Shown in pieces: positions 1-64,000 of a stretch of DNA of 64,000 nt. The translations under genes were made by a program, and so were the position numbers. Every line of letters begins with the position of its first letter. Positions within the stretch are counted from its first letter, which is position 1. Source of the DNA: Lachnospiraceae bacterium 28-4 (GTDB lineage Bacteria > Bacillota > Clostridia > Lachnospirales > Lachnospiraceae); the NCBI GenBank assembly GCA_000403275.2, contig KE159598.1:1535722-1599721 (forward strand). Reading direction: 5' to 3'. The notes below the pieces were generated by a model. The model saw nothing but the letters and a program-made list of their open reading frames with translations. It made no database searches and was not told where the DNA came from.

Positions 1-16
1 TCATCCTCTCTCTCCT

Positions 17-1048
17 CTACATTTTACTTAAAACGGTGTATGTTTTTTTTGCTATCTCATCAAGTCTTACTTGATATTTTACAGCGCCAATATCATACGC
101 CACTTTCGGCATTCCATATACGACACAAGTGGACTCATCCTGTCCTATGGTCTGTGCCCCTGCTTTCTTCATAGCCAGAAGCCCTTTCGCTCCATCGCCC
201 CCCATCCCTGTCAGGATGATACCGAGGGCATGAGGCCCCGCCGCGTTCGCCACGGAGTAGAACAGCTCATCTACCGACGGGCAGTGTCCGTTTACTTTTG
301 GCCCCTGTCTGCATTCCACCTGGTAAACGCCGTTCACCTTTACCAGCCGCATATGTCTGTCGCCTCCGGGAGCAATCAATACCTGGCCTCTCATAACTCT
401 GTCACCGGTACACGCCTCTTTTACTTTCACTCTGCACTGGCTATCCAGCCTTTTCGCATACATTTCCGTAAATCCCGGGGGCATATGCTGCACAATCACA
501 ACACCGGGAATATCCTGGCCAAAGTCCTTGACCACAGAAAAAATAGCTTCTGTTCCGCCCGTGGACGCCCCGATTGCCACGATAAGATTATTATCTTTTA
601 ACTGCGTCGGCTGTTGCGCCGTCTGCAGCATTGCCGTCTTTTTAATATTGCTCGTTTTTACGTTAGAGGCTATTTTTACCTTCTCACTCAGTTCATTATG
701 GATGAAATCTTCTATTTGCGCTCGCCCCGTACTTACCGGCTTTGCAACAAAATCCACCGCTCCTGCGTTCAGCGCCTCAAAAACCTTGTCGCTCAATGCG
801 CTGATCACTACTACCGGAATCGGATACTGCGGCATCAATTTCCGCAGAAATTCAATACCATTCATTCTTGGAAGCTCCACATCCAGCGTCATTACATCAG
901 GACGGTATTTGAGAATCGCATCTCTTGCCTCAAAAGGATCCTTCGCCACCGCTACTACCTCAATAGCGGGATCTTTATTCAGATTCTGCACCAACAATTC
1001 CCGAAAAACCAAGGAATCTTCCACTACTAAAACTCTAATTGGACGCAT
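17..1048 (-). CDS. cheB: CheB protein-glutamate methylesterase/deamidase
   Basis: Removes methyl groups from (and deamidates) glutamyl residues of chemoreceptors, resetting them during adaptation. An N-terminal receiver domain (about residues 1-120, starting IRVLVVEDS with the phospho-acceptor in DVMTLDVELP) is followed by a linker and a CheB catalytic domain. The catalytic domain shows the Ser motif GASTGG, the His in VQHMPPGF and the Asp region TGMGGDGAKG. The 343-residue length fits full-length CheB. It lies 15 bp downstream of cheR on the same strand, the normal pairing, so the two should be co-transcribed with the upstream signalling genes. It ends close to the window edge and the operon probably continues to the left. 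Confidence 0.97.
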   Translation of the reverse strand: MRPIRVLVVEDSLVFRELLVQNLNKDPAIEVVAVAKDPFEARDAILKYRPDVMTLDVELPRMNGIEFLRKLMPQYPIPVVVISALSDKVFEALNAGAVDFVAKPVSTGRAQIEDFIHNELSEKVKIASNVKTSNIKKTAMLQTAQQPTQLKDNNLIVAIGASTGGTEAIFSVVKDFGQDIPGVVIVQHMPPGFTEMYAKRLDSQCRVKVKEACTGDRVMRGQVLIAPGGDRHMRLVKVNGVYQVECRQGPKVNGHCPSVDELFYSVANAAGPHALGIILTGMGGDGAKGLLAMKKAGAQTIGQDESTCVVYGMPKVAYDIGAVKYQVRLDEIAKKTYTVLSKM

Positions 1049-1063
1049 ACAATTATTACCCTC

Positions 1064-1870
1064 TTATTTTCTAAAGATTGAAGGACGGATGATCTGAAAA
1101 TCACTGCTGCCCCTGTCCAGCGTTTCCGTCGTACCGATAAACAAATATCCGCCTGGCTCCAGACAGTCATATACTTTTCGAACCAGCTCCTGTTTGGTCG
1201 GGCCGTCGAAATATATCATTACATTGCGCAGAAATACTACATGCATCTTCTTCTTAAAAGGAAACGGATTCATCAAATTGAACTGGCGGAAAAGCACTTC
1301 CTTTTTCAGTTCATCCGTCACCACATATTGATCCTGGCCAGGGAGTTTCTTTAAAAACTGGCGTTTCCATTTGTCCGGCAGCGAATCGATGCTTTCACTT
1401 CTGTAAACGCCCGCAATCGCTTTTTGCAATACTTTGGTGGAAATATCTGTTGCCAGCACTTTCGTATCCCAATTTTTATGATCGGGTCCAAAAAATTCTT
1501 TAAGAACCATTGCGATCATATAAGGCTCTTCTCCTGTGGAAGACGCCCCGCACCAGATACGAAGATCCTTGCGTGCCATTTCCTTATTTTTAAGATAAGG
1601 AAGCACCGTACTTTTAAAATATTCAAAATGTTCGAATTCCCGCATAAAAAAGGTATGATTCGTAGTCAAATGATCGATCAGCTCTTTTTCCAGCTTTCCC
1701 GACGGATCCTTCTGCAAGGCATCCATATAGTCGTTAAAGCTCTGCCAGCCCCCACGTCTCATATAGTTTTCGAGCCTACCATTCATTATAACCTTTTTCT
1801 GGCCCATATCAATACCGTAACGCTTTTTTAAATAATTTGCAATCCTAAAAAACTCCTCATCTGTAATCAA
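1064..1870 (-). CDS. cheR: CheR chemotaxis methyltransferase
   Basis: SAM-dependent methyltransferase that methylates chemoreceptor glutamates, partner of CheB. The N-terminal helical domain (ITDEEFFRIANYLKKRYGI) precedes a Rossmann SAM domain with IWCGASSTGEEPYMIAM, VLATDIS and VVFLRNVMIYF, all typical of CheR. The open frame reaches back to 2029, but the first about 50 residues are hydrophobic and unlike CheR. A GGGGAGG ribosome site sits 9 nt before a TTG at 1870, giving 268 residues, the family's usual size, so I chose that start. ATGs at 1924 and 1930 are alternatives without a visible ribosome site. The gap to the upstream REC/HD-GYP gene is then about 130 bp. Confidence 0.93.
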   Translation of the reverse strand: MITDEEFFRIANYLKKRYGIDMGQKKVIMNGRLENYMRRGGWQSFNDYMDALQKDPSGKLEKELIDHLTTNHTFFMREFEHFEYFKSTVLPYLKNKEMARKDLRIWCGASSTGEEPYMIAMVLKEFFGPDHKNWDTKVLATDISTKVLQKAIAGVYRSESIDSLPDKWKRQFLKKLPGQDQYVVTDELKKEVLFRQFNLMNPFPFKKKMHVVFLRNVMIYFDGPTKQELVRKVYDCLEPGGYLFIGTTETLDRGSSDFQIIRPSIFRK

Positions 1871-2001
1871 ATGCCTCAACCTCCCCAGAGCGCCAGCCTT
1901 TTTTTTCCTTTCCCCGGCAGCCATTATCATTATAATATAAATTATAATATGAATAAAGTAACACGGATACCATCCGTCAATAACACCATTATTTATGATG
2001 T

Positions 2002-3054
2002 TCAGCATAATTGGCGGTAGATCTTGCAATATATATGGAACATATCCGGATCAAACTTGCTGCCCGCATCTTTTTCCATAATGGAAAGAGCCTCATCCAT
2101 GCCGAGCGACGAGCGGTAAGACCGGTTTTCCGTCAAAGCACAATAAACACTGACTAATGATGCTATCCTGGCCGGGAGCGGAATCTCCTCCCCTTTCCGA
2201 CCCTCCGGATAGCCGCTTCCATCCCAGTTTTCATGATGAAAATGGGCAATATCAATAGCCAGCTCTATAAAGTCATTATAATCGCTGCCCGTTCGGATGT
2301 CACTAAGCAATTTCGCACCGATCGTCGTATGCTGCCTTGCAATCTCCGTTTCTTCCTCCGTCAATTTGGAACTTTTCTGCAAAAGTTCCCTCGGGAGGGC
2401 AATATTGCCAATATCGCACAAGGGAGCGGCGATTTCTATTGTATCTATAAAATTATCGGAAATTCTATCTTCGAACATAGGGGAAAGCTGTAGTCCCTGT
2501 GCCAGCGTCCTGCAATTTTTACGCATTCTTTCCGTATGGCCTTTATCAAAATAAGCATTTTCTGCCGCTGCATTTGCCAGGGCATATAATACGTTCTTTT
2601 TCCCCTTCTCAATTTGATCCAGCTGTGTGCTGACAGAAATCTGTAAACGTCTGTTAGTCTCTTTTAGTTCTCTGTTGCTTTCATATAAACGCAGATGTAC
2701 GCCGACTCTCGCCTGTACAACTGCCGGAATAAATGGTTTGGTAATATAATCATCTCCCCCAAGGGAAAAGCCGCGCACAATATCCTGCGCATCCGTATAC
2801 GCGGATATAAAAATAACAGGGATATCTCTCGTTTCCGCATTGTTTTTTACTATCCGGCAAAGCTCATAGCCGTCCATTCCGGGCATGGAAATATCCGACA
2901 AAATAAGGTGCGGCCTGTATTCATATAAAAACTCCAACGCCTGTTCACCGCTTTCTGCCAAAACAGGCTTATAACCCATATCTGCAATAATCTGCTCCAG
3001 GATCACCCGGTTAGTTTCCATATCATCTACGATTAAAATCCGAATAGCGCTCAT
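2002..3054 (-). CDS. Response regulator with degenerate HD-GYP domain
   Basis: A receiver domain (IRILIVDDMETNR, acceptor Asp in LILSDISMPGMDG, Lys in DDYITKPF) is joined to an HD-GYP-like domain (about residues 165-345). HD-GYP proteins normally hydrolyse c-di-GMP. Here the signature HD is replaced: the segment reads PLCDIGNIALP where active members have LHDIGK. The later D-x-x-D segment reads LVSVYCAL instead of IADVYDAL. HHENWDGSGYP is kept. I infer loss of catalysis with retained binding or scaffolding. The start at 3054 follows GGGGAAGG; an upstream ATG at 3087 lacks a ribosome site. It overlaps the kinase gene by 32 bp, so the pair is probably translationally coupled and cognate. Confidence 0.9.
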   Translation of the reverse strand: MSAIRILIVDDMETNRVILEQIIADMGYKPVLAESGEQALEFLYEYRPHLILSDISMPGMDGYELCRIVKNNAETRDIPVIFISAYTDAQDIVRGFSLGGDDYITKPFIPAVVQARVGVHLRLYESNRELKETNRRLQISVSTQLDQIEKGKKNVLYALANAAAENAYFDKGHTERMRKNCRTLAQGLQLSPMFEDRISDNFIDTIEIAAPLCDIGNIALPRELLQKSSKLTEEETEIARQHTTIGAKLLSDIRTGSDYNDFIELAIDIAHFHHENWDGSGYPEGRKGEEIPLPARIASLVSVYCALTENRSYRSSLGMDEALSIMEKDAGSKFDPDMFHIYCKIYRQLC

Positions 3055-4501
3055 TCCTGTCCTTCCCCGGTCCGCTTTCTTCTTCATTTATCAACGCATT
3101 CAGCGTATCATAGGCTGCCGATGCTTTTTCATAATTTTCCTTTTGGACAGCCATCTTTAAACGGAGCGCCGTACTTTTTACCTCCTTCGGCGCTTCGCCG
3201 GTCAGTTGTTTTACCGTGTCGGCAAACATTTCCGCCTTTTCCCAATTCTCCATCTCCAAACAGAGAATCAGTTTCGACAACGTCCGCTTCAAGTTATCCC
3301 TGTTCGACTCGCTGCCGTACTGGCGTATATCGTCTTCCTCCCTATCCCTTACCGGCTTTCGCCGGTCAAAGCCGGAGGATGCTCCCTGGGGAAAACCGGA
3401 TAATGCCGGCATCTCTTCTCCCTCCGGAACCGTTACCCAAATAGAAAATGAAAAATTAGAGCCTTTCCCTTTTTCACTCTCCACCTGGATTGTTCCTCCC
3501 ATCAGCTCCACAAGTTCCTTGCATATATTCAACCCCAGTCCGGTTCCTCCATACTGCCTGGAAATGGAAGCATCCACTTGGGAAAAACTACGGAATAACT
3601 TATCCTCATCCTTCTTATCAATACCGATGCCGGTATCCATCACAAAAAAATACAGTTCTATCTTATCATTGACCTGGGCCGTCTTTACGACTTCCACACT
3701 GATCCGCCCTATCGCCGTGAACTTCATTGCATTGTTAATCAGGTTATTTAATATCTGGACAATGCGGAGTTCATCCCCTATCACGTATTCAGGAATATCT
3801 TCGGACATGGATACCACAAAATCCAGCCCTTTTTCCGTAATTCTTCTGATATGACTGTCCTTTACATAATCCAGCATATTCTTAAAATGGAAACGCTGTG
3901 GATCCAATGTAAACTTACCGGCCTCCAGCTTGGAGAAATCCAGAATATTGTTTATGATCATTCCCATGTTCTCACAACAGCGTTCCATCAAATGCAGATT
4001 TTTTAACTTGCCAGAATCCGTTTCCTCTTCCAGCAGTTCTCTCACATTGCCCAAAATACCATTCACCGGAGTCCGCAATTCATGGGTGACATTGGCCACA
4101 AACTCCGATTTCACTTTCATGGCCTCCTCGGCCTCATATCTTACCTTGGCAACTTCTTTGCTTAAAAACTCTTTTTCCAATATGTCGTTGGCCATACAGA
4201 ACAGCCCGTAACCGCTTCGCACAATCCTAGCCTCCACTGGGAAGCAAGTCTGGTTTTTCCGGTACGCCGACATATTCTCCGCATCCGGCCCCAAATTATA
4301 TTCTGTGGAAAAACCCTTTTCCGTCCTCGCAAAAATCATCGGGAAAATATCACTGATATGTATATGATCCGTTATTTCTCCATATCCCAGCTTTTCCCTT
4401 GCCTCGGCATTCGCGTAGATCAGAATTCCCTTTTCGTCAAACACGAGAACCATCTCCAGCGCATGTTCTACAAGGGATGAAAGAAACTCCTTTTTTTCCA
4501 T
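3023..4501 (-). CDS. PAS-containing sensor histidine kinase with Hpt-like tail
   Basis: Cytoplasmic kinase with no membrane segment visible. Order: PAS domain (about 1-110, LVFDEKGILIYANAEAREKLGYG), short coiled coil, HisKA with the phospho-His in VTHELRTPVNG, then HATPase with the N box (ILNNLINNAMKF) and G boxes (DTGIGIDKK, GGTGLGLNICKELVELMGG). The last about 70 residues form a helical module resembling an Hpt domain, but the expected AHTLKG-type histidine appears as ADTVKQ, so it is probably not phosphorylated. It is flanked by two REC/HD-GYP regulators and followed by cheRB, suggesting a phosphorelay that links c-di-GMP turnover with chemotaxis. The signal is unknown. Confidence 0.93.
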   Translation of the reverse strand: MEKKEFLSSLVEHALEMVLVFDEKGILIYANAEAREKLGYGEITDHIHISDIFPMIFARTEKGFSTEYNLGPDAENMSAYRKNQTCFPVEARIVRSGYGLFCMANDILEKEFLSKEVAKVRYEAEEAMKVKSEFVANVTHELRTPVNGILGNVRELLEEETDSGKLKNLHLMERCCENMGMIINNILDFSKLEAGKFTLDPQRFHFKNMLDYVKDSHIRRITEKGLDFVVSMSEDIPEYVIGDELRIVQILNNLINNAMKFTAIGRISVEVVKTAQVNDKIELYFFVMDTGIGIDKKDEDKLFRSFSQVDASISRQYGGTGLGLNICKELVELMGGTIQVESEKGKGSNFSFSIWVTVPEGEEMPALSGFPQGASSGFDRRKPVRDREEDDIRQYGSESNRDNLKRTLSKLILCLEMENWEKAEMFADTVKQLTGEAPKEVKSTALRLKMAVQKENYEKASAAYDTLNALINEEESGPGKDRNERYSDFNRR

Positions 4502-4532
4502 TATTCCATCCCCCGGATCTTCTCCATCTGTT

Positions 4533-5621
4533 TTATACGAATGTAAACATCTTGATTACTTCTACGATATTAAAGAAATCTTCCTTTGCCAGTTCAAAGC
4601 ATTCCAATACATCCGGTGCGAACTGGCCGCATTCTCCGTTCATGATCATGTCATAAGCCACATTATTTGCATAAGCGCCTTTGTATACTCTGTTGCTTAC
4701 AAGCGCATCATATACGTCCGCAATAGCCACTACTTGTGCGCACAAAGGAATCTCATCCCCCACCAGCTGGTCCGGATATCCCTTGCCATCCCATCTTTCA
4801 TGGTGATGACGGCAGATATCATAGCAATACTGGAAGAATTCATCGTCCTCCTCTTCATTCTGACGGAAATTCTTGAGAATCTCACAACCGATCGTAGTAT
4901 GCTCCTTCATCGTCTCGAACTCTTCTTCCGTCAAGCGTCCCGGTTTTAACAGGATGGCATCCGAAATGCCGATCTTTCCGATATCATGCAAAGCTGCCGC
5001 TCTGGCGATCTGGTCGATCTTTTCCGGCGTCAATCCGTATTTCGGGAAATATTTTGCCATATATTTTAATAATATTCTTGTAAAATATTTGATGCGTTTA
5101 ATATGATCTCCTGTCTCCAGGCTTCTGAATTCCACTACTGCGCTCAAAGCGTCGATCATGAACTCGTTGTTTTTCCTGCTCTTGCTTTCCTGGGCAAGAA
5201 TCTTTTCTTCCTGCTCTTTCAGCTTCTGTTCCATATTGATCTTATTCTGGTACAGTTCGATAATATTGCTGCTTCTTCTCATAACGATATGAGGATAGAA
5301 AGGTTTATGCATTACATCGGCAACTCCATAATTGTAAGCCCTTCCCTCGCTGGACGCAACGGATTCCCCTGTAATCAGTATAACGGGGATTTTATTCAAC
5401 AGGTCGTTCTCCTTCATATACTCTAAAACGCCAAACCCATCCAGTATAGGCATAACGACATCAAGACAGATCAGTACGATATTGTCGTTTTCTTTCAGCC
5501 GCTCGATCGCTTCCTGTCCGTTCGGAGCTTCTATAATGTCATAATCATCGCGGAAAATCTCTCCAAGTATCACTCTGTTAACTTCTTCATCATCAACAAT
5601 CAATATTTGCTGCCTGTTCAT
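4533..5621 (-). CDS. Response regulator with intact HD-GYP c-di-GMP phosphodiesterase domain
   Basis: A receiver domain (ILIVDDEEVNRVI, acceptor in LICLDVVMPILDG, Lys in ADVMHKPF), a coiled-coil linker, then an HD-GYP domain with all expected motifs: LHDIGKIGI, the HTTIG His, RHHHERWDGKGYP and IADVYDALVSNRVYK. Likely hydrolyses c-di-GMP, lowering it when the receiver is phosphorylated. The start at 5621 has GGGAGAA a few bases upstream; the open frame extends to 5654 without a better site. First gene of the minus-strand signalling run, divergent from the KdpD-like gene; the shared about 200-bp AT-rich interval (5622-5823) should hold both promoters. Confidence 0.95.
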   Translation of the reverse strand: MNRQQILIVDDEEVNRVILGEIFRDDYDIIEAPNGQEAIERLKENDNIVLICLDVVMPILDGFGVLEYMKENDLLNKIPVILITGESVASSEGRAYNYGVADVMHKPFYPHIVMRRSSNIIELYQNKINMEQKLKEQEEKILAQESKSRKNNEFMIDALSAVVEFRSLETGDHIKRIKYFTRILLKYMAKYFPKYGLTPEKIDQIARAAALHDIGKIGISDAILLKPGRLTEEEFETMKEHTTIGCEILKNFRQNEEEDDEFFQYCYDICRHHHERWDGKGYPDQLVGDEIPLCAQVVAIADVYDALVSNRVYKGAYANNVAYDMIMNGECGQFAPDVLECFELAKEDFFNIVEVIKMFTFV

Positions 5622-5823
5622 ATTTCTCCCTCTTTTCAATATATTTTCCGGCACTGCGCACCAATCATAATAAGCTTAACATTTTTCAACATAAATGTCA
5701 AAGATTTTTGTAATATTGAGACACAAATTAAGACATAACAATTATATTGCGCCAGCCTTACAAAAATGCTAAAATAAACCATCTGCACCGCCATAGCGGG
5801 CAAACACAGAAAAGGATCGGTTT

Positions 5824-6936
5824 ATGCAGCGTTTTCTTTACTTTTTACTTCCAAAAATTTCCACAAAAAAGAACCGCAGGAAGGATGCACTTATCACCCT
5901 TCTTCTGCTTGCCCTTGCCACGGCGCTTTCCTTCCTTTACTTCAGCGTATCACGAAATTCCGCCAATGTGGCTCTTCTTTATATTCTTGCCCTTGTTTTG
6001 ATCGCCCGCGTCACGGACGGATATTTCTGGGGCATATTCGCATCGATGATCGGCGTTGTCTGCGTCAACTTCCTGTTTACCTACCCCTACTGGGCGTTAA
6101 ACTTCACACTGGCTGGTTATCCTGTTACTTTTATCGGCATGCTCGCCATTTCCTTTATCACCAGCGCTGCCGCCACCCATATGAAACAACAAATGAAGAT
6201 GCTCGCCGAGCGGGAACGGCTTCTGGTGGAAGCGGAAAAAGAAAAAATGCGCGCTAATCTTCTCCGTGCCATCTCCCACGATCTGCGCACCCCCCTGACA
6301 GGTATCATCGGCTCCGGCGCGTCTTATCTGGAAAACGGAGATACTCTTGACGAAAACCAGAAAAAGGAACTGGTGCGGCAAATTTATGAAGACTCCAACT
6401 GGCTTCTGAACATGGTGGAAAACCTTCTGTCAGTCACCCGTATACAGGATGGGGAAGCCAATGTAAACAAGTCCCTGGAATCGGTAGAAGAAGTGGTATC
6501 TGAAGCCGTAATACGTTTAAAAAAACGTCTGCCCGATGCCAAAATCCACGTCAGCGTACCGGACGAACTCATCCTGATTCCCATGGATGCCATCCTCATC
6601 GAACAAGTTTTGATCAACCTGATCGAAAACGCCGTTCTGCATTCTCGGAGTACATTACCCGTTTCCTGTTATGTGGAAAATCTGGACAGCACTATTGTAT
6701 TTCATGTAAGGGATTACGGAATCGGCATCGCACCCGATCGGATACGGACTATTTTTGACGGGACGGCATATACCGGAAATATTTCGGCAGACAGCTCACG
6801 GGGCATGGGCATCGGCCTGTCCATCTGCAAAACGATCATTTCCGCCCATAAAGGCACGATCACAGTTGCTCCCTACCCACAGGGAACCGATTTTTATTTC
6901 TCTCTGCCAAAAGAATCGGACAACTATTCCTTGTAG
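5824..6936 (+). CDS. kdpD: Shortened KdpD-like sensor histidine kinase
   Basis: Membrane kinase resembling the C-terminal half of KdpD. Four hydrophobic segments (about residues 22-115) form a DUF4118-type membrane domain. HisKA (AISHDLRTPLTGIIGSG) and HATPase (LINLIENAVLHS, DYGIGI, GMGIGLSICKTIISAHKG) follow. The N-terminal KdpD ATP-binding and UspA-like domains of full-length KdpD (about 900 residues) are absent; this protein is 370 residues. Followed 42 bp later by a KdpE-like regulator, so the pair forms a two-component system. No kdpFABC potassium pump is in the window, so its target may lie elsewhere or differ from potassium uptake. Confidence 0.92.
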   Translation: MQRFLYFLLPKISTKKNRRKDALITLLLLALATALSFLYFSVSRNSANVALLYILALVLIARVTDGYFWGIFASMIGVVCVNFLFTYPYWALNFTLAGYPVTFIGMLAISFITSAAATHMKQQMKMLAERERLLVEAEKEKMRANLLRAISHDLRTPLTGIIGSGASYLENGDTLDENQKKELVRQIYEDSNWLLNMVENLLSVTRIQDGEANVNKSLESVEEVVSEAVIRLKKRLPDAKIHVSVPDELILIPMDAILIEQVLINLIENAVLHSRSTLPVSCYVENLDSTIVFHVRDYGIGIAPDRIRTIFDGTAYTGNISADSSRGMGIGLSICKTIISAHKGTITVAPYPQGTDFYFSLPKESDNYSL

Positions 6937-6978
6937 AAAAACCAAAAAAAGAACAAAAAAAGAAAGGCATGCAATTTT

Positions 6979-7689
6979 ATGAATGCGAAAACTTATATCG
7001 TCCTTATCGAAGACGAAAAAAATATCTGTAATTTTATAGCTACTACGCTGGCCTCCCATGGCTACAAAACCGCAACTGCCCCGAATGCCCGCGCAGGTTT
7101 GAGCCTGATCACCTCCGGCTGCCCCGATCTCATCCTGCTGGATCTCGGCCTTCCCGACAAAGACGGTATCGAAGTCATCCGGGAAATCCGTACTTGGGCC
7201 AGCATACCGATCATCGTTATTTCCGCCCGCACCCAGGAGCAGGAAAAAGTACTCGCTCTTGACTGCGGCGCAGACGATTATATTACCAAGCCTTTCGGTT
7301 CTTCCGAACTGATGGCCCGCATCCGCACTGCCCTCCGGCACAGCAACCGGCTGCAGACCGGTTCCCTTCTGAACCAGAGGCCCTATCAGGCGGACGGGCT
7401 CGTTATCGACTTCGAAAAGCACCTTGTCACCCTGGAGGGAGAAGATATCCATCTGACCCAGATCGAATTCAAGATCGTCTCCCTTCTCGCCCGCAATTCC
7501 GGCAAAGTGATCACCTATGATTCCATTATTTCTAATGTATGGGGGCCTTATGCCGACGATAATAACCGCATCCTGCGGGTAAATATGGCAAATATCCGCC
7601 GAAAACTGGAACAAAACCCCGCGGAACCCCGTTACATTTTTACGGAAATCGGCATCGGCTACCGTATGCTGGAAGATCAGGACGGTTGA
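6979..7689 (+). CDS. kdpE: KdpE-like OmpR-family response regulator
   Basis: 236-residue transcription factor: receiver domain (VLIEDEKNICNFI, acceptor in LILLDLGLPDKDG, Lys in DDYITKPFG) and OmpR winged-helix DNA-binding domain (LTQIEFKIVSLLARNSGKVITYDSIISNVWG, RVNMANIRRKLE, GIGYRM). Receives phosphate from the kinase encoded just upstream. The start follows GAAAGG at a suitable distance. The name rests on similarity of the pair; the regulated genes are not evident here. Confidence 0.93.
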   Translation: MNAKTYIVLIEDEKNICNFIATTLASHGYKTATAPNARAGLSLITSGCPDLILLDLGLPDKDGIEVIREIRTWASIPIIVISARTQEQEKVLALDCGADDYITKPFGSSELMARIRTALRHSNRLQTGSLLNQRPYQADGLVIDFEKHLVTLEGEDIHLTQIEFKIVSLLARNSGKVITYDSIISNVWGPYADDNNRILRVNMANIRRKLEQNPAEPRYIFTEIGIGYRMLEDQDG

Positions 7690-7739
7690 TGCGCGTTCGC
7701 ATTCCGTCCTGTGATTCCTTGATTTCTTTATTTTTTTAT
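7678..7739. terminator. Convergent terminator between kdpE and copA
   Basis: A hairpin with 8-bp stem CAGGACGG/CCGTCCTG and an inner ATGCG/CGCAT helix begins inside the last codons of kdpE and is followed by a T-rich run to 7739. It can stop kdpE transcripts and may also act on copA transcripts converging from the right. Confidence 0.75.
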
Positions 7740-7948
7740 CCTTTTATTTCCACAACTTCATAACCGGCCTCTGTTACCGCATTTTTGAGTTCCTCTTCCG
7801 GCACTTCCTTGTTCAGAACGATCCTCGCGCTCTTTTCTTCCAGGCTCATCTCCACGGATGCAACGCCTTCCACCGCTTCCAAAGCTTTCTGCACCCTTCC
7901 CGTGCAATGTCCGCAGGACATTCCTTCCACGATCATCGTTTTTGTCAT
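7736..7948 (-). CDS. copZ: CopZ-like copper chaperone, in-frame internal start within copA
   Basis: The last 70 codons of the copA frame form a complete HMA copper-chaperone fold: [15 protein letters not shown] at the start and a GYEVVE ending. Immediately before this ATG the DNA reads AAAGGAGG plus eight bases, a near-ideal ribosome site that a simple internal linker would not need. Either copA and a former separate copZ have fused in frame while the old start persists, or two products are made from one frame. Independent production is inference; the sequence shows the signal. Confidence 0.55.
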
Positions 7949-10348
7949 CTTTTTTTCCTCCTTTATGATATGATTGTTATCTGGTTCCTCTTTCCGCTCC
8001 GCTTCTTTTCCGCTCTCTTTCGCGGCTTCCTTAAACCTCCGAAGCCGAAGAGCATTCGCCACCACGCATACGCTGCTTAAACTCATCGCCGCAGCGCCGA
8101 ACATGGGGTTCAGCTTTATGCCAAAAAATGGATATAAAGCTCCCGCTGCCAGAGGTATGCCTATACTGTTATAGAAAAATGCCCAAAACAGATTTTCCTT
8201 AATATTTCTGATTACTGCCCTGCTCAACCGGATCGCCGTAACCGCATCCCGCAGATCGCTTTTCATCAGTATGATGTCCGCGCTTTCCATGGCCACATCC
8301 GTTCCGGCCCCGATGGCAATCCCTACATCCGCACTTGCCAGCGCCGGGGCGTCGTTGATGCCGTCGCCGATCATAGCGACCTTTTTCCCCTCTTCCTTCA
8401 GCATCCGAATCTTTTCTTCTTTTTCTCCCGGCAGCACCTCCGCAATTACTTCCGCAATTCCCAGCTTTTTCCTGACAGCTTCCGCTGTTTTCCGGTTATC
8501 CCCTGTCAGCATAATCGTTTGGATATGCATTTGCTGCAACTGCCGGATCGCCTCAGCCGACGAGTCTTTTATCGTATCCGCCACCGCTATAACTGCCATG
8601 AAGCGAACCTCTTCCTTTTCCCCCGCCTTACCGGCTTCCGACCGGCCGAACAGAAGAGGGGTCTTCCCTTCCTCCGCCAGACGCTCCATCGTGCGTACCT
8701 GTTCTTCCGTAAAACGCGCCGACTTTTCTTCCAAAAATTTCCTGTTTCCGGCATAATACAGGATATCTCCGATCCTTCCCTGTATCCCCTTCCCGAATAT
8801 CGCCTGAAATTCCCTGACCTCCGGCAGTTTGAGCCCGAGTTCCCCGGCATACCCTACCACCGCATCGGCCAGAGGGTGTTCGCTTGGTTTCTCCAGCGCC
8901 GCCGCCAGAACCACTGCTTCCTCTTCCTTCCACTCCTCACCATAAACGATCACATCGGTCACACGGGGTTTCCCTTCCGTAACCGTTCCGGTCTTATCCA
9001 ACACTACCGTATCTACGCCTCTGGCTTCCTGCAAGGCTTCTCCTGATTTAATCAGCACGCCGTATTTCGCACCTACGCCCGTTCCTACCATGATCGCCAC
9101 CGGGGTCGCCAGGCCGAGAGCACAAGGACAGGAGATCACCAGCACCGCAATTCCTACCGACATGGCAAACTCAAACCCTGAGCCGCTTACGAGCCATATC
9201 GCTGCCGCCAGAAAAGCGATTCCGATCACCACCGGCACGAATACGCCCGCGATCTTATCCGCCAGCCTGGCAATCGGCGCTTTCGATGCACCCGCTTCCT
9301 CCACCAGCCGGATGATCTGGGAGAGCGTCGTATCCTCTCCTACTTTTTCCGCACGGCACTTCAGCGCCCCCGCCTTATTCACCGTGGCGGATACCACCTG
9401 GTCGCCCGCCTTCTTTTCCACCGGTATGCTTTCTCCCGTAATAGCCGATTCATCCACGCTGGAATTCCCTTCCAGCACCACTCCGTCCACCGGCACAAGG
9501 CTTCCCGGCTTCACGAGAAAAATATCTCCCTTTTCCACATCTTCCGTAGGAATCTGCTCCTCGGAACCGTCCTCCCTGAGTACGATTGCCGTTTTCGGCG
9601 ACAAATCCATCAGTTTCGTGATCGCCGCGCTTGTTTTTCCTTTTGATTTCGTCTCCAGATATTTTCCTACCGTAATCAACGTCAAAATCGTTCCTGCGGA
9701 CTCAAAATAAATGTCCATCGCATACTGTTCCACCAGAGCAATATTCCCATGCCCCAGCCCGTAACCGATCCGAAAAATGGCAAAGCATCCATAAACGACA
9801 GCCGCCGACGCCCCGATCGCAATCAAGCTGTCCATATTCGGGCTTCCCCTGAATAAAGTCTTAAAACCCACTTTAAAATATTTCTGATTCACATACAATA
9901 TGGGCAGAAGCAGCAAAAACTGGGAAAATGCAAACGCCACCGCGTTTTCATTTCCATGAAAAGCAGCCCTAATAAAACCGGGAACGGGCAGTCCGAACCA
10001 TTCGTAAAACATATGATGCATGGAAATATACATCAACGGAATCAGAAAACCTGCCGAAATCCCCAGCCGCCACCGCATGGCTTTTTCCTCATCCTCCGCC
10101 TTTTTCTTCAGCACATCTTCCCCCGCATCCCTTTGCGCCTCTTTTTTCGTCCCCTTTTTATCCGCCCCGTAACCGGCTTTTTCCACCGCCTCTATAATCT
10201 CCTGTTCCGTCGCCGAACCTTCCACATTCATAGAATTCGTCAACAAACTGACCGAACAGGATGTCACGCCCGGTACCTTTGCCACCGCCTTTTCCACATG
10301 AGCGCTGCAAGCAGCACAACTCATTCCTGTCACCGTATATTGTTCCAT
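7736..10348 (-). CDS. copA: Copper-exporting P1B-type ATPase with N- and C-terminal metal-binding domains
   Basis: Exports Cu(I) across the membrane using ATP. The N-terminal HMA domain carries GMSCAAC. It is followed by transmembrane helices, the actuator loop (TGES), the membrane CPC motif ([11 protein letters not shown]), phosphorylation motif DKTGT, the HP motif (SEHPLA) and GDGINDAP. At 870 residues it is longer than usual because a second HMA domain (GMSCGHC) is appended after a linker rich in Lys and Glu. That appendix begins at an ATG with its own strong ribosome site (separate entry). Start at 10348 behind AGGAGG. It lies 27 bp downstream of csoR and should be induced with it by copper. 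Confidence 0.96.
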
Positions 10349-10375
10349 ACACGCCTCCTTTCTTCCCGCTTCCGT

Positions 10376-10672
10376 TTATTTCATCAACTTTTGCAAAGTC
10401 TCCACCAGCTCATCGATCGTTTCGTCCCTGCCTTCTTTAATATCTGCCACCACACAACCTCTGATATGATTTGCAAGCAATACCTTATTAAAACTGTTCA
10501 ACGCCGCATTCGCCGCCGCCACCTGAACAAGAATATCCGTACAATACCTGCCTTCCTCCACCATCCCCCTGATCCCCCGTATCTGCCCCTCAATACGATT
10601 CAAACGGTGAATCAAATCCTTATACTCCTTTTCCTGCCGTTCCTTCATTTTATACCCATCGCCTTTTTCCAT
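10376..10672 (-). CDS. csoR: CsoR-family copper-sensing repressor
   Basis: Small all-helical repressor of the DUF156/CsoR family that releases DNA on binding Cu(I). The helix LIHRLNRIEGQIRGIRGMVEEG is diagnostic. Copper ligands are visible as Cys in GRYCTDIL and His/Cys in ANHIRGCV, the Cys-His-Cys arrangement of copper-responsive members. The frame can start at a GTG at 10687, but GGGGGAGG sits just before the ATG at 10672, giving 97 residues. First gene of the csoR-copA operon; a CsoR-type operator lies inside its own promoter, indicating autorepression. Confidence 0.95.
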   Translation of the reverse strand: MEKGDGYKMKERQEKEYKDLIHRLNRIEGQIRGIRGMVEEGRYCTDILVQVAAANAALNSFNKVLLANHIRGCVVADIKEGRDETIDELVETLQKLMK

Positions 10673-10748
10673 CCGTTCCTCCCCCACAATATATCATTTC
10701 TAATTCCAACTCCAATATTCAAACCTCCTGCCTTCTCATTCCCTTTTT

Positions 10749-10777
10749 AATATATACCCCCATGGGGTATATGTCAA
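10749..10777 (-). promoter_or_regulatory. csoR-copA promoter with CsoR operator in the spacer
   Basis: On the minus strand a perfect -35 (TTGACA, 10772-10777) and a -10 (TATATT, 10749-10754) are separated by 17 bp. The spacer region holds a palindrome with 9-bp arms ATATACCCC and GGGGTATAT around CAT (10752-10772). The run of C then G with flanking TATA matches known CsoR operators. Bound repressor would block RNA polymerase; copper would relieve it. Confidence 0.88.
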
Positions 10778-10836
10778 GCAAAAAAAATATGAAAGGCCGG
10801 AGATAGAAACCACTTTTCACAACATTGCATAAGCTG

Positions 10837-11154
10837 GCGGATGGCGCGGCATGACTGAGATTGGGCAGGGAAGGCGGACAAGAGGAGCGGCAGGGGCGGG
10901 CGTTTTTTGCTGTTGCGTACAATCAGGAATTTCATTTATGAAATGGTTCAAAATCCCAGGGGGAAATTGCCAAGGAGGGCAATTTCAGGAAACATAAGGC
11001 ATGGATGCCTTTTGTTTCCGCCCCGGCCCGTTTCCACAACAACCACCCATTTCATTAATGAAATCTGATTGGAAGCCCCAGCAAAAAACGCCCGCCCCCG
11101 CCGCTCCTCTTGCCCGCCTTCCCTGCCCAGTCTCAGTCATGCCGCGCCATCCGC
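10837..11154. repeat. Giant palindromic element, copy 1
   Basis: A 318-bp inverted repeat. Arms 10837-10912 and 11079-11154 are complementary at 73 of 76 positions without gaps. The helix continues inward through a conserved 7x7 internal loop (TTGCGTA opposite GAAGCCC), CAATCAG/CTGATTG, and an 18-bp ATTTCAT-type helix. The tip carries two small hairpins: AAATTGCC/GGCAATTT with a GGAG-containing loop, and GGAAACA/TGTTTCC enclosing AGGC-ATGGAT-GCCT. It starts 23 bp after the cadA stop codon. A second copy lies at 13882-14228 with the same core but different arms. No protein is encoded convincingly. It may be a structured RNA, a palindromic (MITE-like) element, or a large terminator. Confidence 0.85.
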
Positions 11155-11177
11155 TCCCCCCACAACTCCCTGCCTTC

Positions 11178-13049
11178 TCACTTCATAGCCCGCATAGCAT
11201 TCAAAATCGCAATCACCGCCACCCCTACGTCAGCAAATACGGCCGCCCACATGGACGCAGCTCCTAAAGCCGCCAACAACAATACCAGCACTTTCACTCC
11301 TATGGCAAAAACGATATTCTGCTTTACGATTCCAAGGGTCTTTTGGGAAATCTGCATCGCCTTCGCGATCTTAGACGGTTCGTCCGTCATAATTACCACG
11401 TCTGCCGCTTCTATCGCCGCGTCGGAACCGAGTCCCCCCATCGCCACGCCGATATCGGCCCTCGCCAGTACAGGAGCATCATTTATACCGTCACCCACGA
11501 AAACTAATTTTCCTTTTTCCGATTTCGATGCCAGCAGTTTTTCCACCTGCTCCACTTTATCTCCGGGGAGAAGTTCCGCATACACTTCCGTAATGCCCAG
11601 TTCCCCGGCTATGCTGTCCGCCGTTTTTTTCCGGTCTCCGGTCAGCATCACTATATTTTTCATGCCGGCAGCCTTGAAACCGTCCACCGCCGTTTTCGCA
11701 TCCTCTTTGATCTCGTCCGCGATCACAATGTAGCCCAGATATTTCTGTTCTTTTGCCACGTGGACGATAGTACCCGCTTCTTCCGGCGACTTTCCTTCCA
11801 CATTCCTGCTTTTCATCAATTTGTCGTTCCCCGCCAGAACGCGCTGTCCGTCCAAAACGGCGCAAATGCCGTGCCCTGCCGTCTCTTCCACATCTTTTAT
11901 CCGGGAATCGTCAATCTCTTTTCCATATGCCCTCACAAGGGACTTGGAAATGGGATGGTTGGAAAAGCTTTCCGCATATGCCGCCGTTTCCAATACTTCC
12001 TCTTCCGTGCTTCCCTCCGCCGGAACGATCTTCCTCACGCCGAACACTCCCTTAGTGAGAGTCCCTGTCTTATCCATAACGATCATTTCCGCATCCGCAA
12101 GAGCTTCCAGGTAATTGCTGCCTTTAATTAAAATACCCGCTCTGCTGGCTCCTCCCAGGCCGCCGAAAAAGCTTAACGGGATGCTGATCACCAGCGCACA
12201 TGGACAGGAAATAACAAGAAAACTCAACGCCCGGTATATCCAGTCCGCCCAGCCGCCTCCCGTGACCAAAGGAGGAACCAATGCCAGAAGCGCAGCAAGC
12301 CCTACCACCACCGGGGTATAATATCTGGCAAACTTGGTAATAAAATGCTCCGCTTCCGATTTTTTGCTTCCTGCGTTTTCCACCAAATCCAGTATTTTCG
12401 CCACTGTAGATTCTCCGAATCCCTTCGATACCTGAACCTCCAGTACGCCGGAAAGATTTACACAGCCGCTAATGACATCTTCGCCTTCCGCCACATCCCT
12501 TGGCAGACTTTCCCCGGTAAGAGCCATGGTATCCAGGGAAGAGGTTCCCTTGACCACTTTTCCGTCCAGCGGTATTCTTTCTCCGGGTTTGACCAGTATC
12601 GTCTCACCGATCTCCACTTCTTCCGGCCCTACCTCCACTGCGGTGCCGTCTCTGATCACATTGGCATAATCCGGCCGGATATCCATCAAGTCGGCGATGG
12701 ACTTCCTGGATCTGTTCACCGCATAAGACTGGAAACATTCCCCCACCTGGTAAAAAAGCATCACCGCTACGGCTTCCGCATATTCTCCTACAAAAAAAGC
12801 CCCTGCGGTAGCAATCGTCATAAGAAAATTTTCATCAAAAATCTGCCCTTGCCCGATATTTTTTACCGCTTTCTTCACCACATCTCCGCCTATAATGACA
12901 TAGGCTGCCAGAAATACGCCCAGAGACGCGCTTATGTTCCAGGAACCGAATTCCCAATAAGGCGCAAAGCGGGAAGATAATACTGCCGCCAAATATACCG
13001 CGGCTCCTGCGCCCACCCGTTTGATTCTTCTTTTTAACTTCTTACTCAT
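11178..13049 (-). CDS. cadA: CadA/ZntA-type heavy-metal-exporting P1B ATPase
   Basis: Exports Zn/Cd/Pb-type divalent metals. Actuator TGESLP, membrane motif SCPCALVISIPLSFFGG (typical of the Zn/Cd branch), DKTGTLTKG, SNHPISKSL and [20 protein letters not shown] are all visible. It is 623 residues and lacks the N-terminal HMA domain most relatives carry. That domain is encoded as a separate small protein immediately upstream, whose stop overlaps this start (13046-13049). Metal choice between Zn, Cd and Co cannot be settled from the sequence. Its stop codon is followed closely by giant palindrome copy 1. Confidence 0.93.
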   Translation of the reverse strand: MSKKLKRRIKRVGAGAAVYLAAVLSSRFAPYWEFGSWNISASLGVFLAAYVIIGGDVVKKAVKNIGQGQIFDENFLMTIATAGAFFVGEYAEAVAVMLFYQVGECFQSYAVNRSRKSIADLMDIRPDYANVIRDGTAVEVGPEEVEIGETILVKPGERIPLDGKVVKGTSSLDTMALTGESLPRDVAEGEDVISGCVNLSGVLEVQVSKGFGESTVAKILDLVENAGSKKSEAEHFITKFARYYTPVVVGLAALLALVPPLVTGGGWADWIYRALSFLVISCPCALVISIPLSFFGGLGGASRAGILIKGSNYLEALADAEMIVMDKTGTLTKGVFGVRKIVPAEGSTEEEVLETAAYAESFSNHPISKSLVRAYGKEIDDSRIKDVEETAGHGICAVLDGQRVLAGNDKLMKSRNVEGKSPEEAGTIVHVAKEQKYLGYIVIADEIKEDAKTAVDGFKAAGMKNIVMLTGDRKKTADSIAGELGITEVYAELLPGDKVEQVEKLLASKSEKGKLVFVGDGINDAPVLARADIGVAMGGLGSDAAIEAADVVIMTDEPSKIAKAMQISQKTLGIVKQNIVFAIGVKVLVLLLAALGAASMWAAVFADVGVAVIAILNAMRAMK

Positions 13050-13267
13050 TTTTCCACCACTTCCACATCCGGCTCATATTTTTTTACGACCTTCTTAATT
13101 TCCTTTGTAATTTTATCCGCCTTCGCGTCGTCCACTTCTATTGTCAGCTTCTGCGTCAGAAATGTCACCGTGCTTTTCGTCACGCCTTCCAGTTTTCCTA
13201 CCGCCGCTTCAATCTCCCCTGCGCAATGCGCGCAATCCAAGTCCTCCAGGATATAAGTTTTCTTCAT
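13046..13267 (-). CDS. Stand-alone HMA metal-binding protein
   Basis: 73-residue heavy-metal-associated domain with metal site LDCAHC, preceded by AAGGAGG and 8 bases before the chosen ATG at 13267 (the frame opens at 13291). It overlaps the ATPase start by 4 bp. It probably supplies, as a separate subunit, the N-terminal metal-binding domain missing from the ATPase: a metal donor or regulatory domain in trans. The DCxxC type without extra acidic ligands does not define the metal. Confidence 0.88.
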   Translation of the reverse strand: MKKTYILEDLDCAHCAGEIEAAVGKLEGVTKSTVTFLTQKLTIEVDDAKADKITKEIKKVVKKYEPDVEVVEK

Positions 13268-13299
13268 TTTCTTTTCCTCCTTCATTTTCATTTTTCTTT

Positions 13300-13671
13300 T
13301 TACTCATCTTCTTCAATGTGATCCAGTCCCTGTCTTAAAATCGTCTTAATATGACCATCTGCAAGGGAATAGAACACAGTCTTCCCCTCCCGCCTGTTAC
13401 GCACCAGATCCATTTGTTTCAACGTCCGAAGCTGATGGGAAATTGCCGACTGCGTCATGTTCAACGTCTGTGCCAGATCACAAACGCACATCTCACCGCA
13501 CATCAGCACATACAACATTTTAATCCTTGTAGAATCCGCAAATACCTTAAAAAAATCCGCCAGATCATAGAGCTTATCTTCCTCCGGCATCTGTTCATTC
13601 ACCTTTTTTACTGCATCTTCATGCACATGAATGTATTCGCATTTCTCTATCTGCTCTTCCTTACGCTTCAT
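13300..13671 (-). CDS. ArsR/SmtB-family metal-sensing repressor (CadC-like)
   Basis: Winged-helix repressor controlling the metal-efflux operon. The recognition region is CVCDLAQTLNMTQSAISHQLRTLKQMDLV. Cys residues in MCVCD plus an N-terminal Cys (KCEYIHVHED) suggest a CadC-like alpha3N site. ADGH with a His eleven residues later near the C terminus (HIKTILRQGLDH) matches the alpha5 zinc site. So it may respond to Cd/Pb as well as Zn. The start at 13671 has GGGAGG six bases upstream; the ATG at 13677 abuts that site. Located 32 bp upstream of the HMA gene, as first gene of the operon. Confidence 0.93.
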   Translation of the reverse strand: MKRKEEQIEKCEYIHVHEDAVKKVNEQMPEEDKLYDLADFFKVFADSTRIKMLYVLMCGEMCVCDLAQTLNMTQSAISHQLRTLKQMDLVRNRREGKTVFYSLADGHIKTILRQGLDHIEEDE

Positions 13672-13720
13672 AACCATCCTCCCTGTAAATATCTTCCCAC
13701 CCCTTCTCACTATTTATATA

Positions 13721-13769
13721 TGAACATCTGCTCATATGTTCATTATATCACTCTTCCCACAGATGTCAA
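13721..13769 (-). promoter_or_regulatory. cad operon promoter with ArsR-type operator
   Basis: On the minus strand TTGACA (13764-13769) and TATAAT (13742-13747), both perfect consensus, are 16 bp apart. An inverted repeat TGAACAT (13721-13727)/ATGTTCA (13736-13742) with 8-bp spacing overlaps the -10 and start region. This is the form and position expected for an ArsR/SmtB-family operator, so the encoded repressor likely controls its own operon. Confidence 0.85.
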
Positions 13770-13823
13770 CACGATTTTTTTCTTTTTCCACCGAAAACTT
13801 CCCCACTATATCTTTTTTCACAC

Positions 13824-13871
13824 ACAAAAAACAGGCATCAACAAATATCCCTACCCATGTCAACGCCTGTT
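13824..13871 (-). terminator. Candidate terminator downstream of giant palindrome copy 2
   Basis: On the minus strand a stem AACAGGC/GCCTGTT (13865-13871 with 13830-13836) is followed by a run of six T then GTGTG. Transcripts of the mcp gene would pass through palindrome copy 2 before reaching this site, so the palindrome would lie inside the mcp 3' untranslated region. Confidence 0.55.
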
Positions 13872-13881
13872 CTCCTATTCC

Positions 13882-14228
13882 CACGGAAATCAATTTTTAT
13901 AAGCGCCCTGACGGACGAAGCAAAACAGTGCCGGGGCTACCGGAAAGGGGACTGGCGGGGGATGGTTTTCTGCTGTTGCGTACAATCAGCCATTTCACTT
14001 ATGAAATGGTCAATAACCAGAGAAAATTGCCACGGAGGGCAATTTTAGGAAGCATAGGCATGGATGCCGTCGCTTCCGGCTCGTCCGGTTAGATACCATA
14101 ATCCATTTCATTAGTGAAATCTGATTGGAAGCTCCAGCAGAAAACCGTCCCCCGCCAGTCCCCTTTCCGGCAATCCTGACCTCGTTTTACCCCATCCCTC
14201 AGGGTGCTTATAAAAATTGATTTCCGTG
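13882..14228. repeat. Giant palindromic element, copy 2
   Basis: A 347-bp inverted repeat with 94-bp arms (13882-13975 and 14135-14228) paired without gaps. The outer 23 and inner about 36 positions are almost perfect, and a middle stretch of about 25 is poorly matched. The core is shared with copy 1: GCTGTTGCGTACAATCAG, the AAATTGCC hairpin, GCATGGATGCC and the CTGATTGGAAGC strand. Arms are mostly different from copy 1 but complementary to each other. Compensatory changes versus copy 1: GGAAAC/GTTTCC becomes GGAAGC/GCTTCC, ATTTCAT/ATGAAAT becomes ATTTCAC/GTGAAAT, and TTTTTTGCTG/CAGCAAAAAA becomes TTTTCTGCTG/CAGCAGAAAA. It begins 35 bp after the mcp stop codon, mirroring the position of copy 1. 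Confidence 0.85.
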
Positions 14229-14262
14229 CTTCATTCCTGTTTTTTACTCAGAATGTCCTTTT

Positions 14263-16017
14263 TTATGTACGATCCGAAAACGTAAACTGTGTCAGCATGG
14301 CCTGTAAAGTCTGTGCATGCGCCGCAAGCTCCTGGCTGGTGGCTGAGCTTTCCTGAGCCGCCGCAGAGTTGCTTTCCACGACGCCGGAAATCACTTCTAT
14401 CCCTTCATTGATTTCGTTGACCGCCTGTGCCTGGTTTTCGCATTCCTCTCTTACAATTCCGTTGAGTTCCACCACTTTCTTTATTCCATTATTTACGGCG
14501 TAAAAAGCTTCTGCCGTCGTTCTGGCGATACCATTCCCGCTTTCCACTTCGCCAATGGATTTCTGAATCAATTCCCGCGTATTGGTTGCCGCTTCCGCCG
14601 ACTGACCCGCCAGTTTTCCGATCTCACTGGCAACTACGGCAAAACCTTTCCCCGCTTCTCCTGCCCTTGCCGCCTCGATGGAAGCATTTAACGCAAGAAG
14701 ATTCGTCTGTTCCGCGATCTCTTCGATCGTCCCGATGATGGATTCGATTTCTTTTGATGTCTGGGAAATAATGTCCATCTCACTCATCATCCGATCCATC
14801 TGCGCATTTCCGATCTCCGCCTGTGCTTTTACTTCACCGGCATAATTGCTGGCTTCTTCAGCATGTTTTGCACCGTTCGATGCCTTCTCCCCCATATCGC
14901 TGACCATCGCCGCAATCTGCTGTACGCTTTCTGCCTGTTCCGCCGAACCTTCCGCCAATGACTGCGCCGACACCGCCATCTGTTCCGACGCAGCGCTTAC
15001 TTGCTGGGATGTTTTGGAAATATTGGAAATCGTGGAACCCAATTCGTGCTTAATTTCTCTCATGGAATCCAGAATCGACTTAAAATCCCCTCTGTATTTA
15101 TCTTTCTGATAAGAAGTAACGTCAAAGTTTCCACCTGCCATTTTTTCCAATATCGCGCTTTCATCGCGGATAATCGCCACCAGATTGCCCATAAATTCCC
15201 TGATATAATCCGATAATCTTCCAAACTCGTCTTCTGCCTCGTATTCCAATCGGGTATCCAGATTTCCTTCCTGAATCCCTTTCATGGCTTTTGCAATCTC
15301 TCTCAATGGCGTTATAACGATTGTCCTCACTGCCACCGAAACTGTACTGCCCACCATAATTGCCCCTATAGCGCAAAGCAGCATGATAACCATGGAAAAC
15401 CAATAAGTACTCTCTACCTTTCTGGCAGCAGCACTGCCCCCGGCCGAATTGTATTCCACCATGGCTGCCATGGCTTCGTTAAAGCTTTTATAATATTCTT
15501 CCGCCTGGCCCGCCATCAATTCCCCTGCCCGGGCAGATTCCCCCGCCTGGCTCAGTTCCAAGATCTGTTCGCTTACTTCCAAATAGGTCGCCCATTCCTT
15601 TTTTGCCTCTTCCAGCAGTTTCCGATCCTCCGCTTTTTTTATATAACTTTCATACAGCGCCGTCCGTTCATCGATCTCCGCCAGAAGTTGTTCCATTTCT
15701 TTTTCGTAATTCTTCCTCGTTTCCTCCGATCCGGAAACGATATGTCCATACTGGAGAATCCTGAAATCCGCAGTCAGTCCTTTCAAATCTTCCGCTAAAA
15801 TAGCGGAAGGCATCCAATTTCCCGTAATGCTTCCGGCCTGTGATTTCACCATCCATAGGCCCGCAGCAGCAAAAACGGCAATCAGTATCATTCCAACAAT
15901 AAAGATTTTTGATAAAGCGGACAATTTTTTCTTCATCGGCACATCCCTCAGTTTTTTCACCGCCGGATGATCTGCTGCTAATTCCTTTGCCATTTCATTT
16001 ATCTCTTTCTTCTTCAT
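14263..16017 (-). CDS. Methyl-accepting chemotaxis protein
   Basis: Membrane chemoreceptor, 584 residues. A basic N terminus, TM1 (about 36-56, IFIVGMILIAVFAAAGLWM), a four-helix-bundle-like periplasmic/extracellular domain, TM2 (about 207-230), HAMP, and the conserved signalling hairpin ([25 protein letters not shown] in two parts around the tip) are visible. It passes ligand signals to CheA/CheW and is a substrate of the CheR/CheB pair at the left of the window. The ligand cannot be predicted. AGGAGG lies a few bases before the ATG. It stands alone; giant palindrome copy 2 follows its stop codon. Confidence 0.96.
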   Translation of the reverse strand: MKKKEINEMAKELAADHPAVKKLRDVPMKKKLSALSKIFIVGMILIAVFAAAGLWMVKSQAGSITGNWMPSAILAEDLKGLTADFRILQYGHIVSGSEETRKNYEKEMEQLLAEIDERTALYESYIKKAEDRKLLEEAKKEWATYLEVSEQILELSQAGESARAGELMAGQAEEYYKSFNEAMAAMVEYNSAGGSAAARKVESTYWFSMVIMLLCAIGAIMVGSTVSVAVRTIVITPLREIAKAMKGIQEGNLDTRLEYEAEDEFGRLSDYIREFMGNLVAIIRDESAILEKMAGGNFDVTSYQKDKYRGDFKSILDSMREIKHELGSTISNISKTSQQVSAASEQMAVSAQSLAEGSAEQAESVQQIAAMVSDMGEKASNGAKHAEEASNYAGEVKAQAEIGNAQMDRMMSEMDIISQTSKEIESIIGTIEEIAEQTNLLALNASIEAARAGEAGKGFAVVASEIGKLAGQSAEAATNTRELIQKSIGEVESGNGIARTTAEAFYAVNNGIKKVVELNGIVREECENQAQAVNEINEGIEVISGVVESNSAAAQESSATSQELAAHAQTLQAMLTQFTFSDRT

Positions 16018-16177
16018 GCTGGTTTTTTCCTCCTGTCTTCTCTTACACTAACCCACGCCGCCTCCCGGCGTCACAAACCATCCACGAGAAGAATGCCCTC
16101 ATTTTGAGCATTCTTTCAAACATTTAGAAACTCTTAGGCTGCATCCTTTGCCGCCTTAGTGTTCCTTAATGTTTTTC
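16018..16177 (-). other. Structured intergenic region upstream of mcp
   Basis: Read on the minus strand this 160-bp gap contains three inverted repeats. AACATT...AATGTT encloses GGAAC/GTTTC and a CTAAGGC/GCCTAAG helix; AGAATGC/GCATTCT has an inner TCA/TGA pairing; and ACGCCG/CGGCGT lies close to the mcp ribosome site. One or more may terminate the upstream nucleotidyltransferase transcript. The first could be an RNA leader of mcp. No known riboswitch consensus was recognised. Confidence 0.35.
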
Positions 16178-17116
16178 TTACCCTTCCCACAATTTCTCTG
16201 GATATAATCCCTCATCCTTCATCTTTTTAATAGCATTCACCACCGTCTGTTTATCCTCTTTATAAGTCACCCCATACCATCTGTCATAAGATTTCAGCAC
16301 GCTTACCGTCGCTTTTCCTTCTTCCACCAGACCGTTTACCACGCTCGGAAGGAAATATTCACATTTCAACGGATTTTCCCGCAGCCCTTTTTCCAGAAAC
16401 GGAGCAAATCCCGCTTCCAGCTCCTTCATAAATCCTTCCGTAAATCCCCACAAATTCATGGAAACAATGCTCCCCTCCGGAATCGTATGCCAGGTCTTTC
16501 CCTCGTCTTCCGTATATGCCGTTTCCTCTCCCCGTTTTTCAATGCGCGTTCTCTCGGTAATCCCCGATAAATGCCCATCCGCATCCACCGTACAGACGCC
16601 CCTTGCCACATGCCCGTTTTCCGTCAACGTATTCTCAAGCACATACCCTACCATGGTATAATCATACTTGCCCTCTTTGTCAGCTTCGCCGCTTCTGTCA
16701 GCGGTAAGATAATCGTAAATTTGAGAAAAAGCGCTTCTTCCGTAATAATCGTCCGCATTGATAACGACAAAAGGCCCGTCCACCTGTTTCCTTGCGCTCA
16801 ATACCGCATGACCGGTTCCCCACGGCTTCTTCCGCTCCTCCGGCATCTGAAAACCGGCAGGAAGGTCAGCCGTATCCTGAAATACATATTCTACCTGCAT
16901 GACCTTGGAAATCCTGTTCCCTATCACCTCCTTAAAATCTGCTTCGTTTTCTCTTTTTAATATGAAAATTACTTTTTCAAATCCTGCCTTTACCGCATCA
17001 TATAAAGAAAAATCCATAATAATATGCCCCTGTTCATCCACAGGATCGATCTGTTTCAGTCCCCCGTAGCGGCTCCCCATCCCTGCAGCCATAATGATTA
17101 AAACCGGTTTCTTCAT
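16178..17116 (-). CDS. Nucleotidyltransferase-family protein (sugar-phosphate nucleotidyltransferase-like)
   Basis: 312-residue cytoplasmic enzyme with the N-terminal nucleotide-binding signature LIIMAAGMGSRYGGLKQ and the metal-binding Asp motif in VVINADDYYGRSAF. This places it in the NTP-transferase fold (GT-A), where enzymes join NTP to a sugar phosphate. The exact substrate is not clear: it lacks the full GlmU, GalU or RmlA signatures. AAGGAGG precedes the ATG at 17116 (the frame opens at 17140). It stands alone, divergent from the AraC gene; 17117-17375 should carry both promoters and includes a run of 12 A. Confidence 0.8.
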   Translation of the reverse strand: MKKPVLIIMAAGMGSRYGGLKQIDPVDEQGHIIMDFSLYDAVKAGFEKVIFILKRENEADFKEVIGNRISKVMQVEYVFQDTADLPAGFQMPEERKKPWGTGHAVLSARKQVDGPFVVINADDYYGRSAFSQIYDYLTADRSGEADKEGKYDYTMVGYVLENTLTENGHVARGVCTVDADGHLSGITERTRIEKRGEETAYTEDEGKTWHTIPEGSIVSMNLWGFTEGFMKELEAGFAPFLEKGLRENPLKCEYFLPSVVNGLVEEGKATVSVLKSYDRWYGVTYKEDKQTVVNAIKKMKDEGLYPEKLWEG

Positions 17117-17375
17117 TTCTCTTCCTCCTTCATTTTTCACCTTATTTCCATCCGTTTTTCAAATGTGCATTTTCGTAAAAAGTGTGCTTTCTTTTCCCCG
17201 GCACATCGTATATACTTGAATTATATCTTGTTGTTATTTTTTTCCGGGTAAACTGCACTATTATCCATTATAAATCGTAAAAAAAAAAAAGCTTTGTACT
17301 ATTGTTCATCTTATTCGACAAATGCCATGCTTCCGTCGCTCTGAACACATCCGTATGATAATTAGGAGGGGAATT

Positions 17376-18299
17376 ATGTCTCACGAAAATATTACGTCAA
17401 AAAAAGAACTGTTCATCGATAATATTGTATTTATCCGCTCTTTTGAATCTATGAACGATTTTATACCGGAAGAAGAATGTTATCATTTCTGGACGTTTTT
17501 ATACGTAGATAAAGGAACGATCAACGTTGCCGCCAGTTCCGGCGTACATACGCTGAACAAAGACGAGATCGTTTTCTATCCTCCGGGCGAACCGCATCAT
17601 ATCCATATCAACAGCGAAATTTCTCCCAGCCTCATTTCTATAGGGCTGGAATGCACTTCCGCAGCCATGGATTTTTTCGGGAATAAAATATTGGAGATAG
17701 GTCCGTCAGAGCGCACGCTCCTTGGAAATATCATAAAGGAAGCCCGTCTTTCCTACTCCTCCCGTTTTGATGACCCGCTTAGCACAAAGCTAGTCCGCCG
17801 TCAGGACACTTCGGTTCCCTTCGGCTCCGAACAGCTGGTTCATATCTATTTGCAGCAGCTTCTAATACAGTTGATCCGCAACAACAGTGCGGACAGCACG
17901 TTTGCCACCATTCCAAAATCTGCCCGTAAACGGGGAGAGGACGAACTTTTTTACAAAATTATCTCTTATATGGAGGAGCATATCCACGAGCATTTATCGA
18001 TTCCCCAAATCTGCAAGGACAACCTGATTGGCCGTTCCCTTTTGCAACAAGTTTTCCGCGACAATACGGGCTATGGGATCATCGACTATTTTTCCCTGAT
18101 GAAAATCAATGCTGCCAAACGGCTGATCCGGGATGGCGAAATGAATTTTTCCCAGATTGCAGATCATCTGGGCTATAATTCCATTCATTATTTTTCCAGG
18201 CAGTTCAAAAAACTTGTTCGGATGACTCCTTCGGAATATGCGGCTTCCATCCGCCAGGCTGCAAAACCGCATGGATCCCGTCATCGCCCTGTCAGGTAA
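17376..18299 (+). CDS. AraC-family transcriptional regulator
   Basis: 307-residue regulator. The N-terminal cupin-like sensor domain (YHFWTFLYVDKGTINV, EIVFYPPGEPHHI) is followed by two C-terminal helix-turn-helix units (LSIPQICKDNLIGRSLLQQVFRDNTG in two halves, then FSQIADHLGYNSIHYFSRQFKKLVRMTPSEY). AGGAGGGG precedes the ATG at 17376. Its 3' end overlaps that of the lacI gene by 19 bp in a tail-to-tail arrangement. It may respond to a sugar and influence the neighbouring PTS/GH13 operon, but that is inferred from position only. Confidence 0.92.
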   Translation: MSHENITSKKELFIDNIVFIRSFESMNDFIPEEECYHFWTFLYVDKGTINVAASSGVHTLNKDEIVFYPPGEPHHIHINSEISPSLISIGLECTSAAMDFFGNKILEIGPSERTLLGNIIKEARLSYSSRFDDPLSTKLVRRQDTSVPFGSEQLVHIYLQQLLIQLIRNNSADSTFATIPKSARKRGEDELFYKIISYMEEHIHEHLSIPQICKDNLIGRSLLQQVFRDNTGYGIIDYFSLMKINAAKRLIRDGEMNFSQIADHLGYNSIHYFSRQFKKLVRMTPSEYAASIRQAAKPHGSRHRPVR

Positions 18300-19252
18300 T
18301 AACCCAGTTTAATTTCCATCAGATCCGTTCCTCCCCGATGCAGGATCTCCATCAGCATCTGCGCCGCCATTTCCCCGCTCTTTTCATAGGAATAATGCAC
18401 CGTAGGAAGAGGCGGATCCATGACATTCGCCAGATCGGAGTCCCCCTGCCCCGCCACCATGATCTGTTCCGGAACCTTCACGCCCCTTTCGCGCAAATAT
18501 TTTACTGCGCCGGCCGCCATCGTATCGGTAGCACAGACGATTCCGTCCAGGTCTTTGCATTTTTCCAGCAATTCTCCCGCCTTTTCATAGCCGGAAGAAA
18601 CAGTAAAGGCGGCGATCACATAATTTTCCGCCAATTCCTCCGCGCCTTTATCGCGCACGGCATCCCGAAATCCTTTGTACCGTTGTTCCCCCACCGCTTT
18701 GTCCTGGAAAACAGCCCCGATGTAGCCCAGCTTTTTTCTTCCTTTTTCCAGCATCATGCTGGAAAGGTCATAAGATGCATGGTAATCATCATGATAAACA
18801 CAACAACAGCCGGAAAGCTGCTGGCCGACAACCACCGTCGGAACGGACATATTTTTCAATGTCTTTTTATGCTCCGCCGTCAAAACAGTAGCCACAAGAA
18901 CCACGCCGTCCACCTGTTTATCCCGGAAGGTGTCCAAATACTCCAGCTCCTTCTTCGGATCATTCTGCGTAACAGCAAGAAGCATCTGATATCCATTCGC
19001 ATTTAATATGGAAAGAATTCCTTCCACCACTCTTCCGATGGATGCGGATGCTATCTTCGGCACGATCACGCCGACCAGTTTTGTTTTCTTTGTACGCAGT
19101 GTCTGCGCCTGTACCGAAGGGCGGTAGCCCGTTTCCTCCACCACTCTGCGAATCCGCTCCTTCTTCTCTTCCGAAATATATCCATTGTTAAAGTAGCGGG
19201 AAACCGCTGCGCTGGACACTCCCGCCCGTTTCGCAATTTCTGCAATATTCAT
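18281..19252 (-). CDS. LacI-family transcriptional regulator of the PTS/GH13 operon
   Basis: 323 residues: N-terminal LacI helix-turn-helix and hinge (MNIAEIAKRAGVSSAAVSRYFN, VVEETGYRPSVQAQTLR) followed by a periplasmic-binding-protein-like sugar-sensing domain (LVGVIVPKIASASIG, CATDTMAAGA). Last gene of the minus-strand operon HAD-PTS-GH13-lacI. Two LacI-type operators (TGAAATCGATTTCA) at the head of the operon are its likely target. An unusual CCC run (GCCCVYHDD region, Gly-Cys-Cys-Cys) is present. A structured leader shared with the EIIB gene lies directly upstream. Confidence 0.94.
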   Translation of the reverse strand: MNIAEIAKRAGVSSAAVSRYFNNGYISEEKKERIRRVVEETGYRPSVQAQTLRTKKTKLVGVIVPKIASASIGRVVEGILSILNANGYQMLLAVTQNDPKKELEYLDTFRDKQVDGVVLVATVLTAEHKKTLKNMSVPTVVVGQQLSGCCCVYHDDYHASYDLSSMMLEKGRKKLGYIGAVFQDKAVGEQRYKGFRDAVRDKGAEELAENYVIAAFTVSSGYEKAGELLEKCKDLDGIVCATDTMAAGAVKYLRERGVKVPEQIMVAGQGDSDLANVMDPPLPTVHYSYEKSGEMAAQMLMEILHRGGTDLMEIKLGYYLTGR

Positions 19253-19331
19253 TTCTCACCCTATTTTTGAGCGGCTTCTCTGCCCAAAGCCAAATGGGGA
19301 AGCCAATTTAGCTCTCTAATTTGACTTCCCG
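19250..19331 (-). promoter_or_regulatory. Repeated leader RNA motif, copy B (upstream of lacI)
   Basis: On the minus strand a hairpin GGGAAG/CTTCCC (19297-19330, with inner TTAG-AGAG-CTAA) is followed by a second hairpin GGCTTtgggcagaGAAGCC (19273-19291) and then GCTCAAAAAT and the lacI start. The second hairpin, its loop and the sequence up to the start codon align with the leader of the EIIB gene at 23128-23169. The motif probably acts at RNA level. Confidence 0.5.
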
Positions 19332-19353
19332 GTTTGTAAATGCCATACAAATT

Positions 19354-21198
19354 TTACACTTTCTTTAAATAATAAAAGCCATAGCCCGGTATATCTACTC
19401 CTGCAGCTTTCCGTTTTTCTCCTGAAACCAGATCCACATAATCGCCGTCCGTTTCATTGATCCATGCCGTTTTATCGAATTCGCTGAAGTTGAACAAACC
19501 AATTATCTTTTCTCCATCTAAGTACCGGCCAATGCATAATACGGAAGAATCCCACGTCTCGATCGTCCACGTATCCGCGGTGGACATAAATACCTTTTCT
19601 TCTTTTCTGATTTTTTCCAGCCGTTCCAGTCCATGGAAGATCTTCGCCTCCACCGTATCCGGCTTTGAAATATTTTCCACCTGCTTCCAGTTCATCGCTC
19701 CGCGGTGGATATACCTGGAATCCGCCGCTTTATCAGGATCTTCTTTATAGGTATAATCATTGACCTGCCCGATCTCATCGCCGCCGTACAGCACGGGAAT
19801 CCCTGACTGCATAAACATATAGGCATGGAGCGTGATGTCCATTCGAACTGCCTTTTCCATCGCTTTTTCGTCCTGCTCAAATCCGGCCTTTTCCACGCCG
19901 CACATGGAAGCGGTCGTTCCGCAGAACCTGGCGTCACCGGTAATCGGATCCGCATTATACAGTTCTCCTCTGCTGTTGCTGTCCCCGGCATAGCCCTGGA
20001 AGTAATCGTTCAAATACTTTTTATGGGATCTCTCCCCGATTCCTTCCGTCATCAGAGTTCCGTAATCCAAGCCCCAGCCAATGTCGTCATGGCAGCGGAG
20101 GTAATTTAAAAATACATAATCTTTCGGCAGGGAATTCACAATATCGAGCTGTTTTTTCAAAAGCCGCACATCCCTCGTCGCCACCGTATGCCATGTAGTG
20201 GCCATAGTGGTTACGTTATAAAGCATATGGCATTCCGGTTTTTCCACCGTGCCGAAATACGGAACTACCTTTTCCGGCTCCATCACCACTTCGCCCAGCA
20301 GAAGGATGCCAGGACACACGATCTCGCCGATCATGCGCATCATGCGCACGATCGTATGAACCTGTGGAAGATTGCGGCAGGAAGTATTCAGTTCCTTCCA
20401 TATATAAGGTACGGCATCAATCCTTATGATATCGATACCCTGGTTGGCCAGATAAAGGAAATTATACATCATTTCGTTAAAAACCCTTGGGTTTTTATAA
20501 TTCAGATCCCACTGGTAAGGATAAAAAGTCGTCATAACAAACTTTCCTTCCTCTGCCAGCCAAGTGAAATTCCCTGGAGCGGTAGTCGGGAAGACCTGGG
20601 GTACCGTCTGCTCATAGAGAGACGGAATATAGGAATTGTCAAAAAAGAAATAGCGGCTCATATATTCCCCGTCCCCCTGCCGGGCTTTTTTCGCCCACTC
20701 ATGGTCTTCGGAAGTATGGTTCATTACGAAATCCATGCAGACATTGACGCCTTTTTTGTGGCAGGCTTCCGTCAAGTCAGCCAGGTCTTCCATCGTCCCC
20801 AGTTCCCTTTGCACCTTTCGGAAATCTGACACGGCATAACCGCCGTCGGACCTCCCCTTCGGTGTCTCCAGGAAAGGCATCAGGTGTATGTAATTCACGT
20901 TACATTGTTCGATGTAATCCAGTTTTGACTGCACGCCTTTCATGTTGCCCGCAAAATTATCGATATAAAACATCATCCCGAGCATATCATTTCGTTTATA
21001 CCAATCCGGATGTGCTTCCCTTTTTTTGTCCTGCGCCTTCAGGGTCTTATTCCGTTCCTGATAAAAAACTTCCATTTTGTCGCACAGTTCGGCAAACATA
21101 GAACCGTTGTCATACAGTTCCATGTACAGCCACCTCAGTTCGTCGAAATGTTTCTGAAACCGGTTTTCGTAAGTCTTCTTTGCAGCGTCCGCTTTCAC
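19354..21198 (-). CDS. Amylosucrase-like GH13 enzyme
   Basis: 614-residue cytoplasmic glycoside hydrolase/transglycosylase of family GH13. The layout follows amylosucrase: a helical N domain (1-80), then the barrel with IHLMPFLETPKGRSDGGYAVSD, VCMDFVMNHTSEDHEWA, the nucleophile Asp in GIDIIRIDAV (about D261), acid/base Glu in LLGEVV (about E303) and RCHDDIGW (H370-D371). Members act on sucrose, transferring or hydrolysing the glucosyl unit. The neighbouring sucrose/trehalose-type PTS raises the possibility that the true substrate is a phosphorylated disaccharide. The start codon is GTG at 21198 behind AAGGAGG, 32 bp after the EIICA stop codon. Confidence 0.88.
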   Translation of the reverse strand: MKADAAKKTYENRFQKHFDELRWLYMELYDNGSMFAELCDKMEVFYQERNKTLKAQDKKREAHPDWYKRNDMLGMMFYIDNFAGNMKGVQSKLDYIEQCNVNYIHLMPFLETPKGRSDGGYAVSDFRKVQRELGTMEDLADLTEACHKKGVNVCMDFVMNHTSEDHEWAKKARQGDGEYMSRYFFFDNSYIPSLYEQTVPQVFPTTAPGNFTWLAEEGKFVMTTFYPYQWDLNYKNPRVFNEMMYNFLYLANQGIDIIRIDAVPYIWKELNTSCRNLPQVHTIVRMMRMIGEIVCPGILLLGEVVMEPEKVVPYFGTVEKPECHMLYNVTTMATTWHTVATRDVRLLKKQLDIVNSLPKDYVFLNYLRCHDDIGWGLDYGTLMTEGIGERSHKKYLNDYFQGYAGDSNSRGELYNADPITGDARFCGTTASMCGVEKAGFEQDEKAMEKAVRMDITLHAYMFMQSGIPVLYGGDEIGQVNDYTYKEDPDKAADSRYIHRGAMNWKQVENISKPDTVEAKIFHGLERLEKIRKEEKVFMSTADTWTIETWDSSVLCIGRYLDGEKIIGLFNFSEFDKTAWINETDGDYVDLVSGEKRKAAGVDIPGYGFYYLKKV

Positions 21199-21230
21199 CC
21201 TATTTTCCTCCTTGCAATAAATTTCCGCTT

Positions 21231-22841
21231 TTATGCTTCTACGGTAAGCAATTTTTCCATTTTACCTGTCTTTCCGTACTTTATTACTTGGACTTCCGTA
21301 TAATCATCGCTGTTTGTCAACAGCACCGCCGTCGTCGTGCTATACCCGGCCGCTTTGATTTTTTCCATATCAAAGCTTATCAGCTTCTGTCCGGCTTTTA
21401 CCTTATCCCCTTCCGAAACAAAGAGTTCAAAACCGTCGCCCTTCATATTTACCGTGTCCACTCCTACATGAATCAGAACTTCCATCCCGCCCGGCCCGGT
21501 AATGCCGATTGCATGAAAAGTATCTGCCACAGAAGAAATCTCCCCGTCAAAAGGCGCAACCACCTCCGACTCCACAGGCTCAATCCCAACGCCGTCGCCG
21601 AGCACGCCTGATGCAAATGTGCCGTCTGGAATCTCTTCCCGCTGAATCACATTTCCCTTTACAGGGGCAAATACAATCTTTTCACCGCTTTCAGCCGTCA
21701 ATGCGCCCGCCGCTTCCTTCGCTGATTCTTCCTTCGCTGCCGCCTCCTTTTCCATGCCGCCGTTTTCCTCCTCCGCTTCCTCTTTCCAGAGGAACCAGGT
21801 AAGGCCAAAAGCAACTACAAAGGAAACGATCAAAACAATCGCATACTGCACCGTATAATCCAACGTAATTAAAAATCCCGGAATACCCGTCACGCCATAA
21901 GAAGTAGCCCCGATATGGAAAAGGGATCCCAGCAGTGCGCCCGCAGCGCCGCCCGCCATACCGCATATAAGCGGCTTGGTAAATCTCAGGTTCACACCAA
22001 AAATCGCCGGTTCCGTAATACCCAAAGCTGCCGATAAGGAAGAAGGAATTGCCACGGATTTTGTTTTCAGCTTTCGCGCCTTTAATCCAACCGCCAGACA
22101 TGCCGCGCCCTGCGCAAAGTTTGCCGCCGAAGCAATCGGCATCCAGATATTCTGTCCGTCCGCTGCGGAAAGCATTCCCGCTTCAATTACATTATACATG
22201 TGATGGATGCCGCATACAACTGTTAATGGATATAAAGCCCCCATAATCATAGCGTCAATGCCATGTCCTACCGTGATAATCCAGCCCGCAAAATCCAGCA
22301 CGTAAGTCTCCGCCATTGAAAACACGGGGCCGATTATGCCCAAGGTAAGAAATGCCGTAATCAGTACCGTACAGAAAGGCGTTACAAACAGATCGATCAT
22401 CTCCGGGACATGTTTATGCAGCCATTTTTCGATCCTGCACATCAGCCAGACCGCAATAACCACGGGAATGACATGCCCCTGATACCCTACCTGCCGGATC
22501 GGGAAGCCAAGCAGCCGCCATACCGGAATGTCCGCCGCATCCATGGATCCTACCGACCATGCATTGATCAGGCTGGGATGAATCATAATCATGCCGATAA
22601 CCGCGCCAAGGAAAATATTTCCTCCGAATACTCTGGTTGCCGATACGGCAATCAATACCGGCAGGAATATAAAAGCCGTATTCGCCATCAGGTCGAGAAT
22701 GCCATACCAATCGCTTCCTGCAAAACTCGGGATCGCCTTCCCCAGCGCTTCCACTAGTCCCATCATAAGTCCGGACGCCACAATCGCGGGGAGAATCGGG
22801 ACAAATACATCCCCCAGCGCCTTGATCATCCGCTTCATCAC
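21231..22841 (-). CDS. PTS EIICA component (sucrose/trehalose-type), out of frame with EIIB
   Basis: Membrane permease EIIC (about ten hydrophobic segments; VFVPILPAIVASGLMMG, GHVIPVVIAVW, LGITEPAIFGVNLRF) fused through an Ala/Glu-rich linker to an EIIA(Glc)-type domain. The EIIA domain has both histidines, in DTFHAIGITG and LIHVGVDTVNMKG. It moves a disaccharide into the cell while phosphorylating it. The frame opens right after an in-frame TAA. Upstream residues needed for the usual EIIB-EIIC continuity are in the EIIB frame, so the two parts of what is normally one protein are separated by a frame change at about 22841-22855. A GTG at 22841 followed by ATG could start a separate EIICA. Confidence 0.85.
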   Translation of the reverse strand: MMKRMIKALGDVFVPILPAIVASGLMMGLVEALGKAIPSFAGSDWYGILDLMANTAFIFLPVLIAVSATRVFGGNIFLGAVIGMIMIHPSLINAWSVGSMDAADIPVWRLLGFPIRQVGYQGHVIPVVIAVWLMCRIEKWLHKHVPEMIDLFVTPFCTVLITAFLTLGIIGPVFSMAETYVLDFAGWIITVGHGIDAMIMGALYPLTVVCGIHHMYNVIEAGMLSAADGQNIWMPIASAANFAQGAACLAVGLKARKLKTKSVAIPSSLSAALGITEPAIFGVNLRFTKPLICGMAGGAAGALLGSLFHIGATSYGVTGIPGFLITLDYTVQYAIVLIVSFVVAFGLTWFLWKEEAEEENGGMEKEAAAKEESAKEAAGALTAESGEKIVFAPVKGNVIQREEIPDGTFASGVLGDGVGIEPVESEVVAPFDGEISSVADTFHAIGITGPGGMEVLIHVGVDTVNMKGDGFELFVSEGDKVKAGQKLISFDMEKIKAAGYSTTTAVLLTNSDDYTEVQVIKYGKTGKMEKLLTVEA

Positions 22842-23130
22842 CGGCTGCTTTTACCTCTTCTTTGGTTGCCGCCGTCATGCCTCTGACTTTTAAAAATTCA
22901 TCATATACTTTATTGACTGTTCCTGTTCCGATAATCAGCTGGAGCTGTCCATTATTGCTAAACACACCTTTTACACCGTCAACGTTTTCCAGCTTCTTCA
23001 TATCAATCTTTCCATTATCGACCGTTACCAGACGCAGTCTGGTGGCACAGTGGGCCGCACTTACCAGATTATCTCTTCCGCCCAGCGTTTCATAAATTTC
23101 TTTTGCACACTTCCCATAATCCATCGCCAT
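22414..23130 (-). CDS. PTS EIIB domain, frameshifted from EIIC
   Basis: The first about 97 residues are a full EIIB domain of the sucrose/beta-glucoside class: the phospho-Cys lies in SAAHCATRLRL, followed by GVFSNNGQLQLIIGTGTVNKVYDEF. After KEEVKAAG the frame runs out of register and the remaining 140 residues are meaningless, while EIIC continues one frame over. Removing one base near 22850 (AAA-G-CAG) would join them. Natural splitting, pseudogenisation, sequencing error or programmed frameshifting are all possible. GGAG six bases before the ATG supports the start at 23130. Confidence 0.75.
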   Translation of the reverse strand: MAMDYGKCAKEIYETLGGRDNLVSAAHCATRLRLVTVDNGKIDMKKLENVDGVKGVFSNNGQLQLIIGTGTVNKVYDEFLKVRGMTAATKEEVKAAGDEADDQGAGGCICPDSPRDCGVRTYDGTSGSAGEGDPEFCRKRLVWHSRPDGEYGFYIPAGIDCRIGNQSIRRKYFPWRGYRHDYDSSQPDQCMVGRIHGCGGHSGMAAAWLPDPAGRVSGACHSRGYCGLADVQDRKMAA

Positions 23131-23213
23131 CTTTTACTCCATTTCTGCGCGGCTTTATTGCGCAAAGCCAGCCTGGCTTTCAAGTTTGTGGATGCCGCGC
23201 AGACACAAACTTG
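23128..23213 (-). promoter_or_regulatory. Repeated leader RNA motif, copy A (upstream of EIIB)
   Basis: On the minus strand a 10-bp hairpin CAAGTTTGTG/CACAAACTTG (23181-23213) has a loop containing TCTGCGCGGC. That loop is exactly complementary to GCCGCGCAGA just before the GGAG ribosome site of EIIB, so a pseudoknot could cover the site. Between them AAAGCC/GGCTTT and GGCTTT/AAAGCC hairpins compete for the same strand. The last 42 bases align with the lacI leader (copy B). Confidence 0.55.
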
Positions 23214-23322
23214 GTCCTCTCATTCTTTATTGTTATTAGCATTCTTCAATGCGCGTTCTTCCGATACACGTTCTTTCGATCCCTGGTTTTCCGGTTCATG
23301 GCTGCCCGATATGCCCGGTAAA

Positions 23323-24156
23323 TCATGTGCCGATCAAACGATGTGCGGAAAATGCCTTCCATATCCCGTCCTCTTTTACGGGAGGGCATATTTCATCCGC
23401 CAGTTCCTTCAATTCCCGGCTTCCGTTCCCCATGCATATGCCAAATCCGGCCGCCTCCAACATCTCCCTGTCGTTCATGCTGTCCCCTACCGCTATGGAA
23501 TCCTCTACCGGAATTCCAAGATGGGCGCATACCCTTCTTACCCCTTTTCCCTTATCAAACTCTCTGTTGACCACTTCTCCGTTTAAAAACCCCTGACGGT
23601 TCTTTTCCTGGATACAGAAGAAAAAATCATCGGCCAATACCCTCTCCGGCTCCTCCAGCTGCTCTTCACTCCGGCTCATCACCACGATTTTGTATACCGG
23701 CTTGCCCTTATATTCACTCATCGGACGGATGTTCAAGTTCTTCTCTATCTGCTCCCGCCACCGCAGCAGTTCGCTGTTGCCGTTCCCTCCATGGCTTCTT
23801 AAAAAATCTTTGAACCCCTCGTCCGTATAGGAGCCGTCCAGACATTCCAGCGTGCGATAGACCCCGTTCTTTTCCAAGACCGCCATCGCTCTTTGCTTCT
23901 GCACTTCCGTCATCGGGCAGTCATAGATGACCTCTTCCCCGCACCGTATATACCCTCCCGAACTCGCCACCACTCCGTCAAACCCATATTTCAATAAAGG
24001 CATCAGCATGTCGTAATTTCTTCCCGTACACAAAAATACATAATGCCCCCCTTCCCTCGCCTTCCGAACCGCCTCTACCGCAGAATCCGGCGGCTCATTG
24101 CTTCCCGGTTCCGTCAGTGTTCCGTCAATGTCCAGAAAAATAATTTTTCTTTTCAT
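23323..24156 (-). CDS. Cof-type HAD-superfamily phosphatase
   Basis: 277-residue soluble hydrolase with the HAD motifs in order: FLDIDGTLT (nucleophile Asp), the Thr in FLCTGRN, the Lys region GKPVYKIVV/KGKGVR and VGDSMNDREML. A large Cof-type cap lies between motifs II and III. Such enzymes dephosphorylate sugar phosphates or related metabolites. As first gene of the PTS/GH13 operon it may remove phosphate from a sugar phosphate that builds up during uptake. AATGGAGTAAAAG before the ATG is the same ribosome-site sequence used by EIIB. Confidence 0.9.
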   Translation of the reverse strand: MKRKIIFLDIDGTLTEPGSNEPPDSAVEAVRKAREGGHYVFLCTGRNYDMLMPLLKYGFDGVVASSGGYIRCGEEVIYDCPMTEVQKQRAMAVLEKNGVYRTLECLDGSYTDEGFKDFLRSHGGNGNSELLRWREQIEKNLNIRPMSEYKGKPVYKIVVMSRSEEQLEEPERVLADDFFFCIQEKNRQGFLNGEVVNREFDKGKGVRRVCAHLGIPVEDSIAVGDSMNDREMLEAAGFGICMGNGSRELKELADEICPPVKEDGIWKAFSAHRLIGT

Positions 24157-24177
24157 CTTTTACTCCATTCTCTTTTA

Positions 24178-24292
24178 TGTAATCGATTTCATTTTGTAAT
24201 ATTATTATAAAGAATCGTATATTAATTTGTAAATTGACATTTTATATGATTTTTATATTTCATTTTTGTCTATTATGATGAAATCGATTTCA
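24178..24292 (-). promoter_or_regulatory. Promoter and twin LacI-type operators of the PTS/GH13 operon
   Basis: Minus-strand -35 TTTACA (24228-24233) and -10 TATAAT (24204-24209) are 18 bp apart. A perfect 14-bp palindrome TGAAATCGATTTCA lies upstream at 24279-24292. A one-mismatch copy (24178-24191) lies just downstream of the -10, near the transcription start. Centres are 101 bp apart, suitable for looping by a LacI tetramer or for binding two dimers. The CG-centred palindrome is typical of LacI-family operators. Confidence 0.8.
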
Positions 24293-24366
24293 TTTCTATT
24301 TAAAAAAAGCCACATACCCTACTGCATGAGCTTAAACCGCTAAAGCAATTCGAAGTACTTCTCACA

Positions 24367-25695
24367 CTAATACCGATACCTTTTCTTCTCCCCAACTAAA
24401 AACACAATGCTCACCCCAAGCGCCAGCAGTTCTGCCGCACCAACCCCAAGCCATATCCCATCCATTCCCAAAATCAGGGGAAGAATAAAGATGACGATAA
24501 CCTGGAATACAAGAGTTCTGCAAAAAGAAATCACTGCCGAAACCACTCCATTTCCCAAAGCGGTAAAAAAAGCGGATGCCCATACATTAACGCCCATCAT
24601 AATAAAAGAAAGGGCATATAGGCGAAATCCATGGACTGTCAACTCCATCAGCCCTTCGTCGTAACCCGCAAAAATCATCACAAGAGGCACGGCGGTCAGT
24701 TCAGCAATTCCAAACATGACAATCCCCGCCCCTGCCATCAGCACAATGCTTTTACGGAACATATTCCGCAGCTCATCGTGATTTCCAGCGCCATAGTGGA
24801 ACCCGGCTACCGGCGCGCTTCCAATGGCATATCCAAGGAATACCGCCATAAAAATAATATTCACATACATAATAATGCCATAGGCCGCCACCCCGTCCTC
24901 TCCTGCCGCCATCATCAACTTAAAATTATACAAAATGCTGACAATACTGACAGAAAGGTTCGTTACCATTTCTGAGGAACCGTTGGCCAATGCTTTCGCC
25001 AGAATTCCTTTCTCAAACCTGGCCCTGGCAAGCCGGAGTCTGCTGTCATTCTTCCTGATAAAATAGAAAACCGGCACTACGCCTCCGATCACCTGCCCCG
25101 CCGCAGTAGCCAGCGCGGCTCCTGCAAGCCCCCAGGAAAAAACAACGATAAACAGATAATCCAGAATGCCGTTTGCCACGCCGGCGGCCAGCTGTATCTG
25201 CAAGTTCAGCCCCGGCTTCTCCGCCGTGATGAAAAAACTCTGAAATACAAACTGCAAAATAAATGCCGGCATAACGCAGAGCAAGATCCTGCCATAAACA
25301 ACACAATTCTCTAAAAGTTCCCCCTCTGCGCCGAAAGCCAGAGTAATCGGCCGGATCAAAATAAAAACCAGCGCGGACAGAACCGTTCCCAGGCCAAGCG
25401 CCACCCATACAAGCATGGAAAAATACTGGTTTGCCAATTCCTCTTTCCCCTCTCCCATTGTTTTCGACACAATAGCGCTTCCGCCGGTACCGATCATAAA
25501 ACCGATTGTCCCAAGCCCCATTAACAACGGCATAATCAGATTAATCGCGGCAAACGGCGTCTTGCCCACATAATTCGATACAAAAAAGCCATCTACGATC
25601 CCGTACACGGACGTACATATGATCATCATCACCGAAGGCATGACAAAGCGAAGCAAGCGTTTATAAGTAAAATGATCCGATAACTGTATTCTCAT
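24367..25695 (-). CDS. MATE-family efflux transporter
   Basis: Twelve-segment multidrug/toxin extrusion protein, about 442 residues. It is recognisable from the MATE pattern near the N terminus (SVYGIVDGFFVSNYVGKTPFAAINLIMPL, GTGGSAIVSKTMGEGK) and its repeat in the second half (GYAIGSAPVAGFHYGAGNHDELR). The start at 25695 follows GGAGG with 8-bp spacing; the frame opens at 25710. It lies 20 bp downstream of a marR gene and is very likely co-transcribed and repressed by it. The substrate is unknown. The 70 bp after the stop hold no clear terminator. Confidence 0.93.
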   Translation of the reverse strand: MRIQLSDHFTYKRLLRFVMPSVMMIICTSVYGIVDGFFVSNYVGKTPFAAINLIMPLLMGLGTIGFMIGTGGSAIVSKTMGEGKEELANQYFSMLVWVALGLGTVLSALVFILIRPITLAFGAEGELLENCVVYGRILLCVMPAFILQFVFQSFFITAEKPGLNLQIQLAAGVANGILDYLFIVVFSWGLAGAALATAAGQVIGGVVPVFYFIRKNDSRLRLARARFEKGILAKALANGSSEMVTNLSVSIVSILYNFKLMMAAGEDGVAAYGIIMYVNIIFMAVFLGYAIGSAPVAGFHYGAGNHDELRNMFRKSIVLMAGAGIVMFGIAELTAVPLVMIFAGYDEGLMELTVHGFRLYALSFIMMGVNVWASAFFTALGNGVVSAVISFCRTLVFQVIVIFILPLILGMDGIWLGVGAAELLALGVSIVFLVGEKKRYRY

Positions 25696-25715
25696 GGCCA
25701 ATACCTCCATTATTT

Positions 25716-26159
25716 TTACATTTTATCCATTTCCATACGAAGCTGGTCGATATATTTCCGTGTAAGATCCAGGAACGCCCGGCACTCTTCGGCATGAAAA
25801 CCGGCTAACGCCCTGCATTCCGCTTCCATCAGAGGAACTATTTTTTCTCCCGCCAGCTTTTCCCCCTCTTCCGTCAAAAGTATCCTCTTGTTTTTTCTGT
25901 TGCCCGGCGCAAGCTCCAGCCGGAGTACTCCCCTTTCCTCCAACTGTTTTAACGTAGAGTTCACCGTCTGTTTGCTGTAAAACCAGTTCTCACAAAGTTC
26001 CTTTTGCGTACAGGGCTCTTTGCTGTCTTTTATGGAATACAGCATCCAAAACGCGCTGTCCGATAATCCGCACTTCCTCGCCGCATTATGATATAACCCG
26101 TCCATATTCTTCATCAGCTGATTGTACTCCGCCATTTGCGCAATGATAGATTCTTTCAT
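25716..26159 (-). CDS. MarR-family transcriptional regulator
   Basis: 147-residue winged-helix repressor: CTQKELCENWFYSKQTVNSTLKQLEERGVL is the DNA-binding helix pair and KNKRILLTEEGEKLA the wing. AGGAGG precedes the ATG at 26159 (the frame opens at 26213). It sits directly upstream of the MATE gene, and two palindromic boxes overlap its promoter, so it probably represses the marR-mate operon until an effector binds. Confidence 0.93.
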   Translation of the reverse strand: MKESIIAQMAEYNQLMKNMDGLYHNAARKCGLSDSAFWMLYSIKDSKEPCTQKELCENWFYSKQTVNSTLKQLEERGVLRLELAPGNRKNKRILLTEEGEKLAGEKIVPLMEAECRALAGFHAEECRAFLDLTRKYIDQLRMEMDKM

Positions 26160-26251
26160 TTTCTGTTCCTCCTGTTTTTTCCTCCTGGTTTTTCCCAAGA
26201 CAAAACCCCGCATCAGGTACTCGCCTGTCCTTTTGCCCGCGGAAACAAAAT

Positions 26252-26302
26252 AATCCGATTTCGGACAAATGAAATTATAGTCCGAAATCGGATTTATGTC
26301 AA
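26252..26302 (-). promoter_or_regulatory. marR-mate promoter with paired operator boxes
   Basis: Minus-strand TTGACA (26297-26302) and TATAAT (26274-26279) with a 17-bp spacer are perfect consensus. A perfect inverted repeat with 15-bp arms (26252-26266 and 26280-26294, 13 bp apart) places one box in the spacer and one just after the -10. Each arm contains TCCGATTTCGGA, itself a near palindrome, so two MarR dimers could bind. Confidence 0.88.
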
Positions 26303-26307
26303 TCCTT

Positions 26308-27564
26308 TTATAATCCGTTATAATTATCCCAGCGCCATTTTAAAAATTCCCGGTTAATAAAATCCGGTATGACAATCCTCGGGGGAATCGCCGCCCCGTA
26401 ATCCATCCGCGCTCTTGTGGACAGATCTATCACGCCTTCCTCCGATATCCTTAAATGCCCTGTGTCAAATAAGGTATGAATATCCGTACGCAGCGCAAAT
26501 CCATTTGCCACAGTATCCTCGCCATTATATTTAAATGGTTTGATATGCGCGGCTTCCAGAATTTCCGGCATGATAACATTGGTGATTATGCATCTGCCGC
26601 ATGCCTTCAAAACCTCTTTTCGGAAATTAGCCTGGTTCGGCCGGGATGTACGTGAATACTGCACCCTTTTTCTTTCCACTTCCGATGTAATCTCGGTTGA
26701 TCGGATCACATCCAGCGCTTTAGATAAAGATTTCTCCTGCGGCGCTGTTTTTATCAGTTCCCTGATCTCATCCAGAAGCAATTCATTGATTTCGTACTTT
26801 TCCTCCAAACGGCTGCCGCCCGGTACGCAATCCACATATCCGTAATTTTTCAAAAATAAAAAATATTCTCTGGCAATTCTCATATCGTTGGCACCCTGGC
26901 AGCAATCCGGCCATCCGGCCAGGGATATATCCCCCGCGCGAAACCAAAGAATAAAGTTAATATAATCCTGCAATTCCGCTTTGCATCCCGAAAGAGGTAT
27001 AATAATTCTTACCAGTTCTTCCGTCGTAAGAAATCCCTGCCCCATTTCCTGCAATTTGCATTCAATCTCCAGCAGTAATTTTAACGGATATAATGCCAAT
27101 CCACCTTCCATCCATCGTTTGCATTCCTCTTCCCCCTGCACCTGCGGATTCGGCAGCTTCAATGTCTGTACCGTGATCGCCGCAAACTCTGCCTGGGATA
27201 TATCGTGATCCGCTACCCTGCGCCCAAAATCCGTTAATTTAATTTTCCCGGACCGTTCCCCTGGCTCAATCAGGCCAAGCGCCCTCCAATACTGCCCCGA
27301 ATTCCTGATCAGATTGCGCTCCCCAGTCCTCCTTGCCAGATCCACGCCAATGCTGGTATCTCTTATATCGTTGGACAAATTGACCAGTTCATCGGCAAAT
27401 TCCCTGGAACTGTATTTCAATCCAAGCGGCTCCAATTTTCTCATCCTGAATAAAACTCCCAGCAAAACAACCGGGTCATTCAATCCCTCTGTACATTGAA
27501 GACATGCCCATTTCCATTTAAAATCCGGAAACGGCTTCTCCGGTATGTAATTTTTTTCCAGCAT
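26308..27564 (-). CDS. HNH restriction endonuclease
   Basis: 418-residue nuclease. The C-terminal third has an HNH signature of restriction-enzyme type: CGRCIITN, LEAAHIKPF, NGFALRTDIHTLFDTGHL. The N-terminal two thirds, with winged-helix-like stretches, probably give DNA recognition. Its ATG overlaps the stop of the upstream methyltransferase (TAATG), so it is made only after methylation capacity, as expected for a restriction-modification operon with Vsr and two m5C methyltransferases. The recognition site cannot be read from sequence. The gene ends 14 bp before the MarR promoter region. Confidence 0.85.
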   Translation of the reverse strand: MLEKNYIPEKPFPDFKWKWACLQCTEGLNDPVVLLGVLFRMRKLEPLGLKYSSREFADELVNLSNDIRDTSIGVDLARRTGERNLIRNSGQYWRALGLIEPGERSGKIKLTDFGRRVADHDISQAEFAAITVQTLKLPNPQVQGEEECKRWMEGGLALYPLKLLLEIECKLQEMGQGFLTTEELVRIIIPLSGCKAELQDYINFILWFRAGDISLAGWPDCCQGANDMRIAREYFLFLKNYGYVDCVPGGSRLEEKYEINELLLDEIRELIKTAPQEKSLSKALDVIRSTEITSEVERKRVQYSRTSRPNQANFRKEVLKACGRCIITNVIMPEILEAAHIKPFKYNGEDTVANGFALRTDIHTLFDTGHLRISEEGVIDLSTRARMDYGAAIPPRIVIPDFINREFLKWRWDNYNGL

Positions 27565-28496
27565 TATTTCATTTCCCCCTTATAGCTGTTAAAAACATCC
27601 GCTATTGCAAATCCAAGCAACGGCGGCACTGCATTTCCAATCTGTCTGTACACGGATGAATTATTCCCGGCAAATTCATAATCGAGCGGAAAGCTTTGTA
27701 CTGCAGCTACTTCCCTGCAGGACATTCTCCTTTGTCCGTTGGGATGCGGCAGTATAACCACACCGCCTTTATTATCCCCGCGCGCAGTAACTGTCGGCGC
27801 CGGTTTGCCAGGATCTAATGGCCTATGCCCCAGATAACCGTTAAATTGCAGTTTATATTTGGAATATACGTGGTTGGGCAAATCATTCGGTTCATCCGGG
27901 TTCGGAATTGCTGACATAGCCTCTCCCACAGAAACCCAGCGGTTTCTATCATATCTCCCCTCCTTATCATGCGTCGGCACAGGAAAAATATAATCAAAAT
28001 CCACATCTTCCCGCACACCGATAATAATAACACGTTGTCTCGTCTGGGGCACTCCGTAATCCGCAGCATTCATTACCTCATGCTTTACTTTATATCCGAT
28101 ACCGGCAAAATCTTTCAAAATCATCTCAAAAATTTTTCCCTTATCGAGATTTTTAATTCCTTTCACATTTTCCGCCATAAAAAACTTTGGCTTCTTCTCT
28201 CCCACCACCCGGAGCAGCTGCTTATACAGTTCATTTCTTTCATCACCAACGTATCGGTTCATGTTTGCCACCGAAAACCCCTGGCAGGGAAATCCTCCGA
28301 TTATAATATCGCATTCCGGAATATCTTCCGTTTTAATTTCCGCTATATCCCTGCATACGATATGGTTTCCTATATTATTCCTGTATGTTTCCACGGCATC
28401 TTCATACAGGTCGTCCGCCCACACGATTTCATGGCCTGCCATTTTAAATCCCAAATCCAATCCTCCTGCGCCGCTGAACAGCGATACTACTCTCAT
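27564..28496 (-). CDS. DNA (cytosine-5) methyltransferase, second copy
   Basis: 310-residue C5 methyltransferase: VVSLFSGAGGLDLG (SAM site), GGFPCQGFSVAN (catalytic Cys), ENVKGI, QTRQRVIIIG, then the target-recognition region and GNAVPPLLGFAIA. It protects host DNA from the neighbouring HNH nuclease. The start at 28496 overlaps the previous stop by 4 bp (ATGA). It is clearly a diverged paralogue of the methyltransferase just upstream, sharing every motif and much of the spacing. Two such enzymes usually mean that the two strands of an asymmetric site are methylated separately. Confidence 0.93.
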   Translation of the reverse strand: MRVVSLFSGAGGLDLGFKMAGHEIVWADDLYEDAVETYRNNIGNHIVCRDIAEIKTEDIPECDIIIGGFPCQGFSVANMNRYVGDERNELYKQLLRVVGEKKPKFFMAENVKGIKNLDKGKIFEMILKDFAGIGYKVKHEVMNAADYGVPQTRQRVIIIGVREDVDFDYIFPVPTHDKEGRYDRNRWVSVGEAMSAIPNPDEPNDLPNHVYSKYKLQFNGYLGHRPLDPGKPAPTVTARGDNKGGVVILPHPNGQRRMSCREVAAVQSFPLDYEFAGNNSSVYRQIGNAVPPLLGFAIADVFNSYKGEMK

Positions 28497-29425
28497 TCTT
28501 CTATTTCCTTTTCTAATCTGATCAGTTCTTCTCCAAGCTTCCTTGCAAACCTGACAGGCACCGCATTGCCAATCTGCCTGTAGCACGAATTCATATTTCC
28601 AACAAAATAAAAATCCTCCGGAAAAGTCTGTACGCTTGCGCTCTCACGTATTGTCAGCCTACGCTTTCCATTATAATGCGGAATGGCGCAGACTCCTCCT
28701 TTCCCATTCCCTCTCGCCAAAATAGTAGGGGAGGGCTTGTCCGGGTTTGTCTCCCTGTGTCCGGTAAAATTCCTGTAAACCACTTTATATGCCGAATAAA
28801 TATGATTCAGCACATTATTTTCTAAATCCGGATCCGGAAAATGATCAATCGCCTGTTTAATCGATATCCATCGGTTATCCCCATCTTTCGCATAAGCCGG
28901 AGCGGGAAATTGAAAAAGCATCTCCTCCCCCAGATCCTTCCTTTGCCCGATAATAATGACGCGCTGTCTCGTCTGCGGCACACCGTAATCCGCCATATTG
29001 ACCAAATGAACAGCCACTGTATATCCCGCCTCTTCAAAATCAGCAATGATCTGTTCAATCGCCGCACCTTTTCCAATGCTCAGAATTCCTTTTACATTCT
29101 CCGCTATAAAAAATGAAGGCTGCTTGCTCTTGATTACTTTATAAAAAAATTTGTACAGCTGATTCCTGTCATCATCCAAAACCCGCAGCATATTCGCCTG
29201 CGAAAAGCCCTGGCACGGGAATCCTCCGACTACAACATCTGACTTTGGGATATCATCCACATCAATATTGCCGATATCATCACAAATAATATGTTCCCCA
29301 ATATTTTCCTTATAAGTTGCAACCGCGTCTTTATCAATGTCGTTCGCCCAAATCACTTTATTTCCTGCCTGTATCAAACCGAGATCCAGTCCTCCGGCAC
29401 CACTGAATAATGACACTATCTTCAT
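28493..29425 (-). CDS. DNA (cytosine-5) methyltransferase, first copy
   Basis: 310-residue C5 methyltransferase with IVSLFSGAGGLDLG, GGFPCQGFSQAN, ENVKGI, QTRQRVIIIG and GNAVPVRFARKLG. The start at 29425 follows AGAGGT and lies one base after the vsr stop. It is paired with the second methyltransferase downstream; sequence differences concentrate in the middle-to-C-terminal recognition part, which fits different strand or site preferences. Confidence 0.93.
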   Translation of the reverse strand: MKIVSLFSGAGGLDLGLIQAGNKVIWANDIDKDAVATYKENIGEHIICDDIGNIDVDDIPKSDVVVGGFPCQGFSQANMLRVLDDDRNQLYKFFYKVIKSKQPSFFIAENVKGILSIGKGAAIEQIIADFEEAGYTVAVHLVNMADYGVPQTRQRVIIIGQRKDLGEEMLFQFPAPAYAKDGDNRWISIKQAIDHFPDPDLENNVLNHIYSAYKVVYRNFTGHRETNPDKPSPTILARGNGKGGVCAIPHYNGKRRLTIRESASVQTFPEDFYFVGNMNSCYRQIGNAVPVRFARKLGEELIRLEKEIEE

Positions 29426-29426
29426 T

Positions 29427-29870
29427 TCATCTACCTCTTGTATCCTGCATACGCCCGTCAAAAATAGCTTCTTCCACCACCTGTATGCATTGGTCTGTAT
29501 TTTTTAAAATTTCTTCGCCCCAAAAGCGGATAACCGTCCAATCCATAAATAATAATTTTTTATCGATTTCCGCATCCCGTTCCTTGTTTCGTCCAATTTT
29601 TTTTATCCAGTAATCCGGGTTCTTTCCCTTTAGCAGCCTCGGTTTCAAGACATCCCAGTCTCTGCCATGCCAGAATTCGCTGTCACAGAAAATCGCAATC
29701 CGGTATTTGGTAAGGACAATATCAGGGGTTCCCGGCAGCCGCTTATAATTTTTCCGGTATCTATACCCTTTCTTCCACAAAGCCTTCCTTAAACGCACTT
29801 CGATCCCCGTATCCTTCGAACGGATATGGGACATGCATTTGCTTCTTTGTTCCTTCGTCAACGTATCCAT
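29427..29870 (-). CDS. vsr: Very short patch repair endonuclease (Vsr)
   Basis: Nicks beside T:G mismatches that arise when 5-methylcytosine deaminates, so it normally travels with m5C methyltransferases. The 147-residue protein shows the family pattern: TKEQRSKCMSHIRSKDTGIEVRLRKALWKKG, TPDIVLTKYRIAIFCDSEFWHG and the C-terminal WxVIRFWGEE. The start at 29870 follows GGGGG; an upstream ATG at 29888 is possible. First gene of the restriction-modification operon, just after ybaK. Confidence 0.93.
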   Translation of the reverse strand: MDTLTKEQRSKCMSHIRSKDTGIEVRLRKALWKKGYRYRKNYKRLPGTPDIVLTKYRIAIFCDSEFWHGRDWDVLKPRLLKGKNPDYWIKKIGRNKERDAEIDKKLLFMDWTVIRFWGEEILKNTDQCIQVVEEAIFDGRMQDTRGR

Positions 29871-29891
29871 ATCCAGCCCCCTCAGCATGAT

Positions 29892-30383
29892 TCAGTCTTT
29901 ACCGCAGCCTTCCTCTTCCCATCCCTTGCAGACATCGATCCATTCCGTAAAACCGGAATACTCCTCCAGTTCGCCAATCGTCAGTTCAATCGCGCTATTG
30001 CTGCTCCCGCAGGCCGGAAAAACAGTATCAAATCTTTTTAGCGAAACATCCAGATAAACCGCAACTCCTTCCTCAATTCCAAAAGGACACACTCCCCCGA
30101 CCGCATGTCCTACCATCGCTTCCGTTTCATCCTTTGTCAGCATCTTTGCTTTCGTTCCAAACTGCGCTTTATATTTCGGATTGTCTATTTTGGCATCCCC
30201 GGCCGCTATGATCAAAATCGCTCTTCCGTCCACCATAAAAGAAAGCGACTTGGCAATCCTCTTTCCTTCACAGCCGAGAGCTGCCGCCGCCAATTCTACC
30301 GTAGCGCTGGAAACTTCAAATTCTCTGATCCTGTCCTCCATATGGTATTGCCTGAAATACTCCCTTACCCTTTCTATCGCCAT
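29892..30383 (-). CDS. YbaK/EbsC-family aminoacyl-tRNA deacylase
   Basis: 163-residue cytoplasmic protein of the YbaK/ProX editing family, which hydrolyses misacylated tRNA in trans. Visible family features: the conserved Lys in KRIAKSLSF, DAKIDNPKYKAQFG and the GHAVGGVCPFGI loop. AGGAGG before the ATG supports the start. It is on the same strand as, and 21 bp upstream of, vsr, but is probably a housekeeping gene beside which the restriction-modification cluster settled. Confidence 0.92.
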   Translation of the reverse strand: MAIERVREYFRQYHMEDRIREFEVSSATVELAAAALGCEGKRIAKSLSFMVDGRAILIIAAGDAKIDNPKYKAQFGTKAKMLTKDETEAMVGHAVGGVCPFGIEEGVAVYLDVSLKRFDTVFPACGSSNSAIELTIGELEEYSGFTEWIDVCKGWEEEGCGKD

Positions 30384-30565
30384 CTTCTTATCCTCCTGTT
30401 GCTTTTCCGTTTTTCCGCTTTGTATAGTATATCAATAATATATGAAATCCACAATATGCAAGAAAACCTGTTTCTATGTACTTCCTTTCCAAAAGCTACC
30501 ACTTTTCAATATTTTATGATAGAATATTGGAAAAATATAAATGTGAAAAACAGGAGAACATGTCA

Positions 30566-31594
30566 ATGCCAGAAAAAATAAAATGGGGATTTATCGGATG
30601 CGGAAAAGTAGTTGAGAAAAAAAGCGGGGCCGCTTTTCGCGATGTACCCCACAGTTGTGTACATGCCATTATGCGCAGAGACCCGGAACAGGCCCGCAGC
30701 TCCGCCCAAAAATTTTCGGCCCCTCATTGGTTCAGCCGTATCGACGATCTGCTCGCTTCCGATGTGGATGCGATTTACATCGCTACTCCTCCAGGACTGC
30801 ACTATGAACAGGCATTGAAATGCTGTGATTATGGCAAACCTGTCTATATTGAAAAGCCTTTTGCCAGAAATTATGCGGAAGCGAAGGCCATCGTACATGC
30901 CTTCGCCCAAAAGAACCTTCCTGTTTATGTCGGGCATTACCGCCGCGCCCTGCCCCGTTTTCAAAAAATACATCAGCTTTTGTCCCAGGGACGCATCGGC
31001 AGAGTCTGCTCCGTCGATTTTTACTTAAACCGGATTTTTTCGAAACGGGAAGCAGAGCATTCCTGGCTTTATCATCCCGCTTTATCAGGAGGCGGAAAAT
31101 TTTTCGATATTGCCCCGCATACGATCGATCTTATGATTTATTTATTCGGAGCTATGAAGGAACTGCACGGATTCGCCATAAACAGCGGCACGGACTGTCC
31201 TCTGGAGGATCATACGGCCTTTTCCTTTGTGACCGTTCAGGATATCGTTGGTACCGCCAGCTTCAACTGCATTTCCGACCGAAAGGATGACCGCATGATC
31301 GTTACCGGAGCAAAAGGCACGATGGAATTCAGCGTACATGGACACTGCGACATCGTTATCAACGATTACTCATCCGGCAATACGGAAGTTCTGGAGATTC
31401 CCGATCCCGAAACAGTGGAAGAACCAATGGTTCAAACGGTTGTTGAGGATCTTCTCAAACACGGCCATTGCCCCTGCACAGGAGCGGACGCCCTCCCCAC
31501 CTGCCAGGCGATTGACCGTATTTTGGAAGGATTTTACCATGGCCGCCAGGATGACTTCTGGAATTATCCGGAAAGATGGGGAAACCACGACTGA
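30566..31594 (+). CDS. Gfo/Idh/MocA-family oxidoreductase
   Basis: 342-residue NAD(P)-dependent sugar or inositol dehydrogenase-like enzyme. The Rossmann motif GFIGCGKVVEKKSG and the family lysine in EKPFARN are present, with GGGKFFDIAPHTIDLMIYLFG in the second domain. Substrate unknown. AGGAG precedes two possible ATGs at 30560 and 30566; spacing favours 30566. Stands alone and divergent from ybaK. Confidence 0.9.
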   Translation: MPEKIKWGFIGCGKVVEKKSGAAFRDVPHSCVHAIMRRDPEQARSSAQKFSAPHWFSRIDDLLASDVDAIYIATPPGLHYEQALKCCDYGKPVYIEKPFARNYAEAKAIVHAFAQKNLPVYVGHYRRALPRFQKIHQLLSQGRIGRVCSVDFYLNRIFSKREAEHSWLYHPALSGGGKFFDIAPHTIDLMIYLFGAMKELHGFAINSGTDCPLEDHTAFSFVTVQDIVGTASFNCISDRKDDRMIVTGAKGTMEFSVHGHCDIVINDYSSGNTEVLEIPDPETVEEPMVQTVVEDLLKHGHCPCTGADALPTCQAIDRILEGFYHGRQDDFWNYPERWGNHD

Positions 31595-31660
31595 CCGCAG
31601 CAATCCATCTACTGTTTGGCAGAATTTTTTCCGTTCCTTATGCGTTGCCGTTTCCGTTAT

Positions 31661-31810
31661 TTACTTATCTTCCTCCATAACAACCGTAAAAAATTTTGCC
31701 ATCAGAGGGACATATGTTGCCAGAAAAACAGCGGCAGCCACGGTTCCCACGCATTTTTTATTTTTGGGTTTATCTCGCTTCTTCCCCTTTTCTTTCCCTC
31801 TTATCCTCAT
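31661..31810 (-). CDS. Possible small single-span membrane protein
   Basis: 49-codon frame overlapping, in another frame, the 3' end of the diguanylate cyclase gene. It has a very basic N terminus (about 11 Lys/Arg in the first 19 residues), one hydrophobic segment of about 22 residues (VGTVAAAVFLATYVPLMAKF) and an acidic end (VVMEEDK). This is the layout of small inner-membrane proteins. No strong ribosome site precedes the ATG, so translation would rely on coupling. Could be chance. Confidence 0.3.
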   Translation of the reverse strand: MRIRGKEKGKKRDKPKNKKCVGTVAAAVFLATYVPLMAKFFTVVMEEDK

Positions 31811-33686
31811 ACATATTTGCATCCGCCTCTTTTAACATTTCCTGATAGTCCAGTTCCCCGCTGCTCAAGCTGTAACCAAAAGAAAAACTAAGCGGAACCC
31901 TTAACCCCTCATCCAAGTTTCCAACGCAGTGTTTTCGGATGAAATCCAACATCCTGATTGTTTCCAGCAGCTCCCCTTTCTCCTCATAGCCATAGAGAAA
32001 CAGCACGAATTCATCACCGCCCTGCCTTGCCGCAATTCCCTTACCGGCACAGGCAGCGCTGATCATATCTGCAATTTTCTGCAAATAAGCATCGCCCTTT
32101 TCATGCCCATAAGTATCGTTGACCTCTTTTAATCCATCGGCATCCGCTACTACCATTGCACAATGACACAAGTTCTCAGGCTCGTCAGCCAGCCTTGCCA
32201 GCTGGGCCTCCAGCCCCCGTCGGTTGTACAGCCCTGTCAGCAAATCCATATCCCGTTCTACCTCTATTTTTTTGCGCTTGCCAATTTCCTCCGTCACATC
32301 AATGGCAACGCCGAATATTCCTTTTTCTTCTTCCATCTCCTCCAATTTTATGTATCGTTTGCCCTGTTTGTCAAGACTATAGACCCCCTGTTCCTGAGGA
32401 ACCGGATTTTTACGTATTTCTTCAATAAACTCCCGGAACTTATGATAATCGGAAGCCAGTTGTTCCGCCTCTTCGCCGCTTAGGGAAAAAATTCTCGGAA
32501 TATACTCCGTAAAGCGAACCTTTTTCATCTCTTCATGATACTCATATACGCCTATATACATATTGGTCTTGCTAAGGACATAGGACATTTTCTTATTATT
32601 ATTTAAAAGGCTTCTCACCATATTATTGATGTAATTGGATAGCTCGAAAAATTCCATGCTGTTCCGAATATCAACACCTTCCTCCAGATCCCCGTTTGCA
32701 ATCCTGCCCAGCTTCTCATTGGTGCCGTATATTCCATTGACCACGTACCTGTCCATGCACCGTATCATAGAAAATGAAAGAATGCATACGATCAGCAACA
32801 GCCCAAGGGTAAAAAAGAACATATTTCCCGGAATCCTTTGATACATCACGCTATTCGGCATAATACGGCCAACATAAATCGAGCCGATCCGCTGAAATAC
32901 ACAAAAGGAGTCAATTCCATTCACCTTTTTGTGGAATCCGTTTCTGTCTCTTAATATTTCATGAAACGAAATCCCGATATCTTCTAATTTTCCTCCCACG
33001 CTTTCCTCATTGGTCGATCCCACAATCTCCCTGCTTTCCCCGTCAATCGCATAATAATCCACCGCCGGATCAATCCGCAGAAGGGAAAATATATAGGATA
33101 ATTCATTCTTCGCCATAGCCTGTGTAAAACGAACCGGCTCCATGCCCACTTGTACGATGAATTCACCATTTTTGCTCCACACCGCCGAGTACTGCATCAT
33201 TTTGCTCTCCGCCGTGTTGGGCGTAACCTCCTGCACCAGTTCCAGACTTTTATCCTCCAGCATAGGTTTAAAAAAATTCATCTGTTCTCCCGAATCAAAA
33301 GTATAGTCATAATATTGCGGGCATGTTCCCGCATAAATGCGTCCGCTCGGATCAAAAATATGGATTTCATCCACTTCCATAAATTCCGCAATCTGCTTTA
33401 ATCCTTCGATATCATTCACCGCAGAAGGATCAATTTGAAGCAAATAAGCTATCATTTCCACATTATTTAAACAGGTTCTGCTATATTCTTCCCTGATTTC
33501 CTCGATCTCCTCCTCATTTTCTTTCAGAGTCTGCCCGATCTGGTGGAATATCTGCGTAGCACTATCCACCGCCCTTTTCTGCTCGTTGAATGTTTCTATG
33601 CTGCCGATAATAGCCAATATCACCACCATTACAATTAATGAAATAACCGCCATATACCTTCTAATGATCTCTTTCAGTGTTTTCAT
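31770..33686 (-). CDS. Membrane-bound diguanylate cyclase
   Basis: Makes c-di-GMP. 638 residues: TM1 (about 14-33), an extracellular sensor domain resembling dCache (about 35-270), TM2, a HAMP-like segment (NSMEFFELSNYINNM), a PAS-like domain, and C-terminal GGDEF with the intact active site RQGGDEFVLFL and DLLTGLYNRRG. The start at 33686 follows AGGAG; the frame opens at 33761. Opposes the HD-GYP phosphodiesterase at the left. It lies downstream of a broken receptor gene on the same strand. Confidence 0.92.
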   Translation of the reverse strand: MKTLKEIIRRYMAVISLIVMVVILAIIGSIETFNEQKRAVDSATQIFHQIGQTLKENEEEIEEIREEYSRTCLNNVEMIAYLLQIDPSAVNDIEGLKQIAEFMEVDEIHIFDPSGRIYAGTCPQYYDYTFDSGEQMNFFKPMLEDKSLELVQEVTPNTAESKMMQYSAVWSKNGEFIVQVGMEPVRFTQAMAKNELSYIFSLLRIDPAVDYYAIDGESREIVGSTNEESVGGKLEDIGISFHEILRDRNGFHKKVNGIDSFCVFQRIGSIYVGRIMPNSVMYQRIPGNMFFFTLGLLLIVCILSFSMIRCMDRYVVNGIYGTNEKLGRIANGDLEEGVDIRNSMEFFELSNYINNMVRSLLNNNKKMSYVLSKTNMYIGVYEYHEEMKKVRFTEYIPRIFSLSGEEAEQLASDYHKFREFIEEIRKNPVPQEQGVYSLDKQGKRYIKLEEMEEEKGIFGVAIDVTEEIGKRKKIEVERDMDLLTGLYNRRGLEAQLARLADEPENLCHCAMVVADADGLKEVNDTYGHEKGDAYLQKIADMISAACAGKGIAARQGGDEFVLFLYGYEEKGELLETIRMLDFIRKHCVGNLDEGLRVPLSFSFGYSLSSGELDYQEMLKEADANMYEDKRERKGEEAR

Positions 33687-33757
33687 GCCTTGCTCCTCTC
33701 CCGCTTTATCCACACCTTCCCCTGAAAAATATATGCATATTGTCGTCCGTATTGCTG

Positions 33758-35141
33758 TCAACCGCTTATTTTAAACTTCTCCATCTCCTGTTCCAGACCT
33801 TCGGAAATTTCTGTAAGACTACCGACCTCACTTCTGATATTCTTAAGTTCATCCTCCAGAGAAGCGATCACTTCCACAGACAGCCCTTCCGTATTTTCCG
33901 AAACATCCCTTATTCTCTGTACGGCACCAATAATGGCATGATCGATCTCATACATTTCCGTAATCAATCCATCGATGGTATTTGCTGAACTGCCCGTTTG
34001 GCCCGCCAATTCTTTATAACTTTCGAATATTTCCTCTACCTTCTGTGCGGCCTTCATCTGAACCACCATAGAATTTTTCACTTTTTCAATATCAAAAACC
34101 GTCGTTTCAATCTCCTTACACAATTCCACAATAATTTTCCCAATATTCCTTGTGACAGATGTGGAATCCGCAGCAAGTTTGCCGATCGATTCCGCCACAA
34201 CAGCAAAGCCTCTTCCCGCATCTCCTGCTCTGGCCGCCTCAATACTGGCATTCAGGGATAAAAGCTCCGTTTCCGAAGAAATATCGCTGATGACTCCTAC
34301 AATATCCGCGATTTTTTCAGAATAAGTTTCCAGTGTTTTTATCCTTTTGTATGAAAGCTCCACGTTGTGTTCCACATGCCGGTTCTGCTCCTTTAGCTCC
34401 CGAATGCTTTTCTCTCCTTCCGTACCGGAACTGACCGCATGTTCTGCCTCGCCGAGTAAAATTCCGCTCCTGTCCTTCAATTCTTTGAAATTATTCTCCA
34501 TATCCGCCATCTTTTCCACAACCCTGCCTACATCTTTTGTCCAAATTCTTCCGAAGCTTCCAACGGAATCTGTTCCGTAATAATGTTTCCGTCTTTATCC
34601 TTTTTCGTATTCCCTTCCGCATCTTTTACGGAAACAGTCCTCGTCATATCCCGGTAATTATATTGCTCCTCGATCTGTACCGCATGAGGGTGCGCCACCA
34701 CGACTCCTTCCCCATCCATCACAAAAGATATTCTGCCGTCTTCTTCATGGGAGTATTCGCCGATCAGATTCTGTAAAAAATCCAGCTTCATATCCGCCGC
34801 ATAGATTCCTACCAGTTCTTCTTCCCGATACATAGGAAAAAAACAGAGGCGCAAGGCATTCCCGTCGCGACAGAATAGTAGGATTGGGATATAAACGGCT
34901 TTTTTTCCGACATCATTTGTATAAACCACCATCTCGTAGAACGATCCGCCAGTTCTCCCTGAGAACGCCCGGTCTGCATGCCGTCTGTCCCCTGAATATA
35001 AATCTGCTCCAAATAGGTATTCCTCGCATAGATGTCTTTTTCATAAGCAGCTATAAATATCGTTATGATAATTACTGCGAGCAGACCTATCACTGCGATC
35101 ATCGGAATCAGCATCTGTCTAAAAATACTTTTCTTCCTCAT
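33758..35141 (-). pseudogene. Broken methyl-accepting chemotaxis protein gene
   Basis: Three fragments in different frames add up to an incomplete receptor. From 35141: a signal anchor (MLIPMIAVIGLLAVIIITIF) and first part of a dCache sensor up to SVATGMPCASVFF. The continuation PMYREEELVGIYAADM is one frame over; adding a single T to the 7-T run (34837-34843 on the plus strand as A) rejoins them. After EEFGQKM a stop and a deletion remove the distal sensor, TM2 and HAMP. A third fragment (from about 34540) is a normal MCP signalling domain with [21 protein letters not shown]. The signalling piece could still be made from 34519 as a soluble protein. Confidence 0.88.
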
Positions 35142-35381
35142 ATCCGTCTTTTCCTCCCGTATCGTAGATCCTAATATGTCCGTGTCTGCAAAAGCAGCCA
35201 TTTTATCATCCATTCCATCATTTACTAATTTTATTAAAATTATCATAAAGAAAATGGAAATGCAATAACAAAGCGATCCCTATAAACTGCAATCCGTACC
35301 ATAGTTGAAAGTTGCTTGCCATGATTCCATATATATTATAAACTATATAATAACAGTACGATAATTTGAGGAGGGCGGAAA

Positions 35382-36200
35382 ATGAACGAAAAAAGTAAAT
35401 TGCTTACTATCGGTCAATTCGCGGCGCTGCATGGCATTAATAAAAAAACCTTGATGTGGTATGACGAAATCGGACTTTTTAAGCCCGCCGCCATTGATCC
35501 GCAAAACGGATACCGCTGCTATAATTACCATCAAAGCCCCATTCTTGAAACAATTCTGCTGTTGAGAGAACTGGATGTATCAATCAATGAAATACAAATA
35601 TTTATGAAAAACCGTTCCGCTGAAAATATGAAATGCCTTTTGGAAGAAAAAATAGCCGACCTGGACCGTCGCATGATCCACTTGCAAGCCGTTAAAAAGA
35701 CATTGTGCAACCACCATCAGAATATGGTCACATTGCTGGCCATGGATCTGTCGGAAATTAGCGTTATCGAAAAGGAAGAACGTTATCTGGTAACAGTAGA
35801 CATTGGTCGCTCCACTTCTTTTGAAAAAGAAGTAGAACTGATCACTGCTGAAACTGCCAAATACCAGCTTGGCCGTCTGCACGACGCCTCTTATGGCTCC
35901 ATGATTTCCGTTACCAGTCTGCAAAACGGCAGTTTCGACGATTACTCCAAACTGTTCATCGAGATCCCTTCCCTCACCCATAAAGACGGGCTTCATATAC
36001 AGCCTGCAGGAAGATATCTGAGAGCCTTTTATAAAGGCGGCTGGGACGGCCTCCCGCAACAATACCTGGCCATTCTTGATTATGCCCGCCGACAGGGGCT
36101 GGCCCTGTCCGGCTTTTCCTATGAAAAAGGGCTTAATGAAGCAGTGATCGACCAAATAGAAGATTATATCTTACAGATAGAGATTCCTGTCCTTACATAG
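35382..36200 (+). CDS. MerR-family transcriptional regulator
   Basis: 272 residues with a MerR DNA-binding domain at the N terminus (LTIGQFAALHGINKKTLMWYDEIGLFKP, then YRCYNYHQ), a long dimerisation helix and a C-terminal effector-binding domain of the GyrI/BmrR type (YLVTVDIGRSTSF). Such proteins often bind drugs or other hydrophobic compounds. GGAGG is well placed before the ATG. There is no obvious target next to it; the 240-bp region 35142-35381 upstream shows nothing else I can name. Confidence 0.92.
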   Translation: MNEKSKLLTIGQFAALHGINKKTLMWYDEIGLFKPAAIDPQNGYRCYNYHQSPILETILLLRELDVSINEIQIFMKNRSAENMKCLLEEKIADLDRRMIHLQAVKKTLCNHHQNMVTLLAMDLSEISVIEKEERYLVTVDIGRSTSFEKEVELITAETAKYQLGRLHDASYGSMISVTSLQNGSFDDYSKLFIEIPSLTHKDGLHIQPAGRYLRAFYKGGWDGLPQQYLAILDYARRQGLALSGFSYEKGLNEAVIDQIEDYILQIEIPVLT

Positions 36201-36292
36201 ACTTTTACGGATGTCAAGATCATGGTGTAAAACATTCCATGCCTGTTGCAATATGCATATAAAAGAATATCTTCCTGATTTCTTAATATTTT

Positions 36293-37663
36293 CTAACTAT
36301 TGGAATCATGGGCGTAGATCGTAAATCCGTCTCTGCCCTTCTTCGCCTTTCTTACAAACAGCGCCTGATCCGCTTTCCGGTACAGTTCATCAAAGTTCTC
36401 GTTGCCGACCCTTCTTGCAATACCGACGCTTATGGACGTTTTCAGGGCTCTCCCCTTGGCCGAGTATATATTTCGGGCGGCTTCACAGATTTGCTCTGCT
36501 TTTCGCGCGATCACTTCATAATTATTTTTTCCCGTATAAAATACACAAAATTCATCCCCGCCAAGCCTTCCGATAATGTCTTCGCTTCGAAAATATTCTT
36601 TCAATATATTTGCGATCTGCTGAATCACATAATCTCCTTTTGCATGTCCATAGGTATCGTTAATTTGTTTAAAAAAATCCAGATCTATCATGAAAAAAGC
36701 GCCGGTACTTGGGATCGAATATAATTGAACCGCCGATTCGATTTTTTTACGGGTTGTTTCTTTATTATAAATACAAGTTGCCAAATCTAACTCTGCCTTT
36801 TGTATTAGCCTTATCTCCCGCCGCTTTTGCCGGTCGATATCAAATAAATGCAAATAGCTTTTCACATGCCCTCCCATATCCTGAAACAAATGCACGCTAT
36901 TCCGAAGCCAAAGCGATTCCCCATCCGGCCTGACGGATTCATAATCCAAATTTATCTCTGTCTGCCCCGAACGATAAGATTTGATCAAATTTGCAACAGA
37001 AAAAGTTTTTATAAAATTTATTCGTGTTTCCTCATCCACTATCCTATTTATGACTCCGAATATTTCACTTTCATAATCGTCGCCGCTTTTGACCGATATG
37101 GAACGCCGTTCAGTCGGAACATAATCTTCAAACTTTCCTGTCTCCAGATCAATCTTATAAGTAGCAATCAAATCTTTCCGCATAAAATCAGAAAACTTTT
37201 CCTGTCTGCGGTATTTTTCGATCTCATCCTCTGCAAAAGAAAATGGATAAGCCTCTATCTCCTGCACATTCAGGGAGAGAGGCGCTGCCTGTAACATATT
37301 GATTTTCCATTCCTCTTCTATCTTCCGCATGCTGGCGCACTGTCCAATACGGCTCTTTCGGGACTGTTCCCCAGTCATTGTTGTGAAAACGACAGTTGCG
37401 CAAATATTGGCATAATCATCCCCATAATACCGGGTCTGCATATTTTCATACCGGATTTTTGTCTTCATACCGCTCATATTCCTCTGCGCACGCAACAGGA
37501 AAAGGCGCATATCCTCCCTGCATCCGATAATACCCTGTGAACCCATCCCAATCCCTATTACGTCCTCCGTCAAAAGATCGAGAACCCGATCTATATCATG
37601 TGCCTTCAATCCTCCTTCTACGAAACCGCAAAAACATTTTTGAATTCTATTTATTTCTTCCAT
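36293..37663 (-). CDS. Diguanylate cyclase with SnoaL-like N-terminal domain
   Basis: 456-residue soluble protein. The first about 125 residues look like an NTF2/SnoaL-type fold (LKAHDIDRVLDLLTEDVIGIGMGS, RRSRIGQ-type strand, EEEWKINMLQ), a small-ligand domain uncommon in this setting. A PAS-like domain (about 155-275) and a GGDEF domain follow, with RLGGDEFCVF intact and DLATCIYNKETTRK in place of the usual D-L-T-G-L-x-N-R. Probably makes c-di-GMP in response to a cytoplasmic ligand. Start follows GGAG at a 10-bp spacing. Confidence 0.88.
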   Translation of the reverse strand: MEEINRIQKCFCGFVEGGLKAHDIDRVLDLLTEDVIGIGMGSQGIIGCREDMRLFLLRAQRNMSGMKTKIRYENMQTRYYGDDYANICATVVFTTMTGEQSRKSRIGQCASMRKIEEEWKINMLQAAPLSLNVQEIEAYPFSFAEDEIEKYRRQEKFSDFMRKDLIATYKIDLETGKFEDYVPTERRSISVKSGDDYESEIFGVINRIVDEETRINFIKTFSVANLIKSYRSGQTEINLDYESVRPDGESLWLRNSVHLFQDMGGHVKSYLHLFDIDRQKRREIRLIQKAELDLATCIYNKETTRKKIESAVQLYSIPSTGAFFMIDLDFFKQINDTYGHAKGDYVIQQIANILKEYFRSEDIIGRLGGDEFCVFYTGKNNYEVIARKAEQICEAARNIYSAKGRALKTSISVGIARRVGNENFDELYRKADQALFVRKAKKGRDGFTIYAHDSNS

Positions 37664-37777
37664 TATATATCTGCTCCTATATACTTACCTTGTAACTGTT
37701 GTTCTTCTACATCCCTTTTCAACCCTATGGATATGCCGAGCCATATGATTATCGCCAGCCCTGCCATCCGGCATTTG

Positions 37778-37966
37778 CCAGAAGTCCCGGAATCACCCGG
37801 AACTCCTGGACTCTCTGGGGTTTCTGATCCGCCAGGCTCCTAAGGCGAAGTCTCTGGCGTATCTGGAATCTCCGGCTCACCGGGCTTCCCTGGCCTATCC
37901 GGTAATTCCGGTTCGCCGGTGGTTCCAAAGTCATCCGGTTTGCCAAAAGTTTCTGGCTGTAAGTAA
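37778..37966 (+). pseudogene. Collagen-like (Gly-X-Y) repeat remnant
   Basis: Read in one plus-strand frame this stretch gives a run of Gly-X-Y-like triplets rich in Pro, Ser and Val (such as SPGTPGLSG, then GVSGISGSPGFPGLSGNSG). It is interrupted by one TAA at 37841-37843 and ends at a TAA at 37964. No start or anchor region is visible upstream. It looks like the leftover of a collagen-like surface protein gene, or a repeat tract copied from one. Confidence 0.55.
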
Positions 37967-37986
37967 ACATTTATTTACCAATATTC

Positions 37987-38017
37987 TAAAAACAAACCGC
38001 TTTCCAGCGGCATGTTT
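37987..38017 (-). terminator. Terminator after the MATE-TetR operon
   Basis: On the minus strand CCGCT/AGCGG forms a short GC stem with a GGAA-type loop immediately followed by TTTGTTTTT. It lies just past the tetR stop codon, in the right place to end that operon. Confidence 0.6.
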
Positions 38018-38018
38018 T

Positions 38019-38639
38019 CTATTCCCTTTTTCTTTTCTTAGGCTTTTCCGGTTTTAGATAACCGCTTAAGCCAGTAGTCAGCAGTTGAAATATCGTATCT
38101 TCTGTCTCCTGATCGTTGGGAAGCGTCCCCTCCACCACGTATTTCGCATACATTACGGTGGAAGTGAGTACATGGAGCCATAGCAGATCCTGATTGATCC
38201 GCTTCAGACTTGGAAATACCGTCTGAAAAATGCGAACCATTCCAATAAAATTGTTGAAATAACTCACATCCCGGCTCTTATCGTATTTTGGAAAAATCGC
38301 GCCGTCCCGAAACCGATGGTAAAAGATCGTTTCATCGGGATGAGCCACCCAAAAACGAAAATATGGCAGCCACAGGCTTTTCACCGCTCCCATGGGATCG
38401 GTAACCATAGTCAGCGGATTCAATTTCAAATGTTCAAAAATAGCCGCCGCCTGCTTATCCACATAAGTAAAGCATTCCACGATCAACTGGTCTTTGCTAT
38501 CGAAGTAGCGGTATAAAGCTCCTGGAGTAACCCCTGCCAAATCGCTGACATTTTGAATCCGTACTCCTTCTAAACCATACTGACGCACGGCTTTCATCGT
38601 TGCAAAAATAATTCGGGTTCTGGTATCCTCCAATAGCAA
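38019..38639 (-). CDS. TetR-family transcriptional regulator
   Basis: 206-residue repressor: N-terminal helix-turn-helix IIFATMKAVRQYGLEGVRIQNVSDLAGVTPGALYRYFDSKDQL, divergent ligand-binding C-terminal part ending in a Lys/Arg-rich tail. The frame starts with TTG, needed to include the full DNA-binding domain; the ribosome site (GAAGAGA) is weak. It follows the MATE gene by 83 bp on the same strand. A palindromic operator upstream of the MATE gene is the likely target. Confidence 0.9.
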   Translation of the reverse strand: MLLEDTRTRIIFATMKAVRQYGLEGVRIQNVSDLAGVTPGALYRYFDSKDQLIVECFTYVDKQAAAIFEHLKLNPLTMVTDPMGAVKSLWLPYFRFWVAHPDETIFYHRFRDGAIFPKYDKSRDVSYFNNFIGMVRIFQTVFPSLKRINQDLLWLHVLTSTVMYAKYVVEGTLPNDQETEDTIFQLLTTGLSGYLKPEKPKKRKRE

Positions 38640-38722
38640 TCTCTTCTCTCATAAAATATTCGTATTACTTACCATTTCTTCTGCAATTATACACTGCCTT
38701 ATGCCTGTTGACAATACCCTTT

Positions 38723-40054
38723 TTAATATTCATACCTCTTCCTGTATTTCCGGAGCATGAAAGCGGACAATGCAAGAGCCATCAGTTCCGCTGCCGGCGT
38801 AGCCAGCCATATGCCATTCACGCCGAAAAGCAACGGAAGCACGATCATAGCTGCCAGCATAAACACAAAAGAACGGGAAAACGCAAGGACGGCCGAAACT
38901 ACCCCGTTGGATAATGCGGTAAACATTCCGCTGGCAAAAATGTTATACCCGATAAAGCACAGCGCTATGGTGCATATCCGGTTTCCTGTCACAGCCAGAT
39001 CATATACCGGATTGTCCGGCCGGGCAAAAACCGATACCAGCGGTCTTGTCAGAGCAAAGGAGGCTGCAACCGTCATTATGGAAATAAACGCAATCACCCG
39101 GAAACTGGTTCCGACCAGCTTTTTCAATTTCCCATGATTCCCCTCCCCATAATAATAACTGACCATGGGAGCCACTCCATAGGAATATCCTGTATACAAA
39201 GAACTGGCAAACATCAGCACATACATAATAATTGTAACGGCCGCAACACCGTTCTCCCCGACATAGCGGAGCATTGTCCAGTTAAACATCATCGTAATAA
39301 TTCCTGTCACGAGCGCGGTCGCCATTTCGGAACATCCGTTTGTAGCTGCATTGACGAGGACTTTCCATCGGAACACCGGTTTTTGAAAATGCAGCAAACT
39401 TTTTTTCCTGCAAAAAACAAATAAGCCAACAACCGCAGTCACAGAATACCCCATTCCTGTTGCAATCGCCGCTCCGCTGATTCCCATATGGAATACCGCA
39501 ATAAACAGATAGTCGAGCGCCATATTCAGCAAACCGCCCGTTACGGAACAGATCAGGGACAGAGTCGCTTTCCCGCTGGCGATCATATAAAGCGTAAAAT
39601 TATTCATCAAAAGAATGGGTATTGTAAACACCAAGTAACGGCTTAAATATTCCACGCAATATTTTTCCACCTCTGCCGACAAACCCATTCCGGCAAAAAT
39701 GCGGTCCATAGCCAGATATCCGGCCATACACATAACCATTCCCACAAATACATTGATTAAAATCAGAAACGTAAAATCTTCCTTTGCTTCCCCGCTCTTC
39801 TGTTCTCCCATTTTTTTCATGATGACTGCGCTGCCTCCGGTGGCAAGCATCGTGGATACGGCGGTAACGAGCTGGATGACGGGAGCTGTCAGGTTGATCG
39901 CCGAAAGCGCGTCCGTACCGATCAAATTCGATACGAACAAGCCGTCCACCATCGTGTAAAAGGACATAAATACCGTCATGGCTATTGTTGGAACGGCAAA
40001 CTTTAAAATATTTTTCAACGTTACCGGTTTTACATATGCATTTTGATTTTCCAT
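38723..40054 (-). CDS. MATE-family efflux transporter
   Basis: 443-residue twelve-segment exporter, the second MATE protein in the window (compare 24367). Features: MSFYTMVDGLFVSNLIGTDALSAINLTAPV and GGSAVIMKKMGEQKSGEA near the N terminus, and GYSYGVAPMVSYYYGEGNHGKLKKL in the second half. GGAG precedes the ATG. First gene of an operon with the TetR gene downstream, presumably repressed by it. Substrate unknown. Confidence 0.93.
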   Translation of the reverse strand: MENQNAYVKPVTLKNILKFAVPTIAMTVFMSFYTMVDGLFVSNLIGTDALSAINLTAPVIQLVTAVSTMLATGGSAVIMKKMGEQKSGEAKEDFTFLILINVFVGMVMCMAGYLAMDRIFAGMGLSAEVEKYCVEYLSRYLVFTIPILLMNNFTLYMIASGKATLSLICSVTGGLLNMALDYLFIAVFHMGISGAAIATGMGYSVTAVVGLFVFCRKKSLLHFQKPVFRWKVLVNAATNGCSEMATALVTGIITMMFNWTMLRYVGENGVAAVTIIMYVLMFASSLYTGYSYGVAPMVSYYYGEGNHGKLKKLVGTSFRVIAFISIMTVAASFALTRPLVSVFARPDNPVYDLAVTGNRICTIALCFIGYNIFASGMFTALSNGVVSAVLAFSRSFVFMLAAMIVLPLLFGVNGIWLATPAAELMALALSAFMLRKYRKRYEY

Positions 40055-40101
40055 TATTTTCTCCTCGCTTTTCGTCTTTGTTCCCCCTGAAAAGCATCAT
40101 A

Positions 40102-40124
40102 GACCGTACAGTAACAGTACGGTC
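40102..40124 (-). promoter_or_regulatory. TetR-type operator upstream of the MATE-TetR operon
   Basis: Palindrome GACCGTAC/GTACGGTC with a 7-bp centre. On the minus strand it overlaps a -35-like TTGACC, and a TATGAT -10 follows 19 bp after that hexamer. The position suits a repressor that blocks polymerase; the TetR encoded at the operon's end is the natural candidate. Confidence 0.7.
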
Positions 40125-40128
40125 AACA

Positions 40129-40427
40129 AGAAAATAAGAAATATTTCAAAACTTTTCCCCTCATATTATAAAGAACATAATTCTTTTTATTTTTTAGCCG
40201 GCCTATCAGCATTCGACAAGATTTTATATCTATGGTTGCAAACGGGCAGAAGAAGGAAATTTTTACCTCAAAATCACATCATACATTTTCTCTGCTTCCC
40301 TTCCTTTCCCGGATCTCCTGAACGATCTTGTTATAAGTAGAAAACAGGGCTTCGTAATGACGGCTTCCCATATGCATTTATTTCTTTGGGGAATAAAATA
40401 GGGATGGCGAGCGGGACTCTGCTCCGA
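40129..40427. other. Gene-free interval between the MATE operon and the GNAT gene
   Basis: No recognisable gene. The left half is AT-rich and probably carries upstream promoter sequence of the MATE operon. On the minus strand a 32-codon frame (40279-40377) encodes a charged helical peptide (HYEALFSTYNKIVQEIRERKG) without ribosome site or known homology; it may be a scrap of an old gene. The GNAT gene on the minus strand ends at 40428. Confidence 0.4.
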
Positions 40428-41183
40428 TCATTGATGAATGGTTTCCACTAACTTCAAAAACTTCTTATCATTCATCTGTTCATTTGTAATATAGCTGCCA
40501 TCGAAAAATAACGCATAAGTTGTAATTGGTGTCGGAGCATTTTGTGCGTCCTCTTTGTTCTGCAAATGAACCGACTTAAATTTTATCGATTTCTCTTTTG
40601 CAATATTTTCAATTACAGGAACATACTTGGCATTAAACGGACACTGGTCGGTGTAATACAAAACATACCCCATCTCATCGATATGAGGGTGTTTCGCACA
40701 TTCTTTGAATTTCGGCAATAAAGCATTTTCCGTAAAAGGCAAATACCATAACTGAATACCGTTAGCCGCCTCATCGCTAACGGCAAACCCTTTGTATTTC
40801 AGGAATTTTGGGTCAGCCAAAAATGGTTTTTTCTTCGCCGCCGATAATATGCATAGTCCTTTTTTTCCTTTGCTTTTACTATCCTCAATGCAGATATTCA
40901 GCAGTTCTGCCCCATAACCATGTCCTTTGAAGGAACCAGCCACCCATAAACAGTCAATATACATATAGCCGTCTGCGGCAATGGGATTCCACGCATTTTC
41001 AGCGGGTATATATTCAATAAAACACTTTCCCCGCTGTTCGCTTTTTATGAAAACTAATCCATCATCAAAACGTTCTTTCAACCACGTTTTTTTTGACGTC
41101 ACTTGAATGTCATTATTGTTTGCAATCGCACAACATATATGCTCTTTTTCTATATTCCCGTTTGTTACGCTAACATATTCCAT
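40428..41183 (-). CDS. GNAT acetyltransferase with YoaP-like C-terminal domain
   Basis: 251 residues. The N-terminal GNAT domain has the acetyl-CoA loop VAGSFKGHGYGAELLNICIEDSKSKGKKGLCILSA (split across the loop and helix). A C-terminal domain of about 90 residues (YYTDQCPFNAKYVPVIENIAKE, then a strand with FFDGSYITNEQMNDKKF) is thioredoxin-like and typical of YoaP-type proteins. Substrate unknown. GGAGG before the ATG. Stands alone on the minus strand. Confidence 0.88.
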   Translation of the reverse strand: MEYVSVTNGNIEKEHICCAIANNNDIQVTSKKTWLKERFDDGLVFIKSEQRGKCFIEYIPAENAWNPIAADGYMYIDCLWVAGSFKGHGYGAELLNICIEDSKSKGKKGLCILSAAKKKPFLADPKFLKYKGFAVSDEAANGIQLWYLPFTENALLPKFKECAKHPHIDEMGYVLYYTDQCPFNAKYVPVIENIAKEKSIKFKSVHLQNKEDAQNAPTPITTYALFFDGSYITNEQMNDKKFLKLVETIHQ

Positions 41184-41292
41184 AGGGCTGCCTCCATAAA
41201 TTCCTGCTTCATCGCTACTTTATGATATATCGCTTCCTTATAACCGTTAAGCTATCGTATTTAGTATAGCACGTATATGTTGACACCTTTTG

Positions 41293-42189
41293 TCAGGATT
41301 TATTTTTTTTATAAATTGCTTGTGCCTGTTCCGCTAAAACATCTTTCAAATACTTCGGTTCAATGATTTCGACTTGCGCCCCAAATGAAAGCAGATAGCC
41401 AATGAGCCATGAATCAACAGGCATTTTGGCACAAACAATTAAATCGCCGTTTTCTTTATATTCCATTTCCGTCCGGTCAAATTCATCATAGACACGATAT
41501 GCAATTTCTTTTGAAAACAAAAGGACGATCTGTGAATATGTCTGTTGCAAATTGTTTTCTGTTTCCGGGTATGGCCTTGGTACAAATGTATTTTCCAATA
41601 ATTCCCACTCCAATATGCGATTTAGTTTAAATATGCGAAAATCCTGCTTTTCCATGCAAAACGCTTTCAAATACCACTCTTTTGATTTATAGGATATTTT
41701 TAATGGTTGAACGATTCGTTCACTTCTTTCGCCCTTCGTGTTTTCATAGACTATCTTTATTTCTTTGCACTGAATGACTGCCGTTTTCAATATCCCAAAT
41801 TTTAAGCGGTCACAAGCACATTTTCCCCAACGTGAAAAGTCTACTTCAAGCCAATTTCTTGTATTTACATTGAAAAGGGCTGATAACTTTGTCAGCATTT
41901 CTTTTCCGTCGGTATAACCTGTGGCAGCTATACTTTGTATTGCCGTCAATACTTCCTGCTTTTCGTTTTCGGATAATATCGCCCTGTCCAAAATAAAGTC
42001 CTGCAATAAATATATACCGCCGTTTCTTCCCTGTTCCGCATAGACCGGAATGCCCGCACTGCTTAATGCTTCCATATCGCGGTAAATTGTTCTTGTGGAA
42101 ACTTCAAATTCAGCTGCCAATTCGGGAGCCGTAGCGCGTTTCCTGTCTAAAAGATAATATAAAATTTTGAATAAACGACTATCTGACAT
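41293..42189 (-). CDS. HTH/WYL-domain transcriptional regulator (YafY-type)
   Basis: 298-residue regulator: a DeoR-like winged helix at the N terminus (LFKILYYLLDRKRATAPELAAEFEVSTRTIYRDMEALSSAGIPVYAE in successive pieces) and a WYL domain with YKSKEWYLKAFCMEKQDFRIFKLNRI, a ligand- or nucleic-acid-sensing module, plus a C-terminal extension. GGAGG precedes the ATG at 42189; upstream residues in the open frame come from the remnant gene. No target is evident; GNAT gene downstream is 109 bp away. Confidence 0.9.
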   Translation of the reverse strand: MSDSRLFKILYYLLDRKRATAPELAAEFEVSTRTIYRDMEALSSAGIPVYAEQGRNGGIYLLQDFILDRAILSENEKQEVLTAIQSIAATGYTDGKEMLTKLSALFNVNTRNWLEVDFSRWGKCACDRLKFGILKTAVIQCKEIKIVYENTKGERSERIVQPLKISYKSKEWYLKAFCMEKQDFRIFKLNRILEWELLENTFVPRPYPETENNLQQTYSQIVLLFSKEIAYRVYDEFDRTEMEYKENGDLIVCAKMPVDSWLIGYLLSFGAQVEIIEPKYLKDVLAEQAQAIYKKNKS

Positions 42190-42487
42190 CCTTCCTCCGT
42201 TCCTCTGTTTCTTCCTCTTCTTTCTTTTCCTTCTGCTTTTCCAAACGTTCATCCATGTTCTTCTTCATTCTCTCCGCATTGGTCATCCCGGTCTCAGTCA
42301 CGGAATATACCGTACTCTGTATACTGCCATCCTTGCCAATCAACCAGGTCTGCTGATAATAGGTCACCGTCCCTCCCATGCCCTCCATCTGTATGTCAAG
42401 AAAGGTAATGTCAAAATCCTTTCCTTTGGCCAGCACTTCTTCCCCCTTAGCAAAATTACTTATATGAAAATCGGGATTCTTTTGCCG
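42179..42487 (-). pseudogene. C-terminal remnant of a Lachnospiraceae-type accessory gene
   Basis: The frame opens after a TGA and codes for about 100 residues: a strand-rich part (DFDITFLDIQMEGMGG, YYQQTWLIGKDG) and a long charged helix of Lys/Glu/Arg. Sequence quality is protein-like but there is no start codon with a ribosome site in the right place. It overlaps the WYL gene start by 11 bp. It lies beside the FlxA-like gene and may once have been a partner of it. Function unknown. Confidence 0.5.
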
Positions 42488-42683
42488 TCATTTAATTTAT
42501 CGGCAACTTTTCCGTTATTTTTGGACTTCAGGAACAAAAAACATGTAAAATGGAGCGAAAGACATCCATGCAGTACGGAAATTCCAAAATAAGCCTAAAG
42601 TTTTTTGCCATTCGTCCGAGAAATGGCGGACCAGTGTATGGAAGCATATTACTTCAAAGGAAGGGGGCTTTTGTCCATACACG

Positions 42684-42716
42684 AAAAAGAAACCGGGGAT
42701 TCCATCCTCCGGTTTC
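42684..42716 (-). terminator. Terminator of the FlxA-like gene
   Basis: On the minus strand the stem GAAACCGG/CCGGTTTC (extended inside by GGA/TCC) is followed directly by TTTTT. It lies about 70 bp past the FlxA-like stop codon. The rest of 42488-42785 shows no gene. Confidence 0.85.
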
Positions 42717-42785
42717 CGTGATAAACTAATTTTTCTTTATGCAAATCAGCAGACCAATCCGCTGATACACAACGGGCTGTCCCTC

Positions 42786-43517
42786 CTATAAACGAACATC
42801 CACCGACACATAAGTCGCCGGCTGCTGTGACGTTGTCTCGGCTGCGTCTTTTCCGTTTACACTCTTTGCGTCCTTATCCTCCTTTTCTTTCCTGCTGTCC
42901 TCCTTTGCCGCTTCCTCCATTGTCCTGTTTGCATCCGCCAATGTGGAAAACTGTGATGATGCCGCTGCCTGTGCTTTCTGTTCCACCTCGGCAAGTTCTT
43001 CTTCCTTTTTCTGCGTATTGCCGCCTATAGCCTGATCCATCTTGATCTCAGATTGCAGAACCCCGGATCTTCCTTCCATCTTTGTTGCCACGCAGCCCTG
43101 TACCTTCGCCTGTTTTATAGCACTGTCCGCAGAAATCATTGCTGTCATGCTTGCCTGTGAAAGTCCGGCGCTTTTGCTTCCCGCTTTTGTATTTCCCGCG
43201 TTCCCTGTGCCGCCAAGCAGATCGCCCATAGAAGAACCTTTGGTCTGCTGTTTCCCCTGGCCGCCCATGGCAGCTCTACGCTGCTCCATCCGGTGCTGTC
43301 TTAACTGCATATTCAAGTCACTGATCTGCTGCTGTATTTCCTGCCGCTTCTTCATCTTTTCTTCCAATGTCATATCCTCGTTGGAAGAAAGCTCCTGTAG
43401 CTGCTTCTGTGCATTGGTGATTTGGTTCTGGATGTTTCTGCTGTAAGAATCTGTTGCACGGTTCATCCCCATCTGCCCCATTTGTGTGTTTTCTCCGTTA
43501 ATACCATTGATTGTCAT
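42786..43517 (-). CDS. FlxA-like family protein
   Basis: 243-residue hydrophilic protein of low complexity with a central coiled coil (QNQITNAQKQLQELSSNEDM, then KKRQEIQQQISDLNMQLRQHRMEQRRA). A Gly/Ser/Ala-rich middle and a Lys/Glu/Asp-rich C-terminal part follow. The pattern matches FlxA-like proteins found near flagellar or Agr-like genes in Lachnospiraceae; their role is not established. No signal peptide or membrane segment. GGAGG is well placed before the ATG. It lies downstream of the Agr-like two-component system and has its own terminator. Confidence 0.75.
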   Translation of the reverse strand: MTINGINGENTQMGQMGMNRATDSYSRNIQNQITNAQKQLQELSSNEDMTLEEKMKKRQEIQQQISDLNMQLRQHRMEQRRAAMGGQGKQQTKGSSMGDLLGGTGNAGNTKAGSKSAGLSQASMTAMISADSAIKQAKVQGCVATKMEGRSGVLQSEIKMDQAIGGNTQKKEEELAEVEQKAQAAASSQFSTLADANRTMEEAAKEDSRKEKEDKDAKSVNGKDAAETTSQQPATYVSVDVRL

Positions 43518-43726
43518 TTTTCTTTTCCTCCTGATATCATTTTTCTATCGTTTTTTCACCAGCGGCTTCCTCACGCATTTTCTTCATTTTCACCTATTCT
43601 CAATTATTGTTTCGGAGTTAAATTCCACAAACTAAATGGATACGCAGTGAACCGGCCTTTTTCTGCTGTAAATCCATAATAATACCTCCCATGCCAGACC
43701 CATTTTTCTAACATAAGAGGCTTTTT

Positions 43727-45103
43727 TCACTCCATCATCAGCATAATGCTAAGGCGGAATTCATTATTTTTCAGGTCAATGGCTATATCCCCGGAATATT
43801 TCCTCGCCACCATGCGGATATTGGATAATCCATATCCATGACCTTCCGTTTTTTCTTTTGATGTAACAGGCAGCTCCCGTTCTTCATCCCATTGCAGATT
43901 TCCGGTGAAGCTGTTGCTTATCTCGATCATATAGGCATTATTCCTGTGATAAGAAAGGATGGATATATACGGCACTTCGCCCTTTCCTGCATTTTCCATT
44001 GCGTTCTGCAAGGCATTGTTCAGTATCACGCTAACATCAAAAGCGTTGATGTTCGTGCCAGTGGGATAATAAAAATCTGACTGAAAGCGTATCTTCCTTT
44101 TCTCCGCTTCATTTTTTAGTTCCTGCAGGATCACATCTGTTACGGGATTCCCGCTTTTTATCTCCCCTGTTATCCGGGACAGAGCGGATTTTAGTTCCTC
44201 GCCATAATCCATTGCCTCCTCCACATTGTTTCCAGCATAAAGCCTTTCCAACGTAAGGATATGGTTTGCCATGTCATGCCTGATGCTGCGTATGTTCCGA
44301 TACAGGCTCTCCACCTGCCCGATATGTCTTTCTATATTAGCAGCCTGTGTGGCAAGCAGTTCGTTCTGTAGCTTTTCTTCCTGTCTTGCCTTGATATTCT
44401 GGAATAATACGGTCATTACCACTATCGTAATAATAGATATGCCAAAATGCAGAAATGCCAGTCCATTGTATAAACCGTAAATGGACTCCATCCAACTCAT
44501 CCCCGAACTCGTTTGATACTGTATCAGAATTCCGTATCCTGTCATTCCTGTGATGGAAGGTACGATCAACATGAACATTTCCTTTGTGCTCATGTCCTCC
44601 CTTTTATAAACATAGGTTTTTACAATATATCTTACACTGATTCCCAATAAGGCGAAGCCGGTTACCGTATCCAGCAATTCCACTCCGCCAAATATCAAAA
44701 TCTTTGCCGCCATATGCCTTTCTTGTATTATAAAAGCATCGGATACAACCTTTATGCTATACAACGCGTCTGCTATTATCCTCGCCATATATTCCGAAAG
44801 CCAGTGCAGGGAAAAGAATGTTGCCGCTATAAACGTCTTCTGTTTATAATTTCTGCGGTCTATCCTGCACATGGCAATAAACGCTGACAATATTCCCAAA
44901 CTGTATGCTGCAAATGTGTTTATCTCCATTGGCACGAAATACAGGATCAGCATTGTGGCAAAATAAGCGATCCCAATGCAGACCGCTCCCTTCTTATTTT
45001 TCATGAATGGCTTTGCAAAACGATATAGGATATATCCTGTTCCATATATTGCCACTATGGCATAGACCGCAGATATTACCGGCAATATATCCATGTATTC
45101 CAT
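43727..45103 (-). CDS. Agr-like sensor histidine kinase (GHKL)
   Basis: 458 residues: six or seven membrane segments in the first about 200, a dimerisation helix with the phospho-His in RSIRHDMANHILTLERL, and a GHKL ATPase domain (ILNNALQNAMENAGKG, GHGYGLSNIRMVARKYSG). This is the AgrC/peptide-sensor type. Its ATG begins directly after the stop codon of the LytTR regulator gene (TAGATG), so the two are translated together. No AgrD/AgrB genes are next to it. Confidence 0.92.
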   Translation of the reverse strand: MEYMDILPVISAVYAIVAIYGTGYILYRFAKPFMKNKKGAVCIGIAYFATMLILYFVPMEINTFAAYSLGILSAFIAMCRIDRRNYKQKTFIAATFFSLHWLSEYMARIIADALYSIKVVSDAFIIQERHMAAKILIFGGVELLDTVTGFALLGISVRYIVKTYVYKREDMSTKEMFMLIVPSITGMTGYGILIQYQTSSGMSWMESIYGLYNGLAFLHFGISIITIVVMTVLFQNIKARQEEKLQNELLATQAANIERHIGQVESLYRNIRSIRHDMANHILTLERLYAGNNVEEAMDYGEELKSALSRITGEIKSGNPVTDVILQELKNEAEKRKIRFQSDFYYPTGTNINAFDVSVILNNALQNAMENAGKGEVPYISILSYHRNNAYMIEISNSFTGNLQWDEERELPVTSKEKTEGHGYGLSNIRMVARKYSGDIAIDLKNNEFRLSIMLMME

Positions 45104-45826
45104 CTATCTTCTCCCTTTCCTCTGGTTATATCTCAAATACTGTTTTACAAACTCCCGGTAATTCTGCCTTGCCATGTGCGCTTGCCCCTTTTCCAGATAG
45201 ACGGTTGTTGCGTCATATTTTCTGATAAAATCAAAATTCACAAGAAACGATCTGTGGGTGCGGTAAAATTCATCCCCTGCTTTTTCTTCCAGTTCTTTCA
45301 TTTTCCCATAATATTCTATATCCGCATCCATCGTATGCAGAATCACTTTCCGGTCAAACACCTCCGCATATACGATATCCTCCAGATTGACGGCGACATG
45401 TTTTCCCCCTGTAGTTACCATCAGACTCGGCATTTCCCCTTTTTTATCTGCACCCTCCGGTCTATTTCTGCCCTCAAACTGTTCTACGGCCTTCTGCAAT
45501 ACCTCTGCAAACTTCCTGTCGTCAAAAGGCTTTACCAAATAATGGAATGCCCCTACATCGAATGCCTGAAACACAAAATCATCCAGAGCGGTCACGAAGA
45601 TAATGATCGCCTTTTTGTTTTTTCTACGCAATTCCTCTGCCGCTTCCATGCCGTTCTTCCCCGGCATCTGAATATCAAGCAGCAGGATATCCGGCTCTTT
45701 ATCTGACAGCAGCAGTTCTTCCCCCGACTGGTACAGTAACAGTTCTGCCTTCGGATGGAGTGTCTCTATCTTTTTTACAAACATATCCCTGATTTCTTTT
45801 TCATCGTCACACACTGCTATCCGCAT
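45104..45826 (-). CDS. LytTR-type response regulator (AgrA-like)
   Basis: 240 residues: receiver (RIAVCDDEKEIRDMF, acceptor in DILLLDIQMPGKNGME, Lys in HYLVKPFDD) and LytTR DNA-binding domain (VAVNLEDIVYAEVFDRKVILHT, FYRTHRSFLVNFDFIRKY). GGGAG precedes the ATG at 45826; the frame opens at 45844. Partner of the GHKL kinase immediately downstream. Targets may include the FlxA-like gene. Confidence 0.93.
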   Translation of the reverse strand: MRIAVCDDEKEIRDMFVKKIETLHPKAELLLYQSGEELLLSDKEPDILLLDIQMPGKNGMEAAEELRRKNKKAIIIFVTALDDFVFQAFDVGAFHYLVKPFDDRKFAEVLQKAVEQFEGRNRPEGADKKGEMPSLMVTTGGKHVAVNLEDIVYAEVFDRKVILHTMDADIEYYGKMKELEEKAGDEFYRTHRSFLVNFDFIRKYDATTVYLEKGQAHMARQNYREFVKQYLRYNQRKGRR

Positions 45827-46044
45827 TTTTTCACTCCCTTGCATTTTCTTATAATTATATCGGACTTTTATGGTTGCCGTAAGAATGAAAATGACGTGGA
45901 ACGGATATTTTCTGTTGTAAATGATCTTGTTATTCCAAGGCTGTTATAAATCTAATTCTTTTTCCAATCTATGCAATACCCATGTAAAGCCTATCCCTCC
46001 CATGACCACAAAGAGATTGCAGCTCTTAAAAAACCACTGATACC

Positions 46045-46426
46045 GTCTGGCGGAAACAGGGCTGTGCTAAGGAAAAATACGGGCAGTACAAATGTTTAAA
46101 GAAATAGAAGTTTTTGCAAAGGATAGCCATTTTAACGTTAGGGAAGAAGCATGGGCAGCCGTCCGGCCCTCTGTCATTTCTAATTTGCAGGAAAGTATTG
46201 GTATATTATCAAAATGGGCATTGGATGAGAATGAATATATTCGGCGTTTTGCAAGCGAGATTACACGCCCCGGGGTGTTTGGTTCAAACATATTGAAGCC
46301 TTAAAAGCAACTCCTGAGCTGGCCTTATCAATTTTAGAACCTTTAAAATCAGACAAATCAAAATATGTTCGGGATAGTGTTGCAAACTGGCTAAATGGAT
46401 TAGTTGTTGGTTTTCGTCCGTGCAAC
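46045..46426 (+). pseudogene. DNA alkylation repair (AlkD-like HEAT) remnant
   Basis: Plus-strand fragment with HEAT-like helices typical of AlkD-type glycosylases: [38 protein letters not shown], then in the next frame [40 protein letters not shown]. One base appears lost in the G-run at 46270-46274, and both ends are missing. The N-terminal half of the usual protein is absent. It ends at the 3' end of the EamA gene from the opposite strand. Not functional as read. Confidence 0.8.
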
Positions 46427-46429
46427 GGC

Positions 46430-47374
46430 TTAATGAGAGAAAGGACTACCTTTTTCTGCCCCGGATGGGCGCTTACCCTCATTGTTTCCGCTTCCCTTCC
46501 CGCTATATTCAGAAAGGAAAAGCCCCGCAACCGCCAGAAATGTTCCCATAACGGAAACCCACGTTACCGGCTCCTTCAGTATTAACACGGAAGTCACCAC
46601 CGTTATGACGGGAACCATGTAAATATAAACACTGGTCTTAACCGCCCCAAGCGCCTTCACCGCAAGATTCCATGTGACAAAACAGAGTGCGGATGCCCCC
46701 AGCCCAAGATACAGGATACCCCACAGATGCGTCACATCCGCAAACCGTTCCAGCCCCATTTCAAAATCGAAAAAGAACAATGCCGGAACCATGAACAAAA
46801 TTCCATAAAAGAATGTCCTCCGCGTGGTGAGGATGACCGGATAGCCGAAGCTGCTGATCTTCCTTGTCAGTATGGAATAACACGCCCATACAAAAGCCGC
46901 AAGAACTGCCAGCAGGTCACCCACAGGGTTCAGCTCCAGTTTAGAGCCGTTAATGCTGATCAGTGCAACACCTGCCATCGCCACCACAAAGCCTATGAAA
47001 AAATTTGCCCGCAGCTTCCCTTCCGCCTTCAAAAACACGCGTGACAGTACCGCCGTGAAAAACGGCGCAACCGAGATGATGACTCCCACATTGGACGCCA
47101 TCGTATATGTAAGTGCAATATTCTCCAGCAGGTAATATAAACATATCCCGCACAGCCCCGCCAGTACGAATATCGCCTCCTGTCCGCGATCCACGGCTTT
47201 GAGCCGATGTGGGCAGACCAGAAACAACGCCGCAAAACCTATGACAAAACGAAAGAACAGTATTTCCACCGGTTTAAAATCCGTAAGCAGGACTTTGGTG
47301 AATATGAATGTCGTCCCCCATATGATGATCGTGAACAGCGCCGCCAGATGCCCGGCTGATTTCCTATGCCCCAT
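46430..47374 (-). CDS. EamA/DMT-family membrane transporter
   Basis: About 314 residues with ten hydrophobic segments in two repeats, each of EamA type ([30 protein letters not shown] and [20 protein letters not shown]). Exports or imports small metabolites; the substrate is unknown. The ATG at 47374 is inside the 3' end of the araC gene, which it overlaps by 11 bp, indicating coupling. The frame reaches back to 47509 in sequence belonging to the regulator. Confidence 0.92.
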
Positions 47375-48284
47375 TCGATACCATTCCCCTTTCCTCAGTC
47401 TGCAAATTTGGGCTGTAAACACAAATTTGCGATTGAAAAATCTTTGATTTTTCAATCTGTCCACCTTTCCCTTTTTCCGAGAATATTTCACGATAAGTAC
47501 CCGGTGCAAGCCCTATGAATTGATTGAAATAATTTGTAAAATGGCTCTGGTCTGAAAATCCTGTCCTGATTGCTGCTTCCACGGGCTGCACACCCTCCGA
47601 TAACAGCTTTTTTGCCGCATTGATGCGGATTGTCTCAAGGTAACGGTACGGTGTGACACCCTTTTCTTTTGTAAAAGCCCGCAACAGCGTTGACTTGCTA
47701 AGCCCCGCATGGCGGCAGATCTGGTCTAAATAAATGTGTTCTGTAAAATGTACTGTCATATATTCACAGGCTTTTTCAATCTCCTGTCTGCATTCCGGGA
47801 TGCAGCTTTCAAAAGGCTTCCCATAATTCTGAATGAGGTACGAAAGCAGGAACAGCAGGCTTTCCTCCTTCTTAAATTCCCCCGTCCCTTTTATTGCCAT
47901 CTCATGCAGTGAACGCAGATGACAGGCTATCTCCTCATCGCAGACAACACTTTTTGAAAATCCCGGAAGCTCCTGCTTCCCTGTGACTTCTTCCGCCAGA
48001 TCAAGCATGATCTCCTTTGAAATGTTGAAGCCACGGTAATCAAATGTCCCCTCGTCACTCTGTACACAGGCATGGCTGTCACCTGGATTAAAAAGCACAA
48101 TGCTTCCTTCCTCTATGGCATATTCCCTGTCCCTGCAGGAAAGCACCCGCTCCCCATTCTCCACAAACCCAATCACATAATGCTCATGGAAATGGCTCGG
48201 AAATGGCTGCACAATTCCCTCAAAACGGTATGCTTCCATCCTTAATTCATCATCATATACCACTGTCCTTATTTCTTTCTTCAT
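47364..48284 (-). CDS. AraC-family regulator with cupin sensor
   Basis: 306 residues. The N-terminal AraC-type cupin (SHFHEHYVIGFVENGER, EGSIVLFNPGDSHAC) precedes two helix-turn-helix units (IYLDQICRHAGLSKSTLLRAFTKEKGVTPYRYL, then VEAAIRTGFSDQSHFTNYFNQFIGLAPGTYRE). GGAGG lies 8 bp before the ATG at 48284; the frame opens at 48371. It overlaps the EamA transporter gene, which it most likely controls. Confidence 0.93.
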   Translation of the reverse strand: MKKEIRTVVYDDELRMEAYRFEGIVQPFPSHFHEHYVIGFVENGERVLSCRDREYAIEEGSIVLFNPGDSHACVQSDEGTFDYRGFNISKEIMLDLAEEVTGKQELPGFSKSVVCDEEIACHLRSLHEMAIKGTGEFKKEESLLFLLSYLIQNYGKPFESCIPECRQEIEKACEYMTVHFTEHIYLDQICRHAGLSKSTLLRAFTKEKGVTPYRYLETIRINAAKKLLSEGVQPVEAAIRTGFSDQSHFTNYFNQFIGLAPGTYREIFSEKGKGGQIEKSKIFQSQICVYSPNLQTEERGMVSNGA

Positions 48285-48428
48285 GCGGATTACCTCCGAA
48301 TTCAATTTCTGAATTTTGTCACAAGCCATTTTACCTCTTATTTTTTCCTGCGTCCTGTAAAATATCTTCATTTTTCAGATTTATGAGCTTTATTTCTTAT
48401 CATTTAATTTGTCACAGCATAAACCTGT

Positions 48429-48947
48429 CTATATCGCTTCATAGGAAACCAGTTCTTCCGCCGGGATGCGTGTCTGCGAATGGCGCTCCGGATCAGCCGC
48501 TTCCTCATCTGAATACCCGACTGCAAGAATATTGACCGGCTCCAAATTATCCGGCAGCCCGAACTCCCTTCGTATCACATCCGGCTTGAAATAACATATC
48601 CACACGGAGCCAAGGCCTAATTCCGTTGCCTGTAGCATCATATGGTCTGTAAGTATGGATGCGTCTATGTCGGTAGTCTGCTTTTTATCAAACGGACGCA
48701 TCCATGCTTTTCCGTGATCAGCGCAGACAATGACCGCCAGCGGCGCTCCGTAAAGGTTCGCCCCTTTCCCAATCTTCGCAAGCCCCTCGCTGCTCTGGAC
48801 GGCAATCAGGCGGACGGGCTGCAGGTTGGCCGCTGTCGGCGCAACATGGGCGGCCTCCAGAATCTTTTGCAGCTTTTCTTCCTCAACCTTTTTGTCCTTA
48901 TAGCTCCGGACGGAATAACGTTTCTTCGCAATTTCGATAAAATCCAT
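48429..48947 (-). CDS. Nitroreductase-family protein
   Basis: 172-residue FMN-dependent reductase: FIEIAKKRYSVRSYKDKKVEEEKL and AHVAPTAANLQPVRLIAVQ at the N terminus (flavin-binding arginines and Ser/Asn), and LMLQATELGLGSVWICYF-type middle, ending VGYSDEE. Likely reduces nitro compounds or quinones with NAD(P)H. Divergent from an HxlR regulator across a 149-bp gap, a common arrangement in which the regulator controls the reductase. Confidence 0.92.
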   Translation of the reverse strand: MDFIEIAKKRYSVRSYKDKKVEEEKLQKILEAAHVAPTAANLQPVRLIAVQSSEGLAKIGKGANLYGAPLAVIVCADHGKAWMRPFDKKQTTDIDASILTDHMMLQATELGLGSVWICYFKPDVIRREFGLPDNLEPVNILAVGYSDEEAADPERHSQTRIPAEELVSYEAI

Positions 48948-49041
48948 AGTAGCAAATCCTCTCTTTCTATTGTATACTGAACGTATTGATTAATCGTTGC
49001 CCTAAATTTTAACAGGACACAGAAATTCTGCAAGAATGCAC

Positions 49042-49070
49042 TTTTAGGGTAGATACTTCCCAAAAGGGTA
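49042..49070. promoter_or_regulatory. Direct repeat in the nitroreductase/HxlR gap
   Basis: TTTTAGGGTA and AAAAGGGTA recur 20 bp apart, two helical turns, just upstream of the HxlR ribosome site. This is suited to binding of an HxlR dimer on one face of the DNA. Assignment is inferred from spacing and position. Confidence 0.35.
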
Positions 49071-49096
49071 GCTATAAAAAGGAGGGGACACATACA

Positions 49097-49465
49097 ATGG
49101 AATATTCAAAAGACCAGTTCAACTGCCCGGTGGAGGCCACACTGTTCCTGATCGGCGGGAAATACAAGCCTCTCATCCTCTGGTACCTGATAGAGAAACC
49201 GCTCCACTACATGGAACTGCAGCGCATGATCCCTAAGGCAACACCAAAAATGCTGTCACAACAGCTGCACGATCTCGAAGAATGTGGGATGCTGCACCGG
49301 GAAGTCATCCCGGCCAAGCCGCCCAGGACACTGTACTCCCTCACCCGATTTGGACGCAGCGTCATTCCCGTGCTGGATGCCATGTGCGATTGGGGCGCAG
49401 ACTTTTTGGACGGATTGGACATCCAACCGCCATGCTGTACAAAAAAGCCAGCAGGAGAACCGTGA
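49097..49465 (+). CDS. HxlR-family transcriptional regulator
   Basis: 122-residue winged helix: CPVEATLFLIGGKYKPLILWYLIEKPLHYMELQRMIPKATPKMLSQQLHDLEECGML (in successive pieces) is diagnostic of HxlR. An N-terminal Cys (NCPVE) and CC near the C terminus (QPPCCTKK) could sense oxidants or electrophiles. AGGAGGGG precedes the ATG. Divergent from the nitroreductase gene, its likely target. Confidence 0.93.
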   Translation: MEYSKDQFNCPVEATLFLIGGKYKPLILWYLIEKPLHYMELQRMIPKATPKMLSQQLHDLEECGMLHREVIPAKPPRTLYSLTRFGRSVIPVLDAMCDWGADFLDGLDIQPPCCTKKPAGEP

Positions 49466-49487
49466 TAGGCTTTCCTGCTGTTCTTTT
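49449..49487 (+). terminator. Terminator of the HxlR gene
   Basis: Stem CAGCAGGA/TCCTGCTG with a 16-nt loop that includes the stop codon, followed by TTCTTTT. The 49490-49716 gap after it contains nothing else recognisable. Confidence 0.65.
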
Positions 49488-49716
49488 CATAACTGTATAT
49501 TCGGCTCCGATGAGAAAACCCTGTTTTCAAATACAGGCCGGTGGCAAACTGGAATTAATCGCGTTTCCCATTCCGGTAAAACCCAACACAGATCATAATC
49601 CAAATTCCCGGTACTGCCACACTTCAATTATACAAAAAAGTCCCGTATTTACAATGAAATTCATATGAATCTTTCATATACTTGATAATATTAAAAAGTT
49701 AAAATCTACAATTTAA

Positions 49717-50373
49717 TCAGTTCTTTTCAGCAACCCGATATGTTAAGAAAACATCTATAACTATCAGCATTGCCCATACTCCTAAAACAGATAATAAGCA
49801 AGGAGTACCTTTCATAACGATACAAATGCCTATTATTATGATTCCCCCAATGATAAAGGAAATTCCTCCTATATGTTGGCTTTTTTTCCATGTTGCTTCA
49901 TCTTTCATGCTCCAATGTGTCCTCAATCCTATCATAGAGTTCATCCGCAGCTTAGGCATGAGATTTCCTATAACAATCATTAACATCCCAATAATGCCAA
50001 AAACAAGCTGACCAATATCCAATGAAACAAATGATAAATTTTCTACTTTGTTAAAGCTTGTGTAAAGAGAATAGACATTCAAAGCATTAAGCAATATCAA
50101 CACTAAAATACCCATAATAATTGTAACATTTTTATTGTTTTCTCCATGTTCTTCCTGCTTCGCCGCCAATTTTGCCATTCCAAGCAGAAAATACCCCATT
50201 AAAAGACTTATTATTGGAAACAGCAAAGCCTCATATTTGTTTCCCCAACGGTCAACCTGATTGTCAAATCCGTAATGAGCAGGAATTTTTTCGGGAAGAT
50301 ATGGCAATGCAATCAAAACAATCACTAAAGGAAGATACATCAAAATATAACATACTGTTTTCTTTATTTTCAT
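49717..50373 (-). CDS. SdpI-family membrane protein with DUF1648 domain
   Basis: 218 residues, six hydrophobic segments. The N-terminal DUF1648 part (IALPYLPEKIPAHYGFDNQVDRWGNKYEAL) and the C-terminal SdpI part (GNLMPKLRMNSMIGLRTHWSMKDEATWKKSQHIGG) match the B. subtilis immunity/signal protein SdpI. In that system SdpI protects against the SdpC toxin and sequesters the SdpR repressor at the membrane. No sdpC is visible here. Its ATG overlaps the upstream arsR-type gene by 4 bp. Confidence 0.88.
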   Translation of the reverse strand: MKIKKTVCYILMYLPLVIVLIALPYLPEKIPAHYGFDNQVDRWGNKYEALLFPIISLLMGYFLLGMAKLAAKQEEHGENNKNVTIIMGILVLILLNALNVYSLYTSFNKVENLSFVSLDIGQLVFGIIGMLMIVIGNLMPKLRMNSMIGLRTHWSMKDEATWKKSQHIGGISFIIGGIIIIGICIVMKGTPCLLSVLGVWAMLIVIDVFLTYRVAEKN

Positions 50374-50639
50374 TTCTGACCTCCTCGTAACTCGTTAATC
50401 CACATGATAGTTTCATCAAGTACAGATAAATTTAATTCATAATAAATAAAGTTCTTAAATTTTGTCTCATAAATTAAATCTGCCTTTTTTAACTTTGATA
50501 AGTGATATGATAGGGCTTGTGGCGTCATGTTCAAAGCATTTGCTAAATCACCGGAACTTATTTTTCCCTCCTTTAATTTATGCAAAATTTTTCTTCGATT
50601 TTCATCTGCCAGCGCTGCAAGTATCTCATTTACCGCCAA
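50370..50639 (-). CDS. SdpR-like ArsR-family repressor
   Basis: 89-residue winged helix: ILAALADENRRKILHKLKEGKISSGDLANALNMTPQALSYHLSKLKKADLI in successive pieces, without the metal-binding cysteines of metal sensors. This and the SdpI-type partner point to an SdpR-like autorepressor. The start codon is TTG at 50639, seven bases after GGAGG. Translationally coupled to the SdpI gene. Confidence 0.9.
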   Translation of the reverse strand: MAVNEILAALADENRRKILHKLKEGKISSGDLANALNMTPQALSYHLSKLKKADLIYETKFKNFIYYELNLSVLDETIMWINELRGGQK

Positions 50640-50674
50640 TATATCGCCTCCTATTTCAACAAATCTTTAAATAG

Positions 50675-50735
50675 ATTATACGAAATATGTATGAGGCAGT
50701 CAAGAACTATTTAAAATTTTTTTTAAACAGTTCTA
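50675..50735 (-). promoter_or_regulatory. sdpRI-like promoter and upstream palindrome
   Basis: Minus-strand TTGACT (50698-50703) and TATAAT (50675-50680), 17 bp apart. Immediately upstream is an AT-rich palindrome AGAACT...TTTAAA/TTTAAA...AGTTCT (about 50704-50735). It may be the repressor's operator or a terminator of the decayed gene further upstream. Confidence 0.65.
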
Positions 50736-50876
50736 TACTGCAATTATCAGAAAAATCTTTCCGTCCTATTACTCTATTCCGTTCAATCATAATCTGCCCT
50801 GTCCGTGATTTTCCGCAATACAAAAACCACACAGATCCATGTCATTTTTGAGGGCAGGAGCAGATAAGCAGGCGCA

Positions 50877-51143
50877 TCATTTTTGGAAATAAACATATCT
50901 GCACCTCTGCAGCCGTCTTATGTTCTTTTTCTTTAAAAAGGTATCAAAGAAATATATACTCCCCATGCCTCTACCGCCATGATACAGAATGATGCTATAT
51001 GTCTCCCCCGCCGTGTAGAACACGTTCTTGTGCTTGCTCGTCTCAATATAGATGATGTCATCCGCCTTTATCTTCCCCGCTGCTTCCAGCCCGTCCATAC
51101 CATCCACGTTGATATCGAGGAACACGATGCCGCATTTCCCTCA
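50877..51143 (-). pseudogene. Internally deleted LytTR response regulator
   Basis: A short frame joins the acceptor segment of a receiver domain (IVFLDINVDGMDGLEAAGKI) directly to the start of a LytTR domain (KADDIIYIETSKHKNVFYTAGETY) and then loses meaning. About 70-100 residues between them, and both ends, are missing. It shows an AgrA-like regulator removed by an internal deletion. No partner kinase is next to it. Confidence 0.75.
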
Positions 51144-51310
51144 ATTCTGTGTTTTTCTCCATTATAAATTATATCGGATTATGGGGCATCCTATCAAATC
51201 CCATTGCACGAAATGACTATAAGCAATTCGGGACACACTGGACATGCACACCCTTGGAATTATTTTGCATACATGGTATAATTGTCCCATTGAATTGCGG
51301 AGGTGCTGCC

Positions 51311-52321
51311 ATGAATTTTTCAATCTTATCAGATTGCCATAAGAAATTGCAAGATATTCTCGTAATCGGAAAAACCATAGAACGGGATGGCCGGAAATAC
51401 CACATTCTTGGTATGACCTTATCCGATGGAGTGAAACTCTATATCATCGAGCCATACGATAAGCGGGAACCCATAAACAGAAAAGGCATCCTCAACCACA
51501 GACGGAGATTGAAAGAATATGAAGGACGAAGCTGCTGTTATTTACATTGCAGTGAATTTTATCTTGGTGATGAAAAACTACAGGTACAGGGCGGCATGAG
51601 CGGTTCCTTAGAATACTCCTTAGAGGATTATGGAACAATCCAACTCTTTCTCGACATGATGAGCGCCGGATGGACGGTTCCCGAATGGCTTAAAGATACT
51701 GATTGGGCTGACCTACAGATGGTGACGCTGAATATAACCAATATGGAAAAACTGCCCGACTATTCGCCGGATATGCCTATAGCCATAACCCACAGCCCAG
51801 ACTCCACTCAGCACATACTTGAAAAGACAGTCACTCTGAATGTAGGAAAAAGCCGCTCATTTTATTTCACGGATAATTATGGGGATAATGTGCAATGCCA
51901 CATCAATAATGTAATGCTAATCGATATGTGGAAAAATACAGAGGAAGAACTCAGTAATCCCAAACTGTCAGAACGGTTTACCCCGGAACAGTTAGAACAG
52001 GCAAAAAAGCAAAGTTATGGCGCCTTGGAACAGTGCTGCCCGAAAGGGATGTGCTATATCGGCATAGAATATGAATGCAGCAAAAGTTATGACTTGGTAT
52101 TTCATTCCAAGCAGTATTTAACATCCCGCCCAGAAACACATCAAGGAAGTTCCCATTTTCTTATGATGCGCTTAAAGCCCGACCAGGAAACAGGAACGCA
52201 TGGCCTTCCGCTGAAAGGCTGTGTAATACAAACGCCAGTCTCTCCGGACACCACCCAAATACCTGCGGAGCTATTTCTGTATTACGAGAGGATAAATGAA
52301 TGGACAGAAACTGTTTCATAA
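51311..52321 (+). CDS. Hypothetical protein, 336 residues
   Basis: Not recognised. The chosen ATG at 51311 has GGAGG with good spacing; the frame reaches back to 51149 without a better start. The protein is soluble with no signal peptide, rich in Asp/Glu and Tyr, with several Cys and His (CCYLHCSEFYLG, QCCPKGMCYIGIEYEC). This could mean a metal site or disulphides. Codon use looks normal. Located between a decayed regulator and an IS3 remnant, so it may be part of a transferred segment. No function is proposed. Confidence 0.6.
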   Translation: MNFSILSDCHKKLQDILVIGKTIERDGRKYHILGMTLSDGVKLYIIEPYDKREPINRKGILNHRRRLKEYEGRSCCYLHCSEFYLGDEKLQVQGGMSGSLEYSLEDYGTIQLFLDMMSAGWTVPEWLKDTDWADLQMVTLNITNMEKLPDYSPDMPIAITHSPDSTQHILEKTVTLNVGKSRSFYFTDNYGDNVQCHINNVMLIDMWKNTEEELSNPKLSERFTPEQLEQAKKQSYGALEQCCPKGMCYIGIEYECSKSYDLVFHSKQYLTSRPETHQGSSHFLMMRLKPDQETGTHGLPLKGCVIQTPVSPDTTQIPAELFLYYERINEWTETVS

Positions 52322-52347
52322 CAGCATTTCTACTTTTTATCCGGCGC

Positions 52348-52535
52348 TCAGGGGAGCCGTGATCCACTCTGGCCGGGGTTCACAGTACACCAGCAGGGCT
52401 TACCGAAGGACGGCTGCAAAGCATGGCATTCTCCAGAGCATGAACAGCACTGGCAGACGCCGCCATGACAATACCCGATGCGAGAGCATGTGACCCCGGA
52501 TGAAAGAAGAACTAGTCCGAATCCTGAGAAAATTC
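52348..52535 (+). pseudogene. IS3-family transposase C-terminal remnant
   Basis: The frame encodes the end of an IS3-type DDE integrase core: AVIHSGRGSQYTSRAYR (normally HSDRGSQYTS, so the catalytic Asp has become Gly), then CESM and MKEELV. A stop (TGA) replaces the Trp codon between them. The first three quarters of the transposase and both inverted repeats are gone. It marks a past insertion at the left side of the decaying island. Confidence 0.85.
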
Positions 52536-52556
52536 CAAATCAATGCAACCTTACTG

Positions 52557-53678
52557 CTATCGGAACTGTCTCCTCACGATTTTTATAATACGTTCCATAT
52601 CTTCTTTTGTATTTTTAATATCGCTTGGCAGGCAAAGTCCTCTGTTAAATATATCTTCACTTACGCTCATGCCGTCCTCTACCTGAATAAAATCGTATTC
52701 TTCAAATACAGGTTGCAAATGCATCGGCTTCCATATTGGTCTTGTTTCAATATTCTCAGCTTCTAAGGCATCCATAACCTGCGTAGGTGTCACATCGCTG
52801 TCAGAGGAAATCGTCATACAGGAAAGCCAGTTATTATCAATACCTTCCCTATTTAATGGATTCATTTCTATCTCTTCTATATCCGAAAAGGCTTCTTTAT
52901 ACGCTTTATAAATTTCGTGTTTCTTCTGTATATGCTCCTCGATATGCTGCATTTGGCCGCATCCGATCCCGGCAACAACATTTGACATCCTATAATTATA
53001 ACCAATCGTAGAATGCTGATAATGTCTGGCAGGATCACGAGCCTGTCTGGATAAAAACCGGGCTTTCTCTACGTCCTTTTCCTGCCGGGCAACAAGAATA
53101 CCTCCACCTGAAGTTGTGATAATCTTGTTTCCGTTAAATGAGTAAATTCCATAATTCCCGAAAGTACCTGTCATTTTCCCTTTATATGTCGTACCTAACG
53201 ATTCAGCCGCATCCTCAATCAAGGGAACATTATGTTCCTTACAAAGAGCGCATATTTCATCCATATTCGCTGATGTGCCGTACAAATGCACTGCCATGAC
53301 CGCCTTCGGGTGGGGATATTTTTCAAACGCTTTCCTTAATGCCGCTGCATCCATATTCCAAGTATCACGTTCTGAGTCGATAAAAACAGGAGTTGCCTTC
53401 TCGTATCTTACCGGATTAACGCTTGCCGCAAAGGTCAGGGAGGGTACAAATACAATATCATTCTCCTTAACCCCTGCCAAGATAACCGAAAGATGCAGCG
53501 CCGCCGTTCCAGAAGAAAGTGCTGCTGAGGAAGATGCACCCACATAAGCAGCCACTCTATTCTCAAATTCATCTACATTCGGTCCTAACGGCGAAATCCA
53601 GTTTGTTTCAAATGCTTTCTGAATATACTGCTGCTCCTCCGTATGCATGGTAGGAGTCGCTAAAAGAATTTTCTTCAT
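52557..53678 (-). CDS. DegT/DnrJ/EryC1-family aminotransferase
   Basis: 373-residue PLP enzyme that transfers an amino group to nucleotide-linked keto-sugars. Features: ETNWISPLGPNVDEFE, AALSSGTAALHLSV, the PLP Asp region IEDAAESLGTTYKGK, the catalytic Lys in YSFNGNKIITTSGGG, and GYNYRMSN. Its usual partners (sugar nucleotide dehydratase, acetyltransferase, glycosyltransferase) are absent, so it is an orphan here. The start at 53678 follows GGAAAAG; the frame opens at 53717. Confidence 0.9.
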   Translation of the reverse strand: MKKILLATPTMHTEEQQYIQKAFETNWISPLGPNVDEFENRVAAYVGASSSAALSSGTAALHLSVILAGVKENDIVFVPSLTFAASVNPVRYEKATPVFIDSERDTWNMDAAALRKAFEKYPHPKAVMAVHLYGTSANMDEICALCKEHNVPLIEDAAESLGTTYKGKMTGTFGNYGIYSFNGNKIITTSGGGILVARQEKDVEKARFLSRQARDPARHYQHSTIGYNYRMSNVVAGIGCGQMQHIEEHIQKKHEIYKAYKEAFSDIEEIEMNPLNREGIDNNWLSCMTISSDSDVTPTQVMDALEAENIETRPIWKPMHLQPVFEEYDFIQVEDGMSVSEDIFNRGLCLPSDIKNTKEDMERIIKIVRRQFR

Positions 53679-53710
53679 CTCTTTACTTTTCCTTTCCAAA
53701 TAAACAAATT

Positions 53711-53989
53711 TTAACATCCTAAATTCACAATTCGGAAAATGATATCTTCCCCAAATTCAAAGGGCTTGCATAAAATAGGCGTTGTAAACGTATTATCTAT
53801 AATCAGAGGAACACCATGTTTATGCGCAATAGCAGCAAATCGTTCTATATCCAAAACTGTCAAGGCGGGATTCACAATCGTTTCTCCGAATACTGCCTTT
53901 GTGTTTAACGCCAGTATATTTCCCGGTCCCGGCGTAAAAGCATTGATAACAGAATAGATAAAAAAATTACCTAATACATAACCCGGCAT
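53711..53989 (-). pseudogene. Chimera of a LysE-type exporter start and a MetY-type enzyme segment
   Basis: The first about 30 residues ([22 protein letters not shown]) are the N terminus of a LysE/RhtB amino-acid exporter behind a good AGGAGG. They are followed in frame by about 55 residues of O-acetylhomoserine sulfhydrylase ([31 protein letters not shown]). The rest of both genes is missing. A deletion has joined two formerly neighbouring genes. Product is not expected to function. Confidence 0.85.
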
Positions 53990-54088
53990 TTTTTGCCTCC
54001 TTTCCGTTTCTATATCTTAGCACGGAACGTCATGTAATAGGTAATATCTGTTTTATATGCTGTTACATAGGGTGAGCCTATGTTTTAT

Positions 54089-54988
54089 TTATGTCTGGTA
54101 CTGTTTCAAAGCCTCAACATAAATCTCTCCTAATTCCGACAGTTCTTTATCCTTGTTCAGTATATACCCAATATGCATCACCTCATCTTCCTTCAGAGGG
54201 ATAGAAACAATAGAATCCCCTTGCAGATATTTCGGAAAAATACCACTTGAGATTGTATATCCATCCAATCCGACCATCAGATTTACAATCGCTGCTCGAT
54301 CACTGACCTTAATGCTTCTTTCAACAGGTTCGTTGCTGAAAAGCTCCTCCGAATAATTGGAAGATTCATAGGTTCCCTGCACAAAGCTAAGTCTGGGATA
54401 TGGTTTCAGATCATCCAGTCTGACAGATGCGCATTTTGCCAACGGGTGGTCTTTACTTATAAAAATATGAGGCGTTGCAGTAAACAATTCAAAAAAATTC
54501 AAATTGTATTCTTCAAACAGCTTTCTCAGCACATTTTCATTGCTGTTGCAAAGATACAGGATTCCCAAATCACTAAACCTGTTCCGTACATCTTCCACAA
54601 TCTGGTGCGTCTGCGTTTCATTCAGGATAAACTCAAACCGTTCCTGCCCGAAATGTTGTATCAATTCCACAAACGCATTTGTTGTAAAGGTGTAGTGCTG
54701 CGTGGAAACACAAAATCTCTGTTTTGCGGGCTTTTTATCAATATATTTTGATTCCAGAAGTTCCATCTGCTGAACTACCTGCCTTGCATATCCCAAAAAT
54801 TCCATGCCTTCCTTTGTCAGTGCTACTCCTGCCCGGCAGCGGCTGAAAATTGTTATTCCAGATTCCTTTTCTACTTCCTTTATTGCGCCGGAAAGACTTG
54901 GCTGAGAAATATACAGTTCTTTTGCCGCTTCTGTAATAGAACCTCTTTCCGCAACGATTATCATATATTTTAATTGTTGTAGTGTCAT
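54089..54988 (-). CDS. LysR-family transcriptional regulator
   Basis: 299 residues: helix-turn-helix LKYMIIVAERGSITEAAKELYISQPSLSGAIKEVEKE and a two-lobed ligand-binding domain. GGAGGG precedes the ATG at 54988; the frame opens at 55051. It lies upstream of, and on the same strand as, the LysE/MetY chimera and may have controlled those genes before they decayed. Confidence 0.92.
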   Translation of the reverse strand: MTLQQLKYMIIVAERGSITEAAKELYISQPSLSGAIKEVEKESGITIFSRCRAGVALTKEGMEFLGYARQVVQQMELLESKYIDKKPAKQRFCVSTQHYTFTTNAFVELIQHFGQERFEFILNETQTHQIVEDVRNRFSDLGILYLCNSNENVLRKLFEEYNLNFFELFTATPHIFISKDHPLAKCASVRLDDLKPYPRLSFVQGTYESSNYSEELFSNEPVERSIKVSDRAAIVNLMVGLDGYTISSGIFPKYLQGDSIVSIPLKEDEVMHIGYILNKDKELSELGEIYVEALKQYQT

Positions 54989-55197
54989 ATACCCTCCAAT
55001 CCAGCATTCAAAATGCTTTATCCCATTATGTTCCACACTTAATTTTACCATTCTTTGGGAACAGTCATAAGCAATTTTTCAAAGAACTTCCAATATCTTA
55101 CATCATCTTCCTCCGCGTATTTTTTCACACGGGAAATATGCAAGCTGTGTCACACAGAATTAAAAAATAAATAATCTCTCGGAATCCTGAGTGATTA

Positions 55198-55255
55198 TTA
55201 AGTTTTTGCTGGGTTTGAATATATAAAATTTCCTAACATGATTTTCTCCTCCTTG
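55198..55255 (-). pseudogene. N-terminal scrap of an iron-containing alcohol dehydrogenase
   Basis: A strong ribosome site (AAGGAGG) at about 55248-55254 and an ATG at 55239 are followed by only 13 codons (MLGNFIYSNPAKT) and TAA. MLGNF-YSNP-K is the typical beginning of butanol/iron alcohol dehydrogenases, whose remaining about 370 residues are absent. The rest of 55052-55280 holds no gene; a 27-codon tail-like frame near 55040-55125 could be another scrap. Confidence 0.6.
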
Positions 55256-55281
55256 CTTCTTTATCTCCTCTGATCCGAACT

Positions 55282-56037
55282 TTACCTCAGACTGTTATAT
55301 GTTCCATCGTCTACCGCTTCCAGCCACTCATTGGAACCGTTCTCACCAGGAACTTCAACCGCCAGATGCGAAAACCAGCTATCTTTTGCCGCACCGTGCC
55401 AGTGCTTTACACCGACCGGGATATTGACAACATCTCCGGGGCTGAGTTCCTGTGCCTCTTTTCCTTCTTCCTGGTAATACCCACGCCCTGCAACACAGAC
55501 CAGAATCTGCCCGCCGCCTTTATCCGCATGGTGGATATGCCAGTTGTTGCGGCATCCCGGCTCAAATGTCACATTGAAAATCCCAACCTGTGATGTGGAA
55601 AGCGGGGCAAGGAAACTTCGTCCGGTAAAATACTGTGCAAAGCCATCATTAGGCTTTCCGATAGGAAACACCATCTTGGCCGCATGGGCAGCTTTTGCAT
55701 CTCCACCCGCAGTCTCATCTTTCCATACATCCTTTGCCAGACCAAACACCGCCCAACCCTTCGGCCATCCTGCATAAAAAGCGGCATGGGTGATGATTGC
55801 TGCGGCTTCCGCTTTCGTCACGCCATGTGCCTTTGCATTTTCCAGATGGTAAAGCAGCGAAGAATCCGTAATACCAGAAGACATCAGCGCCACCATCGTT
55901 ACAATGCAGCGTGTTTTCAGGTCAATATCCTGATTGTTCCAGTTTTCCCCGAACAATACATCGTCATTATAGTGCGCAAATTCCGGTGCGAAGTCGCCTA
56001 ACTGCATCTTTCCTGCTGTCTGTATGATTTTCTCCAT
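55282..56037 (-). CDS. Carboxymuconolactone decarboxylase-like domain fused to a cupin
   Basis: 251 residues. The N-terminal CMD/AhpD-like helical domain (DLKTRCIVTMVALMSSGITDSSLLYHLENAKAHGVTKAEAAAIITHAAFYAGWP in pieces) precedes a cupin with metal-type ligands (NNWHIHHADKGGGQILVCVAGRGYYQEEG, GDVVNIPVGVKHWHGA). Reaction unknown. Such fusions often accompany flavodoxins, aldo/keto reductases and LysR regulators in Clostridia, as here. It follows the broken aldo/keto reductase gene by 19 bp. Confidence 0.9.
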   Translation of the reverse strand: MEKIIQTAGKMQLGDFAPEFAHYNDDVLFGENWNNQDIDLKTRCIVTMVALMSSGITDSSLLYHLENAKAHGVTKAEAAAIITHAAFYAGWPKGWAVFGLAKDVWKDETAGGDAKAAHAAKMVFPIGKPNDGFAQYFTGRSFLAPLSTSQVGIFNVTFEPGCRNNWHIHHADKGGGQILVCVAGRGYYQEEGKEAQELSPGDVVNIPVGVKHWHGAAKDSWFSHLAVEVPGENGSNEWLEAVDDGTYNSLR

Positions 56038-56056
56038 TGTCTTATCCTCCTGTCAT

Positions 56057-56832
56057 TTATACCACATTTCCTGCTTTTTGTTTGCCGTTCTGTGCCATAA
56101 CGCCCGCAAGGGCATGGGGAACATACAGTTCCTCCATAATCTCCTCCATCGAGGTATGGTAATCCCACATATGGCAGATGTAGAGATCGATATAATCCAT
56201 GCCAAGATTTTCAAGGCTCTTATTCAGGTAATTTTCAATGTGCTGCTGCCCGCTGACCCCGGAATCAATTTCTTCCTGTGTACGCGGGGTAAACTTTGTG
56301 GCAATCACATATTCATCACGCTTTGCAAAATCCCGGAGCGCTTTCCCAACAAACTGCTCACTGGTTCCATTCTGATAGGCAATCGCCGTATCATAAAAAT
56401 TGATGCCAAGCTCCAGACCATGCTTTATAATTTCCCTTGTCCGGCTTTCTGTATGCTTCGCAGATCCGCAGGTTCATCAATACAATGTATAAATCCGAAA
56501 TCAATATAATCGGTCTGCAGCGCCTTCATCTGCCAGTCAACAGAACGCTTGACAGTATCCAAATTTGTTGTCCATCCATAAGCTCCTGTTTCATAGTTCG
56601 CACCAAAATGAATCTGAAAATATACCTTATCCCGCCTACTCTTTATCGCACGCCCATAGGCCGCAAAAGGCTTTGCTTCCGACGATGCCATATCAAAAAA
56701 GTTAATGCCGTTCTCAATGGCTGTATCCACGATTTTCTCAATTTCCTCTTCGCTTGAAGCCTGAATAGAACTGGTGCCAATCCCCAAAACACTGATCTGC
56801 TCCGCACCTTTCGGCAATTTACGGTATTGCAT
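56057..56832 (-). pseudogene. Aldo/keto reductase pseudogene made from two genes
   Basis: From 56832 (GGAGG well placed) it codes for the first about 135 residues of one aldo/keto reductase (YRKLPKGAEQISVLGIGTSS, NGINFFDMASSEAK). It then jumps, with a frame change near 56445, into a second reductase (HGLELGINFYDTAIAYQNGTSE, VIATKFTPRTQEE, LENLGMDYIDLYICHM). After MEEIMEEL the sequence switches again to an unrelated tail. Two NADPH-binding barrels have been fused by deletion; neither is complete. Confidence 0.85.
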
Positions 56833-56845
56833 GAATTTCTCCTCC

Positions 56846-57252
56846 CTAATATCCGATTTCTTCCAGCCAGTTATTGATTGTTTCCTGACATTCCGGGATG
56901 TCATTCCGGTACACCCCCAACACATTGGTTTCTATTTCACTGTCCGGCAGTACCGCAGAAATATCCTTCACACTGGATGCCAGTCCACCCGTTCCGTGGG
57001 AACAGAACAGCACCACCTTTTTGCCACTGAGATCATTTTCCTCCAAAAAAGAAAACACAGCCATCGGCACACTGTACCACCAGAAATCCCATCTTCTGTG
57101 ACAGGCTTCGTTTCTGTAACGTTTTCCAAAGAGGGCGGCACAGACGGCATAGCAGTATTCCCGGATTCCTGAGAACCGCACCCGGCAAGAGAAAGCGCCA
57201 TCACAATCGCCCCAAAACCGGTCATCCATTTTCTCACAGGCTTTCTACCCAT
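56846..57252 (-). pseudogene. Lipoprotein-flavodoxin gene with internal deletion
   Basis: The first 60 codons give a lipoprotein signal (lipobox LAGC after a hydrophobic stretch) and linker. The frame is then broken, and from about 57095 the other frame encodes the second half of a flavodoxin (WWYSVPMAVFSFLEENDLSGKKVVLFCSHG). About 100 residues including the FMN phosphate loop are missing. An intact relative is at 60203-60922. The start overlaps the upstream flavodoxin gene. Confidence 0.85.
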
Positions 57253-57710
57253 GCCTTCAGTTCTGCTTGTGTCACCACGCCGTTCAGCATTTTTCCTTCC
57301 AGTAAAATCGCACCAGGGCAGCTCGGCGCAAGTTTGTCATTTGTATTCCCCATCCCGCTTCCGCCGGAAGTGGCAAAGGTTACAATCGTTTTACCCGAAA
57401 AATCATAACTTTCCAAAAATGTGTTGATGATTTTCGGCGCGACATACCACCAGATGGGGAAACCGACAAACACCACTTCGTACTGCTCCATATCTTCCAT
57501 TTTCCCGGCAATCACAGGGCGGGATGCGGGATCATTCATTTCCATACTGCTGCGGCTTTTCTTATCCATCCAGTCAAGATCTTCCCTGCTGTAAGGAATC
57601 TCAGGCTTAATCTCATACAAGTCTGCGCCTGCCGCCTCTGACAGCTTCCATGCTGCTTTGGCCGTCACACCGCTTGCTGAAAAATATGCTACTAACATTT
57701 TTTTGCTCAT
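57234..57710 (-). CDS. Flavodoxin-like FMN protein
   Basis: 158-residue cytoplasmic flavodoxin-like electron carrier or reductase: phosphate loop YFSASGVTAKAA, IWWYVAPKIINTFLESYDFSGKTIVTFATSGGSGMG, and a C-terminal helix. GGAGG precedes the ATG at 57710. It lies 19 bp downstream of the MATE gene and before the broken lipoprotein-flavodoxin, within the redox island. Partner not identified. Confidence 0.92.
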   Translation of the reverse strand: MSKKMLVAYFSASGVTAKAAWKLSEAAGADLYEIKPEIPYSREDLDWMDKKSRSSMEMNDPASRPVIAGKMEDMEQYEVVFVGFPIWWYVAPKIINTFLESYDFSGKTIVTFATSGGSGMGNTNDKLAPSCPGAILLEGKMLNGVVTQAELKAWVESL

Positions 57711-57729
57711 TACAATTACCTCCATAATT

Positions 57730-59076
57730 TTATGATTTGATCACCTGAAAAGTTTTCCACTTTCCGGTTCTTTCCCTCCAAATAAACAGAACAGCCCTGA
57801 CCACCCAGTCACACACCATGGCAAGGGCAATCCCGATCACACCCATCTGCAGGGTAATCCCCAGCAGATACGACAAAAACAGACGCACCGCAACCGTAGA
57901 AACAACTGACACATACATGGTAAATTTCACGTCCCCTGCTGCACGAAGTCCGTTGCTGAGCGCCCCGGAAAAAGGATAGAAGGCAGCATTGAACACATTA
58001 TGGATCAGCACCAGCCAGACTACCAGCCGTTTTGTTTCCGGCGACAGCGAATAAAAATGCAGAAACACCGGGGTTAGAATAAAGATCAAAAGGTTCCATA
58101 CCGCCGAAACGAAAAGCGTCAGCTTTGTAAGTCTCTTAAAGTGATATTCTGCCGCTTCGGTATTTCCGGTTCCCATGCACTGCCCGATCACAGTAATGAA
58201 CACCGGCCCCATGGCGACACCGGCCAAAGCTGCCAGCGACCAGATACTCTGTGCCACACCGTTTGCGGCAATCTGATAAGTTCCGAACAATGCCACGATA
58301 CTGCTCAGCGCTACCTTGACAAGCTGGAAGATACCGTTTTCTACCCCATTTGGTACAGCCACATTCAGAATACTTTTCATCAAACTGCCATGCCAGCTAA
58401 AAATCCACTTTCCCCTATACACCACCCCGTTCTTTTCCCGAAAGCAAAGAAAGGTGATGGCCGATGCGGAAAAAACACGGGCAAGGAAGGACGGCCATGC
58501 AACACCGGCTACCCCGGCGCGAAAAACAAAAACACCGATCACATTGCCAATAACATTGATCACATTGGACACTACTGAGAGATACATCGTCACATTTGTC
58601 TTTCCAAGACTGCGATAAACAGCCGCCCCTGCATTGTAAACGGCAAGCGCCGGATAGGAATAGGCTGAAATTCTCATGTATATCATACATGCCTCCATGA
58701 CCGGCTGCTCCACTTTTCCAAACAGCAGACACAGCATCGCTTCATTCCCAAGCAGAACCGCCGCCCCAAGCAGTACGGAAAAACCAAAAGAGAACATCAA
58801 AAGCTGGCTTGCGGACTCTCCCGCAAGGTCTGTATCCTGTCTGCCTATATACTGGCTGATCACAATAGCCCCTCCGGAAGCAAGTGCTGTAAACAGGTAA
58901 ATAAATATGGTATTGAACTGATTGACCAGGGACACCCCGGATACCGCTGATTCCCCGGCATAACTGATAACCAGCGTATCCGCAAGCCCTACAAACATCA
59001 CCAAAAGCTGCTCTAAAAACAGGGGTACAATCATTTTTTTCAGTTCCTGATTAGAAAACAAATCATTCCCGCCCAT
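57730..59076 (-). CDS. MATE-family efflux transporter
   Basis: About 448 residues, twelve membrane segments; third MATE protein in the window. Features: LFLEQLLVMFVGLADTLVISYAG, SGGAIVISQYIGRQDTDLA-type motif in the first half, and TVIGQCMGTGNTEAAEYHFKRLTKL in the second. AAGGA lies seven bases before the ATG at 59076; the frame opens at 59103 inside the previous gene. Embedded in the redox/flavodoxin run, so it may export a compound made or reduced by these proteins. Confidence 0.9.
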   Translation of the reverse strand: MGGNDLFSNQELKKMIVPLFLEQLLVMFVGLADTLVISYAGESAVSGVSLVNQFNTIFIYLFTALASGGAIVISQYIGRQDTDLAGESASQLLMFSFGFSVLLGAAVLLGNEAMLCLLFGKVEQPVMEACMIYMRISAYSYPALAVYNAGAAVYRSLGKTNVTMYLSVVSNVINVIGNVIGVFVFRAGVAGVAWPSFLARVFSASAITFLCFREKNGVVYRGKWIFSWHGSLMKSILNVAVPNGVENGIFQLVKVALSSIVALFGTYQIAANGVAQSIWSLAALAGVAMGPVFITVIGQCMGTGNTEAAEYHFKRLTKLTLFVSAVWNLLIFILTPVFLHFYSLSPETKRLVVWLVLIHNVFNAAFYPFSGALSNGLRAAGDVKFTMYVSVVSTVAVRLFLSYLLGITLQMGVIGIALAMVCDWVVRAVLFIWRERTGKWKTFQVIKS

Positions 59077-59099
59077 TTGCTTTTCCTTTTTCAAAAGAG

Positions 59100-59441
59100 T
59101 CATCTCCTGCCTATTCTATCATACCATTTGCCCTCTACTGTATGCTGCGTCTCATCTCCCGAGCGCCAATTTTCTGTCTCCGGGCTGCCCATCTGAAAAG
59201 TGCCGCCCGGAATCAGCACAAAATTCTCTGCAATGTTCTCCAGTGTTTTTATTTCCTTTGTTTCACTATTGTCAGCAATACCTGCTGTTCCGATATCCTT
59301 TGTATTTACCATGTTTTCTGCCCACTCTGATGTGCTTCCCGTTTGAGAACCCGTATTCTGTTCCATTTCTGTTTTCCTACATGCGCACAGCATAAAGAGC
59401 ATAGCGACTGTCAAAGCAGCGAATGCACGGATTCTTTTCAT
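59100..59441 (-). pseudogene. Truncated lipoprotein of the formylglycine-generating-enzyme fold
   Basis: 113 residues: a lipoprotein signal (LFMLCAC), a Ser/Thr/Glu-rich linker, then the very start of an FGE/SUMF1-type domain (FVLIPGGTFQMGSPETENWRSGDETQHTV). The domain should continue for about 200 residues, but here it ends within ten. Probably a deletion product; a secreted short lipoprotein might still be made. Starts 4 bp inside the DUF4405 gene end. Confidence 0.7.
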
Positions 59442-60160
59442 CGTGAGCCTCCTTCTTTCTCTTCATTTTTCTGCACAGAGTTTTTTGATGTGGGAATACT
59501 TGCGATTCCCTTCGATATATAACAGGCAGCAAAAACCCAAAAGCCCATCATTGCAATATATTCCACAAATACAGCCTCCGCACTCTGCTCAAAATCAAAA
59601 AACACAAACTGCTGCTTAAGGAACATATAAGAAAAAATATCCTTTCTGCCAAAGAGATACAGCCCGTACATGGCAAGCAAGGCTGCCATCACTCGTAAAA
59701 TCCATGTAACAGCCTGTGGTTTTTCCCTGCTGCCTGTCAATTTCCGGCACATTCCCAAAATCATGCTCCAATGAAGCCCTAAATGCACACTCATCAGCAC
59801 AAATCCCCAATAGGAGGCCGCCAAATGCATCATTCTTGCCGTTGCCATCGGACCATGGATAGAAAGCGCCGCAAATACATGGCGCGACATCACGATCCCA
59901 CTGAATCCCAGGCACAACATTGTAATCATGACACCGAAATTAACGATAGTCTGTATGATACGAGGCAGCCTGTATTTTCCTTTGAATAAATTACCATACC
60001 ATTTCATATTCAGGATATTATGCAGCAGGAACAGCAGAAGCTCCCCTGCACCAAACCACTCATGCAGTTCCTGCCCGGTAATCTGATATGCCATTAACAG
60101 GAGAAGCAGCACCGTCATCAATAAATCGATTCCTGTTTTTATTTTCATTTTTGTCTGCAT
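59438..60160 (-). CDS. DUF4405 membrane protein (cytochrome b-like)
   Basis: 240 residues, five or six hydrophobic segments with conserved histidines in the first four (FLLHNILNMKWYGN, FSGIVMSRHVFAAL, MMHLAASYWGFVLMSVHLGLHW). That pattern suggests haem binding in the membrane, as in DUF4405 proteins. It may pass electrons between the membrane and the flavodoxin lipoproteins nearby. Start at 60160 after GGGGG. Confidence 0.85.
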   Translation of the reverse strand: MQTKMKIKTGIDLLMTVLLLLLMAYQITGQELHEWFGAGELLLFLLHNILNMKWYGNLFKGKYRLPRIIQTIVNFGVMITMLCLGFSGIVMSRHVFAALSIHGPMATARMMHLAASYWGFVLMSVHLGLHWSMILGMCRKLTGSREKPQAVTWILRVMAALLAMYGLYLFGRKDIFSYMFLKQQFVFFDFEQSAEAVFVEYIAMMGFWVFAACYISKGIASIPTSKNSVQKNEEKEGGSR

Positions 60161-60202
60161 AAGTCGCCCCCTCCAGAACAGAATCCGTTTGCCGCCCCCA
60201 AA

Positions 60203-60922
60203 TCATTCTCCAAAATCCAATCCAAGACCGTTTACCCATTCCATAACCGTATCCTGCGAATCGCTGCCATTCAATCGCTTTCCCGGAAGCCAGTCTGCTC
60301 CATCTGTGAGCTGCTCCAAATTTGTTGCGGAAGAACCCACGCCACTGCCGCCGGAAGTGCAGAATGGAACAATCGTCTTTCCTGAAAAATCATAGCTCTC
60401 CACGAAAGTACTGACAATCCTCGGTGCCTCCCCCCACCAGATCGGATATCCAATGAACACAATATCATACTGTTCCATATCTTCCACTGAACCGGTAATA
60501 GCAGGACGGGCATCCGGATCATTCATTTCAATTGTGGTACGGCTGTTATTGTCATTATAATTCAAGTCTGCATCCGTATATGGTTCTTCCGGAACAATTT
60601 CGTAAATATCCCCATTTAATCCGTTTGCGATATGCTCTGCTATTCCTTGCGTTGTATTGGTAGCGGAAAAATAAGTCACCAGCACCTTTGTTGCCTGTTC
60701 TTCCAGAATATCCGGATTCTCCGATTCGTTCGTCTGTCCTTCAGAAGTGTCCGTGTTTTCTGCATTGGCGCTGTTTTCTACAGGTTCCTCACTATTTACA
60801 GTGCCTGCCGTCTGCTTCTCTTCCGTAGACGGCTGCCTGGTCTGGCTTGCAGAGTTTCCACAAGCTGCCAGACTCAAAATCATCAACAGAGAAATTAAAA
60901 CAGTAATCACTTTTTTCATCAT
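60203..60922 (-). CDS. Lipoprotein-anchored flavodoxin
   Basis: 239 residues: signal peptide with lipobox (LSLAACG), an acidic Thr/Ser/Glu-rich linker (about 25-80), then a flavodoxin domain (VLVTYFSATNTTQGIAEHIANGL, IWWGEAPRIVSTFVESYDFSGKTIVPFCTSGGSGVG). It should be anchored outside the membrane and carry FMN. GGAGG precedes the ATG at 60922. It lies 42 bp upstream of the DUF4405 gene; the two may form an extracytoplasmic electron route. Acts as template for recognising the broken relatives on both sides. Confidence 0.92.
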   Translation of the reverse strand: MMKKVITVLISLLMILSLAACGNSASQTRQPSTEEKQTAGTVNSEEPVENSANAENTDTSEGQTNESENPDILEEQATKVLVTYFSATNTTQGIAEHIANGLNGDIYEIVPEEPYTDADLNYNDNNSRTTIEMNDPDARPAITGSVEDMEQYDIVFIGYPIWWGEAPRIVSTFVESYDFSGKTIVPFCTSGGSGVGSSATNLEQLTDGADWLPGKRLNGSDSQDTVMEWVNGLGLDFGE

Positions 60923-60981
60923 AAATACCTCCAATTTTTTATTAGCATAATCCCACTCTCTAAATATGTGGGCGCTGCTTT

Positions 60982-61829
60982 TTACTGTGCCAGCGAAAAA
61001 GTAATCTCCTCCCGGCTGTCAAAGTTCTCAAATACTGCAAGGTCAGAAGTGACACGGCCGATAGGAACTACATCTACCGACAGGTTGGGGTGGTCAATCT
61101 GTGTATAAAAGATAGCCATATTGTGGTGTGCTTCACAATAAGTAATATCTCCGTTCTCAAAATTCTTCTGACCGCCTTCCAAATTCTCCGGGTAAAAATC
61201 CACACCGCCGTAATACTCCCTTCTGCCATACCCTGGCATGGAAATCGTCAGCGGAAAATATGCTTTTATTTCTTCTGCCAGTGGCGTATCATACAGAACA
61301 CCATCGATACCGTTTCCTGAGCACCCGGCACATCTTTTGCTTCAATCGCAATGCCATCCAGAGAAACCGCCGCATGACTCGCATCCGCAATCGTCTGATA
61401 GTTGTGTCCTGCCCCATATCCGGCAATATCCAGATTACTTTCCTTAAGCTCCGGCAGATAATTCCGTTCCATCTCGTCATGGTTTACATCCCGCAGTTCA
61501 TCAAAATCTGCCGTGTAAGGCGTAACCGTTTCAATCAGGCGTAAATCCCCGCCTACTTCATCCGGATAATCTGTATTTCCCCGGCGTGAAAAATAAACAA
61601 TCAGAATATTGCTTGCTGACTAATCTGTTCCTCCGTCTTCTAATCCCAAAGTCTGCTACGCATCCGAAATATCTTCCTCGTGTGAAAAATCATCCTTCCC
61701 GCTGCTTTCCTGTGCAGAAGTTTCCGTTCTTTCCTCACCGCTTCCCTGTGAAATATTTTTCCCACTGCCACAGGCGGCAAAGGAGAAAATCAGCAAAGAC
61801 ACCAACAACACAGATAAAATTTTTCTCAT
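60982..61829 (-). pseudogene. Flavodoxin-lipoprotein/cyclophilin-like pseudogene with two in-frame TAG codons
   Basis: From 61829: lipoprotein signal (FSFAACG) and linker, then TAG at 61656-61658 and TAG at 61620-61622, both in frame. The same frame continues as a flavodoxin (SNILIVYFSRRGNTDYPDE) with two in-frame internal deletions (after DEV and at DIAGYG), ending GIAIEAKDVPGAQETV. With a frame change near 61310 it turns into a cyclophilin-like-fold protein lacking its N terminus (GVDFYPENLEGGQKNFENGDITYCEAHHNMAIFY in pieces). Several genes collapsed into one non-functional stretch. Confidence 0.8.
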
Positions 61830-61848
61830 AAAATGTCTCCGTTCGTTT

Positions 61849-62049
61849 CTATTTTTGTTCTTTCATTTTGCAGATGATATAATCAATCTCGTCAAGGGAC
61901 TGCTGCTTTCCATGTATTTCATCCAATAATTGATACCGGCATTTCCGCAGCATCCGTATCTGTATCTCCTTATCATCGCACCTGATTATTTCCTCAATCC
62001 TCGCTTTACTGAAGCCGGCTTTGGAAAGAGCATAGATATCTGGTTCCAT
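61849..62049 (-). CDS. MerR C-terminal domain protein, lacking the DNA-binding part
   Basis: 66 residues: a helical dimerisation segment as found at the end of MerR regulators (LSKAGFSKARIEEIIRCDDKE, KCRYQLLDEIHGKQQSLDEIDYIICKMKEQK). The helix-turn-helix is absent. An upstream GGGG is a possible ribosome site for the ATG at 62049. Either a truncated regulator or a small protein that dimerises with a full-length MerR. Ends before the broken flavodoxin gene it may have controlled. Confidence 0.6.
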   Translation of the reverse strand: MEPDIYALSKAGFSKARIEEIIRCDDKEIQIRMLRKCRYQLLDEIHGKQQSLDEIDYIICKMKEQK

Positions 62050-62161
62050 GAAAAAGCATCCCCTCTTAAAACAAAAATGTAAGTGCGGTTCCGAAGCTGT
62101 CTGCCTCATCCCTGCACTTACATTATAATCATATGTCTGACACATATCAAATACTTGGTTT

Positions 62162-63052
62162 TTATGACTTATCCATGCTCAAAAAGCATTTTGCGTATTC
62201 TATAAATTTTGCAGCAGCCAGACTAAATGGCTGTTCCCGTTTCCATGCCAAAACACACGTTGCCATAAGCTCCGGATACAGCGGCCGGCAGCCAATCTTT
62301 GATGAGTCCCAAAAAGGAACCGCACCTTCAATGACCAAAGAATATGCCAGCCCCCTGCTTACCATAACTGCACCATTGGTACTCAGATTACTGGTAAACA
62401 AGATATTCAGATTTTTATAATAGTCCCCAAACCAGCTTGCCAATTCACTCTGCACCTGCATTCTTCGCGGAAGAATCAACGGCAGTTCTGCCAGTTCGTC
62501 TGCCTTGACATGCTTTTTCCCTGCAAGCGGATCATCCGGCGGCATCAAAACTACCCATCTTTCTTTCATATCCAGGCGGATAAACTCATATTTCCCCATC
62601 TCAATCGGCTCCAGGAGCAATCCTAGATCAAGCAGTCCCTTATCCATCTGTTCTTTTACCAGATCCGCAGTCGCTGTAAACAGATCAAAAGTAACAAGGG
62701 GATATTTTTGATGGAAATTCCGAATCAGATCCGGGAGCATCTGCACAGACGCAACTTCCCCGCATCCAATAGAAATCTTTCCCTCTACCTGTTCTTCCTG
62801 CTCTACCAATTCTTTTTCTGTTTTATCAACCAACTGTAGAATTTCCTCTGCCCGGCGCCGGAGCAGTAGACCTTCATTCGTCAGCCGAATCTTCCGTGTC
62901 CCCCTGTCAAATAACCGGACACCAATTTCTTCCTCCATCTGTGCAAGTTGGCGGGAAAGCGTCGGCTGTGTAATATGTAAAACTTCTGCGGCTTTTGTAA
63001 TGCTTTCTTCCCTTACTACTGTAAGAAAATAGCGAAGAACCCTGATTTCCAT
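62162..63052 (-). CDS. LysR-family transcriptional regulator
   Basis: 296 residues: LRYFLTVVREESITKAAEVLHITQPTLSRQLAQMEEEIGVRLFDRG (in pieces) is the LysR helix-turn-helix, followed by a ligand-binding domain. GGAG precedes the ATG at 63052; the frame opens at 63079. It is the first gene reading into the redox island and the natural candidate for its regulator. Confidence 0.94.
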   Translation of the reverse strand: MEIRVLRYFLTVVREESITKAAEVLHITQPTLSRQLAQMEEEIGVRLFDRGTRKIRLTNEGLLLRRRAEEILQLVDKTEKELVEQEEQVEGKISIGCGEVASVQMLPDLIRNFHQKYPLVTFDLFTATADLVKEQMDKGLLDLGLLLEPIEMGKYEFIRLDMKERWVVLMPPDDPLAGKKHVKADELAELPLILPRRMQVQSELASWFGDYYKNLNILFTSNLSTNGAVMVSRGLAYSLVIEGAVPFWDSSKIGCRPLYPELMATCVLAWKREQPFSLAAAKFIEYAKCFLSMDKS

Positions 63053-63079
63053 ATGCAAACTCCTCTCAGCTTTATCCAT

Positions 63080-63257
63080 GCTTTGCAGATTGGATTATAA
63101 CATTTTTATGCCTTTTAAGCAATATAATCATACCTTTTGATTTTGCCTTTAGTGGATTCAAATTTTTACTATGAAACACAACCTTCCGGGTAGCCCAAAA
63201 AGCGCAGACTGCCCCTGTCAAACTCAAAAAAGCTGATTTTAAACTTAACTGACAGGT
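63080..63257. other. Gap between LysR gene and IS110 transposase
   Basis: No gene seen. It should contain the lysR promoter and the end of the IS110 element. IS110 elements often lack terminal inverted repeats, so the boundary cannot be placed by eye. Confidence 0.4.
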
Positions 63258-64000
63258 TTATGCGGCAACTACTGGAGCTTCCCAACCAAGCGCTTTTAAC
63301 TTTTTAAGGTATGCATTGATCTTGCGTTCCTTGTTGAACTGGTTGTAATAATCAGCTCCCAGATCCTTGAAAACAACACCATCCTTGAGGATGTGGTATA
63401 TCGCAATGAGCATGGAATGGGCAACGGCCACATAGGCACGCCTTGTCCCTCGGTGGGCACTTATCCGCATAAACTGAGCATGGAAGTAAGACTTCTTGTT
63501 TTTTACAGCTGCATGCGCACAGGTGATCAATGTTGTCCGTAGTAGAGAGTTCCCTTTTCTGGTCTTTCCAGATTTTCTCTTTTTGGCGCTTTCATTGTCT
63601 CCAGGACACAACCCTGCCCAGGATGAAATGTGTTTATCCGTTGGAAAACGCTCCATATCCGTACCAATGACAGAAATGATGGCCTGGGCACTGGTATTGC
63701 CTATGCCAGTCACGTCCTGGATTGCCTGGGAAGCTTGCTTTTCCTCCGGTTTCATGAAGTTGTCAATCTCATCATCCAGATTTCTGATGTGAATATTCAG
63801 TTCGTCCAAATGGATGAGAAGTTCCTTCATCATCCGGCGCTGGAGAGATGACATGACACCATTGAGATCATCAATGATCTGCTCCCTGGTGGCTTTGAGA
63901 TTATGGGCAATGACCTTCTGATTATACATCTCATCGTATTTTGCCTCATCGATGGGCTCCCCGGTAAGGAGATACTCCAGGATGCTGCGGGCGCTTTTGC
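63258..64000 (-). mobile_element. IS110-family transposase, 5' end beyond the window
   Basis: The open frame runs from 63258 to the right edge without a stop, about 247 codons visible. It shows the C-terminal half of an IS110/IS116/IS902 transposase: a coiled-coil region, the transposase_20 helix-hairpin (IQDVTGIGNTSAQAIISVIG), SWAGLCPGDNESAKKRKSGKTRKGN and the catalytic Ser region in GNSLLRTTLITCAHAA. These use a DEDD/Ser mechanism guided, in characterised members, by a structured bridge RNA. The N-terminal DEDD part lies outside, so intactness cannot be judged. Confidence 0.92.

What the first reader, a model, noticed from the sequence alone, without database searches (positions are those of the whole stretch)
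10837..14228. Two giant palindromic elements with a conserved core and covarying arms
Seen in sequence: two inverted repeats (10837-11154, 318 bp; 13882-14228, 347 bp) fold on exact symmetry axes with no gaps. Both share the inner motifs GCTGTTGCGTACAATCAG, an AAATTGCC/GGCAATTT hairpin with a GGAG loop, GCATGGATGCC and CTGATTGGAAGC. The outer arms (76 and 94 bp) hardly match between copies yet pair within each copy. That pattern is hard to explain by simple duplication; it implies selection for structure or repair of one arm from the other. I do not recognise a described family.
Basis: partly seen in the sequence, partly recalled or inferred. Interest (0 to 1): 0.88.

Follow-up and report, generated by a model that had tools for sequence, protein, structure and literature searches.

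The report
Mobile palindromes hiding a known RNA
Two long DNA palindromes between genes of a gut bacterium are copies of a small jumping element whose tip had been catalogued as an RNA of unknown function, and whose two long arms keep changing together, apparently by copying each other.

Summary
In detail: 10837-11154 and 13882-14228 are near-perfect palindromes with a shared core and unrelated arms. The family is not undescribed: both cores match Rfam RF01731 (TwoAYGGAY, 91 and 86 bits, cut-off 43), with 62 copies in this genome. RF01731 models only the tip. The whole unit looks like a non-autonomous transposable element: conserved ends (CACGGAAATCAATTTT), variable arms of about 100 bp, conserved hairpin core, 9-bp target-site duplication (identity 0.61 against 0.26 shuffled in 52 copies; 0.60 against 0.27 in 19 copies from other named genomes, mostly strain 526-35). 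The arms evolve in concert in place: at five sites shared with a sister species both arms changed alike at 117 columns against 35 others; the two best-supported sites alone give 45 against 15. At one of these the core lies inverted. Arm mismatches show no G.U excess over A.C (106 v 98). I favour arm-to-arm DNA templating or conversion over RNA selection. No mobilising transposase was found, and the core's job is unknown. 'Repair of one arm from the other' is supported; 'undescribed family' is not.

The parts
10837..11154 (+). element copy 1 (E28): palindrome; outermost conserved ends not recognisable
   Evidence: an element lies at the same place in sister species G004
10837..10912 (+). left arm of copy 1, pairs with 11079-11154 (73 of 76)
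11079..11154 (+). right arm of copy 1
10913..11078 (+). core of copy 1 = Rfam RF01731 TwoAYGGAY match, 91.1 bits
10963..10986 (+). core hairpin 1, loop AAGGAG (not a strict AYGGAY)
10988..11019 (+). core hairpin 2, tip CATGGATG (strict AYGGAY)
13882..14228 (+). element copy 2 (E39): complete element with both conserved ends
   Evidence: absent at the orthologous site of G004
13882..13897 (+). left terminal inverted repeat CACGGAAATCAATTTT
14213..14228 (-). right terminal inverted repeat (same sequence, reverse strand)
13873..13881 (.). candidate left target-site duplication TCCTATTCC (weak here: 5 of 9 match)
14229..14237 (.). candidate right target-site duplication CTTCATTCC; the G004 site has one CTTCCTTCC
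13882..13975 (+). left arm of copy 2 (terminal repeat plus variable part)
14135..14228 (+). right arm of copy 2
13976..14134 (+). core of copy 2 = Rfam RF01731 TwoAYGGAY match, 85.7 bits
14023..14046 (+). core hairpin 1, loop ACGGAG (not a strict AYGGAY); the equivalent place in five other copies holds a 1.6-kb IS
14048..14077 (+). core hairpin 2, tip CATGGATG (strict AYGGAY)

Best explanation
The two palindromes are copies of a MITE-like non-autonomous transposable element. Shown by comparison: conserved 16-bp ends, a 9-bp target duplication in copies that keep both ends, dozens of dispersed copies, patchy presence between related species, and a conserved two-hairpin core that matches the Rfam family TwoAYGGAY. 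Shown by comparison: the long arms between end and core vary freely in sequence and length, yet both arms have changed together since the split from a sister species, and at one shared site the core lies inverted. Inferred: the arms are kept identical by DNA templating between them (template switching on the hairpin during replication, or recombination/conversion between the inverted arms) and not by selection for an RNA stem. Inferred: a transposase acting on the ends moved the element. Not known: which transposase, and what the core does.
For: 62 copies over the Rfam cut-off in G000, 53 in sister G004; 25 of 57 end-pattern hits in G000 lie away from the 62, and some of those are further full copies. 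TSD: 52 of 115 copies keep both ends (<=4 mismatches); their flanking 9-mers match 0.611 against 0.264 for shuffled partners (max of 200: 0.342); 16 of 52 match at 8 or 9 of 9. In 526-35, IMSAGC_002 and S4_Bin4, 19 of 29 copies have both ends (<=5 mismatches), 0.596 against 0.269 (max of 500: 0.415), with three perfect 9-mers, all in 526-35. The end pattern gave 57 hits, its reversed control 0. G004 lacks the window's copy 2 at the orthologous site. Arms: median within-copy identity x coverage 90 against 54 to the best other copy (G000, n=60), 91 against 47 (G004, n=44). Concerted change at five shared sites: 117 columns where both arms differ alike between species, 35 other variable columns, and 139 gap columns shared by both arms, arm-end overhangs included. 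Core inverted at E56/F31 (score 237 inverted v 81), both flanks aligning. Arm mismatches G.U 106, A.C 98; mismatches cluster (287 close neighbours, random mean 181, max 203, 81 copies).
Against: No transposase with these ends at its own boundaries was found among the PF06782, PF00872 and PF01609 loci scanned. Flank identity at lengths 8 and 10 is also slightly above the shuffled maximum (0.315 v 0.308; 0.329 v 0.302), though far below the 9-mer. In one search the signal is strong in 526-35 (12 copies) but only 2 of 6 S4_Bin4 copies and 0 of 1 IMSAGC_002 copy reach 7 of 9. Window copy 2 has a 5-of-9 TSD, copy 1 no ends; 63 of 115 copies lack two recognisable ends. A core conserved better than the arms is not what a plain MITE needs. 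Of the five counted sites only E53/F25 has reciprocal-best cores; E56/F31 is second/second, E58/F26 third/fourth, E61/F50 and E28/F43 eighth or lower, and F50's nearest core is E44, the neighbour of E61; re-insertion or conversion from other copies is possible there. E15/F23 is also opposite in orientation (243 v 66), but only one junction aligns. If cores flip often, the G.U/A.C strand test loses power.
Confidence: 0.78

Rival explanations
1. A structured RNA gene (for instance a CsrA-binding sponge, as proposed for TwoAYGGAY in PMC4333381) whose long stem is kept paired by compensatory selection on the transcript.
For: Rfam match. The GGA-containing loops were matched to the CsrA motif in PMC4333381 (passages read). 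Core pairs show G.U over A.C: B 36 v 14 (p 0.003), A 29 v 19 (p 0.19), pooled 65 v 33 (p 0.0016), though rows are related. Core against arms: Fisher p 0.02. G000 has csrA.
Against: Arms, the bulk of the palindrome, show no wobble bias (106 v 98) and carry gaps shared by both arms. Strands of the neighbouring genes relative to the element: -/+ 20, +/+ 18, -/- 15, +/- 8, one unresolved, of 62, crude ORF caller; not significantly uneven (chi-square p 0.14). csrA is in 11 of 14 genomes with the element and 17 of 27 without, one of the latter below the Pfam cut-off (Fisher p 0.48). 9-bp target duplication.
Confidence: 0.12
2. Each insertion is born as a perfect palindrome and only decays; differences between copies and species reflect independent insertions into preferred sites, with no correction in place.
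For: Most same-site pairs are not nearest in core sequence, and one intergenic region holds an A-type element in G000 and a B-type in G004 (E13/F41).
Against: E53/F25 has reciprocal-best cores and homologous arm blocks, yet 19 concerted columns against 6 and a 16-column gap shared by both arms. At E56/F31 both flanks align and the arms are homologous, 26 against 9. Arms that split before speciation should differ within a copy at least as much as between species; at these two sites the reverse is seen.
Confidence: 0.17
3. The palindromes act as cruciform or bidirectional transcription terminators, and selection on the DNA or on both RNA strands keeps the arms paired.
For: Both window copies lie between genes, close after a gene's 3' end (24 and 35 bp); equal G.U and A.C mismatches are what selection on both strands would give.
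Against: No significant orientation rule relative to neighbouring genes; absence in the sister species at the same junction; mobile signature. Terminator function was not tested, nor was it tested whether every copy is intergenic (masked the element).
Confidence: 0.08

Closest known systems
TwoAYGGAY RNA motif (Rfam RF01731)
   Same: Both cores match over the full model, 91.1 and 85.7 bits against a cut-off of 43.
   Different: Rfam types it Cis-reg, 168 positions; here it is the inner part of a 300-350 bp element with arms, ends and target duplication. Only one of the two loops is a strict AYGGAY in most copies (53 of 62 have exactly one, 3 two, 6 none).
MITEs (miniature inverted-repeat transposable elements) of bacteria
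   Same: Short, terminal inverted repeats, fixed-length target duplication, many dispersed copies, no conserved protein found in it.
   Different: Long arms with little sequence conservation outside the ends, and a core more conserved than the arms; no parent transposon found.
Quasipalindrome correction by template switching (E. coli reporters, PMC7202029, abstract and passages read)
   Same: Imperfect inverted repeats become more perfect by copying one arm from the other.
   Different: Laboratory reporters there; here arms of about 100 bp at natural sites, inferred from sequence comparison only.
REP sequences as insertion-sequence targets (PMC1525189, abstract and outline read)
   Same: Dispersed palindromes that certain insertion sequences use as target.
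   Different: REPs are 20-40 bp (PMC3733652, search listing); here the target is the first hairpin loop of the TwoAYGGAY core.

Membership tests
Rfam RF01731 TwoAYGGAY | covariance-model score above the curated gathering threshold over the whole model (Rfam's own criterion) | tested here: met
   91.1 and 85.7 bits v 43, model 1-168
Rfam RF01731 TwoAYGGAY | two hairpins inside an enclosing stem | tested here: met
Rfam RF01731 TwoAYGGAY | strict AYGGAY in both loops (the name-giving motif) | tested here: not met
   window copies: loop 2 ATGGAT, loop 1 AAGGAG/ACGGAG; in G000 3 of 62 cores have two strict motifs. Filed by model score, not by this motif.
Rfam RF01731 TwoAYGGAY | is transcribed as an RNA | not testable with these tools
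   no expression data
MITE / non-autonomous transposable element | conserved terminal inverted repeats | tested here: met
   both ends at <=4 mismatches in 52 of 115 copies; window copy 2 has both exactly, copy 1 neither
MITE / non-autonomous transposable element | fixed-length target-site duplication | tested here: met
   9 bp as a family property; weak (5 of 9) for window copy 2
MITE / non-autonomous transposable element | empty site in a relative | tested here: met
   G004 lacks copy 2; one CTTCCTTCC at the junction, flank there diverged. One site only; E42 gave no clean empty site
MITE / non-autonomous transposable element | shares ends with an autonomous transposon | tested here: inconclusive
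   not found among PF06782, PF00872 and PF01609 loci scanned; other transposase families not searched
REP / BIME / REPIN | palindrome of 20-40 bp | tested here: not met
   window units are 318 and 347 bp; tags and REP-associated transposase not searched
CsrA-binding sRNA | GGA in hairpin loops and dependence on csrA | tested here: inconclusive
   loops hold GGA; csrA presence does not track the element; binding not testable here

The most novel reading that the evidence does not exclude
A transposable palindrome built from three parts that evolve under different rules: ends seen by a transposase, arms held only to mutual identity and rewritten in place by arm-to-arm copying, and a two-hairpin core carried with different ends in related species. 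The core would work as a folded RNA or single strand needed by the element, so that a known 'RNA family' is the engine of a hairpin-based mobile element.
Probability: 0.2. Interest if true: 0.82.

Novelty: new variant of a known kind. Interest (0 to 1): 0.6.

Why it matters
It turns an Rfam family described in 2010 and still without a function into the tip of a mobile element, and makes its annotation as a cis-regulatory RNA doubtful. It also offers a natural test of how inverted repeats correct themselves: many dispersed palindromes with a fixed tip, freely changing arms and same-site copies in sister species. It warns that 'covarying' stems can come from DNA templating, which comparative RNA discovery can read as RNA structure.

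Tried and rejected
Autonomous partner: PF06782 copies in G000 (UPF0236, recalled as the ISLre2 family) also make 9-bp duplications, in 3 of 3 copies shown, but have other ends (GCTAGGGTAAAG...). PF00872 loci held only single 3-mismatch end matches (L287, L288, L297); the boundary comparison for G015 returned nothing. Among PF01609 loci, L308 has an end pair flanking the transposase; I read it as a palindrome with an IS nested in its loop, because the IS has its own ends and 8-bp duplication. Plasmids and phages: no blastn match; IMG/VR pattern scan 0. A second end (AATTTTATGTACAATT) was seen at 5 of 30 loci (G009, G015); flank identity peaked at length 6 (0.63, 5 rows, no control), too few to call. 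The empty-site search for E42 was not clean. MIR815 and ceN40 are below their gathering scores; treated as chance. First TSD scan without fixed ends: 9 of 62 repeats of 6-7 bp against 0.95 expected, superseded. The left-arm purine bias (103 of 105 copies) was first read as strand information; in a palindrome it holds for both strands, so it gives none.

Dropped rows: E62, F24, F45 and F51-F53 were left out of the core alignments (64 B and 45 A rows). Arm extension overran into flank for some copies (clear for E11 and F12); these stay in the pooled counts. E11/F12 (31 concerted against 68 other columns, overrun) was run but is not in the 117:35 sum; E22/F22, E26/F40, E52/F39, E13/F41 and E15/F23 were not given. 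E15/F23 was first counted as a second shared inversion and was downgraded because only one junction aligns. Of 22 further end-pattern places in G000, 20 were fetched. One search looked at 17 of 30 loci. In one search minus-strand G004 loci were read in the wrong orientation; corrected.

Papers: PMC2864571, PMC11701678, PMC11661157, PMC4333381 and PMC4383904, passages only; PMC7202029, abstract and passages; PMC1525189, abstract and outline; others search listing only. A search for TwoAYGGAY (7 papers, 5 listed, 4 of these looked into) and searches with MITE terms showed none that calls it a transposable element; PMC7657543 and the supplement of PMC2864571 were not read.
Full report
OBSERVATION. 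Their left arms are not alike: 51/97, no more than shuffled sequence.

IDENTITY. cmscan against Rfam gives RF01731 TwoAYGGAY for both, over the whole model, 91.1 and 85.7 bits, cut-off 43. By the strict motif the fit is looser: each window core has one AYGGAY, and in G000 53 of 62 cores have exactly one. The literature held here says little: listed as probably an RNA and probably not cis-regulatory, in human gut, gamma-Proteobacteria and Clostridiales (PMC2864571, passage); proposed as CsrA-binding (PMC4333381, passages). Own genome: 62 copies. Sister species G004: 53. Of 41 genomes searched, 14 have a match; within the genus it is patchy, with none in G007, G008, G011 and G013 (stricter filters; G013 again none).

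ANATOMY. I cut out all 62 copies and aligned their arms. From outside in: an end (CACGGAAATCAATTTT, often followed by TATAAGCGCC), a variable arm, a short conserved stretch, then the RF01731 core. There are two core subfamilies (A, E01-E22; B, E23-E61) and one divergent copy (E62). Median aligned arm length is 102 (A) and 99.5 (B). Arms match their own partner far better than the best other copy: 90 against 54 (G000, n=60), 91 against 47 (G004, n=44).

MOBILE ELEMENT. Where both ends are recognisable (52 of 115 copies in G000 and G004), the 9 bases outside them repeat directly: mean identity 0.611 against 0.264 (max of 200 shuffles 0.342). Lengths 8 and 10 lie just above the shuffled maximum, the others tested (5-7, 11, 12) within it. 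In three other named genomes 19 of 29 copies have both ends, 0.596 against 0.269; the signal comes mainly from 526-35, with perfect pairs such as GATATTTAG and TTTTCCCGT, and from 2 of 6 S4_Bin4 copies. In the window, copy 2 has exact ends and a weak 5-of-9 repeat; at the orthologous place G004 has no element and a single CTTCCTTCC. Copy 1 has no recognisable ends; G004 has an element in the same place and orientation. The end pattern found 22 further places in the genome (25 hits); 20 were fetched, among them a full copy (L259), one with part deleted (L251) and one reduced to its ends (L256, 9-mers ATTTAATTG and ATTTAATTA).

ARMS. Five shared sites compared in four-way alignments (E53/F25, E56/F31, E58/F26, E61/F50, E28/F43): 117 columns changed alike in both arms, 35 other variable columns, 139 gap columns shared by both arms, overhangs included. 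The two best-supported sites, E53/F25 (reciprocal-best cores) and E56/F31 (second/second), give 45 against 15; the others have weaker core ties, and F50 is nearer to E44 than to E61. With independent arms my estimate is that concerted columns could hardly exceed a tenth of the others (inference, not computed in a call). At E56/F31 the core is inverted relative to both flanks; recombination between the arms would do that. E15/F23 is also opposite, but one flank does not adjoin. Mismatches within arms are G.U 106, A.C 98, other 50, of 5,957 cells 12-70 nt from the core, and they cluster. In the core G.U exceeds A.C, 65 to 33 (A alone not significant). So the arms behave like DNA that copies itself, and the core possibly like a strand that folds. 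Limits: rows are related; core flipping would blur the strand test; conversion from other copies or re-insertion probably happens too.

WHAT IT WORKS LIKE. A MITE, by ends, duplication, copy number and one empty site. Its mobiliser is not known: three transposase families were searched without a match of the ends to an IS boundary. Template switching at imperfect inverted repeats is an established route to arm identity (PMC7202029, abstract and passages); that it acts here is inference.

CORE. It is kept in species whose arms and apparent ends differ (G009, G015), which suggests it matters, for movement or otherwise. The CsrA idea is neither supported nor excluded.

Noticed in passing
G000 C1:190561, C1:1449213, C2:264305, C2:680066, C2:884122 (L308, L310, L311, L312, L313): A 1593-1594 bp insertion sequence (PF01609 transposase, 447-aa frame, ends GTAATGTCATTAAGTTAGG) sits inside the first hairpin loop of a TwoAYGGAY element in 5 of 7 copies, with an 8-bp duplication of the loop (CATGGATG, CACGGAGG, CCTCCATG); L309 and L314 lie elsewhere.
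   Followed up: partly
G000 (5 pairs), G004 (3), G012 (3), G023 (2); e.g. G000 C3:653045-/653430+: Copies within 500 bp of each other are arranged minus then plus, 5' sides facing, in 13 of 13 pairs in the listed matches (the list is cut). In G000 four of five pairs were compared: three are reciprocal nearest cores, one is rank 1/3; two of three G004 pairs were compared and are not nearest.
   Followed up: partly
arms of G000 and G004 copies, e.g. window 13882-13975: The 5' arm is more than half purine in 103 of 105 copies measured (mean 0.64). Reason unknown; it would limit pairing within one arm.
   Followed up: no
L147, L151, L152, L156, L163 (G009, G015): Related species carry the core with another apparent end, AATTTTATGTACAATT; many of the 17 copies looked at have shorter aligned arms (31-127 nt).
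   Followed up: partly
G004 contigs C29, C30, C81, C91, C2, C69: Several contigs of the draft G004 begin or end inside or next to an element, so copy counts in drafts are likely too low.
   Followed up: no
G000 C2:128811 (E11): By eye E11 looks like a recombinant: A-type core and inner arms with B-type outer arms, at a site where G004 has an A-type element.
   Followed up: no
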